Origin: Verrucomicrobiia bacterium
GTDB taxonomy: Bacteria; Verrucomicrobiota; Verrucomicrobiia; Limisphaerales; Pedosphaeraceae
Direction of reading: 5' to 3'
DNA length: 64,000 nucleotides
Assembly (NCBI GenBank): GCA_036268055.1
Contig: DATAUW010000017.1
Span: 372,001 to 436,000, forward strand
This document shows, piece after piece, positions 1-64,000 of this stretch. Numbering within the stretch: the stretch's first letter is position 1; each line of letters starts with the position of its first letter. The notes under the pieces are model-generated. The model saw nothing but the letters and a program-made list of their open reading frames with translations, did no database searches and had not been told where the DNA came from. A program made the translations under genes and the position numbers.

Positions 1-154
1 GCGCCTGCTATCGCGGCCTTCGCCGTGGTCTGGAGAAATTGACGGCGATTGGTTTTGCGCGGACTTGATTTTAAAGCTGGATTCATTCAGGCAAAAGGAT
101 TGCGTCAAACGTCTTGCGGACCGTTCATAAAATTCGGTTGAACTGATTTCGAGA
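1..154. other. Left edge without an assignable gene
   Basis: Frame 1 on the plus strand is open for 13 codons (ending AFAVVWRN) to a TGA at 40-42. This could be the tail of a gene that begins outside the window, but it is too short to identify. Positions 43-154 hold no recognisable gene, RNA or strong hairpin. The convergent nirC-like gene stops at 155. Confidence 0.3.
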
Positions 155-1003
155 TTACGCCTGCACTAATTGTTCAGGCGCGGGATCGGATGCGGTTGCG
201 ACATTGACTGCGGAGGGTTTGGCCGGGCGATAGGTCCAGTAGAGGAGCATGCCCGTGAATAGAAAGCCGCCGATGAGATTGCCGAGCGTCACGGGGATCT
301 GGTTCCAGATCCACCAGTCGGAGAGCGAAACTTTTGCGCCCAGCATCATGCCGGTGGGAATGAGGAACATATTCACCACGGAATGCTCGAAGCCCTGCGC
401 GAAGAACACGAGAATGGGCATCCAGGCGGCGGCGATTTTTCCGAGCGTGGAATGCGAGGTCATGGCCATCACCACGCCGAGGCAAACCAGCCAGTTGCAG
501 AGCATCGCTTTTACGATCGCGGTGATCATGCCTGCGCTGCCGTGAGCGGCGTAGGCGGTCGTCTTGGCCTCGGCGGCGGCGACGATTTTTGCGGCGATGC
601 CTGAGGGCGCTTCAGTGCCCGCGCTGGTGAGCACGATATAGAGCAATACCCCAAAAGCCACGCTGCCGATCAGGTTGCCCATGAAAACCCAGAATAGATT
701 GGTGAGCACCTGGATCCATTGGCGATGACCGGCCACGCCGGACAGCATCACCACCGAGAAACTGCCGGTAACCAATTCCAGGCCCAGCAAAACAATCATT
801 ACGAACCCGACCGGGAACACCAGCGCGCCAACCAGCGGCACACCCGTCTGGACTGTAGCAGTGATCGCGAAGCTGGTGGATACGCCGAGCAGTGCGCCGG
901 AGAGGATGCCGCGCAAGAGCAAATCCTTGATCGGCAGGCCGGCCTTGTGATCGCCTACGGCCAGCATGTTTTTTACAACGTCAATGGGTTTGATGTAGTC
1001 CAT
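155..1003 (-). CDS. Formate/nitrite transporter family channel (NirC/FocA-like)
   Basis: Inner-membrane channel of the formate-nitrite transporter family, which moves small monovalent anions such as nitrite or formate. The 282 residues show the expected hydrophobic segments and family signatures: GALLGVSTSF near the first helix, LVTGSFSV, LCNWLVCLGVVMAM, the pore histidine in GFEHSVVNMF, and NQIPVTLGNLIGG near the end. I chose the ATG at 1003 (MDYIKPIDVV) because family members begin near this point; an upstream in-frame start at 1042 would overlap the preceding gene by 34 bases. It lies 5 bases after the NrtA-like gene and is probably cotranscribed with it, so nitrite is the likelier substrate. 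The substrate cannot be read from sequence alone. Confidence 0.85.
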   Translation of the reverse strand: MDYIKPIDVVKNMLAVGDHKAGLPIKDLLLRGILSGALLGVSTSFAITATVQTGVPLVGALVFPVGFVMIVLLGLELVTGSFSVVMLSGVAGHRQWIQVLTNLFWVFMGNLIGSVAFGVLLYIVLTSAGTEAPSGIAAKIVAAAEAKTTAYAAHGSAGMITAIVKAMLCNWLVCLGVVMAMTSHSTLGKIAAAWMPILVFFAQGFEHSVVNMFLIPTGMMLGAKVSLSDWWIWNQIPVTLGNLIGGFLFTGMLLYWTYRPAKPSAVNVATASDPAPEQLVQA

Positions 1004-1008
1004 AAAGA

Positions 1009-2196
1009 TCAGTTTTTTTCGGGTTCGGATTTCCCGGCGCACAATGCGCGGGGAAAATATTTTCCGGCGCGTGAGCCGGGAGCGGTGGCATCGGTAAGAC
1101 GCGTTTCAAATTTGTTTTTGGCTTCGAGTGAACCACGCAGTTGGACGGCGCGGTCGAAAATATCGGTGCGAAAAATCCGGTTGATCAGGGCCTGATTGGT
1201 CTCGAGCGAGTTCGCGCAAAGGCCGCTGGCGCGCAAGCGCTGAAGAATCCACGCGGCCTTGTCGGCGGAAGGTTCGTTTGCGTTGTGGCGATGAAACACA
1301 TCGAAGTTCGGGACGTGCCGGACTTGCCCGTGGCCAAAATCAAATTGCGCGCTGAAGGCATTTCGCAACGCCGTTTCGGGAACATTTACGTAACCGGGTT
1401 GCGCGAGCGTGGCGACGATTTGTTCGCGGTTTTGCGGAGCATCGCAAAATTCGCACGCTTCCAAAAGCGCGGCCACCAGGGCGATATGTTGCGCGTCATT
1501 TTTTTCCGCGAAATCACGGCGAACCATCAGGACTTTTTCCGGATGTCCGGGCGCGAGTTCGGCGCTGGTGTCAACACACCAGCCAACCCGCGATTGCACC
1601 GCGACGGAGTTCCACGGCTCGCCGACGCAGAAGCCATCGAGATTACCGGCCTTGAGATTGGCCACCATTTGCGGCGGCGGGACGATGACGATGCGGGCAT
1701 CGCGGCCGGGCTGGATGCCCGCATTCGATAACCATTCGCGCAATAATAAATTGTGCGACGAGAAAGGATAGACCGCGCCGAAGACAAAAGTTTTGTCGCG
1801 CGAGCGAGTGATTTCTTCCCGCAGCGAATTTCCATCGCGCACGCCTTTTTTCCATAAGTCGTTGGAAAGAGTGATGGCATTGCCGTGAAGATTCAGGACG
1901 AGCGCGGTGAGGCATTCGCACGCGATGGAACCGAGTCCAAGAGTGGCGGCGAAGGGCATGCCGCCGACGGCGTGCGCGGCTTCCAACTCGCCATGAATGA
2001 TTTTGTCGCGGACAGTGGCCCAGCCGAGTTCACGGCTCAACTCCACGTTCAAGCCATATTTTTGAAAGAGTCCCAGTTCATGAGCCATGATGAGCGGCGC
2101 GCAGTCGGTGAGCGGAACGAAACCAAGGCGCAACTTTTGCGGCGACGGCTTGGCGGTGCGAATTTTTTTGCCGATGCGATGAGTCTTTATTGCCAT
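1009..2196 (-). CDS. NrtA/CmpA-like nitrate-binding protein without signal peptide (NasS-like)
   Basis: Type II periplasmic-binding-protein fold of the NrtA/CmpA family, which binds nitrate, nitrite or bicarbonate. Family stretches include LRLGFVPLTDCAPLIMAHE near the start, VGGMPFAATLG, VPPPQMVANLKAGNLDGFCVGEPWN and GHPEKVLMVRRDF. The start at 2196 (MAIKTHRIGKK) gives a basic N terminus but no Sec, Tat or lipoprotein signal, so the protein should stay in the cytosol. Cytosolic NrtA-like proteins include NasS, the nitrate sensor of the NasS-NasT antitermination system; no ANTAR-domain NasT partner is visible here. No ABC permease or ATPase lies next to it, which also argues for sensing over transport. 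The C-terminal 40 residues are low in family similarity. Divergent from the LysR gene, and followed at once by the nitrite channel. Confidence 0.75.
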   Translation of the reverse strand: MAIKTHRIGKKIRTAKPSPQKLRLGFVPLTDCAPLIMAHELGLFQKYGLNVELSRELGWATVRDKIIHGELEAAHAVGGMPFAATLGLGSIACECLTALVLNLHGNAITLSNDLWKKGVRDGNSLREEITRSRDKTFVFGAVYPFSSHNLLLREWLSNAGIQPGRDARIVIVPPPQMVANLKAGNLDGFCVGEPWNSVAVQSRVGWCVDTSAELAPGHPEKVLMVRRDFAEKNDAQHIALVAALLEACEFCDAPQNREQIVATLAQPGYVNVPETALRNAFSAQFDFGHGQVRHVPNFDVFHRHNANEPSADKAAWILQRLRASGLCANSLETNQALINRIFRTDIFDRAVQLRGSLEAKNKFETRLTDATAPGSRAGKYFPRALCAGKSEPEKN

Positions 2197-2291
2197 CGCC
2201 AGTCGTTTTAGCTCGCGACATGCCAACCGGCTTTTCTGGCGTAATGATTGCTACTCTTAATTCCGATGAAGATGATGAATTGTACTCATGT
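2197..2291. promoter_or_regulatory. Divergent promoter region with two dyads
   Basis: The 95 bases between the NrtA-like gene and the LysR gene must hold both promoters. A perfect inverted repeat AATTC-N13-GAATT lies at 2259-2281, and a second, CTCAT-GT-ATGAG, at 2285-2296 overlaps the LysR start codon. LysR proteins usually bind such dyads between divergent genes and repress themselves; assigning these sites to this LysR protein is inference. Confidence 0.45.
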
Positions 2292-3212
2292 ATGAGCAAG
2301 CCCCTTGATGGTCGGCAGATTCGAGCGTTCTGCACGCTGGCGAGAACGGGTAGTTTCACGCAAGCCGCGCGCGAGTTGCACGTCACGCAATCGGGGATCA
2401 GCCACTCGATGAAGGCGCTGGAGCACGATATTGGCTGTCGTCTTTTAGACAGGCTGGGCAAAAAAGTCGTGCTGACGCAGGCGGGCGAACAGTTGTTGCA
2501 TCACTCAAAAAAAATATTGCAGGAGATGGATACGGCGCGCGAAACGCTGGGGCGTCTCGGCAAGTGGGGCAGGGGCAGGCTGCGGCTGGGCGCGAGCACG
2601 ACCGCGTGCCAGCATATCATTCCACCGGTGCTGCGCGAATTTAAGGAGAGCTTTCCCGAGCATGCCATCGCGATCCAGCCGGGCGATACGCCGGAGTTGA
2701 CGTCAGCGTTGTTAAATCAGCAAGTGGATCTGGCACTCTCGCTGGTGATGAATGAGCCGCAGCTTGAATTTCATCCGTTGTTCAATGACGAATTGCATTT
2801 CATCGTCGCGCCGCTGCATCCGTGGGCGAAGGCGCGGCGGGTGGAGCGTTCGGAAATTCCCCGGCAGAATTATATCCTCTACAAAAAGCGCAGCGTGACA
2901 TTCGCGTTGATCGAAGATTATTTTCGGCAGGAGCAAATGGTCCTGAACACGATCATCGAACTTGGCAGCATGGAAGCGACGAAGGAATTGGTGAAGCTTG
3001 GAATCGGCGTGAGCATTCTGGCGCCGTGGATTGCGCGCAAGGAAATCGAAGAGGGTTCGCTGGTGGCCTTGCCGTTGGGCCGGCGTAAGTTGCAACGGCG
3101 CTGGGGCATCATGCATTGGCGCGGCAAACGGCTCAACCTGGCGGAGGAAACTTTTATCGGGTTGTGTGAATCGGCGTCGGTTTCATTGCGGAAGCTGATG
3201 AGCGATTCGTGA
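2292..3212 (+). CDS. LysR-family transcriptional regulator
   Basis: DNA-binding regulator of 306 residues. The N-terminal winged helix-turn-helix is clear (LDGRQIRAFCTLARTGSF, AARELHVTQSGISHSMKALE, residues about 5-65), followed by a two-lobed effector domain beginning near LRLGASTTACQHIIPPVL. The ATG at 2292 (MSKPLDGRQIR) is chosen because the HTH begins directly after it; 34 further in-frame residues upstream look like intergenic sequence. Divergent orientation to the NrtA-like/nitrite channel pair suggests it controls them. The closest functional analogues in such a context are NtcB, CmpR or Cbl/CysB types, but the inducer is not deducible. Confidence 0.85.
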   Translation: MSKPLDGRQIRAFCTLARTGSFTQAARELHVTQSGISHSMKALEHDIGCRLLDRLGKKVVLTQAGEQLLHHSKKILQEMDTARETLGRLGKWGRGRLRLGASTTACQHIIPPVLREFKESFPEHAIAIQPGDTPELTSALLNQQVDLALSLVMNEPQLEFHPLFNDELHFIVAPLHPWAKARRVERSEIPRQNYILYKKRSVTFALIEDYFRQEQMVLNTIIELGSMEATKELVKLGIGVSILAPWIARKEIEEGSLVALPLGRRKLQRRWGIMHWRGKRLNLAEETFIGLCESASVSLRKLMSDS

Positions 3213-3301
3213 AGAAACAAATGTTTCTCGTCCGGCATCGAATTATTTTTTAGGTTTTTCTTTTTGTTCACTTTTTTGCCGCGCGGCGTAATATTTAGAT
3301 T

Positions 3302-4966
3302 ATGGCTAAGCCAGTGATTTGGACGGTAGATGATGACCCGGATGTTTTGCGCGCGGTTGAGCGCGATTTGCGGCGCCAATACGGCGATCGCTACAAAATT
3401 ATTTCCGCGGATTCGGGAGCGTCGGCGCTCGAGGCGGTGAAATTGCTGAAGCTGCGGAATGAACCGGTGGCGCTTTTTCTCGTGGACCAGCGCATGCCCA
3501 AAATATCGGGTGTGGAATTTTTGGAGAAGGCGATTGAGATTTATCCCGACGCCAAGCGCGCGTTGCTGACGGCGTATGCGGACACAGACGCCGCGATTCG
3601 CGCCATCAACAGTGTGCGGGTGGACCATTATTTGATGAAGCCGTGGGATCCGCCCGAGGAGCGGCTTTTTGGCGTAGTGGACGATATGCTGGATGATTGG
3701 CAGGCGACGTACCGGCCGGTGTTTGAAGGCGTGCGCGTCATCGGCCATCGCTGGTCGCCGCATTCAAATGAGATACGGGATTTTCTCGGGCGCAATTTCG
3801 TGCCGCATCAATGGCTGAATGTCGAAACCGAAGACGCCGCGAAGCAACTGCTCGAGACGACCGGCGCGGATGCCGCGTCGCTGCCGATTGTCGTGATGCA
3901 GGATGGTTCGATTTTGAAAAATCCGCCGATTGCGGAAATCGCGCGCAAGCTTGGTTTGAAGACCAAGGCGGAATTTCCTTTTTACGATTTAGTGGTGGTG
4001 GGCGCGGGGCCGGCGGGTTTGGCGGCGTCGGTCTATGGCGCGGCGGATGGACTTCACACGTTGCTGGTTGAACGCGAAGCCCCCGGTGGACAAGCCGGCC
4101 GCAGTTCACGCATCGAAAATTATTTAGGCTTCCCGGTAGGCTTGAGCGGAAATGATTTGGCGCGCCGGGCGGTTGCGCAAGCCCGGCGATTCGGCGCGGA
4201 GATTCTTGCGCCGCAATCCGTCCGCAAGGTGCGGATCGAAGGGCCGGCGCGGGTGCTGACGCTGGAGGATGGAACCGAAGTGGGTTGCCGGGCGTTGCTG
4301 ATCGCAACGGGCATCGCGTTTCGCAAACTGGAAGTGCCGGGGCTGGAAAAATTTTCGGGCGCGGGTGTGTACTATTATGCGCCGATGTCCGAGGCATTTT
4401 CCTATTGTGGCGGGGATATATATATTGTGGGCGGCGCCAATTCCGCCGGGCAGGCAGCGATGTATTTTTCGAAGTTCGCCCGCCAGGTGACAATGATCGT
4501 GCGACGCGGCACACTTTCGGAAACGATGTCGCAGTATTTGGAAAACCAAATCGTGGCGACGAAAAATATCTCGGTGAAATACAATACAGTCGTTGTGTGC
4601 GTGGAAGGGAGCGATCGTTGCGAGACGCTCACGCTGCGAAACACCAAGACGCAGGAGCAGGAGACAGTCACCGCGAACGCGCTTCTGATTTATGCGGGTG
4701 CGATTCCGCAAACGGACTGGCTCGCGGGCGTCCTTGAGCGGGACGCGCAGGGTTATTTGATTTCCGGCCAGCATTTGATACGCGAGGGGCGGCGACCGAA
4801 CGGCTGGACGGCGGATCGCGATCCGTTTTATTTGGAGACGAGCGTGCCGGGAATTTTTGTCGCTGGCGACGTGCGGCATCGCTCGGCCAAGGGCGTGACT
4901 TCGGGCGTCGGTGAGGGCGCGATGGCGGTCAAGTTGGTCCACGAATATCTCGGCCTTCAGGCATAA
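3302..4966 (+). CDS. Receiver - glutaredoxin-like - thioredoxin reductase-like flavoprotein fusion
   Basis: A 554-residue three-part protein. Residues 1-125 are a response-regulator receiver with acidic cluster DDD at 10-12, phospho-acceptor Asp62 (FLVDQRMP) and the lysine of LMKPW. Residues about 135-220 look like a glutaredoxin/thioredoxin fold, but the usual CxxC position reads WSPHS. Residues 226-554 are a thioredoxin reductase-type flavoprotein: FAD motif VVVGAGPAG near 232, GGQAG and ENYLGFP, NADPH motif IVGGANSAG near 376, and a C-terminal FAD motif FVAGDVRH. The CxxC that thioredoxin reductases carry between the two nucleotide motifs is absent; the segment reads YAPMSEAFSYCGGD with one cysteine. 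Fusions of this plan are known in databases as response regulator/thioredoxin-disulfide reductase. The kinase gene follows after 2 bases, so phosphorylation probably controls NAD(P)H-FAD chemistry. The electron acceptor is unknown. Confidence 0.85.
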   Translation: MAKPVIWTVDDDPDVLRAVERDLRRQYGDRYKIISADSGASALEAVKLLKLRNEPVALFLVDQRMPKISGVEFLEKAIEIYPDAKRALLTAYADTDAAIRAINSVRVDHYLMKPWDPPEERLFGVVDDMLDDWQATYRPVFEGVRVIGHRWSPHSNEIRDFLGRNFVPHQWLNVETEDAAKQLLETTGADAASLPIVVMQDGSILKNPPIAEIARKLGLKTKAEFPFYDLVVVGAGPAGLAASVYGAADGLHTLLVEREAPGGQAGRSSRIENYLGFPVGLSGNDLARRAVAQARRFGAEILAPQSVRKVRIEGPARVLTLEDGTEVGCRALLIATGIAFRKLEVPGLEKFSGAGVYYYAPMSEAFSYCGGDIYIVGGANSAGQAAMYFSKFARQVTMIVRRGTLSETMSQYLENQIVATKNISVKYNTVVVCVEGSDRCETLTLRNTKTQEQETVTANALLIYAGAIPQTDWLAGVLERDAQGYLISGQHLIREGRRPNGWTADRDPFYLETSVPGIFVAGDVRHRSAKGVTSGVGEGAMAVKLVHEYLGLQA

Positions 4967-4968
4967 TT

Positions 4969-6384
4969 ATGGATAAAGCCACGCTCCAACAAGTTCGCGC
5001 CACGCCGCTGTTTTCCCAATTATCGGACGAGCAGATCACGTGCATTGAGCCGGGCGAAATTGTCGAATTGCCCGCGGGCACGGTGTTGGTGAACGAAGGC
5101 GAAAAGTTGCTGGAGTTTCTGATGGTGTTGGAAGGCGAAATCCGGCTTACGCGCGTCTATGATCGTCAAACGGTTCTGATGGGCACGATCAAGGCGGGAA
5201 GATATACCGGTGAGACGACGTTGCTGCTGGGAATTCCCTGGCTGGCGTTGGCAAGAATTTCCAAACCGGCGAAAATTTTTCGACTTAGCGAAGATAATTT
5301 CTGGCGGATGCTAAGCACCTGCCACGAGGTTGCGCGCGAGATTTTTCGCACTGCGGCGAACAAGATGCGCAACATGGAAGGCTACTCGCAACAACGCGAG
5401 AAGCTGGCATCGCTCGGCACGATGGCCGCGGGACTGGCGCATGAGTTGAACAACCCGGCGTCGGCGGCGCGGCGGGCGGCATCGCATTTGCAAACCGTGA
5501 CCGACCGCGTGCAAATGTTGTTGTGCGAACTTTCGGAAGTGTTGCATCACGACCATTGGCAGCACCTGTTACAAGGTTCATTGCACGCCGAGGAACGGCT
5601 GGCAACCGCGCCCAAGCTCGATCATCTCGAACGCAGCGACCGCGCGGAAAGCCTGGCGTCGTGGCTGGAAACGCGCGGAGTGGCCAACGCGTGGGATGTC
5701 GCGCCGACTTTCGTAAGCGCGGATGTGAATGCCGCGTGGCTCGAAGAATTGACGAATAAATTGCCGAAGGAAGGCCAGGCGCTGGCATTGAATTGGGTGG
5801 AGGCGCGATTGAATCTGCGTTTGCTGCTCACGCAAGTCGAGCAGAGCACGTCGCGCATCGGCGAACTGGTGAAGGCCGTGAAATCGTATTCCTACATGGA
5901 TCAATCGCCGATGCAGGACATAGATGTTCACGAGGGGCTGGAGAGCACGTTGACAATGCTCGGCCACAAATTAAAAAACGCGACTGTCGAGCGCTCCTTC
6001 GACCGCACGCTTCCGCATATCATGGCTTACGGCAGCGAACTCAATCAGGTATGGACGAACCTCATTGATAACGCGATTCACGCGGTGGATGGCAAAGGAA
6101 AAATTTGCATCGGCACCTGCCGCGAAGACAATCAGATTTTGGTGGAGATCGTGGACAATGGCCCCGGCATTCCGGAGTCCGTGCAGGCACACATGTTCGA
6201 GCCATTTTTCACAACCAAGCCCGTCGGCACCGGCACCGGTTTGGGTTTGATCATCAGCAACCGCATCGTTGCCGACCGTCACGGCGGGGAAATAGAATTT
6301 GAATCCAAGCCGGGTGAAACGCGTTTCAAGGTGCGTTTGCCGATTTTGGGTAAACCCGCGCCTGAGGAATCACAAGCGGCTTGA
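4969..6384 (+). CDS. Cyclic-nucleotide-binding-domain histidine kinase
   Basis: Cytosolic sensor kinase of 471 residues with no membrane segment. Residues about 10-135 form a CRP-like cyclic nucleotide-binding fold (LFSQLSDEQI, VLEGEIRLTRV, GETTLLLGIPWLALARI). The phosphate-binding cassette keeps Gly-Glu, but the arginine that normally holds the cyclic phosphate is replaced (PWLALA where PRAAT is usual), so ligand binding is doubtful. The phosphorylated His is about residue 158 (GLAHELNNPAS), after a short coiled region. The ATPase domain shows the N box NLIDNAIHAV, G1 DNGPGIP, the F box MFEPFFTTK and G2 GTGLGL. A long helical insert of about 130 residues lies between the His box and the ATPase domain. 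The gene starts 2 bases after the receiver-flavoprotein gene, its evident partner. Confidence 0.9.
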   Translation: MDKATLQQVRATPLFSQLSDEQITCIEPGEIVELPAGTVLVNEGEKLLEFLMVLEGEIRLTRVYDRQTVLMGTIKAGRYTGETTLLLGIPWLALARISKPAKIFRLSEDNFWRMLSTCHEVAREIFRTAANKMRNMEGYSQQREKLASLGTMAAGLAHELNNPASAARRAASHLQTVTDRVQMLLCELSEVLHHDHWQHLLQGSLHAEERLATAPKLDHLERSDRAESLASWLETRGVANAWDVAPTFVSADVNAAWLEELTNKLPKEGQALALNWVEARLNLRLLLTQVEQSTSRIGELVKAVKSYSYMDQSPMQDIDVHEGLESTLTMLGHKLKNATVERSFDRTLPHIMAYGSELNQVWTNLIDNAIHAVDGKGKICIGTCREDNQILVEIVDNGPGIPESVQAHMFEPFFTTKPVGTGTGLGLIISNRIVADRHGGEIEFESKPGETRFKVRLPILGKPAPEESQAA

Positions 6385-6394
6385 TTTGAAAAGA

Positions 6395-6469
6395 TGGTGC
6401 GCGATGCAGGGATTGAACCTGCGACCCCTACCGTGTCAAGGTAATGCTCTACCACTGAGCTAACCGCGC
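6395..6469 (-). tRNA. tRNA-Val (anticodon GAC)
   Basis: Full cloverleaf on the minus strand: acceptor GCGCGGT/ATCGCGC, D arm GCTC-AGTGGTA-GAGC, anticodon arm TTACC-TTGACAC-GGTAG with anticodon GAC, five-base variable loop, T arm GCAGG-TTCAATC-CCTGC, discriminator A and an encoded CCA. Length is 75 bases including CCA. Confidence 0.97.
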
Positions 6470-6572
6470 ATTTCAACGAAAACGGCTTCGATTTGACGCC
6501 GTCCACCCCGGAGGATGGAGGGGAAAACTACGCGACTTTCGGTGGGCAGGCAATCTTTTTCCGCCGCCGTTT

Positions 6573-7244
6573 TTAATGCGTCAGGGCGTAGATGGCGATG
6601 TTGAGGGCCAATTTTTTGCCGTCTTCGGGGCTGATGCCTTTGCCGCGGTTGCAGCTATTGTCCGCGCTGAACGCGCAGCAGAGTCCGTCCTCGCACATTA
6701 CCGCGACGAGGTTGCCGTGGTAAAACAGGCCTTCGAGCTGGATGTCGCGATTTTCATTCAGGCTGTGAATGCGTTCAAGTTTGTGAAACGAATGATAAAT
6801 CAAATGATCGTATGGGATCGGCTTCACCTTTTCGCCGGCAAAAATACGGCTGAATTCGCGGCGCCACGCCTCGGGAAATTCCGGGTTTGTGCAGCAGCCC
6901 GAGGCCATGATGAATCCACCGTGGCTAAGATATTTTTTGAGGTTCTCAACTTCCGCCGGAGTGAAGACGAAACTATTGTGGCCGTTCATGAAGACGAACG
7001 GCGTCTCGAACAGTTCCGGCCCCTTGAGCGTGACCATGCGCTCTTCCTGGACTTTCAGCGTGGTAGCGCTTGAGACGAGCTTCATTAAATCCTCGCCGAC
7101 ACCAGAACAATCGTTGCCGTCGTTGTCACTGTATTTCAGGCGGCCCATGAAAAACGTCGCCTGCAATTCGTCCTTGCTCTCGGGACGCGCGGCGCACGTC
7201 ATAAAGCAAATCACGAGGGCTATCAAGAGGGTGCGGGTTCTCAT
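6573..7244 (-). CDS. DUF4159 secreted protein
   Basis: A 223-residue protein that begins with a signal peptide (MRTRTLLIALVICFMTCAA). The rest matches the DUF4159 pattern, a class I glutamine-amidotransferase-like fold: FFMGRLKYS, PFVFMNGHNSFVFT, ENLKKYLSHGGFIMASGCC and WRREFSRIF. The start at 7244 has a purine-rich upstream sequence (GAGAAGAAA) and sets the signal peptide at the N terminus. It is the last gene of the moxR-DUF58-BatA-DUF4175-vWA operon, 77 bases after the vWA gene. The family is regularly found in this operon, but its biochemical role is not established. Several cysteines (CC, CEDGLCC, NSCNR) would suit a periplasmic disulfide-bonded protein. Confidence 0.8.
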   Translation of the reverse strand: MRTRTLLIALVICFMTCAARPESKDELQATFFMGRLKYSDNDGNDCSGVGEDLMKLVSSATTLKVQEERMVTLKGPELFETPFVFMNGHNSFVFTPAEVENLKKYLSHGGFIMASGCCTNPEFPEAWRREFSRIFAGEKVKPIPYDHLIYHSFHKLERIHSLNENRDIQLEGLFYHGNLVAVMCEDGLCCAFSADNSCNRGKGISPEDGKKLALNIAIYALTH

Positions 7245-7321
7245 TTTCTTCTCGGTTAAATTAGCACGCAGTGAAGCGGGCAACAAGTTTTGGAATTTAA
7301 TTTAAGGTCACGATGATTGAG

Positions 7322-9547
7322 TTAGGCCAGTCCCCAGCGTTTGCGCAAAATCCATTCCGAACCCAGACAACCGAGCAGCGTGAGCAGCGTCCAGCCATTC
7401 ATGCCCGCGGGTTGATGCACGGATTTCGTGCGTTGCGCCTCGATGATGCGCGTTTTTATTTGCCGGACGAGGTCTTTGCCGTTGGGGCATTCTTCTACTT
7501 TCAACGCCAGCCCACCGCTGACCGATGCCCATTGCTTTAGCGTCTCCATGTCGCGCGCCGTGTTTTGAAATTCCACGTTCACACCGCGGATTTCAATCGT
7601 GCGCGTGCCTGCCGGAACGCTTTGCGCATTCACGACGGAGATGGTGTAAGTGCCCGCCTTGGCCGCGTGAAATTTAAAGTCGTGCGGATGTCCCGGCTCC
7701 AGATCCAGCGTTTGTGTGGCGAGCATTTCTTTGTATTCGTTTTCGACATGCACGGTGAACTTGCCGCTCGAGTTGGTGACGTTTTGCGGGTTCGGTTGTT
7801 TTTCGAGAATGATTTGCACGTCCATGTCGGGATGCAAATCCTGATCGGCGAGGTGAATGGAGATGTCCTGGCTGCCCGCGTCGCCGAGGTAGCGGAAAAG
7901 CTGTTTCCAGAAACGGTCGAATTGCTGCGGATCGGAATCCTTGGCGAGACGCCAGCGCCAAAAATTCTGGATACAAATAATCGCGGATTTTCCCGCGCCG
8001 TAAGTTTGTGCTGCCATGAGAATGCGGTGTCCGTTGGGACCTTCGTCGGAGGAATGCTGCGCCCAGATTTGCGCGCCGGGTTTGGCGGCATCCACGCGGC
8101 CGTATTGCGTAAAAGCGGGAAGCTGCGCCCAGGCTTCGCGCGCGGATTTGCCATCGGAAATTTGGAACACCGGATTTCGCAGGGCGTCGTCGGTGAGTTG
8201 CAAATGGAATTGCCGGTCGAGTCCTTCCACGCCCGTGCGTGCGGCGAATACGACTGGCAGTAATTGTTCGAGCCGGCTGCCTTGCCACGAGCCGTCAAAC
8301 GTCCCCGCGCCGCCGATCATCAGGACGCCGCCGCCGAGTTCGCCGCAAAAACGCGCGAGCATTTCCTGTTGCGCGACGGTGAGGTCCACGGGCCGGATAT
8401 TGGAAAGCACGATGATGCGGAACGGCGCGATCTCCTCGATCGTGGCGGGAAATCCGTTGATCAATTCGCCCGAGCTTTCGACATTCTGGCGAAAGATGGA
8501 TTGCTTGGACGTGCGCGTGAGGCCGGTGAGTTTGATGGAAGGATCGTCGCGCAAGGCCATGCCGATGAATTTATAATCCCACGTCAACGCGCCCTGGATG
8601 TAGAGCGCGCGCAATTCTTTTTCCGTGGAAACGCGCACCGCCGCGCTGCCGGAGGTGTTGACGCATTTGAGGCCGGGAACCGAGGGTGGGACGAGCCGGA
8701 TTTCGTAATTATGCGCGCCTTCCTTGTCTTCGGTGATGCTGAAACTTTCCTGCCACATGCGCGAGCCGCGCCCGGGTTGAACCGATTTTTGCTGGCACGC
8801 CAAACCGTCGCGCAGCAAGAGTAAATCGAAGTCGGGAAGGTTTTGCGTGTTGATCATTTCCAGTTCGGCGGAAACGTCAAACGCGGCTTTTGGCGAAACC
8901 AAACCGGGCGCTTCGACGCGGCGCAGTGACAGCGTTTGCACGCCGAGGTCATTGCCAAAACCAAGCCCGATGAAGGGCACGCCGCTTTCGAGCAGCGAGG
9001 TCAACGCGCGATTGTTATCGTCATTTTCATTGGCCGCGCCATCGGTCAGGGCGATCACCGCGAGCGGCGGTTCGTTGGGATTAGCCAGCGCCTGCACGAT
9101 GGCGCCGCCCAGATTGGTGCGCTTGCCATCGGGCGCGGCGGCGGCGAGATGATCGCCATCGGCGGACTCGGCGTCGTGCGCGAAGAGCATCGCCTGAACG
9201 GGTTGGTGCGCCTCATTGAGCGCGGGAAGTAATTGTTCGCGCGTGAAATCGAGCGCCTGTTGATAACGGCTGCGCGAACCATCCTGCAGCGACATGCTTT
9301 CGCTGCGGTCCATCAGCAGGACGACGCTGCGATTGGCCGGCGGCGTTTTTTCGCGCGCCACCCAGACGGGCCGCGCCGCGAGCCCGATCAATAAAAGCAA
9401 CGCCACTCCGCGCAGCGCGGCGATCGCGGTCACACGCTGCCAAGTTTGGCCGCGCCGCAACTGCCAGGCGACGGACAACGCCAGCATCAGCAATGCGAGC
9501 GGCAATCCCACAGCCCACGCGATGGGAAAATCAAACGTGAGTCTCAT
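7322..9547 (-). CDS. Membrane vWA / glutamine-amidotransferase-like protein
   Basis: A 741-residue protein anchored by two N-terminal hydrophobic segments (about 11-29 and 42-60) and one near the C terminus (WTLLTLLGCLGSEW). A von Willebrand A domain follows the second segment, with MIDAS residues in MDRSESMS (Asp80), the threonine of GKRTNLGG and the aspartate of ALTDGAAN. Next come a beta-rich part and a glutamine-amidotransferase-like domain beginning near ALYIQGALTWDYKFIG and including LMIGGAGTFDGSWQGS; no catalytic Cys-His-Glu set is evident, so this domain is probably structural. It overlaps the DUF4175-like gene by ATGA, which implies translational coupling. Likely part of an envelope-associated MoxR/vWA assembly. 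Confidence 0.82.
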   Translation of the reverse strand: MRLTFDFPIAWAVGLPLALLMLALSVAWQLRRGQTWQRVTAIAALRGVALLLLIGLAARPVWVAREKTPPANRSVVLLMDRSESMSLQDGSRSRYQQALDFTREQLLPALNEAHQPVQAMLFAHDAESADGDHLAAAAPDGKRTNLGGAIVQALANPNEPPLAVIALTDGAANENDDNNRALTSLLESGVPFIGLGFGNDLGVQTLSLRRVEAPGLVSPKAAFDVSAELEMINTQNLPDFDLLLLRDGLACQQKSVQPGRGSRMWQESFSITEDKEGAHNYEIRLVPPSVPGLKCVNTSGSAAVRVSTEKELRALYIQGALTWDYKFIGMALRDDPSIKLTGLTRTSKQSIFRQNVESSGELINGFPATIEEIAPFRIIVLSNIRPVDLTVAQQEMLARFCGELGGGVLMIGGAGTFDGSWQGSRLEQLLPVVFAARTGVEGLDRQFHLQLTDDALRNPVFQISDGKSAREAWAQLPAFTQYGRVDAAKPGAQIWAQHSSDEGPNGHRILMAAQTYGAGKSAIICIQNFWRWRLAKDSDPQQFDRFWKQLFRYLGDAGSQDISIHLADQDLHPDMDVQIILEKQPNPQNVTNSSGKFTVHVENEYKEMLATQTLDLEPGHPHDFKFHAAKAGTYTISVVNAQSVPAGTRTIEIRGVNVEFQNTARDMETLKQWASVSGGLALKVEECPNGKDLVRQIKTRIIEAQRTKSVHQPAGMNGWTLLTLLGCLGSEWILRKRWGLA

Positions 9548-12105
9548 GGCTTGCGCTCCGAAAGTTTTTCGTAATATTTTTCGATGCGCCCGCGATACGC
9601 GGGGGGCAGGCGCGAGGGATCAATATTGGTGATCTCGGGATTTTCTTTCTTGCCCTGCTTGTCCGCGACTTCGACCGAGAAATTCCGCAACTGATCCATC
9701 AACTTTTTGAGCGTGACCATGTCCGGAGCTTTGCCCTTTTCTTTAAGAGTATCGTCCACCAGCGCGACTAATTTTTGCGCTTGATCGTCATGGCCGTACA
9801 AGTCCGTCAATCCCTGTTCGAGCGCACTGGCGGCTTCGTTCATTTCTTTTTGCTGTTGCCCGGCTGAGAGTGGGTGGCCGGATTCCAACTGTTGCTTAAG
9901 GCTTTCGAGTTGCGCCATGCCGTGTTGAAAACCTTCCTGCCCGCCGGGATTGAGCGAATCATGTTTTTGCGCGGCTTGCATCGCCGTGGGCAAACTGTTT
10001 TTGAAAGCTTCACTAATATTTTGCAACCCTTTGCGCGCTTCACCGGCGGCGTCTTTTTGGTCTTGCTTGTTTTGTGCGCTGGCGAGTTTGTTCAGTTGCG
10101 AATCAACCGAAGATTTGTTCGTGCCGGTGAGCGAGTCATGAAGTTCAGGGCCGAAATTGTTCGTGCCGGTTTTGCTTTCGGTGATTTCGCGAAGCTGCCG
10201 CATGGTTTCCTTCGATGCCGTCGCGGCTTGCTGGCGTTGTTCCGACGAAAGGTCGTTCGTGCCCCTTTGCATTTCATTGAGCGCATCCATTTGCTTGTCG
10301 AGCACCTTCTTCAATTTATACGCGTCACCCAGGTCACGGCCCTCGGCTTGCCGATTCATTGCGGCAGCCAATTTGTCCAAATCATCCGCGGCGGTGGAAG
10401 TTGCCCGCTGGCCACCGGTGCGTTTTTCCAAGGCGTTCACGGCCTGGTCGAGAGACTTGGCGGCGGTGGTGGTTTCGTTGGTGGCCTGACGGAACATTTG
10501 CGGATGCTGCTGCTCAAAATCAGCGAGCGATTTTTGCAACTTGCTTTCGTCCGTGGCGAGGTTCGTTTGGTTGAGCCGGGGCGTGGCGGCCACTTTGCCC
10601 GCGAGCTTGCGCTGTTCCTCGGCGGTTTTTTTGACGAAGTCGCGCGCGGCTTTGGTTTCATTGCGAAACTCGGCGATGTCGCCTAATTGCTTGGCTGAAT
10701 CCGCCATCGGGTCGCGTTCCTCATTTTCCGGTTTGTCCTTGAACGAATCGGGATGATCGGAAACCGCTTTCTGAAACATCTTGCGTGCGGCGATGAGATC
10801 GGTGAGCGCAGAACGCTCGTGTCCCTGCGCGTCAGGAATGATATTGTCGAGGAGCGACCTGCTGGAATCATCGAGCGCGTGCTGAGCCTTGGCGAGATTA
10901 TCGAGCGCTTCGCCAATGGGCTGGTTCTCCATGTCAGTCGTCATTTTCGCATAGAGATGCCGGACGGAATCGTCGAGATCATCCTCGCCATCGGCAAGTT
11001 TCTGGCGGTCCTGCTGGCGCAGGTTGGCGGGCGCATCGGGCGACTGTTCGTATTGATGCGTCTCACGAATGATGTGCTGCTGGCGTTCGATGAGCGAGGT
11101 CATTTCGCTCAGGGTTTGATAAGCCTTGCCGCCTTCGCCGCCGGGCATTTTGAGAATGTCCTCGCGAAAAGGGCGCACCTCCAAAAAATAAATATCGGAG
11201 GCGTAACCATCGCCGGGCTGGGTGCGGGCCTTTGCGTAATAAGTGAGCACGTCCCAATCAGCGAGATGATATTCATCGAGATAAACCATCGGCTGATAAA
11301 CCGCGTAGCGCGGCTCGGGCGGCGATGGCAGCACGTGAGAGCTTTCCACACCGCCGTTGACGGTGGAGAACCAGGAGATTTGTTTCAGCGACTGGCTCGC
11401 GGCCGCTTCGATCTGCAAGGGAACTACGTCCACCTTCGTGACCTTGAGATCGCGCGCGGGATCGGTGATGCGCACTTCGCCCCAAGCCTTATTTTCCTCG
11501 GTGACATTATTGGTGGGCAGGGCAACAGTGGGATTTTTTTGCGCAATCGTGTTGCGCGCGCGGCGGTCGGCGTCGGCGGCAGCAAGCCGCGCCCACGGAT
11601 GAAAGTGCGCGTAAAAAAAGCAGGTGGATACGAACAAAAATATAAAAATACAAAGATGAATGAACGGGCGCGCGAACGAGATGCCGGCGGGCGCGGACTT
11701 GTGTTCCAGCACGCCACCGGTTTGCCGGGCGATGCGGGTGAAGAACCAGCGCGCGACGTCGGCGCGGCGATTTTTCTCGAGAAAGACGAGCGTATTTAGA
11801 CGATCCAGCAAACGCGAATCGCCGCCTTCGAGTGAAGCCGCGAGCGATTTTCGCGGAATGGATTTTGTCATGATCGAAGCCATGACGATGAGCCAGGCCA
11901 GAAATCCACCGAACCCAAGCGCAACCAGCAACGCCGAAACGACGGCCACGTTTTCCATCCAGCCGCGCACCATCGCTATGCCGAGAATCAGCACGACGAC
12001 GCTGGCCACGCAACCGGCGGTGGCGGTGTGCTGAAGCACGCGCCGCATTCGGAGCAACCCGGCGGTGCGTTGCAAACGCTCCTCGATGATCACGCTGGCA
12101 TTCAT
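9544..12105 (-). CDS. DUF4175-like membrane protein with a long coiled-coil region
   Basis: An 853-residue protein with three hydrophobic segments in the first 170 residues (about 28-47, 53-76 and 147-165), then a beta-rich periplasmic part and, from about residue 330 on, a long Gln/Lys/Asp/Ala-rich helical region with repeated tracts such as SLADFEQQHPQMFRQ, LDKQMDALNEMQRG and GMAQLESLKQQLESG, which suggests extended coiled coils. The layout fits DUF4175-type proteins of this operon. Overlaps by ATGA with the genes on both sides. No enzymatic motif is seen; a scaffold or tether in the periplasm is the most natural reading, as inference. Confidence 0.7.
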   Translation of the reverse strand: MNASVIIEERLQRTAGLLRMRRVLQHTATAGCVASVVVLILGIAMVRGWMENVAVVSALLVALGFGGFLAWLIVMASIMTKSIPRKSLAASLEGGDSRLLDRLNTLVFLEKNRRADVARWFFTRIARQTGGVLEHKSAPAGISFARPFIHLCIFIFLFVSTCFFYAHFHPWARLAAADADRRARNTIAQKNPTVALPTNNVTEENKAWGEVRITDPARDLKVTKVDVVPLQIEAAASQSLKQISWFSTVNGGVESSHVLPSPPEPRYAVYQPMVYLDEYHLADWDVLTYYAKARTQPGDGYASDIYFLEVRPFREDILKMPGGEGGKAYQTLSEMTSLIERQQHIIRETHQYEQSPDAPANLRQQDRQKLADGEDDLDDSVRHLYAKMTTDMENQPIGEALDNLAKAQHALDDSSRSLLDNIIPDAQGHERSALTDLIAARKMFQKAVSDHPDSFKDKPENEERDPMADSAKQLGDIAEFRNETKAARDFVKKTAEEQRKLAGKVAATPRLNQTNLATDESKLQKSLADFEQQHPQMFRQATNETTTAAKSLDQAVNALEKRTGGQRATSTAADDLDKLAAAMNRQAEGRDLGDAYKLKKVLDKQMDALNEMQRGTNDLSSEQRQQAATASKETMRQLREITESKTGTNNFGPELHDSLTGTNKSSVDSQLNKLASAQNKQDQKDAAGEARKGLQNISEAFKNSLPTAMQAAQKHDSLNPGGQEGFQHGMAQLESLKQQLESGHPLSAGQQQKEMNEAASALEQGLTDLYGHDDQAQKLVALVDDTLKEKGKAPDMVTLKKLMDQLRNFSVEVADKQGKKENPEITNIDPSRLPPAYRGRIEKYYEKLSERKP

Positions 12106-14138
12106 CGGTTTTCCCTTCGCAAAGCCGCAAGGCCGGTTTCAACCAGCAATGCCAGCAGACCCGCGACGACCAGCCACCACCAGAATTGTTGTCGCCAAAT
12201 GCTGGCGATGCTGGGGGGTATGAAAGATTTTGTGGCCGCGGAATTTTTTGACGGAGACGCAGCGGCGAGTTGCCAGTTCGTGATCGCTTCCGGCGATTTG
12301 ACGTAAGTGAGGTCGGATTCTTTCGGACTGGGATTGACGCTGAAAATCTTTTGCGGCTCGTTCGAGGCATCGCAAGTCATCGTGTAAAGACCGGGCGACA
12401 GGGGCATGGCGAGTTGCGCGTGGCCCTCGGTGATGGTGGCGCGGGCGAGTTCGTGGTGGTCGTCATGAAGGACGACTTCGTGAGCTTTGGAATCGGGCGG
12501 TAATTGAATCAGGCCGACTTCGCCGGGCTCGAAGTTGAGAGGGGTCGGATCTTCGGCGCGGGCCGCTTGCAAGGTAAGGTCGAGGAACGGAATAAAAGTT
12601 TGATGCACGGGCCACGAGGTTTGGTCGCGGTCCATTCCAAACGCGGCGACAAAAAGTTTTCCCTTCGATTTCGTTTCCTGGAAAAACAAACCCGTGCCGC
12701 CGTCGGACAGAATTAAAGGCAGCGCGGTCGGCGCCTTGAGATGGACGAACTTTGACACTTTCACTTCGGTCAGGTTGCCATAATCGGAAGAAACGAACGG
12801 GTGAAAGATAGGATGATTGCCCATCACATATTTGATGTGCTCGGGCACAGCGGGCGTGTCCGGCGTGGGCTCGGGCTCGAAGCCGAGTTCGCGCAGGTAA
12901 CCGTTGATGGCGGGCGAGACACGGTTGATGAATAGCAAAACGCCACGGCCATTTTCGAGATAACGATGGAGCAGTTTGCGCGCGTCGGAGGATTGCAGGT
13001 AATTGCTTTCCAGGCAGAGCACGTCGTCGTCGTTATTGGCTTTGATCTCGTCGCCGAGCAGCGAGGGTTCGAGGATGCGCATGGCCCACTGGCCACGCAT
13101 GACATCGGGCGAAAGCGCCGAGCGCAAATACGGCGACTGCGCGAGCAAAGCGACGCGACCTTCCGTCAGCGGCGCGAGGCTGAAGAAAAGTTTGTTGTCG
13201 GCGGCGAGGGCATCGGGCGCGCCGGTGAGACTGGCTTCGCCGCGCAGCCACAATTTTGGATCGGCCTCCCATTCGGCGTGAAGCACGATCGGCGCGGGAT
13301 CTTTTTCAAATTGGAGGTTGCGGTCGAAAATCAACTGGCCGTTCACGCGCAAAGTGACGTCAGCACTTTTGGCTTCGCCGGTATGGGCGAGTTGCAGGGT
13401 GAGGTCAACGAGCGATTTGTCACCGAGGAAAATGCGTTGAAGGTGCGGTTCGGAAAGCGAAAGATTGGCGGCGTTGGTGGCAGACGTTTTTGGCAATTCC
13501 ACTTCCACATTTTGCAGGAACGGCGGCGATTGCATATTTTCTGACCATTGATTGGCTTGGTTGTCGCCGTAAAGGACGATGCGTTTGTGCGCGCCGAAAG
13601 AATTCGCGAGCAGATTGTTCGCCTGATGAAATGCCGCGAGATACGAGCCGCGCTGGAACGAAGGCGCAAGGTCTTTGAGCTTGTCGTTGATGGTCGCGCG
13701 GTCGTCGCCGAAAGAAACGAGCACGCGCGGGCTCGAAGTGAGTTCGATGACGGCGATTTGAACATCGCGTCCCGCGCGGGCAATTTCCTTGAGCATGGCG
13801 TCGCGGTCGTGGGCGAAGGCGTCGTTGGCCTGATGACTGAGCGTGTTGTCCAAAATATAAACGCGGCTTTCGCGAATCAACATCCCGGTTGCCGTGTGGC
13901 GATACGGCCACGCAAACGCGGCGACGACCGCCAGCAACGCGAGCGCGCGCAAGAGAAACAAAAGCCAGTCGCGCAAACGAAACGGATCGCGGCGCGCGAC
14001 GGGCTGGTCATCCAAAAAACGCAGCGCGGAAAACTTGAGCTGGGTGGTCGTGGCTTTGCGGCGCAGATGCAGCCACACGGGCGCGGCCAGCGCGAGCGCA
14101 CCGAGCCAGAACAATGGATTGAGAAAGGAAAAATTCAT
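12102..14138 (-). CDS. BatA-type membrane protein with vWA-like domain
   Basis: A 678-residue protein whose N terminus is the BatA/aerotolerance module: MNFSFLNPLFWLGALALAAPVWLHL, then the spacer with RFLDDQPVARRDPFRLRDW and a second hydrophobic segment LLFLLRALALLAVVAAFAWP. A vWA-like domain follows (VYILDNTLSHQ), with the DxSxS metal motif degraded to DNTLS. A further hydrophobic segment lies near the end (WWWLVVAGLLALLVETGLAAL). The ATG at 14138 shares one base with the TGA of the DUF58 gene (TGATG), so the two are probably translationally coupled; a longer reading frame upstream lies inside DUF58 and is rejected. Confidence 0.82.
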   Translation of the reverse strand: MNFSFLNPLFWLGALALAAPVWLHLRRKATTTQLKFSALRFLDDQPVARRDPFRLRDWLLFLLRALALLAVVAAFAWPYRHTATGMLIRESRVYILDNTLSHQANDAFAHDRDAMLKEIARAGRDVQIAVIELTSSPRVLVSFGDDRATINDKLKDLAPSFQRGSYLAAFHQANNLLANSFGAHKRIVLYGDNQANQWSENMQSPPFLQNVEVELPKTSATNAANLSLSEPHLQRIFLGDKSLVDLTLQLAHTGEAKSADVTLRVNGQLIFDRNLQFEKDPAPIVLHAEWEADPKLWLRGEASLTGAPDALAADNKLFFSLAPLTEGRVALLAQSPYLRSALSPDVMRGQWAMRILEPSLLGDEIKANNDDDVLCLESNYLQSSDARKLLHRYLENGRGVLLFINRVSPAINGYLRELGFEPEPTPDTPAVPEHIKYVMGNHPIFHPFVSSDYGNLTEVKVSKFVHLKAPTALPLILSDGGTGLFFQETKSKGKLFVAAFGMDRDQTSWPVHQTFIPFLDLTLQAARAEDPTPLNFEPGEVGLIQLPPDSKAHEVVLHDDHHELARATITEGHAQLAMPLSPGLYTMTCDASNEPQKIFSVNPSPKESDLTYVKSPEAITNWQLAAASPSKNSAATKSFIPPSIASIWRQQFWWWLVVAGLLALLVETGLAALRRENR

Positions 14139-15061
14139 CACATCAGCCGCTGCCTTTCCGCCATGAACAAAGCAAGCGCGCGCCACGGGTCTTCATCTGT
14201 GCGCGTGACGCAGTGGGGAATTTCCAACTGGCGAAATAATTCGCAATGGCCCGCCATGAATTCATTGAAGCGTGCCAGATATTTTTCGCGCGCGGCGGCG
14301 GGCGTGACGACGCGGCGGTGGCCGGTCTCCAAATCCTCGAAGACCTGCGGCTCGGTGAAGGGAAATTCCAATTCGTCGCGGTCGAGGATTTGAAAGACCA
14401 TGCATTCGTGACCGTGAAAGCGCAACTGCTTGAAGCCGTCGGAGATTTCCGCGGACGGTTCGAGCAAATCGGAAAAAAAGAGAATCACACTGCGGCGGTG
14501 GACGAGGCGGACGACATGATCAAGCAGGCGGGCAAGCGTCGCGCCGCCGGAAGGCGCGAGCATTTCAAGTTGGCGCAGCATCAGGCCGAATTGGCTGGAG
14601 CGTTGGGAGGGGCGGACGAATTGCGGGGTCTCGCCGCCGTGCGGAAGCGACACCATTCCGGCGGCATCGTTTTGGCGTAGGAGAAACCAGGTCAACCCGG
14701 CGGCGAGCACGCGCGCGCAATCGAGTTTCGAGCCCCACGCATTCGCGCCGCGATACGCCATGGACGCACTGGTATCGCAAATAATATAGAAGCGCACGTT
14801 CGTTTCCTGCATGTAGCGCTTGATGTGCAGACGGTCGCTGCGCGCGAAGAGCCGCCAGTCAATGTGCCGGAGGTCGTCGCCGGGCTGATAGTTGCGATAG
14901 TCGCTGAACTCGACGCTGAAACCATGAAACGGGCTGCCGTGTAAGCCGTGGAGAAAACCTTCCATCACATAACGCGCCTTGAGGTCGAGACCCTCGAGCG
15001 CGGCGAGCGCTTGCGGGTTGAAGCGCTCGACGAGCGGCGAGGATGTGGCGGAGGGTTTCAC
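14138..15061 (-). CDS. DUF58 domain protein
   Basis: A 307-residue DUF58 protein, the usual partner of MoxR ATPases. Visible signatures are VMEGFLHGLHGSPFHGFSVEF, the DYRNYQPGDDLRHIDWRLFARSDRLHIK motif region (residues about 40-70), the vWA-like strand DTSASM, and RSVILFFSDLLEP. I chose the GTG at 15061: the longer frame to 15160 translates the repeat DNA in front of the gene and is not credible. No Shine-Dalgarno sequence is clear. The gene follows moxR across a 177-base gap filled by a repeat element, which may have inserted into the operon. Confidence 0.85.
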   Translation of the reverse strand: MKPSATSSPLVERFNPQALAALEGLDLKARYVMEGFLHGLHGSPFHGFSVEFSDYRNYQPGDDLRHIDWRLFARSDRLHIKRYMQETNVRFYIICDTSASMAYRGANAWGSKLDCARVLAAGLTWFLLRQNDAAGMVSLPHGGETPQFVRPSQRSSQFGLMLRQLEMLAPSGGATLARLLDHVVRLVHRRSVILFFSDLLEPSAEISDGFKQLRFHGHECMVFQILDRDELEFPFTEPQVFEDLETGHRRVVTPAAAREKYLARFNEFMAGHCELFRQLEIPHCVTRTDEDPWRALALFMAERQRLM

Positions 15062-15077
15062 GATTATGAGAAAGGCA

Positions 15078-15204
15078 TTTTTGACGCAGAGGCGCAGAGG
15101 CGCGGAGGCGCAGAGGGGGGACAGGGAAATTGGGATGAAGGAATTTTTGCTGATGGGCAAATGGTTCTGTTCGTTTCTCCGCGTCTCGGTGTCTCCGCGG
15201 TTAA
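15078..15204. repeat. Imperfect inverted-repeat element (ACGCAGAGGCGCAGAG family, copy 1)
   Basis: Between moxR and the DUF58 gene, ACGCAGAGGCGCAGAGG (15084-15100) runs into further CGGAGGCGCAGAGG units. At the far side, TTTCTCCGCGTCTCGGTGTC and CCGCGGTTAA (15174-15204) form an imperfect inverted copy of the same theme. The same 16-base terminus recurs at 35851-35866 and, inverted, at 36005-36020, so this is a dispersed non-coding element. Confidence 0.7.
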
Positions 15205-15238
15205 TTCCGGCCCGAATATAATTTGTGACGCGCTCATT

Positions 15239-16276
15239 TTACTCGTTGGTCGGGATGTCTTCCAAAAGTTTAGTGATGATGTCGCTGGCGGTTTTGCCTT
15301 CGGCGTCGGCCTGGAAACTGCGGATCATGCGATGGCGCAGGATGAGCGGGGCGAGCGCTCGCACGTCTTCGCACGCGACATTGAAACGCCCCTGACTCGC
15401 AGCGCGGGCGCGGCCGGCGAGGATGAGATATTGGCTTGCGCGCGGGCTCGCGCCCCAGCGGACCCAGCGGCGGATGTATTCCGGTGAATGAGCATCGCCG
15501 GGGCGGGTGGCGCGGACGAGCCGCACCGCGTAATCCACGACATTCGGCGCGGCGGGCAGGTGCGCGATGGCGTCGCGGAATTGCAAAACTTCCGTCGTGG
15601 TGATCACCGGTTTCAAATGTTCCAGGGGCGTGAACGAATGCTGTTGCACCAAATCACGCTCGTCCTCGAAGGACGGATAATCAATCGGCACTTCAAACAG
15701 AAAGCGATCCAGTTGGGCTTCGGGCAGGGGATACGTGCCTTCCTGTTCGATGGGATTTTGGGTGGCGAGCACGATGAACGGTTCCGCGAGGCGATAGAGT
15801 TTGCCCGCGACCGTCACGGTTTTTTCCTGCATCGCTTCGAGCAGCGCGGCCTGGGTCTTGGGCGGGGTGCGGTTGATTTCGTCGGCGAGGAGCACGTTGG
15901 TGAAAACGGGGCCGTGGGTGAAAATGAATTTGCGCTGGCCATTCTCGTCCTGCCCGAGAATTTCCGTGCCGGTGATGTCCGAGGGCATCAAGTCGGGCGT
16001 GAACTGGATGCGCGAGAAGGGTAGGTCGAGCGAACGGGCAAGGGCGTTGACCAAAAGCGTTTTCGCGAGGCCGGGCACGCCGACGAGCAAACAATGGCCG
16101 CGCGAAAACAATGCCCATAACGCGGCATCCACCGTGGCGCTTTGGCCGACGACGGCCTTGGCGACCTCCGTTTGCACCTGGGCGAACTTGCGCGGAAATT
16201 CATCGAGAATTTGCGCCGGGTCGGGATTGATGATGGGCGGGGCGGCGACGGTGGAAAGAGGTTCGGGTTCGGTCAT
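15239..16276 (-). CDS. MoxR-family AAA+ ATPase
   Basis: A 345-residue AAA+ chaperone of the MoxR group, predicted to work in the cytosol on vWA-domain partners. Walker A is GVPGLAKT (66-73), Walker B is VLLADEINR (128-136), sensor 1 lies in LATQNPIEQEGTYPLPEAQLDRF, and the sensor 2 region is WGASPRASQYLI. This is standard length for the family. It begins with ATG at 16276 and stands at the head of DUF58, BatA, DUF4175, vWA and DUF4159 genes, the known MoxR neighbourhood. All catalytic motifs look intact. Confidence 0.95.
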   Translation of the reverse strand: MTEPEPLSTVAAPPIINPDPAQILDEFPRKFAQVQTEVAKAVVGQSATVDAALWALFSRGHCLLVGVPGLAKTLLVNALARSLDLPFSRIQFTPDLMPSDITGTEILGQDENGQRKFIFTHGPVFTNVLLADEINRTPPKTQAALLEAMQEKTVTVAGKLYRLAEPFIVLATQNPIEQEGTYPLPEAQLDRFLFEVPIDYPSFEDERDLVQQHSFTPLEHLKPVITTTEVLQFRDAIAHLPAAPNVVDYAVRLVRATRPGDAHSPEYIRRWVRWGASPRASQYLILAGRARAASQGRFNVACEDVRALAPLILRHRMIRSFQADAEGKTASDIITKLLEDIPTNE

Positions 16277-16330
16277 GGCGTCAATTTGGGATTAGCGTTT
16301 TGAGATCATTATAATATGCGAAAAATGGGG

Positions 16331-19036
16331 TCACGGTGGCAAAGTAAAATCCACTTCGCCCGCGAGCGCGGAAAATAATTTGCGAAGTTCGGCCTGTAAT
16401 GCGGTGGTCTCGGCGAGAGTCAATTCGCCGTGATTGAGTTCAATGTGAAATTTCGCGTGAATGGAATTTCCATCGTTGTGTTGCCACGCGATTTTCCACG
16501 GAAGCAGGGGCGAGGTGCCTTCCAGGTCATTGGGAAAACGGATTGCGCTGGCCGAGGCGGGAAGCGTGAATTCAAAATCTTCATCGAGCGACAATGGATA
16601 ACCTTGATGCAGGAACAGCGGCGTCTGGCGCGCGTCGAGAGCGACATCCCATTCTTTGGGGAGCCAGAACGGCGCGCGCAGGCGGGCTTGATTTTCGGCG
16701 ATGGAGACGATTCCAACGTAATTGCCTTCCGCTTCCCACTCGAAAGTCTGGCCGAGAGCCGCAGCCGGCGTGTGATTTTGTTTCGTCAGACCGAAAGCCC
16801 CGGCGATGGGACGATAATGAACCGCGAGCAAGGGGAGCATGTTCTTGTGGCCACGATTATCCTGCGCCGCTGCCCGCAACGCGTAATCAGGAAATCCATT
16901 CGCCGTCGCCTTGAGGGTGACGGGTTGGCCAGTAAGGCTGACATTTGCGCAATCAATTTGCGCGTGCAGGAGAAGTTGATGCGCGGACGGCGTGGGCTCG
17001 GGAAGTTGCGTCAATCCAGCCGTGGTGGAATCCACGACCAAAACTTTACGGCCCGGGTCGCCGGGCGGAAGCATGCCGAAACGGCAGACGTCATCGGTGG
17101 TATCCACCCAAAGCGTTTGATCGCCGAGTTGCACCCGCGAGATGGCGTGATTGAAAGCGAAACCGGGAAGGTTGTCGTACGCCTGCGAGAAACGCGGCAC
17201 GAGAACGAGGTGCGCATCGAGCTTGAGCGAGTGCAGCAGAGCGTTGAAGAGATTCGCCTTGTCCTTGCAATCGCCGTATTGATGTTCGAGCACTTCCTCG
17301 GCGGCGTGCGGGCGAAAGGAATTCACGCCCAATTCCACCGGCACGTAACGCAAGCCGGTGACGAAATTAAAAATGTCCGTGGCGCGTTCGGTGTCGGTCG
17401 TGGCGTCGCGGGTCAATTCAGCCGCCTTGGCTGTGATGGCGGGAGTGACGGTATCGGCAAGCTGGCTGATGCGCGCGTACCACGCGGTGAACGCCTGCCA
17501 ATCGGGAAAAGTGGAAATCAAAAGCGAAGGTTCGCGCACGGGCGCGGAGAGCGTTTCGTGCAGCGTGGCGGGAAGGCGGTCGAATCGCCACGAGTAAGTG
17601 CTGCCGTAGGTGCTTTGCTTGATTTCGGGATCGCTGGCGGCGAGTTGATCGAAGGCGAAATGAAACGCGGCGTCCTTCGGCACGCTGACTTGCACGGCGG
17701 CATCGAGGATCGGCAAATCGGCGGCCACAGGAATCGGCATGGAGACGTAGGGGAACGGAAAAGTTTTCCACGAGGTTTGGTAGCGGACATGCAACACCGC
17801 ACCGGGCATCGCGCCCGGCAATGAGAAAATTTTCCGGCGCGCGGCGCGGTAATCGCCCCAGGATTCACCGGCGGCATCGCGGACTTCATCGGGATTGAGC
17901 GCGATCAATTTTCCATCGGACTCAAGCACTTCACAGTTCAGGAAATTGATATCTTCCTCGGGCGGAGAGTAGGAAAAATCGAAGTCGGCGAGATGCTTGC
18001 CCTCCGCCGTGAGGACCTGGATGAAATCTTCATTCTCGCTGGTGATGGCGGGCACGCTGCCGCTCAAGGTGTAGCCGATGCGGCGGCGCAGGACGACGCC
18101 ATCCACATCAGGATAATCGCGAGGCTCAACGCGCGAGATGCCAGTCCACGCGGCGGGCAAGTTCGTGGTGACGGTTTGGCCTGGCGCCGATGTGGACGCG
18201 GATGGTGAAGGGGATTCACTATTCGTGGCTGACTTATCTGATGTGATGGCAGACTCAGGAGGAGCGAGTTCGAGCGGAGTGGCGTTGGCGAGCCAGAGCG
18301 TTGGTTCTTCGGTGCGGATGAGATTGCGTTCCTGATACCAGGCGACAGTGACGCGGCCGAGTTCGTTGCCGAGCGATTGGAACGTGAGCGATGGGTTGGC
18401 GCGAAGAGATTTCAACGCGAGGGGAAGGCCGATGGGATCGCTGTTGAAGGTGGTTTCGTTTTCGGAGGCGATGAGGAAGCAATGCTCGGACGCGAGTTGC
18501 GCGGCGAATTTTCCGCTGCCGCGAAAGAACAGCAGCCAGCGGGATTCAAGCGACGGAATTTGCGCCGCGAAATTTTTAAAATCAACCGCGGTGAGCCGCG
18601 GTCCGGCGACGTGAAAGACCGGTGTATTCCCCTGCATGCCGCCGTGACCCCAGGCGATGACGACGAGCGGATTGGTTTGTTTTGCGAGCGTGTTGGTTAA
18701 TGAGAGAAAATTTTCGCGGGTGGATTTAAATTTTTGGACGGGAGATTGGGCGGGCAGTGAGAGACTGTCGGGATCGTCTGAGAAGGTGTAAATCTGCGCG
18801 GGAGGAGTTGGCAGCGCGGAGAGGAGTTGGAGCCAATCGTTGAGTTGCGCGTGGAAGCTGGTTTCGCTTTGCAGATCGCCGGAGAGGCCGGAAAGCACGA
18901 TGACGTTGGCGTGAGGCGGAAGAAACGGTTCGGGCGTGGGTGGTTCGGCTGAAAGAATAGGAAAGCAAATATGGAAAAGCATGAGCCATATCGCGAAGCG
19001 CGCCCGCTTGAATTGACGATCACCACCCATATACAA
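16331..19036 (-). CDS. Secreted DUF3857/transglutaminase protein with a caspase-like N-terminal domain
   Basis: A 901-residue exported protein (hydrophobic signal AIWLMLFHICFPILSA). Residues about 40-230 look like a caspase/C13-type peptidase fold: VIVLSGLSGD, then VVIAWGHGGM with the expected His-Gly. The strand that should carry the catalytic Cys reads WLLFFRGSGKFA, so the nucleophile seems lost. A Ser/Pro/Thr-rich linker follows (about 265-290), then a DUF3857 domain and a transglutaminase-like domain with Cys in YGDCKDKANLFNALL and His-Asp in FNHAISRV...WVDTTDD, which looks complete. The C-terminal part is beta-rich. Only 54 bases separate it from moxR, so it may be the first gene of that operon. 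Confidence 0.8.
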   Translation of the reverse strand: MYMGGDRQFKRARFAIWLMLFHICFPILSAEPPTPEPFLPPHANVIVLSGLSGDLQSETSFHAQLNDWLQLLSALPTPPAQIYTFSDDPDSLSLPAQSPVQKFKSTRENFLSLTNTLAKQTNPLVVIAWGHGGMQGNTPVFHVAGPRLTAVDFKNFAAQIPSLESRWLLFFRGSGKFAAQLASEHCFLIASENETTFNSDPIGLPLALKSLRANPSLTFQSLGNELGRVTVAWYQERNLIRTEEPTLWLANATPLELAPPESAITSDKSATNSESPSPSASTSAPGQTVTTNLPAAWTGISRVEPRDYPDVDGVVLRRRIGYTLSGSVPAITSENEDFIQVLTAEGKHLADFDFSYSPPEEDINFLNCEVLESDGKLIALNPDEVRDAAGESWGDYRAARRKIFSLPGAMPGAVLHVRYQTSWKTFPFPYVSMPIPVAADLPILDAAVQVSVPKDAAFHFAFDQLAASDPEIKQSTYGSTYSWRFDRLPATLHETLSAPVREPSLLISTFPDWQAFTAWYARISQLADTVTPAITAKAAELTRDATTDTERATDIFNFVTGLRYVPVELGVNSFRPHAAEEVLEHQYGDCKDKANLFNALLHSLKLDAHLVLVPRFSQAYDNLPGFAFNHAISRVQLGDQTLWVDTTDDVCRFGMLPPGDPGRKVLVVDSTTAGLTQLPEPTPSAHQLLLHAQIDCANVSLTGQPVTLKATANGFPDYALRAAAQDNRGHKNMLPLLAVHYRPIAGAFGLTKQNHTPAAALGQTFEWEAEGNYVGIVSIAENQARLRAPFWLPKEWDVALDARQTPLFLHQGYPLSLDEDFEFTLPASASAIRFPNDLEGTSPLLPWKIAWQHNDGNSIHAKFHIELNHGELTLAETTALQAELRKLFSALAGEVDFTLPP

Positions 19037-19118
19037 CTGACGTAGATTAAGCGCGGAGGCGGGCGTGAGACAAGGTAATTGCGCGCGGCGTAAAAAAATT
19101 TCTGCCGGAATTTAGTTG

Positions 19119-19141
19119 CGGCTCGCGAGTACGCTCGCCCT
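19119..19141 (+). repeat. Dispersed repeat CGGCTCGCGAGTACGC..., copy 1
   Basis: The 23 bases at 19119-19141 (GGCTCGCGAGTACGCTCG at the core) recur inverted at 61340-61362 with no mismatch in this core. Both copies are intergenic. A 7-bp hairpin CGGCGAG/CTCGCCG follows at about 19155-19180. The two perfect copies 42 kb apart mark a dispersed short repeat. Confidence 0.7.
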
Positions 19142-19221
19142 TCCATTAGCGAAACGGCGAGCTTCGTGTTTGCCTCGCCGGACGGGTGAGGGTAGCATTT
19201 GGGTAAGTCCCATTGAGTTTT

Positions 19222-19986
19222 ATGAAAAAAATATTTTACGGCGGATTGAAGTTTGGCGCGGTCGTAACGGCCTGCGCGTTTTTCGCGGGCGAAGCTTTGG
19301 CGCAAAATGATTTTCCGCAGGATGCGACGGTGATCCGGTTGGAGGGGCAGGCCCGCATTTCGACAGACCACGTTAAATGGCACAAGCTGGCGAAGGGCAG
19401 CATCATCTCGCCGGGGTCATTGGTTCAAACATCGGACAACACGGTGCTGGACATTGCGCTCGATAAATCCGCGACGGGCAATTTCAACGCGCAGACGGAC
19501 AAACTGGGCGCGGGCACTGTGCGCGTGCTGGGCAATTCGGTGGTCGGTTTTGACCGATTGAGTTCGCAACGCACCGGCGACGCACTGGTGGAAGATATTC
19601 AACTGGATTTGCAGGTTGGAGAAATCGCCGGGTTGACCGGCAAACCCGCGGCAGGCTCTAAGTATGAGATCAAATTTGCCCATGGAATGGTTGGCATTCA
19701 GGGCGCGAAATATCAAATGAACGCGGCAGGAATGGTCCGGGCATTTACCGGTCAGGCGGTAGTGGCCTCGGTCGCGGCGGACGGCTCGACGCCCGTCACC
19801 GTCGTTACAGCCGGAAACCAATTCGATCCGGCGATTGGAGCCGCAAGTCCGATTTCCGGAGCTATGCCAGGCCAAGGGTTGGAACCGAATCCGAAAGCAG
19901 TCGCCCCGTCCCCGGCCGCCACTGAGAATACTCAGTCTCCCGATTACAAACCACCCGGCGCGCTTCATCCGTTGCGGAAGTTCTAA
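19222..19986 (+). CDS. FecR-domain exported protein
   Basis: A 254-residue protein with an N-terminal signal peptide (KIFYGGLKFGAVVTACAFFA, cleavage near GEALAQ). The body resembles FecR-type beta-rich domains: ATVIRLEGQARIS, GSIISPGSLVQTSDNTVLDIAL and EIKFAHGMVGIQGAKYQMN. The last 50 residues are Pro/Ala/Ser-rich and probably disordered. The ATG at 19222 is chosen over a TTG three codons earlier. Here the domain is stand-alone, without a sigma factor or TonB receptor gene nearby, so classical FecR anti-sigma function is not supported; exported FecR-fold proteins of unknown role are common in Verrucomicrobia. Confidence 0.7.
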   Translation: MKKIFYGGLKFGAVVTACAFFAGEALAQNDFPQDATVIRLEGQARISTDHVKWHKLAKGSIISPGSLVQTSDNTVLDIALDKSATGNFNAQTDKLGAGTVRVLGNSVVGFDRLSSQRTGDALVEDIQLDLQVGEIAGLTGKPAAGSKYEIKFAHGMVGIQGAKYQMNAAGMVRAFTGQAVVASVAADGSTPVTVVTAGNQFDPAIGAASPISGAMPGQGLEPNPKAVAPSPAATENTQSPDYKPPGALHPLRKF

Positions 19987-19987
19987 A

Positions 19988-20028
19988 GCGAGCCGTTCAA
20001 TACGGCATCGTTTCGCTCGTATTTTTTT
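19988..20028 (+). terminator. Probable intrinsic terminator after the FecR-like gene
   Basis: Just after the stop codon, CGAGC (19989-19993) pairs with GCTCG (20015-20019) around an inner CCG/CGG pair, and ATTTTTTTCG follows. The stem is short, so strength is uncertain. Confidence 0.5.
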
Positions 20029-20361
20029 CGCAAAGTTTAGGCCATTTGCCTTCAAAGCGTCCGCTGCGCACCACCTCACGGCGGCTAGCGCCCCGTATCA
20101 TTTTGTAACTGTCATGCAAAAATAATTGGCAGTGCCCGTCCCGCCCGCAAAAGCCACCGCAGCTTGCAATGTCTCAATTATAGGCAACCCATCCCTTGGC
20201 TGACCCAACTGCTGGAAATTGTGTCGCGTCCATTCCATTTCGTGACCGATTGATGGACACAAATGGCTCACAAAATTTCGGTAATCGCATTGCTGCGAAA
20301 CGCGCGGAAAACCCCATGAAATAAACGGTGCGGGCATGCTTGTTGCTAAATCCACCCCGTT
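20029..20361. other. Intergenic region before the porin operon
   Basis: No gene or strong hairpin is seen in these 333 bases. The promoter of the porin-cupredoxin-kinase operon must lie here. A GG-N10-GC pattern resembling a sigma-54 promoter occurs at 20333-20346 but would leave almost no leader, so I do not call it. Confidence 0.5.
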
Positions 20362-21705
20362 ATGACGGGAAAAACTAAATTGCGAACTATCCTTGGGATC
20401 AGTGCCGCCATTATTTTTTTCCCGGCCAAGTCTGTTCTCGGCGCGGAGGACGCTTCCATCACGCGTGAACAATTTCTTTTGCTCGAAAAACAGAACGCAG
20501 CGTTGCAGGAACAATTACAAAAGCAGCAGGCGGTCATTGATTCGCTCGTCCATCAGGTGCAGGACATCCGGAACGGCGGCGAACATGGCGGCGATTCAAA
20601 TGCCATGCCGGTCATCCACGCGAGCGAAGACGAATTACCAGCCGCGTCCAGCGATTCATTTCATCTGGGCAAGGTGGACATCACCGGCGAAGGCGGGGTG
20701 GCTTTTTTCAGTTCGCAGCCGCAAGGGATGTTTCCGCATTCGACCTTTCGCATTGACGAAGCGCGGTTGTTCCTTGAAGCGCCGGTTTGGGACGACGTTT
20801 ATTTTTACAGTGAGATTGATCTTGCGAGCCGGGAATCCACGAGCCTTGGATTGAACGTCGGCGAATTGTATGTGGATTTCGAGGATGTCTCGAAGTTGTG
20901 GGGCCAGGAGCGGATGCTTAATATTCGCGCCGGGCAATTCTACATTCCGTTTGGCGAGGAATATTTAAGCCGTTTCGCGATGGACAATCCGCTGATTTCG
21001 CATTCCGTCAGCGATATTTGGGGAACCGACGCGGGGGTTGAACTCTACGGAAAAATCGGCCCGGTGCAATACGTGGCGGCCGTTCAAAATGGAGGTTCGG
21101 TTACCACTCAATCGTTGCAGAGTGATAAGTCCATCGCGGGTCATATCTCTTACGAACCGAATAAATGGCTTCACCTCAGCGCCAGCGGCATGCGCACCGG
21201 CAACTTGAGCGTGAGCAATGGACTTTCCGCGGTCTGGTTCGGAAATGGTTTTTTTCGGGCGCTGAACTCGCCGCCGGCTTCAACCTTTCACGCGAATCTC
21301 GCCGAGGTGGATGCCCAGGTGAATCTTTCCTGCGTTCAACTCAAAGCCGCGGCCGGCTATATCAATTATGATGACGACAGTCCGGCAGGGGATGATCATC
21401 GCGATATTTATTATTACTACGCCGAGGGCGTGCATGATTTCACGAAACAATTTTACGGGGCGGCACGGTTCAGCGAAATCTTTGCGCACAACGGTTTTCC
21501 CATCGTCGGCAATGGCGATTCGAATAATTACTTGTTTGGGCCCCTCACCCGGGAGTATTGGCGGCTGAGCATCGGTTTGGGTTACCGGTTCGGCCGCAAT
21601 CTGCTGGTAAAGGGTGAATACAGCTTTAACCAGGGCAGCCTGGCAGACGGCACCGCGCGCACGGCGGAAAACCAATTCTCCGTGGAGGCGGCGTTTAAAT
21701 TTTGA
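20362..21705 (+). CDS. Outer-membrane porin, OprO/OprP-like, with coiled-coil N terminus
   Basis: A 447-residue outer-membrane protein. A signal peptide (LRTILGISAAIIFFPAKSVLG) is followed by a coiled coil (about residues 33-70, LLLEKQNAALQEQLQKQQAV), common in trimeric porins, and then a beta barrel: RIDEARLFLEAPVWDDVYFY, IRAGQFYIPFGEEYLSRFAMDNPLI and GLGYRFGRNLLVKGEYSF. It ends in phenylalanine (AAFKF), the outer-membrane insertion signal. The pattern is that of phosphate-selective porin O/P-like proteins, though substrate cannot be inferred. The cupredoxin-like gene follows at once, and a hybrid kinase ends the operon. Confidence 0.85.
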   Translation: MTGKTKLRTILGISAAIIFFPAKSVLGAEDASITREQFLLLEKQNAALQEQLQKQQAVIDSLVHQVQDIRNGGEHGGDSNAMPVIHASEDELPAASSDSFHLGKVDITGEGGVAFFSSQPQGMFPHSTFRIDEARLFLEAPVWDDVYFYSEIDLASRESTSLGLNVGELYVDFEDVSKLWGQERMLNIRAGQFYIPFGEEYLSRFAMDNPLISHSVSDIWGTDAGVELYGKIGPVQYVAAVQNGGSVTTQSLQSDKSIAGHISYEPNKWLHLSASGMRTGNLSVSNGLSAVWFGNGFFRALNSPPASTFHANLAEVDAQVNLSCVQLKAAAGYINYDDDSPAGDDHRDIYYYYAEGVHDFTKQFYGAARFSEIFAHNGFPIVGNGDSNNYLFGPLTREYWRLSIGLGYRFGRNLLVKGEYSFNQGSLADGTARTAENQFSVEAAFKF

Positions 21706-21707
21706 TC

Positions 21708-22406
21708 ATGAAGACGGACTTGCTTTGCTTTTTGTTTACGCTGGGTTTTGTGACCGCGGCTAACGCTGGCACGATCACCGGCAGCGTTCACGCGGAGGGC
21801 AAAGCGGGCGCGGACGAGGCGAATTGCGCACCCGGCACGTACGACAGCCGCGCCTATAAATTTGCTCAGCGCGTGGATTACGGCGCGATGCATGATTTCG
21901 TCGTGTATATCGAAGGCGATCTCGGCACCAACCTGCCCGCCGCGCCCACGTCGCCGGTTAAGATCGCGACCAAAAAAGTCGCGCAGCATAAGGCGATGTT
22001 TTCTCCGCACGTTTTGCCGATCATGAAGGGCACGGTCGTCGAATGGCCGAATGACGATGATATTTTTCACAACGTATTTTCATTCTCGGAAATTCAGCCG
22101 TTCGACCTAGGATTATATAAAGGCCATGAAGCCAAACCGGTGACCTTTAATACTCCAGGGCGCGTGGATGTTTTTTGTTCCATCCATTCCAGCATGAACT
22201 GTGTCGTGCTGGTATTGGAAAATCCCTACTTCGCGAGCACGGATGCGAAGGGGCGTTATGTCATCTCCAGTGTCCCCGCCGGGACTTATAAACTCAAGGC
22301 GTGGCACGAGCGCCTGCCGAGCCAGCGCAAAGAAATCATCGTGCCGGAAAAGGGAGAGGTGAAAATGGATTTCACTCTTGGCATCGAAGGGTTGCCAAAA
22401 CTCTGA
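21708..22406 (+). CDS. Exported cupredoxin-like copper protein with carboxypeptidase regulatory-like domain
   Basis: A 232-residue protein with signal peptide (LLCFLFTLGFVTAANA). A plastocyanin-type domain (about 55-165) has a likely type 1 copper site: His in DDIFHNVFSF and Cys, His and Met in DVFCSIHSSMN. The C terminus (ASTDAKGRYVISSVPAGTYKLKAWHERL) matches the carboxypeptidase regulatory-like fold often attached to such proteins. It starts 2 bases after the porin stop and 3 bases before the kinase ATG, so all three are one transcript. A role as periplasmic electron carrier or copper binder serving a process sensed by the kinase is inference. Confidence 0.83.
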   Translation: MKTDLLCFLFTLGFVTAANAGTITGSVHAEGKAGADEANCAPGTYDSRAYKFAQRVDYGAMHDFVVYIEGDLGTNLPAAPTSPVKIATKKVAQHKAMFSPHVLPIMKGTVVEWPNDDDIFHNVFSFSEIQPFDLGLYKGHEAKPVTFNTPGRVDVFCSIHSSMNCVVLVLENPYFASTDAKGRYVISSVPAGTYKLKAWHERLPSQRKEIIVPEKGEVKMDFTLGIEGLPKL

Positions 22407-22409
22407 CGT

Positions 22410-24677
22410 ATGAATTTGTCATCCCTTAACGCGCGCGTCAGCTTTCAGGTGAAGGTTTTGGTGCCGGTCATCGCCGTGATGGTGTTGTTGACGAGCGCGA
22501 CCATTTGGCTAGTGAACCTGCGTATCAGCGCGCAATTTGAAGAGCAGGCGGCGGCGCAACTCGATAAGGATCATTCCATCTTTACGAAACTTCAAGCCAA
22601 TCGCATCGGCAATTTGCTTTCCAAATATCGTGGCATCAGTAGTGATTCGCGTTACCGGGCGTTCATCCAATCGGCTGAGGATTCGCAAGCGTGGTACAAC
22701 ACGACAAGCCCCTTTCTCTCCAGCCAAGTCAGCGAAAATGGAGCCACGGTGGCGACCTGCACGGTGAGCCCGGACAGTTCACACGGTTTCGCGAGCGCGA
22801 GTCTGGAACCGATGCTGGACCTGCGACAATTTCAAATCCGCAGCGGCAACGCCGTTGGACGCGCCTTTGGCGGTCAGCCGGCGACGGATACCATCAGCGT
22901 CGGCCCGCAGATTTTTAACATCGTGTCCGTGCCGGTTCTTGGGATGGAAGAGCAAACGGGCGTGGTGACATTTGGCGTGGAGATCGGCCAGGAAGTTGCC
23001 CAGGAAATGAAGCAACTCAAGGACAGCGAAATTCTATTGCTGGCTGATGGACGCGTCGTTGCTTCGAGCCTCACTCAAACGAGCTTGTACCCTGAATTGA
23101 TTTCACGTTTTAACGAACTGTCGTCGCTCGCCGCCTCCGCGAAAAGGACGGTTACGATCAAACTCGTGCTCGACAAAAAACATTATATCGCCGAAGCCGG
23201 GCGGCTGGATTCGTTCGATGGCAGCACGGCGGCCGGTTATCTGATGCTTTCGTCCTATGAAGAGTCGTGGGCGGTCTTGAAGGCGACACAACAAATGTTG
23301 CTGGCGATCGGCCTGCTCGGCATCGGCCTGAGCACATTGATTATTTGCGTTCTGATTCATAAAGTGACCCAGCCGTTGCGGCAGTTGCGCGACAGCGCAG
23401 AGGCGGTCGGACGCGGTGATTATTCGAAGCGTGTGGAAGTGGAATCGCGGGATGAATATGGGGAACTGGCCACGGCGTTTAATCGGATGACCGAAAACAT
23501 CCAGACCTCCAACCAGGAACTTGAAAAAACCGTCGCCACGCTCAAATCCACGCAGGACCAGTTGATTCAAAGCGAGAAACTTTCCGGCATCGGCGAATTC
23601 GTGGCGGGTGTGGCGCATGAATTGAATAATCCGCTGACTTCGGTGATGGGTTTTTCCGAATTGTTGCAGCAGGGCGAAATGCCTGAGCAGCAACGCCGCT
23701 ATCTCGACATGATTTTTAAGAGCGCCAAGCGTTGCCAGAAGATTGTGCAAAGTTTGTTGAGCTTCGCGCGACGTCACGCGCCCGAGCGCAAGGTGGTTTG
23801 CGTGAACCAGATCGTCGAGTCCGCGGTGGAGATTTTGCAATACCAGATGCGCACGAGCAATATTGAGGTTTTCACGCAACTGGATTCGCACCTGCCCGCG
23901 AGCGAAGTGGATTCACACCAGATGCAGCAAGTGTTTCTCAATATCATCAATAATGCGCGTCAGGCCATCGAGGCGCAACAAACCAAGGGCTGGTTGCGCG
24001 TGACGACGGAATCGGCTGAGGGACGCGTGCGCGTTATTTTCCAGGACAACGGCCCGGGCATCGCGCCGGAAAATTTGAAGCGCATTTTCAATCCATTTTT
24101 CACAACGAAAGAAGTGGGCAAGGGGACCGGGCTTGGCTTGAGTTTGTGCTATGGAATCGTCAGCGAGCATGGCGGCAGCATCACGCCGCATAGCGAACCC
24201 GGCAACGGCGCGACCTTCGTGATCGAATTGCCCGTGGCGAACGAAGTGCCCACGGTCGCTCCCAAAATCGTGGCGCCCGCGAGCGCGGAAACGGCGCAGG
24301 AAGGCGTGGGCAAACGTGTGCTCGTGGTGGACGATGAAGACGCGATTTTGCAGATGATCCGCGAGGCGTTAACGCGGAGTGGCTATCGGGTGGACATCGC
24401 GCACGATGGTGAATCCGCCTTGCGCCGCCTCGGCCAATATCATTATGACCTCGCGTTGTGCGATTGGAAAATGCCGGGCCTCAACGGCCAGCAGGTCTAT
24501 GAGCGTTTGCAGGAATCGAATCCTGAAATGTCGCGGCGATTGATTTTCATCACCGGCGACATGGTGAACAAAAATACGCAGGAATTTTTGCAGTCGCGCG
24601 ACAAGATCTGCCTTACCAAGCCGTTCACGCTGGTCGAGTTTCGCTCGGCCATCAGCCGCGTGTTGACGGCGAATTAA
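22410..24677 (+). CDS. Membrane hybrid histidine kinase (extracytoplasmic sensor, HAMP, kinase, receiver)
   Basis: A 755-residue kinase. TM1 is about residues 15-35 and TM2 about 296-318, with a periplasmic sensor domain between them of double-Cache size. HAMP (HKVTQPLRQLRDSAEAVGRGDYSKRVEVESRDEYGELATAF region) and a coiled coil follow. The phospho-acceptor His403 lies in VAGVAHELNNPLTSVMGF. The ATPase domain has NIINNARQAIE, DNGPGIAP, FNPFFTTKEVGKGTGLGLSL. A receiver at about 630-750 contains VLVVDDEDAI, the acceptor aspartate in LALCDWKMPG and the lysine of LTKPF. All motifs look intact. It closes the porin-cupredoxin operon and may sense the same compound; no separate DNA-binding output lies nearby. 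Confidence 0.92.
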   Translation: MNLSSLNARVSFQVKVLVPVIAVMVLLTSATIWLVNLRISAQFEEQAAAQLDKDHSIFTKLQANRIGNLLSKYRGISSDSRYRAFIQSAEDSQAWYNTTSPFLSSQVSENGATVATCTVSPDSSHGFASASLEPMLDLRQFQIRSGNAVGRAFGGQPATDTISVGPQIFNIVSVPVLGMEEQTGVVTFGVEIGQEVAQEMKQLKDSEILLLADGRVVASSLTQTSLYPELISRFNELSSLAASAKRTVTIKLVLDKKHYIAEAGRLDSFDGSTAAGYLMLSSYEESWAVLKATQQMLLAIGLLGIGLSTLIICVLIHKVTQPLRQLRDSAEAVGRGDYSKRVEVESRDEYGELATAFNRMTENIQTSNQELEKTVATLKSTQDQLIQSEKLSGIGEFVAGVAHELNNPLTSVMGFSELLQQGEMPEQQRRYLDMIFKSAKRCQKIVQSLLSFARRHAPERKVVCVNQIVESAVEILQYQMRTSNIEVFTQLDSHLPASEVDSHQMQQVFLNIINNARQAIEAQQTKGWLRVTTESAEGRVRVIFQDNGPGIAPENLKRIFNPFFTTKEVGKGTGLGLSLCYGIVSEHGGSITPHSEPGNGATFVIELPVANEVPTVAPKIVAPASAETAQEGVGKRVLVVDDEDAILQMIREALTRSGYRVDIAHDGESALRRLGQYHYDLALCDWKMPGLNGQQVYERLQESNPEMSRRLIFITGDMVNKNTQEFLQSRDKICLTKPFTLVEFRSAISRVLTAN

Positions 24678-24775
24678 TAGTGCGGGCGGGGGAGAAAATT
24701 TGCCCGCGTTCGCGAGTGCGTTTTCGAAATGCCTAAGCTGAATAATCTTCCTTTGTCTCCTTTCCGTTTCCGGTT

Positions 24776-27340
24776 ATGTTGTGCGGTTACGGAATGGAAA
24801 ATGTTGAGATCAATCCAGTCACTGCGTCCTGCGTAAATAAATCGCCGGCGGCGTTGCCGCGCCCTGAACTTCTGGCGCCGGCTGGTGATTGGGAATGCGC
24901 AAAGGCCGCGGTGGAAAATGGCGCGGATGCGATTTACTTCGGGCTGGAGCGGTTCAACGCCCGGATGCGCGCGCATAATTTTACGGAAGCCGATATGCCG
25001 CGGCTCATGGAGTTTTTGCATCGCCGGGGCGTGAAAGGCTACGTCACTTTCAACACGCTCGTGTTCGCGAACGAAATGGCGGACGCCGAGGAATATTTGC
25101 GCGCGATTATTTCTGCGGGCGTGGATGCGGCCATCGTGCAGGACGTGGGTATCTGCCGGCTCATTCGCAAACTCTCGCCAGATTTTCCGATTCACGCTTC
25201 CACGCAGATGACGGTCACGAGCGCGGGCGGGGTGGAATTCGCGCGCGATTTGGGTTGCAACCTAGTGGTGCTGGCGCGCGAATGTTCGATTGCGGAGATT
25301 GAAAAAATCCAGACGGCGCAGACCGCCGGAGTGGAGCACGCGCCGCTGCCGATGGAGGTGTTCGTTCATGGCGCGTTGTGCGTGGCGTATTCGGGACAAT
25401 GTTTGACCAGTGAGTCGCTCGGCGGCCGGTCGGCGAATCGCGGTGAGTGCGCGCAGGCTTGCCGGATGCCGTACGAATTAATTTCCGACGAGAAGAAAGT
25501 TGAGTTGGGCGACAAGCGTTATTTGCTGAGTCCACAAGACCTCGCGGGCATGGACGTGTTGCCGGAATTGGTTCGCGCGGGCGTGGCATCGCTCAAGATC
25601 GAGGGGCGGCTCAAGACGCCTGAGTATGTCGCGAACATCACGCGCATTTACCGGCAGGCGCTGGACGCGGCGAGCGCGGCGGAATATGAGCGTGTGCGCC
25701 GGGACTCGCGCTACGATTTGGAGATGGGATTTTCGCGCGGGCTTTATACCGGGTGGTTTCGCGGCAACAACAACCAGGAACTTGCGCATGCGCGTTTCGG
25801 AAAAAAACGCGGCGTTTATCTGGGAGAAGTCCGGCGCGTTCAGGGCGAGCGCATTGCCTTGAATCTCACCGCACCGCTGAAGCCGGGTGATGGTGTCGTG
25901 TTCGATGCGGGGCATCCCGATCAGGATGAAGAAGGCGGACGGGTTTATACTTTGGAAAAGCGCGGCGCGGAGACGCTGCTGGGTTTTGGCCACGGTGATT
26001 TGAATTACAGCCGCATTCGCGCGGGTGATAAATTGTGGAAGACCAGCGACCCGGAGTTGGATCGGCGGTTGCGCCAAAGTTTTGCGGGTGAGAAGCCGTT
26101 ATATCAGCGCGCGGTTGCGATGGAGGTTCATGGGGAAGCGGGACAGCCGTTGACTTTGATTGCGCGAGACGAAGCGGGGCACGTCGCGCAAATAAGTTCT
26201 GCGATGCCGCTGGCCGTCGCGGAAAAACAGCCGCTGTCCACGGAAAAATTGCGCGAACAACTGGGGCGTTTGGGCGGCACGCCGTTTACGCTGGGAGAAC
26301 TGAAAAATTTATTGTCAGGCGCGGTGATGCTGCCGGTGAGCGAGTTGAACCGGATTCGCCGGGAGGTCGCTGTGGAATTGGAATCATTGCGGGTGCGGCC
26401 GAAGCGCTGGATTTTGAATGAAACCAAAGCTGCTGCGGCGATTGAATTGGTATCGTCGCGGAATGGTGAAAAGAACATCGCGAAGGCGCCGGAGCTGATC
26501 GTGCTTGTGCGTGACTTGAAGCAGTTGGAAGCGGCGCTCGCGTGCGGCGTGGAAACGCTCTACTGCGATTTTGCGGATGCTAAAAAATATCGCGAAGCGG
26601 TGACGATGGCCCATTGCGCCGCGGGTTGCGCGATGCCACAACGAAGCATCTGGGTCGCGCCGCCGCGCATTTTCAAGATGGGTGAGGAATGGATTTTGAA
26701 ACAGGTGCGCTCGTGCAATGCGGACGGCTATCTCGTCCGCAATTACGATCATCTGAAATATTTCGCGGGTGCGCGGCGCATTGGAGATTATTCGCTGAAC
26801 GTGGCGAACGGGCTCACGGCGGATTATTTTAAAAATCATTTTGGGCTGGAGCGCGTGACGGCATCGTACGATTTGAATTTTACGCAGTTGGAAGCGTTGC
26901 TGAAATCCACGCCGCCGGAGTGGTTTGAAATCACGATTCACCAGCATATCCCGATGTTTCACATGGAGCATTGCGTGTTCTGCGCATTTTTGTCGAAGGG
27001 GACTGACTACACGAATTGCGGGCGGCCGTGCGACAAGCATCAGGTGAAATTGCGCGATCGCGTGGGCGCGGAACATCCGCTCACGGCCGACCTTGGCTGC
27101 CGCAACACCGTGTTTAATTCGCGGGCGCAAACGGGGGCCGAATATGTGGCGCGGATGCTCGCGTTGGGCGCGCGGCATTTTCGCATGGAGTTTTTGAATG
27201 AGACGCCTGAGCAGGTGAAACAGACCATTGCGAAATATCGGTTGCTCTTGCGCGGCGAAATTGACGGCGGCGCGGTTTGGCGGGAGTTGAAGCTGCAGAA
27301 CCAGTTAGGTGTGACGCGCGGGCAGATGGCGGGGACGTAA
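24776..27340 (+). CDS. Peptidase U32 family protein (RlhA/YdcP-type)
   Basis: An 854-residue U32 family protein. LLAPAGDWECAKAAVENGADAIYFGLE opens the TIM-barrel-like core, EVFVHGALCVAYSGQC gives the U32 signature, and cysteines in SGQCLTSESLGGRSANRGECAQACRMPY are those that bind an iron-sulfur cluster in relatives. A DUF3656-like region follows, and the C terminus repeats a U32-like part with HMEHCVFCAFLSKG and NCGRPCDKH. In E. coli the similar RlhA hydroxylates C2501 of 23S rRNA and TrhP acts on tRNA; RNA hydroxylation here is therefore likelier than proteolysis. Start at 24776; MENVEINP at 24794 is an alternative. The neighbouring iron-sulfur assembly genes fit its cluster need. Confidence 0.85.
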   Translation: MLCGYGMENVEINPVTASCVNKSPAALPRPELLAPAGDWECAKAAVENGADAIYFGLERFNARMRAHNFTEADMPRLMEFLHRRGVKGYVTFNTLVFANEMADAEEYLRAIISAGVDAAIVQDVGICRLIRKLSPDFPIHASTQMTVTSAGGVEFARDLGCNLVVLARECSIAEIEKIQTAQTAGVEHAPLPMEVFVHGALCVAYSGQCLTSESLGGRSANRGECAQACRMPYELISDEKKVELGDKRYLLSPQDLAGMDVLPELVRAGVASLKIEGRLKTPEYVANITRIYRQALDAASAAEYERVRRDSRYDLEMGFSRGLYTGWFRGNNNQELAHARFGKKRGVYLGEVRRVQGERIALNLTAPLKPGDGVVFDAGHPDQDEEGGRVYTLEKRGAETLLGFGHGDLNYSRIRAGDKLWKTSDPELDRRLRQSFAGEKPLYQRAVAMEVHGEAGQPLTLIARDEAGHVAQISSAMPLAVAEKQPLSTEKLREQLGRLGGTPFTLGELKNLLSGAVMLPVSELNRIRREVAVELESLRVRPKRWILNETKAAAAIELVSSRNGEKNIAKAPELIVLVRDLKQLEAALACGVETLYCDFADAKKYREAVTMAHCAAGCAMPQRSIWVAPPRIFKMGEEWILKQVRSCNADGYLVRNYDHLKYFAGARRIGDYSLNVANGLTADYFKNHFGLERVTASYDLNFTQLEALLKSTPPEWFEITIHQHIPMFHMEHCVFCAFLSKGTDYTNCGRPCDKHQVKLRDRVGAEHPLTADLGCRNTVFNSRAQTGAEYVARMLALGARHFRMEFLNETPEQVKQTIAKYRLLLRGEIDGGAVWRELKLQNQLGVTRGQMAGT

Positions 27341-27347
27341 GCTCACT

Positions 27348-27527
27348 CCGTTGGGACCGCGGGTCTGCGACCCGCAGCAACTCCCGCGAAGATTGCCGCT
27401 TTCGATCTGGCAGGTTTTTTGACAGTTCCTGCTTTTACAGTGATGGCTTAGGCGTGCAGTGGGTTGAGCCGCAGGCGGCTTGACCTTATGGGCCTTGCTG
27501 CGGGTCATAGACCCGCGATCCGTTAGG
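27348..27527. mobile_element. MITE-like element with 33-base imperfect terminal inverted repeats
   Basis: A non-coding 180-bp stretch fills most of the 346-base gap between the U32 gene and sufD. Its ends are inverted repeats of 33 bases: left 27348-27380, right 27495-27527, sharing CGCGGGTCT and GACCCGCAGCAA with few mismatches. Each arm is itself a hairpin (GCGGGTC/GACCCGC), and a small hairpin CAGG...CCTG lies inside at 27411-27430. No reading frame inside is credible. The remaining 27528-27686 holds only the presumed sufD promoter. Confidence 0.65.
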
Positions 27528-27686
27528 ATGGCGCTTTTTACGTGGTTGATGATTGCGCGATTACGTGTTTCGCTAACTAACTGATAGACGGTCGCTACAG
27601 TAGCTTGCTTTGGCGGGCGGGGCATGGAATGATAAACTTTGTTAATTGTCATCACGACCAGACGATTTAAGTCAGAGAAACTAAAT

Positions 27687-29042
27687 ATGACGCAGGGCAT
27701 TTTAAATCAGAACACGCGCGCGACCGATCCGCATTGGGAAAAGTTTGAGAAATCCAACCTGGATGCGAAACAACCTTCGTGGGTTTTTCCCATTCGCAAG
27801 GCGGCGATGTCGTGCTTTGCGGAGCTTGGCTTTCCGACGGTGAATGACGAGGACTGGCGCTTCACCAATGTCGCGCCGATCGCGAAACTGCCGTTCCTGC
27901 CATCGCTGGAAAACACGCGCGGCAATCTGGACGCGGGCGCGCTTAAAAAGTATTCGTTCACCGAACTCAAGGCGAGCCGGCTGGTGTTCGTCAACGGCCA
28001 TTTTTCGCCGGAATTTTCCACGATCATTCCGCAGACCGATGGCATTCGCATCGCGAATTTGGCGAGTGCATTGAATACGGATTCGGCGCTCATCGAAAAA
28101 CATCTGGGGCGGCACGCGTCGAGCGAGAAGAATGCTTTTACGGCGTTGAACACGGCGTTTTTCCAGGACGGCGCATTTATATATGTGCCCGCCGGCAAAA
28201 CGGTCGCGGACCCGGTGCATCTGTTATTCGTTTCGACTTCGAGCGAAACGGGCACGACCATCAGCCCGCGCAATCTTATCATCGCCGAAGCGAACAGCAA
28301 ATTGACGGTGATCGAGAGTTATGTGAGCACGGTGAACGGCGCGTATTTTACCAATGCAGTCGAGGAAATCATCATCGGCGAAAACGCGGTGGTCGAGCAT
28401 TGCAAGTTCCAGGACGAAAGTCCGGCGGCGTATCACATCGCGGCGATCCACGCGCATCTCGGGCGCAGTTGCAATTTCATCGCGCACTCGGTCGCCACGG
28501 GCGCGAAACTTTCGCGCAATAATATCCGCACCAGCTTGGCGGACGAGGGTGTGGAATGTATTTTGAACGGCCTTTACCTTACGCGCGACGAACAGTTGGC
28601 GGACCATCACATGATCGTTGATCACGCCAAGCCGCATTGCAATAGCCACGAATATTACAACGGCATTCTTGACGGACGCTCGAAGGGCGTTTTTCACGGG
28701 CGTATTCTGGTGCGGCCAGACGCGCAAAAGACCGACGCGAAGCAGACGAATAAAAATTTGCTGCTGTCGGATGACGCCACGATTGATACCAAACCGCAGT
28801 TGGAGATTTACGCCGACGATGTGAAATGCACACACGGCGCGACCATCGGGCAGTTGAATGACGAATCCATTTTTTATCTGCGCGCCCGCGGCATCGGGCT
28901 TGAAACCGCGCGTCGCATGTTGATTCACGCGTTCGCGGGCGAGATCATTGATCGCATCCGTTACGCGCCCGCGCGCGAAGAGATGGATAAGATTGTCTGG
29001 GATCGTCTCGAGCAGAATCATTTGATCGCCGAAAAAAAATAA
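27687..29042 (+). CDS. sufD: SufD, SufBCD scaffold subunit
   Basis: A 451-residue SufB/SufD family protein with the right-handed beta-helix core: VPAGKTVADPVHLLFVS, IGENAVVEHCKFQDES, RTSLADEGVECILNGLYL, DHHMIVDHAKPHCNSHEYY and the C-terminal YADDVKCTHGATIGQLNDESIFYLRARGI. The N-terminal part (EDWRFTNVAPIAKLPFL) fits SufD better than SufB. The ATG at 27687 (MTQGILNQ) follows a poor Shine-Dalgarno sequence; 16 in-frame residues upstream are rejected. First gene of the sufD-sufU-sufT-sufS run. SufB and SufC, its obligate partners, are not in the window, and the gene upstream is on the far side of a repeat element. Confidence 0.9.
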   Translation: MTQGILNQNTRATDPHWEKFEKSNLDAKQPSWVFPIRKAAMSCFAELGFPTVNDEDWRFTNVAPIAKLPFLPSLENTRGNLDAGALKKYSFTELKASRLVFVNGHFSPEFSTIIPQTDGIRIANLASALNTDSALIEKHLGRHASSEKNAFTALNTAFFQDGAFIYVPAGKTVADPVHLLFVSTSSETGTTISPRNLIIAEANSKLTVIESYVSTVNGAYFTNAVEEIIIGENAVVEHCKFQDESPAAYHIAAIHAHLGRSCNFIAHSVATGAKLSRNNIRTSLADEGVECILNGLYLTRDEQLADHHMIVDHAKPHCNSHEYYNGILDGRSKGVFHGRILVRPDAQKTDAKQTNKNLLLSDDATIDTKPQLEIYADDVKCTHGATIGQLNDESIFYLRARGIGLETARRMLIHAFAGEIIDRIRYAPAREEMDKIVWDRLEQNHLIAEKK

Positions 29043-29054
29043 CGGGCTTGCATC

Positions 29055-29501
29055 ATGGCCGACGAACTCGACGAGTTGTATCAGCAGGTGATTTTGGACC
29101 ATTGCAAATCACCGAGGAATTTCCACGCGCTGGAAGGGGCGAACCGCAAGGGCGAAGTATACAACCCGCTTTGCGGCGATAACTACACGGTGTTTCTCAA
29201 GATGGACGGCGACGTGGTGCAGGATTGCGCGTTTCAAGGTTCGGGTTGCTGCATATCCAAGGCATCAGCCTCGCTGCTCACCACGGCGGTGAAGGGCAAG
29301 ACGAAGGCCGAGGTGAAATCACTTTTTGAAAAGGTGCGGGACATCATCACGACCGGGCACGGCGATGAAGCGAGTGTGGGCAAGCTGGCGGTGTTCGGCG
29401 GCGTGCATAAATTTCCGGCGCGCGTGAAGTGCGCGATACTTTCCTGGCACGCGGTGGTGGCGGCGCTGGATGGTGAGAATCAGCCGGTTTCGACGGAGTA
29501 G
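29055..29501 (+). CDS. sufU: SufU-type iron-sulfur scaffold / sulfur carrier
   Basis: A 148-residue SufU protein: LYQQVILDHCKSPRNF, then cysteines in YNPLCGDNYTVF, FQGSGCCISKASASL and FPARVKCAILSWHAV, matching the three zinc/sulfur-acceptor cysteines of the family, with Asp in GDNYTV. In Bacillus-type systems SufU takes persulfide sulfur from SufS by zinc-ligand exchange. It starts 12 bases after sufD and precedes sufT. The insertion between the second and third cysteine fits SufU and separates it from the IscU-like scaffold at 32585. Confidence 0.92.
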   Translation: MADELDELYQQVILDHCKSPRNFHALEGANRKGEVYNPLCGDNYTVFLKMDGDVVQDCAFQGSGCCISKASASLLTTAVKGKTKAEVKSLFEKVRDIITTGHGDEASVGKLAVFGGVHKFPARVKCAILSWHAVVAALDGENQPVSTE

Positions 29502-29580
29502 GTTACGTTTGTTGGGCGGACGAAGGCCCGGCGGCGCGGCGAGACAGAATGGGATTTGTCGGTTATAGTTTGAGGGCGAT

Positions 29581-30147
29581 ATGGAAAACAACGAACCAGT
29601 CACATTAAAACGGGAAGTGAACGCCGCCGTCATTCCGGTGGGCACGAAGGTCACTTTGCAGGCGGGCGAGCAGGCGTACATCACGCAATCGCTCGGCGGG
29701 ACTTACACGGTGATCGTGAATGGCAACATGTTTCGCATCGAAGGCAAGGACGCCGATGCGCTAGGGTTGGAAGTGTCGGCAAAACCGGCTACGCCCGCGC
29801 CGATTTCCAATGCGCCGGTGAATCCTGAGCAGTTGGAAAAGGATGTCTGGAACCAGATGCGCAGTTGCTACGACCCGGAGATACCGGTGAACATCGTTGA
29901 CCTCGGCTTGATTTACGATTGCAAAATCGCGCCCATTGCTGGTGCAGAAAACAGTTATCGCGTGGATGTGAAGATGACGCTGACCGCGCCCGGTTGCGGC
30001 ATGGGACCGACTCTGCAACAGGACGTGCAAAATAAATTATTGTCCATCGAAGCGGTGGATGATGTGAATGTGGATTTAGTGTGGGAGCCGCAGTGGAACC
30101 AGGGAATGCTGACCGAGGCGGCGAAATTACAACTGGGACTTTTATAA
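29581..30147 (+). CDS. sufT: SufT, iron-sulfur cluster assembly protein
   Basis: A 188-residue protein with the SufT-specific N-terminal beta domain (VTLKREVNAAVIPVGTKVTLQ, GGTYTVIVNGNMFRI) and a C-terminal DUF59/MIP18-like domain: VWNQMRSCYDPEIPVNIVDLGLIYD and MTLTAPGCGMGP, the conserved Asp-Pro-Glu and Cys. DUF59 proteins help mature iron-sulfur clusters. The stop codon is directly followed by the sufS ATG. Confidence 0.93.
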   Translation: MENNEPVTLKREVNAAVIPVGTKVTLQAGEQAYITQSLGGTYTVIVNGNMFRIEGKDADALGLEVSAKPATPAPISNAPVNPEQLEKDVWNQMRSCYDPEIPVNIVDLGLIYDCKIAPIAGAENSYRVDVKMTLTAPGCGMGPTLQQDVQNKLLSIEAVDDVNVDLVWEPQWNQGMLTEAAKLQLGLL

Positions 30148-31404
30148 ATGATCCAGACGATGCCAACGCCATCCAAGCCCGCGCCTGATTGGGCCAAGCT
30201 GCGCGCAGATTTTCCGATCCTCGACCAGCAAGTTCACGGGCATCCGCTGGTGTATTTCGACAACGCCGCGAGCAGCCAGAAACCGCGCGTGGTGATTGAC
30301 ACCATCAGCCGCTATTACGAACGCGACAATGCCAATGTGCATCGCGGGATTCATGAATTGAGCAATCGCGCGACGGCGGCGTTTGAAGCTTCGAGAATTC
30401 GCGTGGCGAAATTCATCAACGCGAAGACGGACAACGAAATTATTTTCACGCGCGGAACGACCGAAGGCATCAACCTCGTGGCACAATCCTGGGGCACAAA
30501 AAATCTCAAGCCGGGTGATAAAATTCTGCTCACGGAGATGGAGCATCACAGCAATATCGTGCCGTGGCAGTTGCTGGCCGAACGCACCGGCGCGAAGCTT
30601 GCGTATATTCCGGTGACGGGGGATGAAGGTTTGCTGGATTTGAGCAATCTGGATTCGCTGCTCACGTCGGAAGTGAAATTATTTGCCTTCACGCATATTT
30701 CCAACACGCTCGGCACGGTCAATCCGGTGGCCGAACTTTGTGAACGCGCGCACAAGCTCGGCGTGACCACGCTGGTGGACGCGGCGCAGAGTGCGGGACA
30801 TCTGCCGCTCGACGTGCAGGCATTGGGCTGTGATTTTCTCGTGTTCTCCGGCCACAAAATTTGCGGGCCGACGGGCATCGGCGTGCTGTGGGGTCGCGAA
30901 GAGATTTTGAATGCGATGCCGCCATATCATGGCGGCGGCGAGATGATCCTGGACGTGGATTATTTCAAGACGACTTACAAACCCGCGCCGCATCGTTTTG
31001 AAGCGGGCACGCCGGATATTTCCGGGGTGATCGGTCTGCACGCGGCGCTGGATTATCTCGACGCGATCGGGCGCGAGCAGATTTTCAAGCACGACCAGGA
31101 GTTGGCGAGTTACGCTTATGATCAACTGGCGTCGCTGAAGGGCGTGCGTTTGTTCGGGCCGAAAAGCGGGCGCGCTGGGCTGGTGAGCTTTTTGTTGAAC
31201 GACGTGCATGCGCATGATGTGGTCACGGTGGCCGACCAGCGCGGCGTGGCCTTGCGCGGGGGGCATCATTGCAACCAGCCGCTGATGAAAAAATTGGGCG
31301 TGCCTTCGACGGCGCGGGCGAGTTTTTATTTTTATAACACAAAGGCTGAGGTGGATCGGTTTATCGAAGTGGTGCGGGAGATTCAGAAATATTTTGGGGC
31401 GTGA
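30148..31404 (+). CDS. sufS: SufS group II cysteine desulfurase
   Basis: PLP-dependent cysteine desulfurase of 418 residues giving persulfide sulfur to SufU. Landmarks: YFDNAASSQKP near the start, TRGTTEGINLVAQS, EMEHHSNIVPW, DAAQSAGH, the PLP lysine in FSGHKICGPTG, FEAGTPDISG and the active cysteine in LRGGHHCNQPLM. Length and motifs are those of SufS and not of IscS (the RGGHHC segment is of the short type). Start at 30148; an internal ATG at 30160 is possible. Last gene of the sufDUTS run. Confidence 0.95.
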   Translation: MIQTMPTPSKPAPDWAKLRADFPILDQQVHGHPLVYFDNAASSQKPRVVIDTISRYYERDNANVHRGIHELSNRATAAFEASRIRVAKFINAKTDNEIIFTRGTTEGINLVAQSWGTKNLKPGDKILLTEMEHHSNIVPWQLLAERTGAKLAYIPVTGDEGLLDLSNLDSLLTSEVKLFAFTHISNTLGTVNPVAELCERAHKLGVTTLVDAAQSAGHLPLDVQALGCDFLVFSGHKICGPTGIGVLWGREEILNAMPPYHGGGEMILDVDYFKTTYKPAPHRFEAGTPDISGVIGLHAALDYLDAIGREQIFKHDQELASYAYDQLASLKGVRLFGPKSGRAGLVSFLLNDVHAHDVVTVADQRGVALRGGHHCNQPLMKKLGVPSTARASFYFYNTKAEVDRFIEVVREIQKYFGA

Positions 31405-31458
31405 GTTTGGGCGGCAAATCCCACTTGCTGATAAGAGTTTTGAGGACTAAAATAGGCC

Positions 31459-31716
31459 ATGAAAGCGATTTCAGTTAAGGACGCTCAGGAGCAACTTGGC
31501 CAGTTGATTGCCGAAGCATGCCGCGGCGAAACCATTGTGCTTACCGATGGGGATAAACAAGTGACTCTATTTCCGGGGCCAGTTCTTGATTTGGAAGAAG
31601 ACAGTCCCGAATTGGAAGCAGAATTGTTGAAGGGAGCCGAAGGTCCGTTCACACCCTATAAACCTGGCGATGCAAGAGCGATTTGTGAAAAGATGATTCG
31701 GGAAAGACGTGAATAA
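31459..31716 (+). CDS. Phd/YefM-like antitoxin
   Basis: An 85-residue protein that begins MKAISVKDAQEQLGQLI, the AbrB/Phd-like DNA-binding start of type II antitoxins, continues GETIVLTDGDKQVTLFPG, and ends in an acidic, flexible part that would bind the toxin. It overlaps the ParE-like reading frame by 8 bases, as toxin-antitoxin pairs often do. Base use is more AT-rich than in the suf genes. Its toxin partner is broken, so it may be a relic or a free antitoxin. Confidence 0.75.
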   Translation: MKAISVKDAQEQLGQLIAEACRGETIVLTDGDKQVTLFPGPVLDLEEDSPELEAELLKGAEGPFTPYKPGDARAICEKMIRERRE

Positions 31717-32030
31717 CCTTATCATTGAATGGTCACCGCATTTTCAAGCGGATATGACGAATCAATTTGATTGGTATCTTTCAATGGCTAATGAGGACGT
31801 GGCAGCGATTTTCTGATGCAGTTGATGAAACGATAATCCGGCTCGGCAAACAGCCGGAAATTGGGCGAGTTCGAAAATTTCGAAATCCAATCCTTCGTGA
31901 CTTGAGATCTTTTCGTCTTACGCCTCCATTTCAGAACTTTTTGATCTTTTATCGCTTGAATGAAAATGTTTTAACCGCATGGCGGCTTATGCATGGAGCG
32001 CGCAATTTGGCGCGCCGCCTGGCAGAGTAA
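31709..32030 (+). pseudogene. ParE/RelE-family toxin, frameshifted
   Basis: From the GTG at 31709 the frame reads NLIIEWSPHFQADMTNQFDWYL and MANEDVAA, then meets a TGA at 31814-31816. Another frame, open from about 31806 to the stop at 32030, continues the same fold: RFSDAVDETIIRLGKQPEIGR, FRNPILRDLRSFRL and FLIFYRLNENVLTAWRLMHGARNLARRL. Together they make one ParE-like toxin of about 105 residues, broken by a shift near 31804-31808. A genuine inactivation or a sequencing error are both possible. Confidence 0.75.
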
Positions 32031-32046
32031 ATATCCGAATTTTTAA

Positions 32047-32583
32047 ATGACTATTAACGCGCAATCCAAAATGAGTGAAGTGCTCGAGAAGTTTCCGGGC
32101 GCGCAGCGGGCGATGTTTCGCAAGTATCACATCGGCGGGTGCGCCAGTTGCGGGTTTCAGCCGACGGAGACGCTGGCGCAGGTTTGCGCGCGCAATGGTA
32201 ATTTGAACGTGGATGAGGTGATGGCGCACATCCAATCGAGCCACGAGCAGGACGAGAAAGTTTTTGTGTCGGCGGCGGACCTGGCAAAAATGCGCGGGCA
32301 AAACCCGGCGTTGAAAATTCTCGATGTGCGTTCGCGTGAAGAATTTGAGGCAACACATATTGAAGGCGCGTTGCTGATGTCGCAGCCGGTGGTGCAGGAA
32401 ATCATGGCGCACTGGCCACGGACGGAGGAATTCGTCATTGTGGATCACACCGGCAAACTTGCGCTCGATGCGGCGGCTTATTTTCTCGGACATGGGTTTG
32501 AACAGGTGCGGTGTTTGCGCGGGGGCATTGATGCCTGGGCGCGCGAAGTGGACAGCAGTGTGCGGCGGTATCAACTGGCGTGA
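32047..32583 (+). CDS. DUF1858 - rhodanese-like protein lacking the catalytic cysteine
   Basis: A 178-residue two-domain protein. Residues 8-62 resemble DUF1858 (MSEVLEKFPGAQRAMFRKYH, GCASCGF, ETLAQVCARNGNLNVDEVM) with a CxxC pair. Residues about 70-175 are a rhodanese fold (LKILDVRSREEFEATHIEGA, YFLGHGFEQVRCLRGGIDAW). The active loop that normally begins with Cys after the VV strand reads FVIVDHTGKLALDAA, so sulfurtransferase activity through that loop is unlikely. It is separated by 1 base from the IscU-like gene and probably helps it, for example as a sulfur or cluster delivery adaptor (inference). Confidence 0.8.
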   Translation: MTINAQSKMSEVLEKFPGAQRAMFRKYHIGGCASCGFQPTETLAQVCARNGNLNVDEVMAHIQSSHEQDEKVFVSAADLAKMRGQNPALKILDVRSREEFEATHIEGALLMSQPVVQEIMAHWPRTEEFVIVDHTGKLALDAAAYFLGHGFEQVRCLRGGIDAWAREVDSSVRRYQLA

Positions 32584-32584
32584 T

Positions 32585-33082
32585 ATGAACGAAGATTTGC
32601 AAAAACGAATCCAGCAGGCCATCGCCAACCCGCAAAACATGGGCGAGATGGCGGGGGCGGACAGCATCGGCACGGTGGGAAATTCCGAGTGCGGCGAAAT
32701 GCTGCGGATGTGGGTGAAGTTCAAGGAGGACAATGGCCGCAAGGTGATTGATCGCGCGACGTTCCAATCGTTTGGCTGTGAAACAGCGATCGCGGTGGCG
32801 AGCCTGGCGACGGAGTTGATTCGCGGCAAGACGGCTGAGGAAGCGCTGGCGCTCAAGACGGAAGAATTGGCGGGCGAACTTGGGCCGCTGCCGCCGATGA
32901 AAATTCATTGCGCGCAACTGGTGGAAGGCGCGTTGCGTTCGGCGTTAGAACCGGACGCAACGGAAGCGAAGCCAGCGGTCGTGACGCCTGCGACGGCCAG
33001 TTCAAATCTGCTCGATAATTTTTCCAAGCCCAAAGAGGGCGGCGTGCGGCTGGTATTTCTGGACGAAAAGCCGAAGCAATAA
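32585..33082 (+). CDS. IscU/NifU N-terminal-like iron-sulfur scaffold
   Basis: A 165-residue scaffold protein. The three cluster cysteines of IscU are in the expected settings: GNSECGEMLRM, FQSFGCETAIAVASLATEL and PPMKIHCAQLVEGAL, with the preceding GK in IRGKTAEEAL. About 45 C-terminal residues are extra, low in complexity and without the NifU C-terminal CxxC domain. The ATG at 32585 follows the rhodanese stop by 1 base. Its presence next to sufU means this organism has two U-type scaffolds in one neighbourhood. Confidence 0.88.
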   Translation: MNEDLQKRIQQAIANPQNMGEMAGADSIGTVGNSECGEMLRMWVKFKEDNGRKVIDRATFQSFGCETAIAVASLATELIRGKTAEEALALKTEELAGELGPLPPMKIHCAQLVEGALRSALEPDATEAKPAVVTPATASSNLLDNFSKPKEGGVRLVFLDEKPKQ

Positions 33083-33090
33083 TCGCGCGG

Positions 33091-34851
33091 CTATTTCGCT
33101 TCCCAGACGATTTTTCCACCGACCATGGTCAACAGGACTTTGGTGTCGCGCACTTGATTCACGGGGCATTTAAGGATATCGGTATCAATCATGATGAGGT
33201 CGGCGAGTTTGCCAAGTTCGAGCGAGCCGCGATTATTTTCCTCAAAGCCGAGATAGGCATTGTTGATGGTGTAACAACGGATGGCGTTCGCGCGGTCCAA
33301 GGCTTCCTCGGGATGGATTTCTGCGCCGGAACTGGCCTGGCGCGTGAGCAGGGTTTCCATGCCGAGCCAGGGACTCCACGAATTTATCGCGGTGGCGGAA
33401 TCTAATTTCGCGAAGTGGCTGCTGCCCATACCAATGGTCACGCCATTGGTAAGCCAGCTTTTAGCGGCGATGAAATTTTTGAGGCGGTGATCGCCCAAGG
33501 TTTTTTCCAGGCTGTCACCGTCGAAATAGAGCCACGCGGGTTGCAGGCTGGCGGCGACGCCCAAATCCCGGCAGCGCGTCCAATCCTGAGCCGCCTGAAA
33601 ACTGGCGTGATTGATGATAAAGCGGCCCTGGCGGATGTCGGTCTTGAATTGAACTTTCTCAAAAGAATTGAGCACCTGATCGAGACAGGCATCGCCGGTG
33701 CAATCGGCGCTGAGTTGCCACCCTTGCTTGATGGCTTTTAGAAACAAGTCCGGCAGAACTTCTGATTCCTCAAAAAAGTTGCCGCGATAGGAGGGTTCGG
33801 TGATGCCGTATGTCGGGCCGATGCCCCAGGGCGCGCGCAGGTAAGCACTGCCGGTGAGGACATCGCCATCGAGCCGGCATTTGAGCGCGCCAATGCGCAC
33901 CCAATTATCGCCGACGCCGGTGGGGCCGTAAGGAAGTTTGCCGTGAGCGGCGTTGGTCACGACATTAAGGCGCGCGAGACTTTCATCAATCGTCGGCGCT
34001 GGATCAATCGGGCGCATACAATGGATGCGGACGGTCAACTCGTCTGACTGGCTGAGGTCGCGGAACAGATCTATCGCGGCGGGTTCAGCATCGCTTTCGC
34101 AAATGCTGGTGATGCCTTGCTGATTGTAGGATTGATAAAGTTGCTTGAGCGCGGCACGGGTTTGTTCGGCGGCAGGCGGGCGCGTGGGAGGAATTTTGAC
34201 GAGTTCAGCGGCGTTGCGCAAAAGGCCGGAGGGTTCGACGCTGTCGGATTTGAAGACGATTTCTCCACCGGGCGGGTTGGTGGTGGCGCTGGTAATTTTT
34301 GAAATTTGGAGCGCTTTGGAATTGAGCATCACGAGCGGGCCGCAATTCCAATAGACGGGATGATTGGGTGCGGCGGCATCGAGTTCGGCTTTGGTGGGCA
34401 GGCGGCCTTCGGTGACGCGAGTGGGATAGACATGATCAATGGTGATCCAGGAATTCGTCGGTTTGTGCGCGGCCTGTTCGCGAATGTATTTAAAAGCTTC
34501 GGCGAGGGAATTCAATTTGGGCGTGGTCGAGGTGAGTTCGCTCACGGTGGCGGCGTAGGAATCCACATCACTATCGTATAAGCCGGGCATCACCGTGGCG
34601 CCGTGGGCGTCAATCATCCGCGTGTTCGGGCCGTGGAAAGGCTCGAGTTGTTTGTCTTTACCGACGGCGATAATTTTATCGCCGCGGACGCCGATCGCCT
34701 GGCCCAACGCGAAGGAGGAATTTACTGAAATGACCTTTGCGTTGTGAATGATGAGGTCGGCGGGTATTTCGGCGGAATGCAGCACCCTCAACGCGCCAAA
34801 AAACGGTACAGTGACAAAAAGGAGTGTGCGGAAAACGGTACACAATTTCAT
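33091..34851 (-). CDS. YtcJ-type amidohydrolase with degenerate metal site
   Basis: A 586-residue exported protein (signal TVFRTLLFVTVPFFGALRVL) of the amidohydrolase family 3/YtcJ group: ADLIIHNAKVISVNSSF, AIGVRGDKIIAVG, VMPGLYDSD, WNCGPLVMLNSKAL and the C-terminal GSLELGKLADLIMID. Key metal ligands are altered. The HxH after MPGL is DSDVD, the usual His-x-x-GD reads DCTGDACLD, and the late Asp of the GSD motif is GSSHFA; only His in FIINHASF remains. The protein is therefore probably not a standard metallo-hydrolase. The ATG at 34851 is preferred to a GTG three codons earlier. Convergent with the IscU-like gene. Confidence 0.8.
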   Translation of the reverse strand: MKLCTVFRTLLFVTVPFFGALRVLHSAEIPADLIIHNAKVISVNSSFALGQAIGVRGDKIIAVGKDKQLEPFHGPNTRMIDAHGATVMPGLYDSDVDSYAATVSELTSTTPKLNSLAEAFKYIREQAAHKPTNSWITIDHVYPTRVTEGRLPTKAELDAAAPNHPVYWNCGPLVMLNSKALQISKITSATTNPPGGEIVFKSDSVEPSGLLRNAAELVKIPPTRPPAAEQTRAALKQLYQSYNQQGITSICESDAEPAAIDLFRDLSQSDELTVRIHCMRPIDPAPTIDESLARLNVVTNAAHGKLPYGPTGVGDNWVRIGALKCRLDGDVLTGSAYLRAPWGIGPTYGITEPSYRGNFFEESEVLPDLFLKAIKQGWQLSADCTGDACLDQVLNSFEKVQFKTDIRQGRFIINHASFQAAQDWTRCRDLGVAASLQPAWLYFDGDSLEKTLGDHRLKNFIAAKSWLTNGVTIGMGSSHFAKLDSATAINSWSPWLGMETLLTRQASSGAEIHPEEALDRANAIRCYTINNAYLGFEENNRGSLELGKLADLIMIDTDILKCPVNQVRDTKVLLTMVGGKIVWEAK

Positions 34852-35003
34852 AATGTTCACAGATTAATGCGGGCGGCGGCGAAATTTTTTCGTGCGTTGC
34901 GCGCAGGGGATTCGAAGCAAATCCTGAGCCACTGATGCCCATTCCGCGCTTGCAGAAACGGCGCGGGCGGCTAGATTTGCGGCATCAGATTGGGGCCAAA
35001 CCT

Positions 35004-35459
35004 ATGACAAATTTTAACGATACGATAAAAAAACCCGCCGGTTTCCTGAAGGAATTCAAGGAGTTCGCGATGCGCGGCAACGTGGTGGACCTCGCCATCG
35101 GCGTGGTGATCGGCGCGGCGTTTGGCAAAATTGTGTCGTCGCTAGTCGCGGATATTTTCACGCCGATCATCGGAGTGCTGACGGGAGGCGCGGATTTCAA
35201 AAATAAATTCCTCAGTCTCGCGCCGGAGAAAACCAAGGGCATCGAAGTCTTGGCCGACGCGCAGAAAGCCGGCCCCGTAATCGCTTACGGGCAGTTTCTT
35301 ACGGCGACGGTGGATTTCATCATCGTGGCGTTTTGTATTTTTCTGCTGGTCAAGTTGATGAATAGATTGAACAACGCCCCGCCCCCCGCGGCTCCCGAAC
35401 CGACAGCGCAGGAAAAGCTTCTGGTCGAGATACGGGATTTGCTCAAAGCCCGTTCGTAA
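35004..35459 (+). CDS. mscL: MscL large-conductance mechanosensitive channel
   Basis: A 151-residue inner-membrane channel that opens under membrane tension during osmotic downshock. It shows [39 protein letters not shown] (first helix and pore), the periplasmic loop and the second helix [26 protein letters not shown], then the C-terminal helix [12 protein letters not shown]. This is the usual length. The ATG at 35004 starts the conserved N terminus; an upstream in-frame extension is not family-like. Confidence 0.96.
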
Positions 35460-35589
35460 CCAGAGGTAGTTTGTCTGAGGTTTTCTTCTAATCGCGAGAT
35501 TCGTTTATCGCGGTGGTTCACACTGGGCGGTTCTCACCAAGCCGGTTCGCACGTTTGCGTTTGGCATTGGTGATGCTCATTACGAATTG

Positions 35590-35818
35590 TAATGGCTGAG
35601 GGATTAGCCGGCTCAGGTTGGGGCCGCAAATTTAGGATTGGTTCCTCAGTTCATGGTTCGTTGGTTCGTTGGTTGGTTGGATCGAACAGGCACGTTGAGT
35701 GGTCCGGCACTGTTTTTCCGGCGGTGCCGGGAAGCTGCTCAACAAATTGAGTCCTCTAGTCGGGTTCTCGCCGGTGCGCAAGCGCCGAACGAGACCGGGG
35801 TAGGGGACTCTTTTTTTT
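35590..35818 (+). ncRNA. Candidate structured non-coding RNA ending in an intrinsic terminator
   Basis: Part of the 807-base gap between mscL and aroF (35460-35589 shows nothing clear). Nested pairings occur in order: CTGAGG 35596-35601 with CCTCAG 35644-35649; GTTGAG 35694-35699 with CTCAAC 35738-35743, enclosing CCGGCAC 35704-35710 with GTGCCGG 35724-35730; then GAGTCC 35749-35754 with GGACTC 35805-35810, enclosing a CTCG/CGAG helix and CGGTGC-GCAA-GCGCCG (35772-35787) with a GNRA tetraloop. Eight T follow at once (35811-35818). It matches none of the motifs I know for tmRNA, RNase P RNA, SRP RNA or 6S RNA. A stretch with GTTGGTTC-type short repeats lies at 35655-35681. Confidence 0.45.
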
Positions 35819-35850
35819 ACGGTTTATCGCGCCGGTGAATTCTTTTTTTG

Positions 35851-36020
35851 ACGCAGAGGCGCAGAGGTCCTTGCGGACGGCCACTGGGAGAAAAAATTTA
35901 GCGGATTAAACACGATAGGAAATTTTTCTTTTTGTGTTCAACGAAATTTTTTTCTAGTCAGTGTTTGATCGGTGTTTAATCTGTGGCTTCACGTTTTTGT
36001 TTTTCTCTGCGCCTCTGCGT
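35851..36020. mobile_element. MITE-like element, ACGCAGAGGCGCAGAG family, copy 2
   Basis: A 170-bp non-coding element bounded by a perfect 16-base inverted repeat: ACGCAGAGGCGCAGAG at 35851-35866 and its reverse complement at 36005-36020. A second, nested perfect inverted repeat lies inside: GATTAAACAC at 35904-35913 and GTGTTTAATC at 35972-35981. The inner part is AT-rich. The terminus also occurs at 15084. Positions 36021-36102 show no feature beyond the leader's presumed promoter. Confidence 0.7.
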
Positions 36021-36102
36021 TAAGGCTGATGATAAAGAACCGGGAGCGTACACGTCGCACGGCCGCACTTGACGGCGGGGATTCCTCTGTTAGGCTGAAA
36101 AC

Positions 36103-36189
36103 GTGACTTTCAGCAGCTACTATTTTAGCGGCAGCGTCGCGGGCTGGTTTTATTTCAGCCCGGTGAACTGGCGTTTGCGGCTGCGCTAG
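36103..36189 (+). CDS. Aromatic-rich leader peptide of the DAHP synthase gene
   Basis: A GTG-started frame of 28 codons ends at TAG 36187-36189. Nine of 28 residues are aromatic: Phe 3, 8, 16 and 18; Tyr 6, 7 and 17; Trp 15 and 23, with the clusters SSYYFSG and AGWFYFSP. An AGG lies 8 bases upstream of the GTG. A 6-bp hairpin CTGAAA/TTTCAG (36095-36113) encloses the start codon, and GGGCTG/CAGCCC (36141-36161) loops out the Trp-Phe-Tyr-Phe codons. The next gene makes the first enzyme of aromatic amino acid synthesis, so this looks like a classical ribosome-stalling leader. No protein function is expected. Confidence 0.75.
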   Translation: MTFSSYYFSGSVAGWFYFSPVNWRLRLR

Positions 36190-36261
36190 TCCACCAATCC
36201 CAAATCCAGCCGCAGGTCGCCACCTGCGGAATCCTGGTGGAGACCCGGGCGAATCCAGGAG
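36190..36261 (+). promoter_or_regulatory. Candidate translational attenuator with mutually exclusive pairings over the aroF ribosome binding site
   Basis: Directly after the leader stop, TCCACCA (36190-36196) is fully complementary to TGGTGGA (36235-36241). Between them stands a perfect 8-bp hairpin CCGCAGGT-CGCC-ACCTGCGG (36210-36229). TCCTGG (36232-36237) can instead pair with CCAGGA (36255-36260), which contains the aroF Shine-Dalgarno AGGAG (36257-36261). The two pairings share 36235-36237 and exclude each other. A ribosome at the leader stop would cover 36190-36196 and favour the closed form; one stalled at the Trp, Tyr or Phe codons would leave it free and favour the open form. Confidence 0.65.
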
Positions 36262-36266
36262 TCAAA

Positions 36267-37286
36267 ATGATCATTGTCCTCAAACCCAATCTTTCCAGGC
36301 GCGACGAATCGGCCGTGCTCAAGGAAATCCGCAAACTAGGTTACGAGCCTCACATCATGCGCGGCGTGGCGCGGACGGTCATCGGCGCCATTGGCGATGA
36401 ACTGACGCATAAATCGCTGGAGGCTTTGCCGGCGACGTTTCCGAACGCGGTCGAGAGTGTGATGCCAGTGCAAAAGCGTTACAAGCTCGTGAGCCGCGAA
36501 GCGCATCCGGCGAATTCCACCGTGAATGTGCGCGGCCAGCTCATCGGCGGAAAAAAAGTCCAGATCATGGCAGGACCATGCTCGGTGGAGAGCGAGAAGC
36601 AGTTGCTCACAACGGCGCATGCGGTCAAGGCGGCGGGCGCGACGATTCTGCGCGGCGGCGCGTTCAAGCCGCGGACTTCGCCGTACGAATTCCAGGGATT
36701 GGGATTGAAGGGATTGAAGCTGCTCGCGAAGGCGCGGCGCGAAACCGGTTTGGGCATCATCACGGAATTGCTTTCGCAAGACCATGCGGAGATGGTCGCC
36801 GAGTACGCGGACATTCTTCAGATCGGAGCGCGCAACTCGCAGAATTTCCAGTTGTTAATTGCCGCCGCGAAAACCGGCAAGCCGGTTTTGCTGAAGCGCG
36901 GACTTTCGATGCGCATCGAGGAATGGTTGCTGGCGGGCGAATATGTGCTTTCCAATGGCAATCCCAATCTGCTTTTCTGCGAGCGCGGTATCCGCACGTT
37001 CGAGAACTACACGCGCAACACGCTCGACCTTTCGACGATTCCGATTATCAAAAAGGAATCGCATTCGCCGATCGTGATTGACCCGAGCCAAGGCGCGGGG
37101 CGCGCGGACCTGGTGATGAGTATGTGCAAGGGCGCGGTGGCGATGGGCGCGGACGCGTTGCTGATCGAAGTGCATCCGAACCCGGCGGAGGCGTGGAGCG
37201 ATGGCGCGCAGCAAGTGTCGCTGGAGTTGTTCGCGAAGCTGATGGAGGAACTCAAGCCGTTCATCGCGGCGGTGGGACGGGAATGA
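36267..37286 (+). CDS. aroF: 3-deoxy-7-phosphoheptulonate synthase (DAHP synthase, type I beta with regulatory N domain)
   Basis: First enzyme of the shikimate pathway, condensing phosphoenolpyruvate and erythrose 4-phosphate in the cytosol. The 339 residues begin with a ferredoxin-like regulatory domain of about 90 residues (MIIVLKPNLSRRDESAVL), as in the Thermotoga-type enzyme, where Tyr or Phe binds. The catalytic barrel follows: MAGPCSVES (metal Cys), LRGGAFKPRTSPYEFQGLG, ITELLSQDH, IGARNSQNF, LLKRGLS, ERGIRTFENYTRNTLDLS, DPSQGAGR and LIEVHPNP. The ATG at 36267 has AGGAG with 5-base spacing; an in-frame GTG at 36237 lies inside the attenuator. The Cys, Lys, His, Glu and Asp metal and substrate residues look complete. 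Confidence 0.95.
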   Translation: MIIVLKPNLSRRDESAVLKEIRKLGYEPHIMRGVARTVIGAIGDELTHKSLEALPATFPNAVESVMPVQKRYKLVSREAHPANSTVNVRGQLIGGKKVQIMAGPCSVESEKQLLTTAHAVKAAGATILRGGAFKPRTSPYEFQGLGLKGLKLLAKARRETGLGIITELLSQDHAEMVAEYADILQIGARNSQNFQLLIAAAKTGKPVLLKRGLSMRIEEWLLAGEYVLSNGNPNLLFCERGIRTFENYTRNTLDLSTIPIIKKESHSPIVIDPSQGAGRADLVMSMCKGAVAMGADALLIEVHPNPAEAWSDGAQQVSLELFAKLMEELKPFIAAVGRE

Positions 37287-37302
37287 GTTTTGTGGTTTTT
37301 GA

Positions 37303-37571
37303 AAGTCCTGCAAGGGACGAAAGAAGCGGGCGAATATTTTTCGGAATGTGGATAGAAAGATTTGAGATTTCTTTCGTCCCTGGTGGGACTTGAATCGGAG
37401 GAAATCAATACCCAGCAATAAATTGCTGGACTAAGATCGGCCGTCCCTCCGGGACTTCGGACGGCTGCGCGGCAGCGCAGCCCTACCATGCGCTAGAATA
37501 TCAGTTGTCCCTGCGGGACTTCGGGCGGCGGAGCAGCGGCTCCGCCCTACCGTGCACTGGAATATTATCGG
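37303..37571. repeat. Cluster of hairpin repeats after aroF
   Basis: The 326-base gap after aroF is made of palindromes. A 23-base imperfect inverted pair lies at 37303-37325 and 37369-37391 (AGGGACGAAAGAA shared). CCAGCAAT-AA-ATTGCTGG is at 37412-37429. Two tandem units of about 64 bp begin at 37443 and 37507, each opening with a GTCCCT-GGGAC hairpin and continuing with a second GC-rich hairpin: GGCTGCGC/GCGCAGCC at 37463-37482 and GGCGGAGC/GCTCCGCC at 37527-37546, then CCTACC. The units differ in sequence inside the stem but both sides change together, so pairing is kept. No gene is seen. Confidence 0.75.
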
Positions 37572-37612
37572 CTCGGCGGGTGAGGAATGGGCCAATCAGG
37601 CCGCGCACATGA

Positions 37613-39706
37613 TTATTTTTCGGTGAGGACGAAGGTTCCGTTCCAATCAGCGGGCGGCGGGTTTTCCGTATAATCGCGACAACGCTCGATGTACATTTCG
37701 CAAAGGAAATCGAGGCCGCTCAATTCGGATGAGACTTTCTGGAAGATTTCGCGGGCGGCCTGGAATTCGCGGGTGCGAAATAATTTGATGGCGTCGTGAT
37801 ATTTTTCAAGCCACGGCGGGGGCGGTTGGGTGCTTTCGCTGATGACATCAAAGGTTTCGATGGGTCTGGTTTTGCCTCGAAAGGTGATGAGGCCAACCCG
37901 GCGATAAACAAAATGTTCGCGCGTCAAGGCTTCAACACGTTCACCGATCAAAATATCGGCGTGGAATTGTTTGGTGGCACTCTCCAAGCGGGCAGCGAGG
38001 TTGACACCATCGCCGAGAAGGGTGAATTCCATGCGTTGCGGATGGCCGATGTTGCCGACAATCATCTCGCCCTCATTAATGCCAACGCCGATATGCAAGG
38101 GCAGACGGTTGGGCTGCTTCTGCCAGCGTTCGTTCAGTTTGATCAACGCGGCGCGCATGGCGAGAGCGGTGCGGACGGCACGCCGGGCATCGTTTTCCGG
38201 CCCTTCGGTTTTCACGTCACCCCAGGCCGCCATGATGGCGTCGCCAATGAATTTTTGGAGTGAGCCGTCCTCTTTCAACACCGCGCCGACCATTTCCAAA
38301 AAATATTCATTGAGTTGCTTGACGAGTTGTTCGGGGTCGGCGCCTTCAGTCATGGTCGTGAAGCCGCGAATGTCGCTGAAAAGCACGGTGCAGGATTGTT
38401 TACGTCCGCTGAGGGATTCTTCAAAGGAGCGTTTATCTTCGAGGATGGACTTGGCAACACTTTTGGAGACGTAACGGTCAAGGATGTTACGATAACGCCG
38501 TTTTTCGAACTGCTCCAGGGTGTATTGAAAAAAGATGCCGAAGGAGCCGGTGCCGATAAAACCGAAAAGTGGCGGCATCATGGCAATGACGACGTTGGCC
38601 TTGTTAAAGGTGATCTGGCACACAATGAGAAACCCAAGCGTGGTGCCAAACAGGAAGCACAGTTTCAGCGCGGCATTGTGAACACGAAGGCAGATGAGCA
38701 ACGCGAGGATGACCATGGCAGCCGTAACGGACAAGTTGAAGATGCGCGATGAATCTTCGAGCGATGAATGCGTGTCCAAAGTAGCCATCATTTCGATTTG
38801 AATTTCGGGCCCGGGCATGTCGCCGTAAGGGGTTTCATGAACGTCCTGGAAGATTTGCGCGATGGGGCCGACAACCACTATCTTATTTTTAAATATGCTG
38901 CCGCCACTGATGGGAGGATTGTTCCACAGTCGGTCCACGAAAAGAGTTTCAATCGGTATAGGCCGGTAAAGACCGGCAGCGCCGTGAAAATTGATGAAAT
39001 TATCATGATCATAGGGCGGTGTGCGGATGGCACCGCGATATTCTTCAACCGCGCGCGCGCTCATCGCGACCAGGTCATCGGGATATTGGTCCAGAAATTT
39101 TTTAATGTCCTGATTGCTGCTTTCCCGTATTTGCGAAGTGCGATACTTGCCGCGCCGGAATACTCCGTCTATATCCGACCAAATATTTGCCAGACCAACA
39201 CCTTTATCGGTGGCGGCAGCGAGCAAGTTGCTGTTAGGGGGAGTAATTTTTTGTTCGGTCGCTTCATACATCGCGCCGAGTACTACATGGCCCTGGTATT
39301 TTCTAAGTTCAGCGGCAAAAGCGTCGTCGCCCTGGCTGGGCGCGGCAAAAACGAAATCGAACACCACAACCTTCGCGCCGGCATCCATTAATTTATCGAG
39401 AGTTGCGGCATACACGTCGCGGCTCCAGGGAAACGGCTGGGACATTTCTTGAAGCGTGAGAGAAGCTTCAATTTCGGAAGGATTAAGCGTATCCAGGGAC
39501 AAGGAACTGGTTTCGACGCCGACGAGGACGATGTTCGTATCGGGAAATCGTTCTCCGCGCTGTTTATAGCGATGGTCAATCAGCGCGCCTTCCGCCTTTT
39601 TCCATAGGGGAAACCCGGTGATGAGCGACCATTGGCTCATCCACAAAATCAACATGCCCGCAAAGACGATGATGAGATTGGTGGCTTTTGGTAAGAGTCT
39701 GAACAT
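37613..39706 (-). CDS. CHASE2-domain class III adenylate cyclase
   Basis: A 697-residue membrane cyclase. One N-terminal TM (about 10-28), a CHASE2 sensor domain outside (about 35-330: VETSSLSLDTLNP, WSRDVYAATLDKLMDAGAKVVVFDFVFA, KIVVVGPIAQIFQDVHETPYGDMPG), then three TM helices (about 335-420) and a cytosolic catalytic domain. Metal aspartates are in LFSDIRGFTTM and FIGDAIMAAWG, with the adenine-selecting Lys in LQKFIGD and Asp in LLGDGVNLAARLE, which also carries Asn and Arg of the transition-state pair. All catalytic positions look intact, so cAMP production is expected. The signal sensed is unknown. It stands alone on the minus strand between two repeat-filled gaps. Confidence 0.92.
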   Translation of the reverse strand: MFRLLPKATNLIIVFAGMLILWMSQWSLITGFPLWKKAEGALIDHRYKQRGERFPDTNIVLVGVETSSLSLDTLNPSEIEASLTLQEMSQPFPWSRDVYAATLDKLMDAGAKVVVFDFVFAAPSQGDDAFAAELRKYQGHVVLGAMYEATEQKITPPNSNLLAAATDKGVGLANIWSDIDGVFRRGKYRTSQIRESSNQDIKKFLDQYPDDLVAMSARAVEEYRGAIRTPPYDHDNFINFHGAAGLYRPIPIETLFVDRLWNNPPISGGSIFKNKIVVVGPIAQIFQDVHETPYGDMPGPEIQIEMMATLDTHSSLEDSSRIFNLSVTAAMVILALLICLRVHNAALKLCFLFGTTLGFLIVCQITFNKANVVIAMMPPLFGFIGTGSFGIFFQYTLEQFEKRRYRNILDRYVSKSVAKSILEDKRSFEESLSGRKQSCTVLFSDIRGFTTMTEGADPEQLVKQLNEYFLEMVGAVLKEDGSLQKFIGDAIMAAWGDVKTEGPENDARRAVRTALAMRAALIKLNERWQKQPNRLPLHIGVGINEGEMIVGNIGHPQRMEFTLLGDGVNLAARLESATKQFHADILIGERVEALTREHFVYRRVGLITFRGKTRPIETFDVISESTQPPPPWLEKYHDAIKLFRTREFQAAREIFQKVSSELSGLDFLCEMYIERCRDYTENPPPADWNGTFVLTEK

Positions 39707-39968
39707 GGTTTTAGACCGTATTCATCGGCGCGGCTGCGGGAATTATTCGCAACTCAACGAAGCAATACAAGGTCTAAAGCGGGACGACGAGCGTGAAAGC
39801 GCGGGTAGGCCGTCGGCGTCCGCAAAGCGTGTATGGTCCACTGGATAAAAGCATATTTGTATCCTATGGAAGGGTGGACGCATCCCGGAAATGGAGTATG
39901 GTGGGGCAGTTCTTTGAAATGGAGTTGACCGTTAAGCCGAGCTGAATTTTGGCGCATACCGAATAATT

Positions 39969-40147
39969 AGAGCATTTCCACAAATGATGTAGCGGTGTGC
40001 TGGTGCCTTGAAAGGAAGCAGTCTTTTTGACTTTTGGCGTCGTTTTGGCTCAGTCACAGGCCACTGCGGGCCTGCTCCTTCGCCAAAGCCTCGCCAAAAG
40101 CCAAAAATCCTCGCTTCACACCACTACATAATTTCTGTCAATGCTCT
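39969..40147. mobile_element. MITE-like palindromic element with 31-base terminal repeats
   Basis: In the 672-base gap between the cyclase and lipoprotein genes. The ends, 39969-39999 and 40117-40147, are inverted repeats matching at 26 of 31 positions (shared AGAGCATT and ATGTAG). The inner part continues the palindrome (TTTTGGC near 40030 with GCCAAAA near 40095) to a central CAGGCC/GGCCTG hairpin near 40062-40080, so the whole 179 bp could fold as one long arm. A 62-codon open frame across it is a by-product. Positions 39707-39968 show nothing clear. Confidence 0.7.
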
Positions 40148-40186
40148 TCCAAAAATGTATAAAAAACGCCAGATGAGGCCGGTTTG

Positions 40187-40236
40187 GCTCGCTTAAATTC
40201 GCGTTGGCTCGGATAAGCTCGGATAAGTTCGCTTAG
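40187..40236 (+). repeat. Five-copy decamer array
   Basis: Five consecutive 10-base units with consensus GCTCGSWTAA: GCTCGCTTAA, ATTCGCGTTG, GCTCGGATAA, GCTCGGATAA and GTTCGCTTAG. Period is exactly 10, about one helical turn. It lies 40 bases after the palindromic element in an intergenic region. Confidence 0.65.
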
Positions 40237-40360
40237 CGGGGGAAAAAAATTATTGGGGAAAGGCGAGCACTGAATCGGTTTGCCTAAAAAATGGCTTCGC
40301 TGACAGAAAAGGCGTCAGATGTGCCTGGGCACACTGATCCTGCAGAGGGTTGGATTGAAT

Positions 40361-40380
40361 AAAACCGGCGCGGGCCGGTT
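40361..40380 (-). terminator. Probable intrinsic terminator of the lipoprotein gene
   Basis: On the minus strand AACCGGC-CCGC-GCCGGTT (40380-40363) is followed by TTATTC. The stem overlaps the stop codon. The T run is short, so strength is moderate. Confidence 0.5.
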
Positions 40381-40765
40381 ATTTGTCGAGGATTTGCAGA
40401 CGGTAAACGGGGGAAAGTTTGCTGTTATCCTTCACCGGGCCGAAACCGTTGTAGCTGTAATCGAACTTGAAGCGGTAATAAATGACCTTGGCTCCGGGGG
40501 GCGCGGGGATGATGGTTTCCCAGCGATTGGTCATGAGCGTGGTCAGGTGCATCGGAAAGGGTTCTTTGCCCGAGATGGCGACGGGCCTGATGGACGGCCA
40601 GATGAGGGATTGCTGGCTCGAGGCGAAGGCGGCCTCGATGGGGTAAAAGCCATTGTCATTGCGGAACTGCTGCTTGGCTGTGAGGTTGGTGATGGTGCCG
40701 GAGGCGCATCCGGTGAGGAGCGCGCCAAGCAAGAGCATGGGCAATAATGTCTTAACAATACGCAT
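40379..40765 (-). CDS. Small lipoprotein of unknown function
   Basis: A 128-residue protein with a lipoprotein signal: VKTLLPMLLLGALLTGCASG, lipobox LTGC with Cys at residue 19. The mature part is beta-rich and contains NGFYPIEAAFASSQQSLIW, PFPMHLTTLMTNRWE and a tyrosine-rich stretch VIYYRFKFDYSYNGFG. I do not recognise a named family. The ATG at 40765 places the signal peptide correctly; the longer upstream frame crosses the divergent promoter. It faces away from the PpiD-like gene across 133 bases. Confidence 0.75.
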   Translation of the reverse strand: MRIVKTLLPMLLLGALLTGCASGTITNLTAKQQFRNDNGFYPIEAAFASSQQSLIWPSIRPVAISGKEPFPMHLTTLMTNRWETIIPAPPGAKVIYYRFKFDYSYNGFGPVKDNSKLSPVYRLQILDK

Positions 40766-40898
40766 AGTATGTATAGAGAGCCTTGCACAAGCCGGGGCGG
40801 TTGTAAATGGACTTTTTGCACGCAAAAATACTGCTTTTACGTTTGACCACCACTCCCCAACGCGGTTAGGCTGGCCGCTCATCATTTGAACAAAACGT

Positions 40899-42554
40899 AT
40901 GTTTGGGACCATTAGAAAACATCAGACCTGGCTTTGGGCTATCATCATTGTCGTGACCTGCCTCAGCCTCATAGTTTGGACCGGCGCAAATAACAAATCG
41001 GGCAACGGCTCCGGGGGACGGGATAATTTCGGCATGCTTGCAGGCCGCGCCATTACCCGCGAACAAATCGTCGGCGCCATCCATGAAGTGGAGTTGGATT
41101 ATTTTCTCAAGAACCAGCAATGGCCCGACCGCAACAATCCTGATCTCAATCGCCAGGCTTACATGCGCCTGTTCCTGAACCAAAAGCAAAAGGAAATGGG
41201 CATCGAAGTGCCGACGGATGCGGCAGCGGCTTTTGCTCATCGCATTTTGGGCCAAGCTTCGATGGATGATTTTGTGGAAAAGGTCCTCAAGCCCGAAGGC
41301 TTGGACGCGACGGATTTTGATCATTTTCTCCGCCACGAATTGGGTATCGAGCAACTGGCGTTGACGGCGGGCGTCGCCGGACGATTGGTCACGCCGCAGG
41401 AAGCGGAGACGATGTACCGCCTGGAGCATCAGGACGTGGATACGGTGCTGGTTTATTTTTCGGCGACGAATTACATGAAGAGCGTTCTCACCGCGCCGGA
41501 CGCCGTGGCGCAATTCTACACGAACCAGCTTGAGCATTATCGCGTGCCGGAAGAAGTGCAGGTCAGTTACGTAAAATATAACGTGACCAATTATATGACC
41601 GCCGCTGAGAAGAGCATCACCAACATGGACCAGATGGTGCAGGCAAACGTGGACCGGCTCGGCACGAATTTTTATCGGAACGCCAAGACGGCTGACGAAT
41701 CGAAGGCCAACATCCGCAGTGACCTTGTCCGCCAGCATGCGTTGGTGGATGCCCAGCGCGCCGCGCTGGCTTTCGCCACGGCGATTGATCAGGAAACGAA
41801 TCATTCACTGGCGAATTTTGACAAGCAAGCCGCGGCGGAAAAATTACAAGTCTTGACCACGGCGCCGTTCGACCGCGAATACGGTCCGCAGGAATTTATT
41901 GTTCCGCCGAGCTTCACGCAGAAGGCTTTCGCGCTCGCGCAGGATGATCCTTATGCCGGACCAATCGTCGCAGAAGACGGAGTGTATGTGATCGCGCTCA
42001 AACAGCGTCTGCCTGCCGAGACGCCATCGCTCGATAAAATTCGCGAGAAGGTTACGGCTGATTATCGTTATATGAACGCGGTGCAGATGGCGCAGCAGGA
42101 AGCTTTCAAATTCAACGGCGCGGTGACCAACGGCTTGGCGGCGGGAAAATCCTTCAAGGATATTTGCGCGCAGGCGGGCGTGAAGCCCCAGCCGCTGCCG
42201 CCGTTCTCGCTCAACGCGCGCAATGTGCCGCCGATGTTGGAAGACAAGGTCAGCATCAACGCGCTCAAACAGGCGGCGTTTGGCACTCAGCCGGGCAAAG
42301 CCAGCGGACTCGCGGCGGCTCGCGATGGCGCATTCCTTCTGTATGTTGACAAGCGCCTGCCGATTGATGAAGCGAAAATGAAAGCGGAGATGCCGGAGTT
42401 TTTGTCTGGGCTGCGCTCGGCCCGCGAAGGTGATGCCTTCAATCAATGGTTCAGCACGGCGGTGCATCAGGATCCCGACTTCATGCAATACATCCAGAAG
42501 TTGACGGAAGATTCCCAGGCGAGAAGCAGCGCCGCCAATCGCCGCAAGTCGTGA
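40899..42554 (+). CDS. SurA_N/PpiD-like membrane-anchored peptidyl-prolyl isomerase-type chaperone
   Basis: A 551-residue protein anchored by one N-terminal helix (WLWAIIIVVTCLSLIVW), then a periplasmic SurA_N-like helical domain (AGRAITREQIVGAIHEVELDYF, LNRQAYMRLFLNQKQKEMGI, GQASMDDFVEKVLKPEGL). This is the PpiD plan, helping outer-membrane proteins fold as they leave the Sec channel. The parvulin domain is hard to see; DPYAGPIVAEDGVYVIALKQRLPAETPSLDKIREKV near 345-385 matches its end, but the usual catalytic stretch is weak, so isomerase activity is uncertain. No operon partner upstream; a pseudouridine synthase gene follows after 39 bases. Confidence 0.82.
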   Translation: MFGTIRKHQTWLWAIIIVVTCLSLIVWTGANNKSGNGSGGRDNFGMLAGRAITREQIVGAIHEVELDYFLKNQQWPDRNNPDLNRQAYMRLFLNQKQKEMGIEVPTDAAAAFAHRILGQASMDDFVEKVLKPEGLDATDFDHFLRHELGIEQLALTAGVAGRLVTPQEAETMYRLEHQDVDTVLVYFSATNYMKSVLTAPDAVAQFYTNQLEHYRVPEEVQVSYVKYNVTNYMTAAEKSITNMDQMVQANVDRLGTNFYRNAKTADESKANIRSDLVRQHALVDAQRAALAFATAIDQETNHSLANFDKQAAAEKLQVLTTAPFDREYGPQEFIVPPSFTQKAFALAQDDPYAGPIVAEDGVYVIALKQRLPAETPSLDKIREKVTADYRYMNAVQMAQQEAFKFNGAVTNGLAAGKSFKDICAQAGVKPQPLPPFSLNARNVPPMLEDKVSINALKQAAFGTQPGKASGLAAARDGAFLLYVDKRLPIDEAKMKAEMPEFLSGLRSAREGDAFNQWFSTAVHQDPDFMQYIQKLTEDSQARSSAANRRKS

Positions 42555-42593
42555 TGCGCAGCGCCGCCAGTGCGGCGTCGCGCCAAAATTCTC

Positions 42594-43394
42594 ATGAGCG
42601 AAGTCATTAAATTATCTTCGCCGGCCACGCGCGAGTTTTGGGAGTTGCCCGTGCTGTTTGAAGACGGGAATCTGCTCGCGATTGACAAGCCCAGCCGCCT
42701 GCTGACTTCGCCGGACCGTTATGATCCCGCGCGTCCGAACTTGATGAAGCTGCTGCATGCGGCTGTCGAAGCCGGCAAGCCTTGGGCGCGCCAGCGCGGG
42801 CTCACTTATCTGATGAATGCGCATCGGCTGGATTTTGAAACCAGCGGCATCATTCTGCTCGCGAAAAATAAACCGGCGTTGATCGCGCTCGCAAATTTAT
42901 TTGGCTCGGAAAAACCGGTGAAGACGTATCTCGCCTTGGTTCACGGAAATCCGGTCCGGGAAACTTTTGAAGTGGAGGCCAAACTTGCGCCGCATCCGGT
43001 GAAGCTCGGTTTGATTCGCGTGGATGAAAAAAATGGCAAGCGCGCGCGGACGGATTTTCAGTTGATCGAGAAATTCAACGGTTACTCGGTGTTGCAATGC
43101 CGTCCGCAGACGGGCCGCACGCATCAGATACGCGTGCATTTGCGGCAGGCGGGTTTACCGATCGTGGGCGATGAACTTTACGGCGGAAACCCGTTGCTGC
43201 TGTCGCGCCTGAAAATGGACTATCATCTCAAGCCCAAAAAAACGGAACGTCCGCTGATGGATCGCGTCGCGCTGCACGCGGCGGAGTTAAAATTGCCGCA
43301 TCCCGTGACTGGTGTGGAAGTCGCCATCACTTCGCCGCTGCCGAAAGACCTGACCGTGGCGATCAAATATCTGCGGCGTTACGCGGCGGTTTAG
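42594..43394 (+). CDS. RluA-family pseudouridine synthase
   Basis: A 266-residue RluA-type enzyme that converts uridine to pseudouridine in rRNA or tRNA. Catalytic motif HRLDFETSGIILLAK carries the Asp nucleophile; also visible are VLFEDGNLLAIDKPSRLLT at the start, KTYLALVHG, the RTHQIRVHLRQAGLPIVGDELYGG motif region, and LHAAELKLPHPVTG. There is no S4 domain, as in RluA/TruC types. Start at ATG 42594; the GTG at 42570 is less likely. Target site not deducible. It ends 4 bases into the convergent argF gene. Confidence 0.92.
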   Translation: MSEVIKLSSPATREFWELPVLFEDGNLLAIDKPSRLLTSPDRYDPARPNLMKLLHAAVEAGKPWARQRGLTYLMNAHRLDFETSGIILLAKNKPALIALANLFGSEKPVKTYLALVHGNPVRETFEVEAKLAPHPVKLGLIRVDEKNGKRARTDFQLIEKFNGYSVLQCRPQTGRTHQIRVHLRQAGLPIVGDELYGGNPLLLSRLKMDYHLKPKKTERPLMDRVALHAAELKLPHPVTGVEVAITSPLPKDLTVAIKYLRRYAAV

Positions 43395-44287
43395 GCGGCG
43401 ACCCACGCAAGGATCGCCTTCTGAACGTGCAGGCGATTTTCCGCCTGGTCGAAGATGGTCTTTGCATGCGCCTCAAAGGTCGCTTCGTCAATCTCCTTGC
43501 CCTTGTAAGCGGGGAGGCAATGCATCACCAGCGCACCGGGCTTGGCAAGTTGCACGAGCGGGCCATTGATCTGATAACCGGCCATCGTTTTGATGCGTTC
43601 GGCGGATTCCGCTTCCTTGCCCATTGAAATCCAGACGTCGGTATAGAGCATGTCAGCGCCTTTCGCAGCCGCTTGCACGTCTTCGGTCACGATGATTTTT
43701 CCGCTGGCACGCGCGAGCAATTCCGGCGCGGGCTGATAACCCTTCGGCGCGGCGACCCGCAATTCAAAACCCATTTTCGCGGCGGCGAACATCCACGAGT
43801 ACGTCATGTTGCTTGCGCCATCGCCAATGAGCGTCACCACTTTTCCGGCGATTGGGCCGCGCTGTTCTTCAAAGGTAAAAATGTCCGCGAGAATCTGGCA
43901 GGGATGCTCGTCGTCCGTGAGGGCATTGATCGTCGGCAATTTGGAATAGCGCGCGAAATCCACGACGTCGCTTTGCGCGAAGGTGCGGATGATCGCGCCG
44001 TGAACCATGCGGCCCAAAACGCGCGCGGTGTCTTTGATCTCCTCGCCGCGGCCGAGTTGAATATCGTTCGCGTTCAGGAACAGCGCTTGGCCGCCCAGTT
44101 CGCGGATGGCGACTTCGAACGACACGCGCGTGCGCGTGGACGATTTCGTAAAAATCATCGCCCAGACCTGCCCGGCGAGCGGCTGTTGCTGATGATGTCC
44201 GCGTTCCTTTTTCAACGGGCCCGACGCGGACAGGATCGCCCGCATGTCGGAGGCGCTGAGTTCCTCGATGCTCAACAGATTTTTCAT
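43391..44287 (-). CDS. argF: Ornithine carbamoyltransferase
   Basis: Joins carbamoyl phosphate and ornithine to give citrulline. The 298 residues include the carbamoyl-phosphate site STRTR (50-54), HPCQ (128-131), ornithine-binding DVWISMGKEAE, and HCLPAYKGKEI (256 on) with the active Cys. Standard length. Overlaps argD by ATGA and is the last gene of argCJBDF. Confidence 0.97.
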   Translation of the reverse strand: MKNLLSIEELSASDMRAILSASGPLKKERGHHQQQPLAGQVWAMIFTKSSTRTRVSFEVAIRELGGQALFLNANDIQLGRGEEIKDTARVLGRMVHGAIIRTFAQSDVVDFARYSKLPTINALTDDEHPCQILADIFTFEEQRGPIAGKVVTLIGDGASNMTYSWMFAAAKMGFELRVAAPKGYQPAPELLARASGKIIVTEDVQAAAKGADMLYTDVWISMGKEAESAERIKTMAGYQINGPLVQLAKPGALVMHCLPAYKGKEIDEATFEAHAKTIFDQAENRLHVQKAILAWVAA

Positions 44288-45570
44288 GATGCCAATTTTT
44301 CCACCACCGAACCGATGATTTTCAATCCCTCGTCAGCCTCGCTCCGCCGCAGATTCAGTGGCGGCAATAGGCGGACGATATTCGTGCTGGCGGGAATCGC
44401 CAGCAGTCCCGCGGCGTGCAGCAAATTCACGAACCGCAGCGTCGGGGTTTTGCCTTCGCTGGCGAAGGCGGGAATGTTTTGCGCGAGTTCGATGCCGAGC
44501 ATGAAACCCAGGCCGCGCACGTTTTGAATGACGGACGGATATTTGCGCGCGAGTTCCAGCAAACTGTTTTTCAAATGGTCGCCGACGGAGCGCACATTGT
44601 CCGCGAGTTTTTCTTGTTCGATGACCGAAAGAATTTTCAACGCGACCGCGCAACCGAGCGGCGAGCCGCCGAACGTGCTTCCGTGTGTCCCTGCGCCGAG
44701 CAGATCCGCGTAAGGCTGCCGTACCCAAAACGCGCCGATCGGAAAACCGCCGCCGAGTGATTTGGCCATTGAGATCGCGTCGGGCATGAATTTATCGCCA
44801 CCGGGTGTGTTCTCGAGCGTGCGCTGATAACTTTGAAAACGGCCCGTGCGGAAGTGGCCGCACTGCACGCTGTCCATCATCAGCAACAATTTTTTCTCAT
44901 CGCATAATTGCCGCAAGCCCAGCAGATATTCTGGCGCCGCGGGCGACACGCCACCTTCGCCCTGGATGCCTTCGATAAAAATCGCGGCGGTCGCGGGAGA
45001 AATCGCATTACGCATCGCGGCGAGGTCATTGTAAGGCACATGCCGAAAGCCCGGGATGATGGGCTCAAAACCTTTTTTGACTTTGTCCTGCCCGGTGGCG
45101 GCGATGCCACCCAGCGTGCGGCCGTGAAAGGAATTGATGGCCGTAATGATCTCGAAACGGCCTTCATCATGGCCGAATTTGCGCGCAAGTTTGAACAAGC
45201 CTTCGTTGGCCTCGACGCCGCTGTTGGCGAAAAAACATTTTCCCGGACCGATCAGGTTCACGAGCTTCTCGGCTAACTGGCCTTGCGGGCCGTGATAATA
45301 AAAATTGGAAGTGTGGATGAGCTTGCGCGATTGCTCGATGAGCGTGTCCGTGATCGCCGCGGGCGAGTGACCGAGCGCCAGCACGGCGACGCCGCCGCCG
45401 AGGTCGAGGTAACGCTTGCCGGTGATGTCCCAAACGTAACTGCCCGCGCCGTGGCTGAGCACGATGTCGAAGCGGCCATACGTCGGTATGACATTTTTTT
45501 GGAACAAGGCCTGGATCTCCGCCGTTTCGTTGTGAACGACGGCGGGCGGCGTTGGAATAATCTCTTTCAT
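44284..45570 (-). CDS. argD: Acetylornithine aminotransferase
   Basis: Class III PLP aminotransferase of 428 residues for the fourth step of ornithine synthesis. Landmarks: GAGSYVWDITGKRYLDLGGGVAVLALGHSP, FFANSGVEANEGLFKLARKFG, FHGRTLGGIAATGQDKV, FIEGIQGEGGVSPA, the PLP Lys in ISMAKSLGGGFPIGAF, and HGSTFGGSPLGCAVAL. Two small differences from the family: the usual DEVQ reads DSVQ (the Asp that contacts PLP is kept), and about 12 extra residues (LENTPGGDKF region) follow it. Starts 77 bases after argB. Confidence 0.95.
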   Translation of the reverse strand: MKEIIPTPPAVVHNETAEIQALFQKNVIPTYGRFDIVLSHGAGSYVWDITGKRYLDLGGGVAVLALGHSPAAITDTLIEQSRKLIHTSNFYYHGPQGQLAEKLVNLIGPGKCFFANSGVEANEGLFKLARKFGHDEGRFEIITAINSFHGRTLGGIAATGQDKVKKGFEPIIPGFRHVPYNDLAAMRNAISPATAAIFIEGIQGEGGVSPAAPEYLLGLRQLCDEKKLLLMMDSVQCGHFRTGRFQSYQRTLENTPGGDKFMPDAISMAKSLGGGFPIGAFWVRQPYADLLGAGTHGSTFGGSPLGCAVALKILSVIEQEKLADNVRSVGDHLKNSLLELARKYPSVIQNVRGLGFMLGIELAQNIPAFASEGKTPTLRFVNLLHAAGLLAIPASTNIVRLLPPLNLRRSEADEGLKIIGSVVEKLAS

Positions 45571-45647
45571 GTTATTTCGATCAAGCGAAAGAAAATTTTT
45601 AGCAGGAAAATTTCAGGATAAAAGCGGAATTCGCGTTTTGTTTGTGA

Positions 45648-46523
45648 CTATTCAACGACTTCGGTGCCGACGCCGCGATCGGTAAAGATCTCGAGCAACA
45701 CCGAATGCGGCATGCGTCCGTCCACGAGCGAAACTTTGTTCACGCCCGACTTGATCGCCGCGACCGCGCTGTCCACCTTGGGAATCATCCCCTTGTCCAC
45801 GATTCCGGCGCGCTTCAAGCCGTCCACTTCACTGATGCGCAGTTGCGGAATCAAGGTCTCTTCTTTTTTCGGATCGCGCATCAAGCCGGGAACGTCGCTC
45901 ATGAAAACGAGCCGTTTCGCCTTCAACGCAATGGCCGCCTGCGCCGCCGCGACGTCGGCATTGCAATTATAAATATGTCCGTCTTCGCCGCGCGCGGTGG
46001 GGCTGATCACGGGCGTGAAACCTTGCGCAAGGCAATCGAACAGCGGCGCGGTATTCACGCCGATGACTTCGCCGACGAAACCGGGATCAAGCTGTTCGCC
46101 CGCCGGGCCGGTGAGCCAAAGCTTGCGGCAGGTAAAAATATCCGTGCCGGCAAAACCGCGCGCACGACCCTTGAGCGAATTGATAGTGGCGACAACCTCG
46201 GGATTGATCTCGCGCGAAAGAACCTGGTCCACGACTTTCACCGCCGCCTCATCGGTGATACGCATGCCCTGGACAAAGTTTGCCTTGAGACCGGCGGCGT
46301 CCATCGCGCGCGTGATCGCTTTGCCGCCACCATGAACCACGACCGGCTTGATGCCCGATGCTTCGAGAAAAACGACGTCGCGCGCCACGCCTTCGCGCAC
46401 GGCGGCGTCCGGCGAGTCCATGAAACTGCCGCCGTATTTGATGACGAAAGTTTGGCCATGAAAACGCTGCAAATAGGGCAGGGCTTCCAGCAACACCGCG
46501 GCTTTGGAAATCAGGTCTTGCAT
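45648..46523 (-). CDS. argB: Acetylglutamate kinase
   Basis: Phosphorylates N-acetylglutamate. The 291 residues contain FVIKYGGSFMD, VVVHGGGKAITRAMDAAGL, FVQGMRITDEAAVKVV, VGEVIGVNTAPL, YNCNADVAAAQAAIALKAKRLVFMSDVPGL and KRAGIVDKGMIPKVDSA. The N-terminal extension and the GMIPKV motif fit the arginine-sensitive hexameric type; feedback inhibition is inference. One base separates it from argJ. Confidence 0.96.
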   Translation of the reverse strand: MQDLISKAAVLLEALPYLQRFHGQTFVIKYGGSFMDSPDAAVREGVARDVVFLEASGIKPVVVHGGGKAITRAMDAAGLKANFVQGMRITDEAAVKVVDQVLSREINPEVVATINSLKGRARGFAGTDIFTCRKLWLTGPAGEQLDPGFVGEVIGVNTAPLFDCLAQGFTPVISPTARGEDGHIYNCNADVAAAQAAIALKAKRLVFMSDVPGLMRDPKKEETLIPQLRISEVDGLKRAGIVDKGMIPKVDSAVAAIKSGVNKVSLVDGRMPHSVLLEIFTDRGVGTEVVE

Positions 46524-46524
46524 C

Positions 46525-47853
46525 TCAGCCTCCCAGCGACGTCGGGTCGCTCACGTCACCCTTGTTGAAGTCCACATACTCTTCGGTGAGATCGGCAGCG
46601 TGAATGATCGCGCTCGATTTGCCGAGATTCAGATTGATATGCAGATCAAATTCCTTTTGCGCGGTGATCTTGCACAGCGCGGCGAAAGAGGTTTTCGTGG
46701 GCGTGCCTTTTTTCAATGCGAACAAAAGTTTTTTGCTGTCCGGCAAGCTGTACGCCACGTCAATTTTTTCCTCGACGATGCGCGCGGGCGAATAACCCAG
46801 TGCGCCGAGAATGCGGCCCCAATTCGGATCGCCGCCGAACCAGCTTGTGCGCACGAGCGAACTGTTCGCGACGGCGCGCGCGGCGGCATCGGCATCGTTG
46901 AACGATTCCGCGCCGGTGAGCCGGACGGTGACGAAGCGGGTGACGCCTTCGCCATCGCGTACAATCATCTTGGCGAGTTCCAGGCAGGCGTGATTCAACG
47001 CGTCAGAAAATATTTTGAATTCGGCGCTGCTGCTCGTGACCTTTTTGTTTCTCGCCAGGCCATTGGCGAGCACGAGCACGGTGTCGTTGGTGCTCATGTC
47101 ACCGTCAACCGTGATGCGGTTGAAACTGTTCGCGACCGCTTCGGCGAGCGCGGCTTTGAGCGCCTTCGATTCGATGGCGGCATCGGTGGTGATAAAACAA
47201 AGCATCGTGGCATGAAGACCCGCATAGGGCGCCGCGGCGGGGCGTACACCTGTGGGCGACATGCCGGGCTGGATCATGCCTGCGCCTTTGCAAATGCCAC
47301 CGACACGCACGGTGCGTCCACCCAATTTAAATTCAACCGCGACTTCCTTGGGACGCGTGTCGCTGGTCATGATGGCTTCGGCGGCGTGATGCGCATTTTC
47401 CTCAGTGCGCGCCAGCAACGGAACCGCTGCGTGAATACCGCGCTTCACATTTGCCATCGGCAACGTCACGCCGATACGGCCCGTCGAAGCGACGAGCACG
47501 TCTTCCGCGGCCAATTTCAAAAGTTTGCCCGTCTCGGACGCCATCGCTTCGGCATCGCGCAAACCTTGTTTGCCGGTGCAGGCATTTGCATTGCCCGAAT
47601 TGACCACGATGGCTTGGGCTTGGGATTTGTTTGCGCGTGGTATGCTGACCTTCACTGGCGCGGCGCAAACCTGGCTGGTTGTAAACAAACCGGCGACGGT
47701 TGCGGGCGCTTCGGAAAAAATAATCGCGAGGTCGCGCTTTCGGCCTTTGTTCGAGCCTTTGCCGGTGCCGAGGCGTTTGATGTCGCAGAAAATTCCAGCG
47801 GCCAAAAAACCCTGGGGAGCGGTGATGGAGCCAGTGATTTGCTTATGCTTCAT
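46525..47853 (-). CDS. argJ: ArgJ, bifunctional ornithine acetyltransferase / N-acetylglutamate synthase
   Basis: Recycles the acetyl group between acetylornithine and glutamate. The 442 residues include ITAPQGFLAAGIFCDIK, VVNSGNANACTGKQG, STGRIGVTLPMA, the self-cleavage segment with GLHATMLCFITTDAAI in which Thr of ATML becomes the new N terminus and nucleophile, and TVDGDMSTNDTVLVLANGLA. Complete length. Its presence explains the lack of argA and argE in the cluster. It follows argC by 27 bases. Confidence 0.96.
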   Translation of the reverse strand: MKHKQITGSITAPQGFLAAGIFCDIKRLGTGKGSNKGRKRDLAIIFSEAPATVAGLFTTSQVCAAPVKVSIPRANKSQAQAIVVNSGNANACTGKQGLRDAEAMASETGKLLKLAAEDVLVASTGRIGVTLPMANVKRGIHAAVPLLARTEENAHHAAEAIMTSDTRPKEVAVEFKLGGRTVRVGGICKGAGMIQPGMSPTGVRPAAAPYAGLHATMLCFITTDAAIESKALKAALAEAVANSFNRITVDGDMSTNDTVLVLANGLARNKKVTSSSAEFKIFSDALNHACLELAKMIVRDGEGVTRFVTVRLTGAESFNDADAAARAVANSSLVRTSWFGGDPNWGRILGALGYSPARIVEEKIDVAYSLPDSKKLLFALKKGTPTKTSFAALCKITAQKEFDLHINLNLGKSSAIIHAADLTEEYVDFNKGDVSDPTSLGG

Positions 47854-47880
47854 AATTTAGAAATGGCGCGGGATGGAAAA

Positions 47881-48945
47881 TCAAATCAAACCCGCAGTCT
47901 CGGGAAAACCGCACATGATATTCAAACTTTGAACGGCCTGGCCGCTCGCGCCTTTAACGATGTTGTCCTCTGCGCTCATGACGATCAGCCGCCCGGTGCG
48001 CGGGTCGAGCCGCCACGCGATTTCAATGACGTTCGTGCCGACGACGTGCTTGGTGTCGGGCAACATTTTGCCGTCGAGCAAACGCACGAAGGGTTCGTTT
48101 GCATAAGCGGTCTGATAACATGCAGCGATTTTTTCGTTGAACGCGGCGGCTTCGGCGGCGGTGGAAATAGTTTGCGTGGGCGCGAGATAAAGCGTGGTGA
48201 GAATGCCGCGATTGACCGGGATCAGGTGCGGCGTGAATTGAATGACGATGGGTTCGCCGGCGGCGAGGGAAAGTTCCTGTTCAATTTCGGAAAGATGCCG
48301 ATGCTTGGGCACGCCGTAAGGCCGCACGCTTTCGTTGCATTCCACAAAGAGATAATCCTGTTCCACCTTCCGGCCCGCGCCGCTCACACCGCTCAGTGAG
48401 TCGGCGATGATGCCTACGGATTTAATCAATTTAGCGCGCAGCAACGGCAACACGGGCAACAAAATACTTGTGGGATAACATCCGGGCGAGGCGATGAGCA
48501 TCCCATTTTTTATTTCTTCGCGATAAACTTCGGGCAATCCGTAAATGGAAGTCGCGAGCAAATCCGGCGCGGGATGTTCATGGGCGTAAAAGTCTTTGTA
48601 AACCGCCGCGCTCTTAAGTCGAAAATCCGCGCTCAAGTCAATCACCTGGCAGCCAAGTTGCAGCAGCGGCACGGCGAATTCGGCGGCGACGCCATGCGGC
48701 AGCGCGAGAAAAACAATTTGCGCTTGCTTCGCGAGCAGTTCGGCATTGGGCTCGCTGAAGCGGAGCGTTTTGGCCTGCGGATGATGGCCGAATTGCGGGA
48801 AAACCTGGGCGAGCGTCTGCCCGGCGTATTGGCGCGAAGTGAGCGCGGTCAATTCCGCGTGGGGATGCGTCAACAAGAGGCGCACCAATTCCTCGCCGGA
48901 GTAACCGGACGCGCCGACAATTCCTACTTTGATTTTATTATTCAC
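47881..48945 (-). CDS. argC: N-acetyl-gamma-glutamyl-phosphate reductase
   Basis: NADPH-dependent reductase of the third step. NADP motif KVGIVGASGYSGEELVRLL opens the protein; VFLALPHGVAAEFAV, VIDLSADFRL, the active Cys in LIASPGCYPTSILLPVLPL, and PHLIPVNRGILTTLYL follow. I chose the GTG at 48945 (NNKIKVGIV); a TTG at 48960 is possible, and no strong Shine-Dalgarno decides. First gene of argCJBDF on the minus strand, behind the rpsI terminator. Confidence 0.95.
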   Translation of the reverse strand: MNNKIKVGIVGASGYSGEELVRLLLTHPHAELTALTSRQYAGQTLAQVFPQFGHHPQAKTLRFSEPNAELLAKQAQIVFLALPHGVAAEFAVPLLQLGCQVIDLSADFRLKSAAVYKDFYAHEHPAPDLLATSIYGLPEVYREEIKNGMLIASPGCYPTSILLPVLPLLRAKLIKSVGIIADSLSGVSGAGRKVEQDYLFVECNESVRPYGVPKHRHLSEIEQELSLAAGEPIVIQFTPHLIPVNRGILTTLYLAPTQTISTAAEAAAFNEKIAACYQTAYANEPFVRLLDGKMLPDTKHVVGTNVIEIAWRLDPRTGRLIVMSAEDNIVKGASGQAVQSLNIMCGFPETAGLI

Positions 48946-48983
48946 GGGCGTTGAAAACAAACCAAACTGCGACGGTCATTTGT

Positions 48984-49023
48984 GTCTGAAAAAGAAAAAC
49001 CCCGCAAGGTTGAACCTGCGGGG
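48984..49023 (-). terminator. Intrinsic terminator after rpsI
   Basis: On the minus strand CCCCGCAGGTTCA...TTGCGGGG (49023-49000) forms a 10-pair hairpin with one bulge, followed by TTTTTCTTTTTC. It separates rplM-rpsI from the arginine operon. Confidence 0.85.
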
Positions 49024-49044
49024 TGTTGCGAAATAACAACAGGA

Positions 49045-49440
49045 TCAACGCTTGCTGTACTGGAAGCGCTTGCGCGCGCCGGGCTGGCCGTATTTTTTGC
49101 GTTCCTTCTCGCGGGAATCGCGAGTGAGCAGGCCCTCGGACTTGAGCGTGGGGCGCAAGGCGATGTCCGCCTCGAGCAACGCGCGGGCAATGCCGTGACG
49201 GACCGCGCCGGCCTGGCCGGTGGGACCGCCGCCCTGGACGTTCACGCGAATGTCATACTTGCCGGTGAGGGAAGTGACCACCAGCGGCTGGCTGACGACC
49301 ATGCGCAGGGTTTCTGTGGGAAAATAAGTTTCAAACGCGCGACCGTTCACGACGATCTTGCCGGAACCGGAAGCGAGGCGGACGCGGGCGACGGAGGTCT
49401 TGCGACGGCCGGTGCCGAGGAATTCAGAGATGGCTGCCAT
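49045..49440 (-). CDS. rpsI: Ribosomal protein S9
   Basis: A 131-residue small-subunit protein: [54 protein letters not shown], and the C-terminal tail [20 protein letters not shown] that reaches the P-site tRNA. Ends in the family's Lys-Arg. Follows rplM by 7 bases in the usual rplM-rpsI order. Confidence 0.98.
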
Positions 49441-49447
49441 AATTTAA

Positions 49448-49900
49448 TTAATTGTCTTTTTGGACGGGCGAGTTGTGCTCCAGCGCGGCGGGTTGCTGAG
49501 CGCTGTGCGGATGCTTGTCGCCCTTGTAAACTTTGAGCTTGGTCATGAGCACCCGGCCGAGGCGGTTCTTGGGAACCATGCCGCGCACCGCGTGGGTGAT
49601 GAGCTGCTCGGGATGTTTCTCGCGGATCTGCGCGACAGATTTGTAGCGCTCGCCGCCTTTCCAGCCGGAGTAGGTCATGAAGTACTTGTCACTTTCCTTC
49701 TTGCCGGTGAGGGCGACTTTCTCGGCGTTGATGACGACCACGAAATCACCCGCGTCGAGATGCGCGGTGTAAATGGGTTTGTTTTTTCCGCGCAGGGTAT
49801 CGGCAATCAAAACAGCCAGACGGCCCAAGACGGCTCCGTCGGCATCAATGACGTGCCACTTGCGCTGATCCACGTTAACTTTCGGCAAATGCGTTTTCAT
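49448..49900 (-). CDS. rplM: Ribosomal protein L13
   Basis: A 150-residue large-subunit protein: KWHVIDADGAVLGRLAVLIADTLRGKNKP, DAGDFVVVINAEKVALTGKK, YSGWKGGERYKSVAQI, VRGMVPKNRLGRVLMTKLKVYKGDKHPHSAQQP. The ATG at 49900 has AGGA 6 bases upstream. The leader of about 100 bases toward pdxA must carry the promoter; no clear L13-binding fold is recognised. Confidence 0.98.
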   Translation of the reverse strand: MKTHLPKVNVDQRKWHVIDADGAVLGRLAVLIADTLRGKNKPIYTAHLDAGDFVVVINAEKVALTGKKESDKYFMTYSGWKGGERYKSVAQIREKHPEQLITHAVRGMVPKNRLGRVLMTKLKVYKGDKHPHSAQQPAALEHNSPVQKDN

Positions 49901-50010
49901 CTAAAATCCTGATAAAAGGAGGGGAGAAAGTAGCAAAACTGGTAGTTAAGTCAACAGTCATTTCAAGAAAAATGCAGCTTCTTTTAAAAATCGCATTTTG
50001 CCAGACAATT

Positions 50011-51009
50011 TCAGCTTTTTTTGCTGCGCGCCAACTGTTTGGCCAGCCGGAGCGCGGCTCCCATGCTCGAAGGGTTCGCGATGCCTTGGCCCGCAATGTT
50101 ATATGCGGTTCCGTGGTCGGGCGAGGTGCGGATAAACGGCAGGCCGAGAGTCCAATTAATGCCGGTTTCGAAACCGATCATCTTCAACGGAACCAATCCC
50201 TGATCGTGATACATGGCCACGACGATTTCGTAATCGCCCGCATAGACCTGATGGAACAGGGCGTCGGCAGCGAAGGGACCGGCCACTTCGATTTTGCTGG
50301 CGTGCCGGACGGTGCGGACGGCGGGAGTAATCACCGTGATTTCTTCGGTGCCAAGCTGGCCGCCCTCACCGGCGTGTGGATTCAATCCGCACACGGCGAC
50401 GCGCGCGCGGGAAAGATTCAAATCGGCGCAAGCCTGGGCGGCGAGTTCAATCGCTAGTTCGACTTTGGCTTGCGTGAGTTGATCAGCGACGTGGCGAAGA
50501 GGAACGTGAGTCGTCGCGAGCACGACGCGCAGCCAGCGTCCGCGGTCATCCTGGCCGAGCAGCATCATGCCGGTGCGTTCGGCCCCGGCAAGTTGCGAAA
50601 GAAATTCCGTCTGCCCGATGAAGGGCATGCCCGTTTGGATGATGGACTCCTTATTGACCGGCGCGGTGACGAGGGCATCCAATTCATGATGGAGGCAGCG
50701 ATGCGCACCCTCCCGCAACCAGGCGATTGCGGCCTTGGCCGCCGCGGGCGAACCGGGCGCAAGGTCAGCGGGCAGCGGTTCGTCCAAAGGATTATGCACG
50801 AGAAAACGCGCGCCGCTTTTTGCGTTTGCCAATGGCTCAAGCGGCAGGTTCGTGCCTAACTTTTGATTGAGTTTGTCTAAGTGAGCGGCATCTCCGATGA
50901 GCAGATAACGCGTGTCGTCGGCGGCAGCTTCAGCGGCGAGCGCTTTGAGTGTGACTTCGGGGCCGATGCCCGAAACGTCACCGAGGGATATGCCGATGCA
51001 GCCGGTCAT
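50011..51009 (-). CDS. pdxA: 4-hydroxythreonine-4-phosphate dehydrogenase
   Basis: NAD-dependent enzyme of pyridoxal phosphate synthesis, 332 residues. Signatures: ISLGDVSGIGPEVTLKAL, ALVTAPVNKESI, FIGQTEFLSQL, the metal histidine in TTHVPLRHV, CGLNPHAGEGGQLGTEE, MYHDQGLVPLKMIGFETGINWTLGLPFIRTSPDHGTAYNIAG. All three metal His residues are present. ATG at 51009 (MTGCIGIS). It follows surA by 42 bases, the same surA-pdxA order as in enterobacteria. Confidence 0.97.
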   Translation of the reverse strand: MTGCIGISLGDVSGIGPEVTLKALAAEAAADDTRYLLIGDAAHLDKLNQKLGTNLPLEPLANAKSGARFLVHNPLDEPLPADLAPGSPAAAKAAIAWLREGAHRCLHHELDALVTAPVNKESIIQTGMPFIGQTEFLSQLAGAERTGMMLLGQDDRGRWLRVVLATTHVPLRHVADQLTQAKVELAIELAAQACADLNLSRARVAVCGLNPHAGEGGQLGTEEITVITPAVRTVRHASKIEVAGPFAADALFHQVYAGDYEIVVAMYHDQGLVPLKMIGFETGINWTLGLPFIRTSPDHGTAYNIAGQGIANPSSMGAALRLAKQLARSKKS

Positions 51010-51051
51010 AGAAATCAAATGGCGAGCCAGCGGGAAGAGGCCAGCCAGCGC

Positions 51052-52008
51052 TTAGAAAACCTGCACGAACGTCTTCTTGCGCAACCGGTCAATCCATTGC
51101 TTTTGCAAGCGCTCGGTTTCCTGGTCAGACAAGGTATGCTCAATCGCGACGCGCACTTCGTTCAACGGCTTATAATGCGCGGCATGGCGATCCTCGAGCA
51201 ACAACAAATAAAAACCTTCGGACGCTTCAATAACATCGCTGTATTGGCCCGGCTTGAGTTGGTTGACGGCTTCGGCCAAAGTTTTGTTGACCACTGAAAG
51301 GTCTTCCCAGCCGGTTTCGCCGCCGTCCGAACGTAACGAGCCTTCCGAATAACTGCGCGCCAATTCCTCGAACGAAGCGCCGCCCTTGATCTGCGAAAGG
51401 ATTTCCCCGGCGCGCTTGCGCGTGGCGGCATCTTCTTCGGGGGAAGATTTTTTGAGGAAAATCATCCGCATCTTGATCTGGTCCTCGAGCTTGAAATCGG
51501 CCAGGTGCGCGGTGTAATACTGCTCGATCTTGAGTGGCGAAATGATCGGCTCGGGCACGAATTTCAACCGCATCTGCTCAACGATGAACTGATCGCGGAA
51601 TTGCTGGCGGAGTTCCTCAAGCGTGGTTCCCTGCGCCTGAAGCTGCTTGGTAAGCGCGATGTTGTCGGGGTACTTCTTCTTGATCTGTTCGCTGACAATA
51701 TCGTCAATGATGCTGTCAGGCACTTTAATGCTGGTTTTGAAATCGTGCAGGATGACTTCGCGATTGATGAGAAATTCTGAGGCGTTTTGCCGGAGCGTGA
51801 TGACTTTCTTGTTCAAGATGTCCGGCTGATTATTATATTGCTGAAAAAGATATTGCTCTTCCGTGCCCGAGATGCGCTCGACGGCCTGCTGGGTGATGGG
51901 AACTTCGTTGACGACGGCGTTCAGGCTGTCCGCGATTTCTGCCGCGCGCACCGAGAGCACGCCGCCCGCCGCCAGCACTGCCAAAAAAGTCGAAATGGAA
52001 TTTCTCAT
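51052..52008 (-). CDS. SurA-like periplasmic peptidyl-prolyl isomerase
   Basis: A 318-residue exported chaperone for outer-membrane proteins. Signal peptide ISTFLAVLAAGGVLSVRA, then a SurA_N domain (NAVVNEVPITQQAVERI, EFLINREVILHDF, QLQAQGTTLEELRQQFRDQFI), and one parvulin domain at about 165-265: IKMRMIFLKKSS, GASFEELARSYSEGSLRSDGGETGWEDL, and LKPGQYSDVIEASEGFYLLLL. E. coli SurA has two parvulin domains; this one has a single copy. ATG at 52008 sets the signal peptide. Upstream of pdxA in one transcript. Confidence 0.88.
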   Translation of the reverse strand: MRNSISTFLAVLAAGGVLSVRAAEIADSLNAVVNEVPITQQAVERISGTEEQYLFQQYNNQPDILNKKVITLRQNASEFLINREVILHDFKTSIKVPDSIIDDIVSEQIKKKYPDNIALTKQLQAQGTTLEELRQQFRDQFIVEQMRLKFVPEPIISPLKIEQYYTAHLADFKLEDQIKMRMIFLKKSSPEEDAATRKRAGEILSQIKGGASFEELARSYSEGSLRSDGGETGWEDLSVVNKTLAEAVNQLKPGQYSDVIEASEGFYLLLLEDRHAAHYKPLNEVRVAIEHTLSDQETERLQKQWIDRLRKKTFVQVF

Positions 52009-52098
52009 ATTCACCTTGGCGCAGATTAACGGAGGAGAAATGGGGGAGTCAAGCGCTGGTGGTGAGTCCATTCGCTTCCAATTTCGTCCACTATTTTA

Positions 52099-54357
52099 TT
52101 ATTCCTTAAGCGACCATAACGTAAAAGTTCCGGGAAAACCTCTCAGAATGTTTCCTTCGTGACATTGCCATCGAAGATGCCGGTGCCTTTCTGCTCCAAG
52201 CTGACTAATGTCTAATTTTGCTTCGTTGCTCAGCCATATTTCGGCCTCTTTTATAGTCCCTACAACTCGCGCAGCAAAATTCACGGGGCCCCCGAATACA
52301 TCCTCTTCTTCCACCAGCACCGAACCGATATGAATGCCGGCGCGAATTTTTACCAGTGGATGGCCAGTATTGGATTGCAGATCAATCGCATAATCCAACG
52401 CGGCATCCGTAGATTTGAAAGCGACCATGATACCATCACCCAAAGTTTTTATTTCATAGCCTTTTAGGTGACTTATCCGGTTTCGGCATCGGTCAAAGTG
52501 GGCTTGACGCACGGCGTTCATGCCCGCGTCTCTCAATTCCTGGCCCATTGAAGTTGATCCGACAATATCGGTAAACACTATTGCAAGCGTTACGCGTTCG
52601 CCACCGGCCCAGGATTGGAATTTTTTTGAATTTATTCCGGATACGAGGGACGCGGTAATCACGTCAGAATCAGAAACTTTGGGAAGGTTACGTGGAGAGG
52701 ACTCTTTTTCGAGTACAAACAGGACATGGTATTCGGGGCCAATTTCTATATCCTGCCCCAAATGAATCGTTTGGGTTAATCGCATATTGTGTTGCAGGAA
52801 GGTGGCCTGCCAGTTTTCGATGGTTGTGAAGTTATACGGAACGGGCACATCGTTATGAAGTACTCGATTATAAAACCAGTCAACGAAGGCAGCAAAGGCA
52901 ATCTGGTCCTGATTGGACAACTCAACTAAGTCGTATTTTACTGACGGAAGAACATTGTGGACACCTACTACCGATTCGATAATGATAAGCCGCTGTTTGG
53001 TCGCGCCCCATGCAAGCTTCAAAAGTTCAACCGGAGCAAGTGAATGATGCAACACGGCTATCAGAATTACTGTGTCAAACGGATCTTTGATCGGAAAGGG
53101 CTGCCCTTCAATATAAGGAGTGAAAGCCAGATTCAAAGCTTTTGGCACATACTCTACTACATCCAATAACTGTATATGGCTGAAGTGCTTTTTTGCCAGG
53201 CTGCTGATGAGCCCGTTTCCGCAACCGATGTCGAGCAAGGATTCCCCAGAAAAAAATTGCTTGATTTCGCTATATATTATCTCTGCGCGTTGGTTTAGAG
53301 CTTTATCCTCTTTCCGCCGAGGTTGGCCAATCAGGCCGGCCTTCAATTCTCGTTCATAACCAACCAGTGTGTCTTCCGCTTTAGCTTTTTTGATGACTAG
53401 AGACTGAAATTTTGCGATCGCGGAATTATCGAGGCCGAATAGCTGCAGCACACCCCTTAAATATTTTTCGATATAAGGTTGAAGCGTTTCATTAAGGATG
53501 GCGGCCTGCGGAGTCGGAATGTCATGCTTCCAAATATTAGCCTTTTCAGAGGAAATCAGCGGATTTGCAGTCCACAAGGCAGGCAGAGTCGGCCCGCCCG
53601 ATATCGCATCAAATTTGGCGAATAAAAAATTCCCAATCCTTTGCAGTACGGGTTGAATATCTGATTCCGGCACGATGCCGCTTCGATACCGCTCAGCGTA
53701 ACCTCTTGCCCTGACAACCAGGTTTTGAAGTTCCCCCTGTTTTTTATATGATTCTAAATATCCGGCATAGGCATCATGAGTCGCACTTCCTGTTGAATCC
53801 AATACCGTCTGAAATTGAAGAATGCCGTGGCTATAATGCCGGGTTGACCGATCTGCCTCGTTGATATCAATATGTATATGGCAAACTGTTTCATTGTTCT
53901 CTTCTGTTCCCAAGGTTACAGACGAGGTAAACCCCGTCCGTTGGCCTAAGGAGCCATCCTCCCAAATGAATGATGTGCCCTCCACGATTAGGTTGCCTCT
54001 TTTCATGTCCGGTTTTATATGAATATAACCAAGCACTTTGGATTTTCCACTTGGGTTGGATGCCTCAGGCATGTTGAAGGCGTATAGGAAAGTGCTCGGA
54101 TAACAACAAATGCTTCGCTTCTTGTAAAACTGTATCAACCAAAGACAACCAAAGGTGACAACGATGAGATCAATTATTGGCCATACATAATTAAGGCCGT
54201 TCGTAGGAAGGTGAAAATATGCCAACGCGCTGCCAGCTATCCATTCTCCTCCTGCCGCATAAATGGCAAGAGCAAAGCTTGCCACGAAGATCACAACCGT
54301 CTCCATTCTTTCTTTATCAGCCCATGCTGGTCTGGTTACTCGGTACATGTTTTTCAT
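52099..54357 (-). CDS. Two-TM, beta-rich, methyltransferase and class III nucleotide cyclase fusion
   Basis: A 752-residue protein of unusual make-up. TM helices at about 19-38 and 57-77; a beta-strand-rich part at about 84-226 (KVLGYIHIKPDMKRGNLIVEG, HGILQFQTVL, AYAGYLESYKKQGELQNLVV). A helical linker follows, then a class I SAM methyltransferase (motif I LLDIGCGNG at 374-382, VILIAVLHHSLAP), then a class III cyclase at about 586-716 with metal Asp597 (FTDIVGSTSM) and Asp641 (TLGDGIMVAF), Lys before LGDG, and Asn693/Arg697 in FGGPVNFAARV. All cyclase positions look intact. The ATG at 54357 has GAAAGGAAA upstream. It is 38 bases after the SDR gene, and both are more AT-rich than neighbours. 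The 2TM-beta part recalls cyclic-nucleotide-responsive 2TM effectors, unproven. Confidence 0.8.
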   Translation of the reverse strand: MKNMYRVTRPAWADKERMETVVIFVASFALAIYAAGGEWIAGSALAYFHLPTNGLNYVWPIIDLIVVTFGCLWLIQFYKKRSICCYPSTFLYAFNMPEASNPSGKSKVLGYIHIKPDMKRGNLIVEGTSFIWEDGSLGQRTGFTSSVTLGTEENNETVCHIHIDINEADRSTRHYSHGILQFQTVLDSTGSATHDAYAGYLESYKKQGELQNLVVRARGYAERYRSGIVPESDIQPVLQRIGNFLFAKFDAISGGPTLPALWTANPLISSEKANIWKHDIPTPQAAILNETLQPYIEKYLRGVLQLFGLDNSAIAKFQSLVIKKAKAEDTLVGYERELKAGLIGQPRRKEDKALNQRAEIIYSEIKQFFSGESLLDIGCGNGLISSLAKKHFSHIQLLDVVEYVPKALNLAFTPYIEGQPFPIKDPFDTVILIAVLHHSLAPVELLKLAWGATKQRLIIIESVVGVHNVLPSVKYDLVELSNQDQIAFAAFVDWFYNRVLHNDVPVPYNFTTIENWQATFLQHNMRLTQTIHLGQDIEIGPEYHVLFVLEKESSPRNLPKVSDSDVITASLVSGINSKKFQSWAGGERVTLAIVFTDIVGSTSMGQELRDAGMNAVRQAHFDRCRNRISHLKGYEIKTLGDGIMVAFKSTDAALDYAIDLQSNTGHPLVKIRAGIHIGSVLVEEEDVFGGPVNFAARVVGTIKEAEIWLSNEAKLDISQLGAERHRHLRWQCHEGNILRGFPGTFTLWSLKE

Positions 54358-54395
54358 CGGTTTCCTTTCTTTTTCTTTGTGAGTGCGTCCAGTGA

Positions 54396-55109
54396 TCAAA
54401 TCCGTACCTTCCGAATCTTCCCGGTATCTTTAAAACCCAAACGCAGAATGAAAGGTACTGCGATTTTCGCCCATTCAGAAGGCGACAGATAGTCGGCTGC
54501 GGCGAAAGCCGCATTGCTGCCAAGATATTTTTTCAGCATGGCAGTCTTAACAACTCCGGGGTTTAATCCAATGGCAGCGACTTGCATCGGCTTAAGCTCT
54601 TCAGCCAAAGCCGCCGTAAGCGCCGTAACGGCCCATTTGGTAGCGCAATAGGACGCAATTTCCTTTTCAAAATGTCTTCCCCATCGAGACGTGAAATTCA
54701 CGATAACCCCACGCCTTTGTTTGATCATCATTGGAGCGAAATGGCGTATAACGTGAAATACCCCTTTAATATTGATATCAATTTCTCGAGAGAAAGACCT
54801 GCTGTCGGCGCTATAAAGTGGACCTTTGTTATTTATAATAGCTGCGTTGTTCAATAGTATATAAGGATGTTGATGCTTTGAAGCAAGACGCCGGGCCCAC
54901 GCCGCTACTTCCGAATTCAAGGCGACATCCACCTTTTGAAAATCATGGGCCGGATAGATGAACTGCAGCTTGGCGATTTGGCTTTTTGTGCGGGCGCACC
55001 CACATACGGTATGGCCAAGCCGGATGAACTCGTCAACCATAGCACGGCCAAGCCCACGGGTAACCCCAGTAATTACAACGGTTAATGGTTCACTCTTTGA
55101 AATAGCCAT
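54396..55109 (-). CDS. Short-chain dehydrogenase/reductase
   Basis: A 237-residue classical SDR. Cofactor motif VVITGVTRGLGRAMVDEF, NNAA in ILLNNAAIINN, and the active Tyr-Lys in YCATKWAVTALTAAL after Ser in NFTSRWG; the PGVVKTAM stretch is normal. The basic residue CARTK after the second strand suggests NADP. ATG at 55109 has AGGT 8 bases upstream. It probably leads a two-gene transcript with the methyltransferase-cyclase gene. Base use is visibly lower in GC than in the surrounding operons. Substrate unknown. Confidence 0.88.
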   Translation of the reverse strand: MAISKSEPLTVVITGVTRGLGRAMVDEFIRLGHTVCGCARTKSQIAKLQFIYPAHDFQKVDVALNSEVAAWARRLASKHQHPYILLNNAAIINNKGPLYSADSRSFSREIDINIKGVFHVIRHFAPMMIKQRRGVIVNFTSRWGRHFEKEIASYCATKWAVTALTAALAEELKPMQVAAIGLNPGVVKTAMLKKYLGSNAAFAAADYLSPSEWAKIAVPFILRLGFKDTGKIRKVRI

Positions 55110-55205
55110 CACGTTACCTGGTTTTTTCGATTGATTACTTAGCTGCCCAAAGAAGTTCCCTTATTTGGTTTGAGTGTGACGCGAAGACTAGTCGCAGAGT
55201 TTTTT

Positions 55206-55463
55206 ATGCCGGTCAAGAAGTCATTTTACAAAAAAAGATATTTAGTAAAATTGAATGTGTGGCCAAAAACAAGTGGACTACGAACAGTAGATTTACACTC
55301 ACTTTACGAGAAAAATCGATTGGTCAGTCCTTCCGGTAGCTTGATTGTTGATGTTGAGATAAATGTTTCCCAGTACCGCGAAAGCTTTGTAGATTTAATA
55401 GCGTTTTTGCTTAGGGAAATCACACAAAGGGCCGGAACACAGTCTCTTATAAACCCGCCTTAG
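55206..55463 (+). CDS. Possible small protein, unrecognised
   Basis: An 85-codon frame from an ATG (MPVKKSFYKKRYLVKLNVW) inside the 590-base gap between the SDR and phospholipase genes. It is rich in Lys, Tyr and Val with an alternating pattern (SLIVDVEINVSQYRESFVDLIAFLLRE) and fits no family I know. No good ribosome binding site is seen. The AT-rich base use matches the SDR/cyclase island. It may be a gene remnant or chance frame. Positions 55464-55702 hold nothing recognisable. Confidence 0.3.
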   Translation: MPVKKSFYKKRYLVKLNVWPKTSGLRTVDLHSLYEKNRLVSPSGSLIVDVEINVSQYRESFVDLIAFLLREITQRAGTQSLINPP

Positions 55464-55702
55464 GCACGACTCTAAGGCAATAACTATTTTCGTTGCGCCG
55501 CCATTTATTTCTTAGAAATTCCAGGGCAAAGACATAGCGGCATGTTTCTTTCGGTGTCTGTCACGCCTTTCGTTTTCTATATTGTCGAATCTGGCTAGTT
55601 CGCTCATGCCGAGCCGCCATTCCGCAGTGCTTATGGATGGTCAAGGTCTAATTGCCGCTCACATCCCAGCCACTACCTGAACATTGAATAGCCACTACGC
55701 AG

Positions 55703-57190
55703 TTAACCATTACTCTTCTTCGGCACCCGTTTGCGTTCGCCTTTTTCCTGCGTGGGAACACTTTGTTCGGCCCCGGGCAATTTCGGTTCCGGCAAATTTC
55801 CCGCTTCATACTTGGCGCGGCTGTAGGAATTGCTGGCGTCCGGCAATTGCGGCGGCGCGGCGGCTTTGTCGTCGTCAAAGCGAAAGGCGGACACCATGTC
55901 GCCGAAAGTTTTGCGCCGCCAATCGCTGATGTTTGGCTCTTTCACGCCGGTGAATTTTTCCAGGAATTGCAAAATGGACGTGTGGTCGAGCGGCTCGCTG
56001 CAAACCCATCCGCCCGCTGTCCACGGCGAAACGATGATGCACGGGACACGAAAGCCTCCGCCGATGGGCAGGTCTTTGATGAATTCATGCGGCGTGCCGG
56101 GCGGCGGCGTGGGCGGAGCGACGTGGTCGAACAGGCCATCGTTTTCATCGTAGTTGAGAATGAACGCGGTCTTCGCCCAGACTTCGGGATTGGCGGCGAT
56201 GGCATCAATTTTTTTTGCGACGAACGCCGCGCCCGCCGCGGGCATGTATTCGGGATGCTCCGATTCATAACTCGTCGGGATGATCCACGAGACGGCGGGC
56301 AGCTTGTCGTTCATGGCGTCGTATTCAAATCTGCCTTCGGGCGAGCGCGTCATACCTTTGAGGCGCAACGGGGAATTGTCGCCGGATTCGCGATACTGTT
56401 TGAAAAGTTCGAGCACGTCGCATTCGAAATTGTCGTCCTGCTGATACACTTTCCAACTCACGCCGGCCTTTTCGAGACGCTCGGGATAGGTTTTCCAGCG
56501 ATAGCCTTCCTCGGGCGCGACATTGCGGGTCATGGGGCCGCCGTATTTGCCATCGGGATCCACCATGCCGGTCATCCAATACATGCGATTCGGCCAGGTG
56601 GGACCGAGCACGGAACAATGATAGGCATCGCAAATCGTGAAAGCCTCGGCGAGCGCGAATTGAAAGGGAATATCCGCGCGCGTGTGATAACCCATGATGT
56701 AAGGCGCATTCTTGCCGTCCACTTTTCGATGCGCGGGCATCCAGTTATCCATCTTGCCGTCGTTCCACGCCTCATGTTGCGGACCCCACGAGTGGCTGGT
56801 GGAGGGAATTTTCTGCGCGCTCGTGTTACGCGTGTCCAGGTGAAACGGCAATAAATAACCGTTGGGATTTTGCGGGTCGGGTTGGTGAAAAACGGATTTG
56901 CCGGTTGAAAGCGTCAAGGCATTGGGATCATCAAATCCACGCACGCCGGCCATCGTGCCGAAATAATGGTCGAAGGAACGGTTCTCCTGCATGAGCAGGA
57001 CGACGTGCTTGATGTCCTTGAGCGAGCCGCGGCGCGGAGGTTCCTGCGCGAGGACGCGTCGCAAATTCGGCGGAAGAATGGAAGACGCGGCCGCAAGTGC
57101 CGCCAGGCGCGCCGCTGAACCGAGCAAACGGCGGCGGGTCATTTTAAATGCGGTGGAATCCTGGATGGCTCGTTCAATTTTGTTTTTCAT
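55703..57190 (-). CDS. Tat-exported phospholipase C / acid phosphatase-type phosphoesterase
   Basis: A 495-residue phosphoesterase of the bacterial phospholipase C family. A twin-arginine signal (MTRRRLLGSAARLAALAAASS, after 16 extra residues) directs export of the folded protein. Catalytic segments: KHVVLLMQENRSFDHYFGTM, GPTWPNRMYWMTGM, ILNYDENDGLFDHVAPP, RVPCIIVSPWT and EPLDHTSILQFLEKF. Length matches mycobacterial PlcA-type and AcpA-type enzymes; the C-terminal DUF756 repeats of Pseudomonas PlcH are absent. The C-terminal tail is Lys/Glu/Pro-rich. A 9-bp dyad stands 30 bases upstream. It may release phosphate or head groups from lipids. Confidence 0.9.
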   Translation of the reverse strand: MKNKIERAIQDSTAFKMTRRRLLGSAARLAALAAASSILPPNLRRVLAQEPPRRGSLKDIKHVVLLMQENRSFDHYFGTMAGVRGFDDPNALTLSTGKSVFHQPDPQNPNGYLLPFHLDTRNTSAQKIPSTSHSWGPQHEAWNDGKMDNWMPAHRKVDGKNAPYIMGYHTRADIPFQFALAEAFTICDAYHCSVLGPTWPNRMYWMTGMVDPDGKYGGPMTRNVAPEEGYRWKTYPERLEKAGVSWKVYQQDDNFECDVLELFKQYRESGDNSPLRLKGMTRSPEGRFEYDAMNDKLPAVSWIIPTSYESEHPEYMPAAGAAFVAKKIDAIAANPEVWAKTAFILNYDENDGLFDHVAPPTPPPGTPHEFIKDLPIGGGFRVPCIIVSPWTAGGWVCSEPLDHTSILQFLEKFTGVKEPNISDWRRKTFGDMVSAFRFDDDKAAAPPQLPDASNSYSRAKYEAGNLPEPKLPGAEQSVPTQEKGERKRVPKKSNG

Positions 57191-57219
57191 GCGAGATGAA
57201 TAAATTGTAATTCAAACTT

Positions 57220-57244
57220 TGAGTTACTTTCAATGAGTAACTCA
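57220..57244. promoter_or_regulatory. Perfect dyad TGAGTTACT-N7-AGTAACTCA, probable operator
   Basis: A 9-bp perfect inverted repeat with 7-base spacer in the divergent gap between the phospholipase (start 57190, minus) and SMP-30 (start 57393, plus) genes. The position, 30-54 bases before the phospholipase start, and the lack of a T run suit a repressor site better than a terminator. The binding protein is unknown. Confidence 0.55.
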
Positions 57245-57317
57245 CCATCAGAACGCCTTTAACGTAGCTCCACTAAATGCCAGGGTTGAGCGGCAGTTCA
57301 GCTGAATTAACCCTGCG

Positions 57318-57357
57318 GCAAGGCAGCGCCGCTTCGCCTTGCGGGCGTATTTTTTTC
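57318..57357 (+). terminator. Hairpin with T run in the SMP-30 leader
   Basis: GCAAGGC (57318-57324) pairs with GCCTTGC (57336-57342), with an inner AGC/GCT pair, then GGGCGTA and seven T. It looks like an intrinsic terminator but lies 36 bases before the SMP-30 ATG with no plus-strand gene upstream, so it may be an attenuator or a repeat hairpin. Confidence 0.35.
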
Positions 57358-57392
57358 TCGCTCGTTACCCGGTGCGGACACACACTGGATAC

Positions 57393-58304
57393 ATGACCAA
57401 AAATAAATCGTCGTTCGCGCTTGCCGGACTGGTTTGTGGCCTGCTCGCGCTGCCGTTTTGTTTGACCGCCGCCGATATTATCGCGCCCGGTGCCAAGCTC
57501 GAGAAACTTTCCAGTGACTTTTTGTTTACGGAAGGCCCGACATGCGACGCACAAGGAAATTTATTTTTCACGGATCAGAATACTAATCGCATCATGGAGT
57601 GGAGCGTGGATGGGAAACTTTCCACCTTCATGCAACCCTCCGGTCGCGCGAACGGAATGTATTTCGATGGCAAGGGCAACCTGATCGCGTGCGCTGACGA
57701 AAAAAATGAGTTGTGGTCCATCGCTCCCGACAAAACGGTGAAGGTGCTCATCAAGGATTATCAGGGGAAAGATCTCAACGGCCCGAACGACGTCTGGGTG
57801 TCGCCGAACGGGGACATGTATATCACGGACCCGTTTTATAAACGCTCCTGGTGGGACCACACGACGATGCAACTGGATTCTGAGCAGGTTTATTTTCTTT
57901 CCGCAGACGGAAAAAAATTAGTGCGGATCACCGACGATTTGAAGAAGCCTAATGGCATCACCGGCACCCCCGACGGCAAAAAACTTTTCGTGTCGGACAT
58001 TGGCGCGGGCCGCACCTATTCGTACGACATCCAACCTGACGGTTCGCTCGCGAATAAAAAACTTTTTTGCACGATGGGTTCCGATGGCATGACCATTGAC
58101 GACCGCGGCGATATATATATTACCGGCCGCGGCGTAACGGTATTTGATAGGGACGGAAAAAAAATCGAGCACATTGACGTGCAGGAACCGTGGACAGCGA
58201 ATGTCAGCTTCGCGGGCAAGGATCATCAAACGCTTTTCATCACCGCCAGCACGGGGCTGTATTCCATTCGCATGGATGTGAAGGGCGCAAATCCCTCAAA
58301 GTAA
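57393..58304 (+). CDS. Exported SMP-30/gluconolactonase family protein
   Basis: A 303-residue six-bladed propeller of the SMP-30/LRE family with a signal peptide (LAGLVCGLLALPFCLTAA). Metal-site settings: Glu in FLFTEGPTCDAQGNLFFTD, Asn in LNGPNDVWVSPNGDMYITDP, and Asp in KLFVSDIGAGRTYSYDIQPDG. Further blades include MTIDDRGDIYITGRGVTVFDRDG. The family includes gluconolactonases and other lactonases; the exact substrate is not deducible. ATG at 57393. The export signal suggests periplasmic sugar-lactone hydrolysis. Confidence 0.9.
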   Translation: MTKNKSSFALAGLVCGLLALPFCLTAADIIAPGAKLEKLSSDFLFTEGPTCDAQGNLFFTDQNTNRIMEWSVDGKLSTFMQPSGRANGMYFDGKGNLIACADEKNELWSIAPDKTVKVLIKDYQGKDLNGPNDVWVSPNGDMYITDPFYKRSWWDHTTMQLDSEQVYFLSADGKKLVRITDDLKKPNGITGTPDGKKLFVSDIGAGRTYSYDIQPDGSLANKKLFCTMGSDGMTIDDRGDIYITGRGVTVFDRDGKKIEHIDVQEPWTANVSFAGKDHQTLFITASTGLYSIRMDVKGANPSK

Positions 58305-58367
58305 CCGCACCTCGCCATCAGGTTGGGAGAATTCCACCGCGAGTTTGATTATCTTTAGCGAATTCCA

Positions 58368-58955
58368 TCAGGGAATGCCGCGGTTGATTTGAGTCTCTTC
58401 GACAAGTTTGGCAACCGCTCCTTTAAGCGCCGCGAGGTTTTCTTGATTTTGCCGAAAGCGATGCTTGCGTTTCACCGCGAGGATGATCACGCCAATGATT
58501 CCAACACCATAGAAACAAATGGCCAAAATACTGATACCCCACGCGAAACCTTCCCACCAGGGCGGCGATTGCACAACCAGGCTTTGCATGACCGCATTGA
58601 AATGGTCCAGCGTGCTCGTATTATGATTGTAGATCGCGAGATAAGGCCCGCGTTCCTGGCCTCTGAGTATGCCCCAGATGACAGTGACGCAATGCCCCTT
58701 TCGGATGGCAACATTGGCGTTTGTCAGTTCGATGGCCTGTTCTCGCCCCGTCACGTCTTTCAGGAAAAATTGGTCATGCGTCTCGCTGCTGGAGGAAATC
58801 GAAACGGGGTTGTTTTGACCGGATCCCACATTATAACCGCCCCCACTGCTGGAGACCTGGGTGGAAGTCCATTTCTTTTCGTCCACGACTTCGCCAGTGA
58901 ACGTGTGCAATTCAATGTGCTGTTGTCCTATCGTAACGCTTTGTGCGGAAGACAT
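58368..58955 (-). CDS. Single-span membrane protein of unknown function
   Basis: A 195-residue protein. Residues 1-130 form a beta-rich soluble domain with a Gly/Ser/Asn-rich stretch (SSSGGGYNVGSGQN), FFLKDVTGREQAIELTNANVAIRKGHCVTVIWG and YLAIYNHNTSTLDHF. One long hydrophobic segment follows at about 135-163 (FAWGISILAICFYGVGIIGVIILAV), then a basic tail KRKHRFRQNQENLAALKGAV. There is no signal peptide, so the N domain may be cytosolic. I do not recognise the family. Convergent to SMP-30 with a 63-base gap. Confidence 0.65.
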   Translation of the reverse strand: MSSAQSVTIGQQHIELHTFTGEVVDEKKWTSTQVSSSGGGYNVGSGQNNPVSISSSSETHDQFFLKDVTGREQAIELTNANVAIRKGHCVTVIWGILRGQERGPYLAIYNHNTSTLDHFNAVMQSLVVQSPPWWEGFAWGISILAICFYGVGIIGVIILAVKRKHRFRQNQENLAALKGAVAKLVEETQINRGIP

Positions 58956-59083
58956 AAGAGTTAGGGTGGCTTGTTCCGCCGCCCGGAACGATTCTTGTCT
59001 TGTGGCTTTTAAAAGTCAATTCGAAGCGCTGGCAAGTTCAAAAAAATAATTGGTGAATGGACCGTGAGGGAATCCTTGAACAG

Positions 59084-59160
<77 letters not shown>

Positions 59161-59255
59161 AGCCAAGAGCCCCAAAATTTACAAACCCCCCGGCTTCAGC
59201 GCAAGTTTTTTGTGTGGCTAAGAACTGTTCGAGATTTGCAGCCAGGGCAGCTCGT

Positions 59256-61262
59256 TTATTCCTCACTGCTTCCAAGACGGGCGAGCACGCTGAAATCTTC
59301 CAGTGTCGTGGTGTCGCCCTTGATCTCTGCGCCAGACGCGACTTGCTTGAGCAGGCGGCGCATGATTTTTCCCGAGCGCGTTTTCGGCAATGCTTCGGCG
59401 AAACGGATGTCGTCGGGTTTCGCCACGGGACCGATTTCCTTGCCCACATGCGCACGCAATTCATCACGCAATTTTTGATCGGCCACGACGCCCGTTTTGA
59501 CGGTCACGAAGGCAACGAGCGCCTGGCCTTTCAATTCATCCGGACGACCCACGACCGCAGCCTCGGCAACTTTTTGATTGCTCACGAGCGCGCTTTCAAC
59601 TTCAGCCGTGCCGATGCGATGCCCGGCGACATTGAGCACGTCGTCAATACGGCCCACGATCCAAAAATATCCATCGGCATCCTGTCGGCAACCGTCACCG
59701 GTGAAGTAACTGCCCTTAACCTCGCTCCAATACGTTTCCTTATACCGCTGCATGTCGCCCCAGATTCCACGCAACATGCTCGGCCAAGGTTTGCGAATGA
59801 CAAGTTTGCCGCCGCTATTTTTTGGCACCGCCTTGCCTTGGTCATCCACGACTTCGGGCAGCACGCCGAAAAATGGCAGCGTAGCCGTGCCGGGTTTTGT
59901 CGGCGTCGCGCCGGGCAACGGCGTGATCATGATCGCGCCGGTTTCGGTTTGCCACCAGGTATCCACAATCGGACAACGCTTGCCGCCGATAACTTCGTGA
60001 TACCAAATCCACGCTTCGGGATTGATGGGCTCGCCGACCGTGCCCAGCAAACGCAGCGAACTCAAATCATGTTTCTTCGGCCATTCGATTCCCCACTTCA
60101 TGAATGCACGAATCGCCGTCGGCGCCGTATAAAGCACGCTCACGCCGTATTTCGCCACGATGCGCCAGAAGCGATCCGGCTCCGGAAAATTCGGCGCGCC
60201 TTCGTACATGAAACTCGTCGCGCCATTCGCCAGCGGCCCGTACACGACATAGCTGTGGCCCGTGACCCAGCCGACATCCGCGGTGCACCAATAGACATCG
60301 GTATCGCGCAAGTCGAAGACATACTTCGTGGTCATCTTCGCGCCGAGCAGATAGCCGCCGGTGGTGTGCAAAATTCCCTTGGGCTTGCCGGTCGAACCGC
60401 TGGTGTAAAGAATGAACAACGGCGATTTGCTATCCATTTTTTCAGCCGGACAATCCGCGCTCACCTGTTCCATTTCGCGATGCCACCACACGTCGCGCCC
60501 CTCCTGAATGCGAATGTCATTATTCGCGCGCCGGAGCACGATGACCTTCTCGATGGTCTTCGCGAGCAACTCGCCTTGCGCGTCCTTGATCGCCAGCGCG
60601 TCATCCACATTTTTCTTGAGCGGAACAACCGCACCGCGGCGAAAACCTCCGTCGGAAGTGATAACCATTTTCGCCTGGCAATCAAAAACCCGGTCCGCCA
60701 CCGACTGCGCGCTGAACCCGCCGAACACCACCGAGTGGATCGCGCCCATTCGCGCACAAGCGAGCATGGCAATCGCCGCCTCGGGCACCATCGGCAAGTA
60801 AATAATGACCCGGTCGCCCTTCTTCAAGCCATTGCGCTTGAGCACATTAGCGAACAAACAAACCTCGCGATGCAACTGCTTATAAGTCAGCGTACGCTCC
60901 TCGCCCGGAATTCCCGCCCCTGCGGGCTCGCCTTCCCAAATAATCGCCGCCTTATTGGCCGTCGGCGTGTTGAGATGCCTGTCGAGACAGTTGTAACTCA
61001 CGTTGAGCTTGCCGCCGACGAACCATTTTGCGAACGGCGCTTTCCATTGCAGCACTTTTTTCCACGGCGCGAACCAGACCAGTTCATTCTTCGCCTGCTT
61101 CGCCCAAAATTTTTCCGGCGACTTGATGGACTCGTTGTAAAGCTTGCGATACTCCGCCATGGATTTGACATGGGCGCCGGCGGAAAAACTTTTTGCGGGA
61201 GCGAATACGCGTTCCTCGTGGGACAGCGAAGTGATGTTGGTCGGTTTTTCGGTTGAGGCCAT
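59256..61262 (-). CDS. acs: Acetyl-CoA synthetase
   Basis: AMP-forming acetyl-CoA synthetase of 668 residues, activating acetate. Motifs: [38 protein letters not shown], the phosphate loop [100 protein letters not shown], and the regulatory Lys in [11 protein letters not shown]. The ATG at 61262 (MASTEKP) is preferred over a TTG 8 codons upstream. tRNA-Arg lies 95 bases downstream on the same strand. Confidence 0.97.
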
Positions 61263-61339
61263 AATGTTGGATGTAACTCGCAACATTTAAGTGGCCCACG
61301 CTGGCCGCGTCAATCGCAGATGAAGGCATTTTTAATGGG

Positions 61340-61362
61340 AGGGCGAGCGTACTCGCGAGCCG
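61340..61362 (-). repeat. Dispersed repeat CGGCTCGCGAGTACGC..., copy 2
   Basis: Reverse-complement match over 23 bases to 19119-19141, in the 200-base divergent gap between acs and the radical SAM gene. Nothing else is recognised in this gap. Confidence 0.7.
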
Positions 61363-61462
61363 TAATTAATAAGCTTCATTAGAAGCATCATGTTTAAAGA
61401 ACCCAAACTCCATCCCGATTTGCGCTGTTCACAACGCGGATTTTGGCTTAAATTCGCGGAGT

Positions 61463-63010
61463 ATGGCGGACATCGTCCTCGCAACGCTCAACGCAAAATA
61501 TATCCATGCCGCATTTGGTTTGCGTTACCTGCTCGCCAACCTCGGCGGCTTGCGTTCGCGGGCGAAGTTGCTTGAATTCGACATCAACCAGCGGCCCATC
61601 GAAATCGCCGAAACGCTGCTCGCCGAAAATCCGCGCATCCTCGGCCTCGGCGTTTACATCTGGAACATCACTCCAACCACAGAACTAGTCTCCACGCTCA
61701 AACGTCTGCGCCCCGACCTCATCATTATTTTGGGCGGCCCCGAAGTCAGTTACGAAACCGAGCATCAGCCGATCGTTCGTCAATCCGACCACGTCATCAC
61801 CGGCGAGGCCGACCTCAAATTCGCCGAAGTGTGTGGCCGTTTGCTCGCCGGAGAAACCTCGCTGCCGAAAATCATTCCTGCCGAATTGCCGGTGCTCGAT
61901 AAAATTGTCGCGCCGTACGATTTGTATGACGAGCGGGACGTGGCGCATCGCATTATTTATGTGGAGGCTTCGCGCGGATGCCCATTCACCTGCGAATTTT
62001 GCCTCTCGTCGCTGGATATTCCCGTGCGCCAATTCCCGCTCGCGCCGCTGCTGAAAAATCTGGAGGAATTATTGCGCCGGGGCGTGCGGCAATTCAAATT
62101 CGTTGACCGCACCTTCAATCTAAATCTCGCGACCAGCAAAGCTCTGCTGCAATTTTTTCTCGACCGTTATGAGCCCGGCCTGTTCGTGCATTTTGAAATG
62201 ATACCCGACCGTCTGCCCGAAGCGTTGCGCGAAATCATCGCCAGGTTTCCGCCGGGCGCGCTGCAATTTGAAGTCGGCATCCAAACTTTCAATCCGCACG
62301 TCTCGCAACTCATCAGCCGCCGGCAGGATTACGACCGGCTCGCGGATAATTTCAAATTCCTGCGCGAACACACCGGCGTGCATGTGCATGCCGATTTGAT
62401 CGTCGGCCTTCCCGGCGAATCGCTGGAAAGTTTTGGCCAGGGCTTTGACCGTTTGCTGGCGCTCGGGCCGCAGGAAATCCAGGTGGGAATTTTGAAGCGG
62501 CTGCGCGGCACCCCGATTGTGCGCCACGACGCCGAATGGGAAATGGTTTATCACGAGCATCCGCCTTACGAGATTTTGCAGACAAAGTTATTGAACTTTT
62601 CCGAGTTACAACGGCTGCGCCGGTTCGCGCGATTCTGGGATTTGATCGGCAACAGCGGAAATTTTGTCACCGCCGCACCGCTGATTTGGCGGGATGCGCA
62701 ATCGCCGTTCAAAGAGTTTTTGCGGCTTTGCGATTGGTTGCATGAAAAGTTCGGGCGGCGGCATGGCATTGCGCTGGCGCAACTTGGCGAAGCCTTATTT
62801 GAATTTTTGGTGGAAGAGAAAAAAATGCCAGTGGACATCGTGGCATCGGCGATTTGGCAGGATTATCAGGCGGGTGGGCGAAGTGACAAGCCGTTGTTTT
62901 TGCGGCCGCATTTGCCGGACGTGATCGTGTCACGAAGAGACAAGGCGCGGGTGAAAGTTCCCAAACGGCAGGAGCGGCATCTCGCGCAGAAAGTGGCAGT
63001 CGGCAGCTAG
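61463..63010 (+). CDS. B12-binding-domain radical SAM protein (DUF4080 type)
   Basis: A 515-residue radical SAM enzyme. Residues 1-135 form a cobalamin-binding-like fold ([53 protein letters not shown]), lacking the His-x-x-Gly motif of DxHxxG, as in many of this group. The cluster motif is [20 protein letters not shown] (CxxxCxxC), then the SAM-binding [11 protein letters not shown] and the barrel with [12 protein letters not shown] and [14 protein letters not shown]. The C-terminal 180 residues match the DUF4080 layout. Reaction unknown; B12-type radical SAM enzymes often methylate or rearrange. It ends overlapping the convergent TPR gene by 4 bases. Confidence 0.85.
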
Positions 63011-64000
63011 GATTTCGACTCGGCGTTTTTCCCCATCGGACGCACGGGACGCATTTTTGAATTCATGTTGATCAAATTGAGCCGGCGCTGGGCGGCAAAC
63101 GCCTGGGCGGAATGCGGAAATTCGTGGATCAATCGTTCCAAAGTTTTTTTGGCTTCCGGGCCTTCGCCAAACTGTTTTATTTGCCACGCAGCCAGAAGGG
63201 CAAGCCATTCGGCGACTTTACGCTCCGGCTGCTCCGGTATTCCCAGAAGCAATTCGACCTGCTCGATGGCGAGTTCGAATTTTTCGAGTTGGTCGGCAAA
63301 AAGTTTGGCGAGTTTCTCGCGGGCGGCGATGTCGTTGGGATCGGCGTTGAGTTTTTCAATCAGTTGATTGATCGAGGTCATCGCCGCTTCGCGCGTCTTG
63401 GCGCTGGCGTGCGGCGCATCCGGTTCATCAAGGCTGTCATTGAGCGCGGGCATGGCGATCTTTTGTGGTTTTGATTGCTCATCAAACTCGGCGCGCGATG
63501 CGGGAATTTGATTGATGCGCTGGCGCGCCATGAACGCCAGATGAGTTCCCGTAACACGCTCGCAAAGGTCTTCTAGCACCCGCCGCGCGGAAACGGGATC
63601 GCTGCCAAAATGCAAATACCAATCCGCCAACTTTTGAAGTGCCAGGGAAACTTGCGAAGGCGTGGTCGCCGAATCGCCGCAAATTTCGTAAATGGTTCTT
63701 TCGGCTTCCGACAAGTCGTGATATTGGCGCGCGTAAAGTTCGGCGAGCATCATCCAGCCATCAAAATCATTTTCAACTTTCTCCAATTCGCCGATGATCG
63801 CCATTTCCGCTTCCGCATATTTGCCGAATTTTATTTTGCCGATGGCGCGGGAGTAGGCAGGCGCGGGAACGCTCATATTCGCGGTGTTCAACAAATATTG
63901 AGTGAGTGGCCATGCCCAAAGCACCGCGCCGCAGCCGACACCGTACCAGCCGCTGACCGCCCAGAAGATCAACGCCAGCAGCAGCAGCACCGGCCCCCAC
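63007..64000 (-). CDS. TPR-type membrane protein, N terminus beyond the window
   Basis: At least 331 codons are open up to the window edge, so the start probably lies outside. The visible N terminus is hydrophobic ([33 protein letters not shown]), which suggests one or two membrane helices. The soluble part is a chain of helical pairs resembling tetratricopeptide repeats: [64 protein letters not shown], and [21 protein letters not shown]. Likely a rhomboid- or scaffold-type envelope protein, but the part that would tell is not here. Confidence 0.7.

What the first reader, a model, noticed from the sequence alone, without database searches (positions are those of the whole stretch)
35590..35818. 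Dense hairpin block ending in a terminator: candidate new structured RNA
At least six helices of 6-8 bp nest in order over 230 bases with no credible gene, including a GNRA-capped stem and a final GAGTCC/GGACTC closure directly followed by T8. It lies on the same strand as mscL, 130 bases after its stop, and before a palindromic element. It fits none of the common housekeeping RNAs I compared from memory.
Basis: seen in the sequence. Interest (0 to 1): 0.6.

Follow-up and report, generated by a model that had tools for sequence, protein, structure and literature searches.

The report
New sigma-54-driven structured bacterial RNA
Between two ordinary genes of an uncultured Verrucomicrobia (Limisphaerales) bacterium lies a previously unlisted small structured RNA that is conserved across its order, sits behind a nitrogen-type (sigma-54) promoter, and usually trails a tiny membrane-protein gene that this genome has lost while keeping the RNA.

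Summary
The hairpin block is real (fold z = -6.5; conserved core z = -8.4) and is a new RNA family, not chance. Covariance models built here recover it in 26 genomes of the same order (Limisphaerales/Pedosphaera group) and in none outside the order in a 384-genome sample of the class. 35 of 43 base pairs show two-sided compensatory changes (0/500 shuffles reach this). Rfam has nothing matching, and the genome's 6S RNA is elsewhere. In nearly all relatives a 46-77-aa membrane ORF (APLGYQDExGFH) lies between promoter and RNA. The window genome and one distant relative (G171) lack that ORF at the locus but keep promoter plus RNA. Hfq was not found in any of 14 genomes; rpoN is present in all 14. 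Best explanation: a sigma-54/enhancer-protein-dependent, Hfq-independent small RNA, made as the 3' UTR of a microprotein mRNA or alone. Expression, processing and targets are untested.

The parts
35561..35577 (+). sigma-54 (-24/-12) promoter TTGGCATTGGTGATGCT; predicted transcription start about 35588
   Evidence: Only exact match of TTGGCAY-N5-ATGCT in the 64-kb window; the equivalent box is upstream of the RNA in all 25 loci, background 0.014 per locus; no sigma-70-like promoter found; rpoN present
35588..35818 (+). predicted primary transcript of the RNA, about 231 nt
   Evidence: 12 nt after the -12 element to the end of the T8 run; inference from promoter and terminator positions
35592..35654 (+). 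5' hairpin specific to this genome, where relatives carry the microprotein ORF
   Evidence: minimum-energy fold; only its 3' part (GGAUUGGUUCCUC) is shared with G006
35664..35687 (+). possible P0 hairpin (GUUCG...CGAAC)
   Evidence: weak here; a P0 hairpin at this place is well supported in families f9 and f62
35694..35743 (+). P1 hairpin with conserved GG(U/C)CCG...CGG-NAA-NCC and a 3-nt side bulge
   Evidence: R1-R3 models, covariation
35749..35810 (+). P2 long hairpin AGUCCUCU...AGGGGACU
   Evidence: covariation, 17 of 20 outer pairs with two-sided changes
35811..35818 (+). T8 tract after P2: intrinsic-terminator-like 3' end
   Evidence: sequence

Best explanation
A new family of sigma-54-dependent small structured RNAs of the Limisphaerales. 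An enhancer-binding activator, probably via the TGTC-N29-GACA element where present, fires a -24/-12 promoter. The transcript ends at the P2 hairpin. In most species it first encodes a 46-77-aa single-span membrane microprotein and carries the RNA (P0-P1-P2) as its 3' UTR, which may be released at the conserved AUUUGU stretch by an RNase E/G-like cut. In the window species and in G171 the ORF is gone from the locus and the promoter drives the RNA alone, which argues that the RNA is a product in its own right. It most likely acts in trans without Hfq, probably through protein recognition of the conserved bulged P1 hairpin or through exposed loops. SHOWN: conserved structure, promoter motif, order-wide distribution, ORF context and its absence in two genomes, no Hfq found, rpoN present. 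INFERRED: expression, start site, processing, trans action. UNKNOWN: the target.
For: Covariation: 18 of 43 pairs in 8 sequences and 35 of 43 in 26, with 0/500 shuffles and all slid registers far lower. Found in 24 of 320 genomes of the order plus G087 and G055. Independent check: 46 loci found by the microprotein's peptide motif alone; 17 carry the RNA on the coding strand just after (or overlapping the end of) the ORF, and 37 have the sigma-54 box. Promoter in 25/25 RNA loci. TGTC-N29-GACA in 10 loci against 0.085 expected. In G171 the predicted start falls within about one base of the conserved (A)AUUUGU 5' edge of the RNA. The ORF is absent at the locus in G000 and was not found anywhere in G171, with RNA and promoter kept. 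Hfq 0/14, rpoN 14/14, RNase E/G 7/8. Precedents: GlnZ, from the 3' UTR of sigma-54-driven glnA (PMC9731577); GlmY, sigma-54-driven decoy RNA (PMC7073468).
Against: No expression data. Two ORF losses among 25 loci is a small number, and G171 is only 86% complete. The ORF also exists without the RNA (G017, G066 and the second ORF type), so the two are separable both ways. The window lacks the canonical TGTC-N29-GACA element. P0 is weak in the window's own family. RNase E/G was not found in G171. No target was identified.
Confidence: 0.62

Rival explanations
1. It is only the 3' end structure of the microprotein mRNA: P1 stabilises the message and P2 terminates it, and where aroF is convergent P2 also serves as a bidirectional terminator. 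There is no trans function.
For: The RNA follows the ORF in most loci; P2 is nearly palindromic (antisense model hits) with A-rich and U-rich flanks; aroF is convergent next to it in many genomes.
Against: Sequence as well as pairing is conserved across families (invariant GG/CCG/CGG/CC around an NAA bulge), which a terminator does not need. Several members have poor U-tracts (G006, G001). Promoter plus RNA persist without the ORF in the window genome and G171. In the window aroF is not convergent.
Confidence: 0.27
2. It is a cis-regulatory leader (riboswitch or attenuator) of aroF, which starts 420-450 bases downstream on the same strand in the window.
For: Position and the terminator-like end in this one genome.
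Against: In nearly all other aroF-linked genomes aroF lies on the opposite strand, convergent; in several RNA-bearing genomes aroF is not adjacent at all.
Confidence: 0.02
3. It is a divergent member of a known housekeeping RNA (6S, SRP, RNase P, tmRNA).
For: Size, single copy, strong structure; a superficial GGUCCG...GAAGCC resemblance to part of E. coli 6S (from memory).
Against: No Rfam match even in permissive mode; 6S is found elsewhere in the same genome; restricted to one order; driven by a sigma-54 box.
Confidence: 0.02
4. Type I toxin-antitoxin-like unit: the small hydrophobic ORF is a toxin and the RNA controls it.
For: Small hydrophobic ORF with an adjacent structured RNA.
Against: The RNA is on the same strand and 3' of the ORF, not antisense; the ORF has a conserved polar tail (GYQDExGFH...NPS); the RNA persists without the ORF and the ORF without the RNA.
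Confidence: 0.05

Closest known systems
GlnZ sRNA (3' UTR of glnA, Enterobacteriaceae; PMC9731577)
   Same: sigma-54/enhancer-activated mRNA whose 3' UTR is a small RNA with its own terminator; release by RNase E; the small RNA and the protein share one promoter
   Different: GlnZ needs Hfq (none found here), pairs through a short conserved seed, and the parent gene is glutamine synthetase; no sequence relation was seen
GlmY/GlmZ (RapZ-binding sigma-54 RNAs; PMC7073468)
   Same: GlmY is a sigma-54-driven stand-alone structured RNA that acts by binding a protein and not by pairing
   Different: RapZ is not next to rpoN here and was not searched genome-wide; no Rfam GlmY/GlmZ match; found only in Limisphaerales
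Acido-Lenti-1 RNA (RF01687)
   Same: small structured RNA; one copy lies at 37411-37456 of this window
   Different: 46 nt, different structure, no relation detected
6S RNA (RF00013)
   Same: single-copy structured RNA of similar length
   Different: 6S is present elsewhere in this genome; this RNA is a row of hairpins, not a bubble-bearing rod

Membership tests
sigma-54-dependent transcription unit | -24/-12 promoter (TGGCAY-N5-TTGCW type) | tested here: met
   25/25 loci, background 0.014 per locus; exact match at 35561-35577
sigma-54-dependent transcription unit | rpoN in the genome | tested here: met
   PF04552 in 14/14 genomes
sigma-54-dependent transcription unit | upstream enhancer site for an activator | tested here: inconclusive
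   TGTC-N29-GACA in 10 of 25 loci (0.085 expected), 27-bp version visible in 2, not in the window
structured RNA family | compensatory base changes across homologues | tested here: met
   35 of 43 pairs, 0/500 shuffles; 18 of 43 on the unfitted 8-sequence alignment
3' UTR-derived small RNA (GlnZ-like) | RNA lies directly 3' of an ORF and ends in a terminator | tested here: met
   in most relatives; not in the window or G171, where it stands alone; U-tracts are poor in some members
3' UTR-derived small RNA (GlnZ-like) | Hfq dependence | tested here: not met
   no Hfq in 14 genomes; the control search rings in 5 known genomes
3' UTR-derived small RNA (GlnZ-like) | cleavage by RNase E at an AU-rich site | not testable with these tools
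   enzyme family present in 7/8 genomes and AUUUGU recurrent; cleavage not observed
GlmY/GlmZ | match to the Rfam family | tested here: not met
   no Rfam match
GlmY/GlmZ | RapZ binding | not testable with these tools
   RapZ not adjacent to rpoN; not searched genome-wide
6S RNA | covariance-model match | tested here: not met
   the genome's 6S lies on contig C19

The most novel reading that the evidence does not exclude
A two-product sigma-54 module unique to Limisphaerales: a membrane microprotein plus a protein-binding (decoy-type), Hfq-independent RNA with a conserved bulged hairpin, under an as yet unidentified enhancer-binding protein. RNA and microprotein are separable, with each surviving alone in different lineages.
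Probability: 0.3. Interest if true: 0.75.

Novelty: new variant of a known kind. Interest (0 to 1): 0.62.

Why it matters
Regulatory RNAs of Verrucomicrobiota are little charted, and no Hfq was found in the genomes tested. This is a well-supported new family with a defined promoter, likely start and end, and a clear test: is it RpoN-dependent and what does it bind? The natural loss of the ORF with retention of promoter and RNA separates coding from RNA function in a way that is rarely available for 3' UTR RNAs.

Tried and rejected
Plain DNA similarity found only one homologue beyond the dispersed repeat, so covariance models were needed. The mscL-anchored search gave few relatives with the RNA: mscL linkage is not general. 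aroF-leader and 6S hypotheses rejected. Pfam and NCBIfam do not know the microprotein. RapZ next to rpoN: not seen, so a GlmY-type partnership was not supported. RNAalifold did not recover P0; P0 rests on per-locus helices. The simple terminator scan does not call P2. The second microprotein type (..IPVGYQDETGFH..W) does not carry this RNA. Paper searches found no description of it, but the library lacks most subscription papers and one relevant survey could not be opened.

Full report
CHECK. The block 35590-35818 folds far better than shuffles (z -6.5), and its 125-nt core has z -8.4. It lies 130 bases after mscL and about 420 before aroF, all on the + strand. No Rfam family matches at gathering score or in permissive mode.

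HOMOLOGUES. DNA similarity gave one homologous hit, in genome G006 (L002), with the same two hairpins. A two-sequence covariance model (R1) found nine of 196 relatives, one copy each. An eight-sequence model (R2) found 24 of 320 genomes of the order. A 26-row model (R3) added G087 and G055 and found nothing outside the order in 384 genomes of the class. Named records for the same or related loci are MAGs labelled Pedosphaera, Limisphaerales and Verrucomicrobia subdivision 3, plus a few differently labelled bins. The order was only searched with R2, so the distribution is a lower bound.

STRUCTURE. P1: a hairpin whose GG-(U/C)-CCG...CGG-NAA-NCC frame with a 3-nt side bulge is nearly invariant. 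P2: a long irregular hairpin AGUCCYYU...AGGGGACU. Covariation: 18 of 43 pairs with two-sided changes in 8 sequences and 35 of 43 in 26; 0 of 500 shuffles match, and the covariation score of slid registers is at most about a third to two fifths of the real one. The 26-row alignment was fitted to the model and contains one antisense row, so the 8-row MAFFT alignment is the cleaner test. A third small hairpin P0, preceded by a recurrent AUUUGU, is clear in families f9 and f62 but weak in the window's family.

PROMOTER AND CONTEXT. Every one of 25 loci has a -24/-12 box upstream; the background rate is 0.014 per locus. In most relatives a 46-77-aa membrane ORF starts 20-32 bases after the start of the box (consensus ..GLxxELxAxxxAPLGYQDExGFHxG...NPS), and the RNA usually starts 38-92 bases after the ORF stop. 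In G171 the box is only 53 bases before P1 and the predicted start falls within about a base of the AUUUGU edge. No microprotein was found anywhere in G171 (86% complete), and only a different paralogue, itself behind a sigma-54 box and without the RNA, in the window genome. Searching by the peptide motif alone gave 46 loci: 37 with the sigma-54 box and 17 with the RNA on the coding strand. This is evidence independent of the RNA model.

REGULATION. Ten of 25 loci have TGTC-N29-GACA, eight of them ending 39-41 bases before the box (0.085 expected); G176 and G204 have a version ten bases shorter, one helical turn. The element also precedes other microprotein genes and a few unrelated genes. rpoN is present in all 14 genomes tested, Hfq in none of 14, RNase E/G in 7 of 8.

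SYNTENY. Where conserved, the order is suf-type iron-sulfur genes - (mscL) - ORF-RNA - convergent aroF - surA-like - pdxA-like (gene names from my reading of the sequences). In the window aroF instead points the same way as the RNA. An aroF-leader role is therefore excluded as the general function.

MECHANISM. Shown: conserved structure, promoter motif, context, ORF absence in two genomes. Inferred: activator-dependent transcription; termination at P2; release from the microprotein mRNA by an RNase E/G-type cut near AUUUGU; Hfq-independent action, perhaps by protein binding to P1. GlnZ (3' UTR of sigma-54-driven glnA, RNase E-released; PMC9731577) and GlmY (sigma-54-driven decoy RNA; PMC7073468) show that both halves of the model exist in nature; neither is a relative. 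The main rival, a pure 3' UTR/terminator role, is not excluded.

VERDICT. A genuine new RNA family of a known general kind, with an unusual and testable arrangement.

Noticed in passing
L090-L135; own genome G000 C38:32752-32901 (L160): A family of about 50-aa membrane microproteins with GYQDExGFH, 37 of 46 behind a sigma-54 promoter, unknown to Pfam and NCBIfam; at least two types, one with a tryptophan-containing tail and without the RNA.
   Followed up: partly
L069-L071, L079, L080, L084: The TGTC-N29-GACA plus sigma-54 arrangement also precedes other genes (transglutaminase-like, response regulator, pseudopilin): a possible regulon of an unidentified enhancer-binding protein.
   Followed up: partly
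L050-L065, P2 loop: Distal members expose a recurrent UCCGCGUGUC-like loop in P2, absent from the window's family.
   Followed up: partly
window 35848-35898 and 36005-36023: GACGCAGAGGCGCAGAG inverted-repeat element, dispersed in at least 11 further copies in this genome.
   Followed up: no
window 37411-37456: Acido-Lenti-1 RNA (RF01687) just downstream of aroF.
   Followed up: no
L036 (G007): The microprotein ORF appears frameshifted after APVG while promoter and RNA are intact; a possible third ORF loss or an assembly error.
   Followed up: no
L138-L157: The RNA locus lies beside a suf-type iron-sulfur gene cluster in several families.
   Followed up: partly
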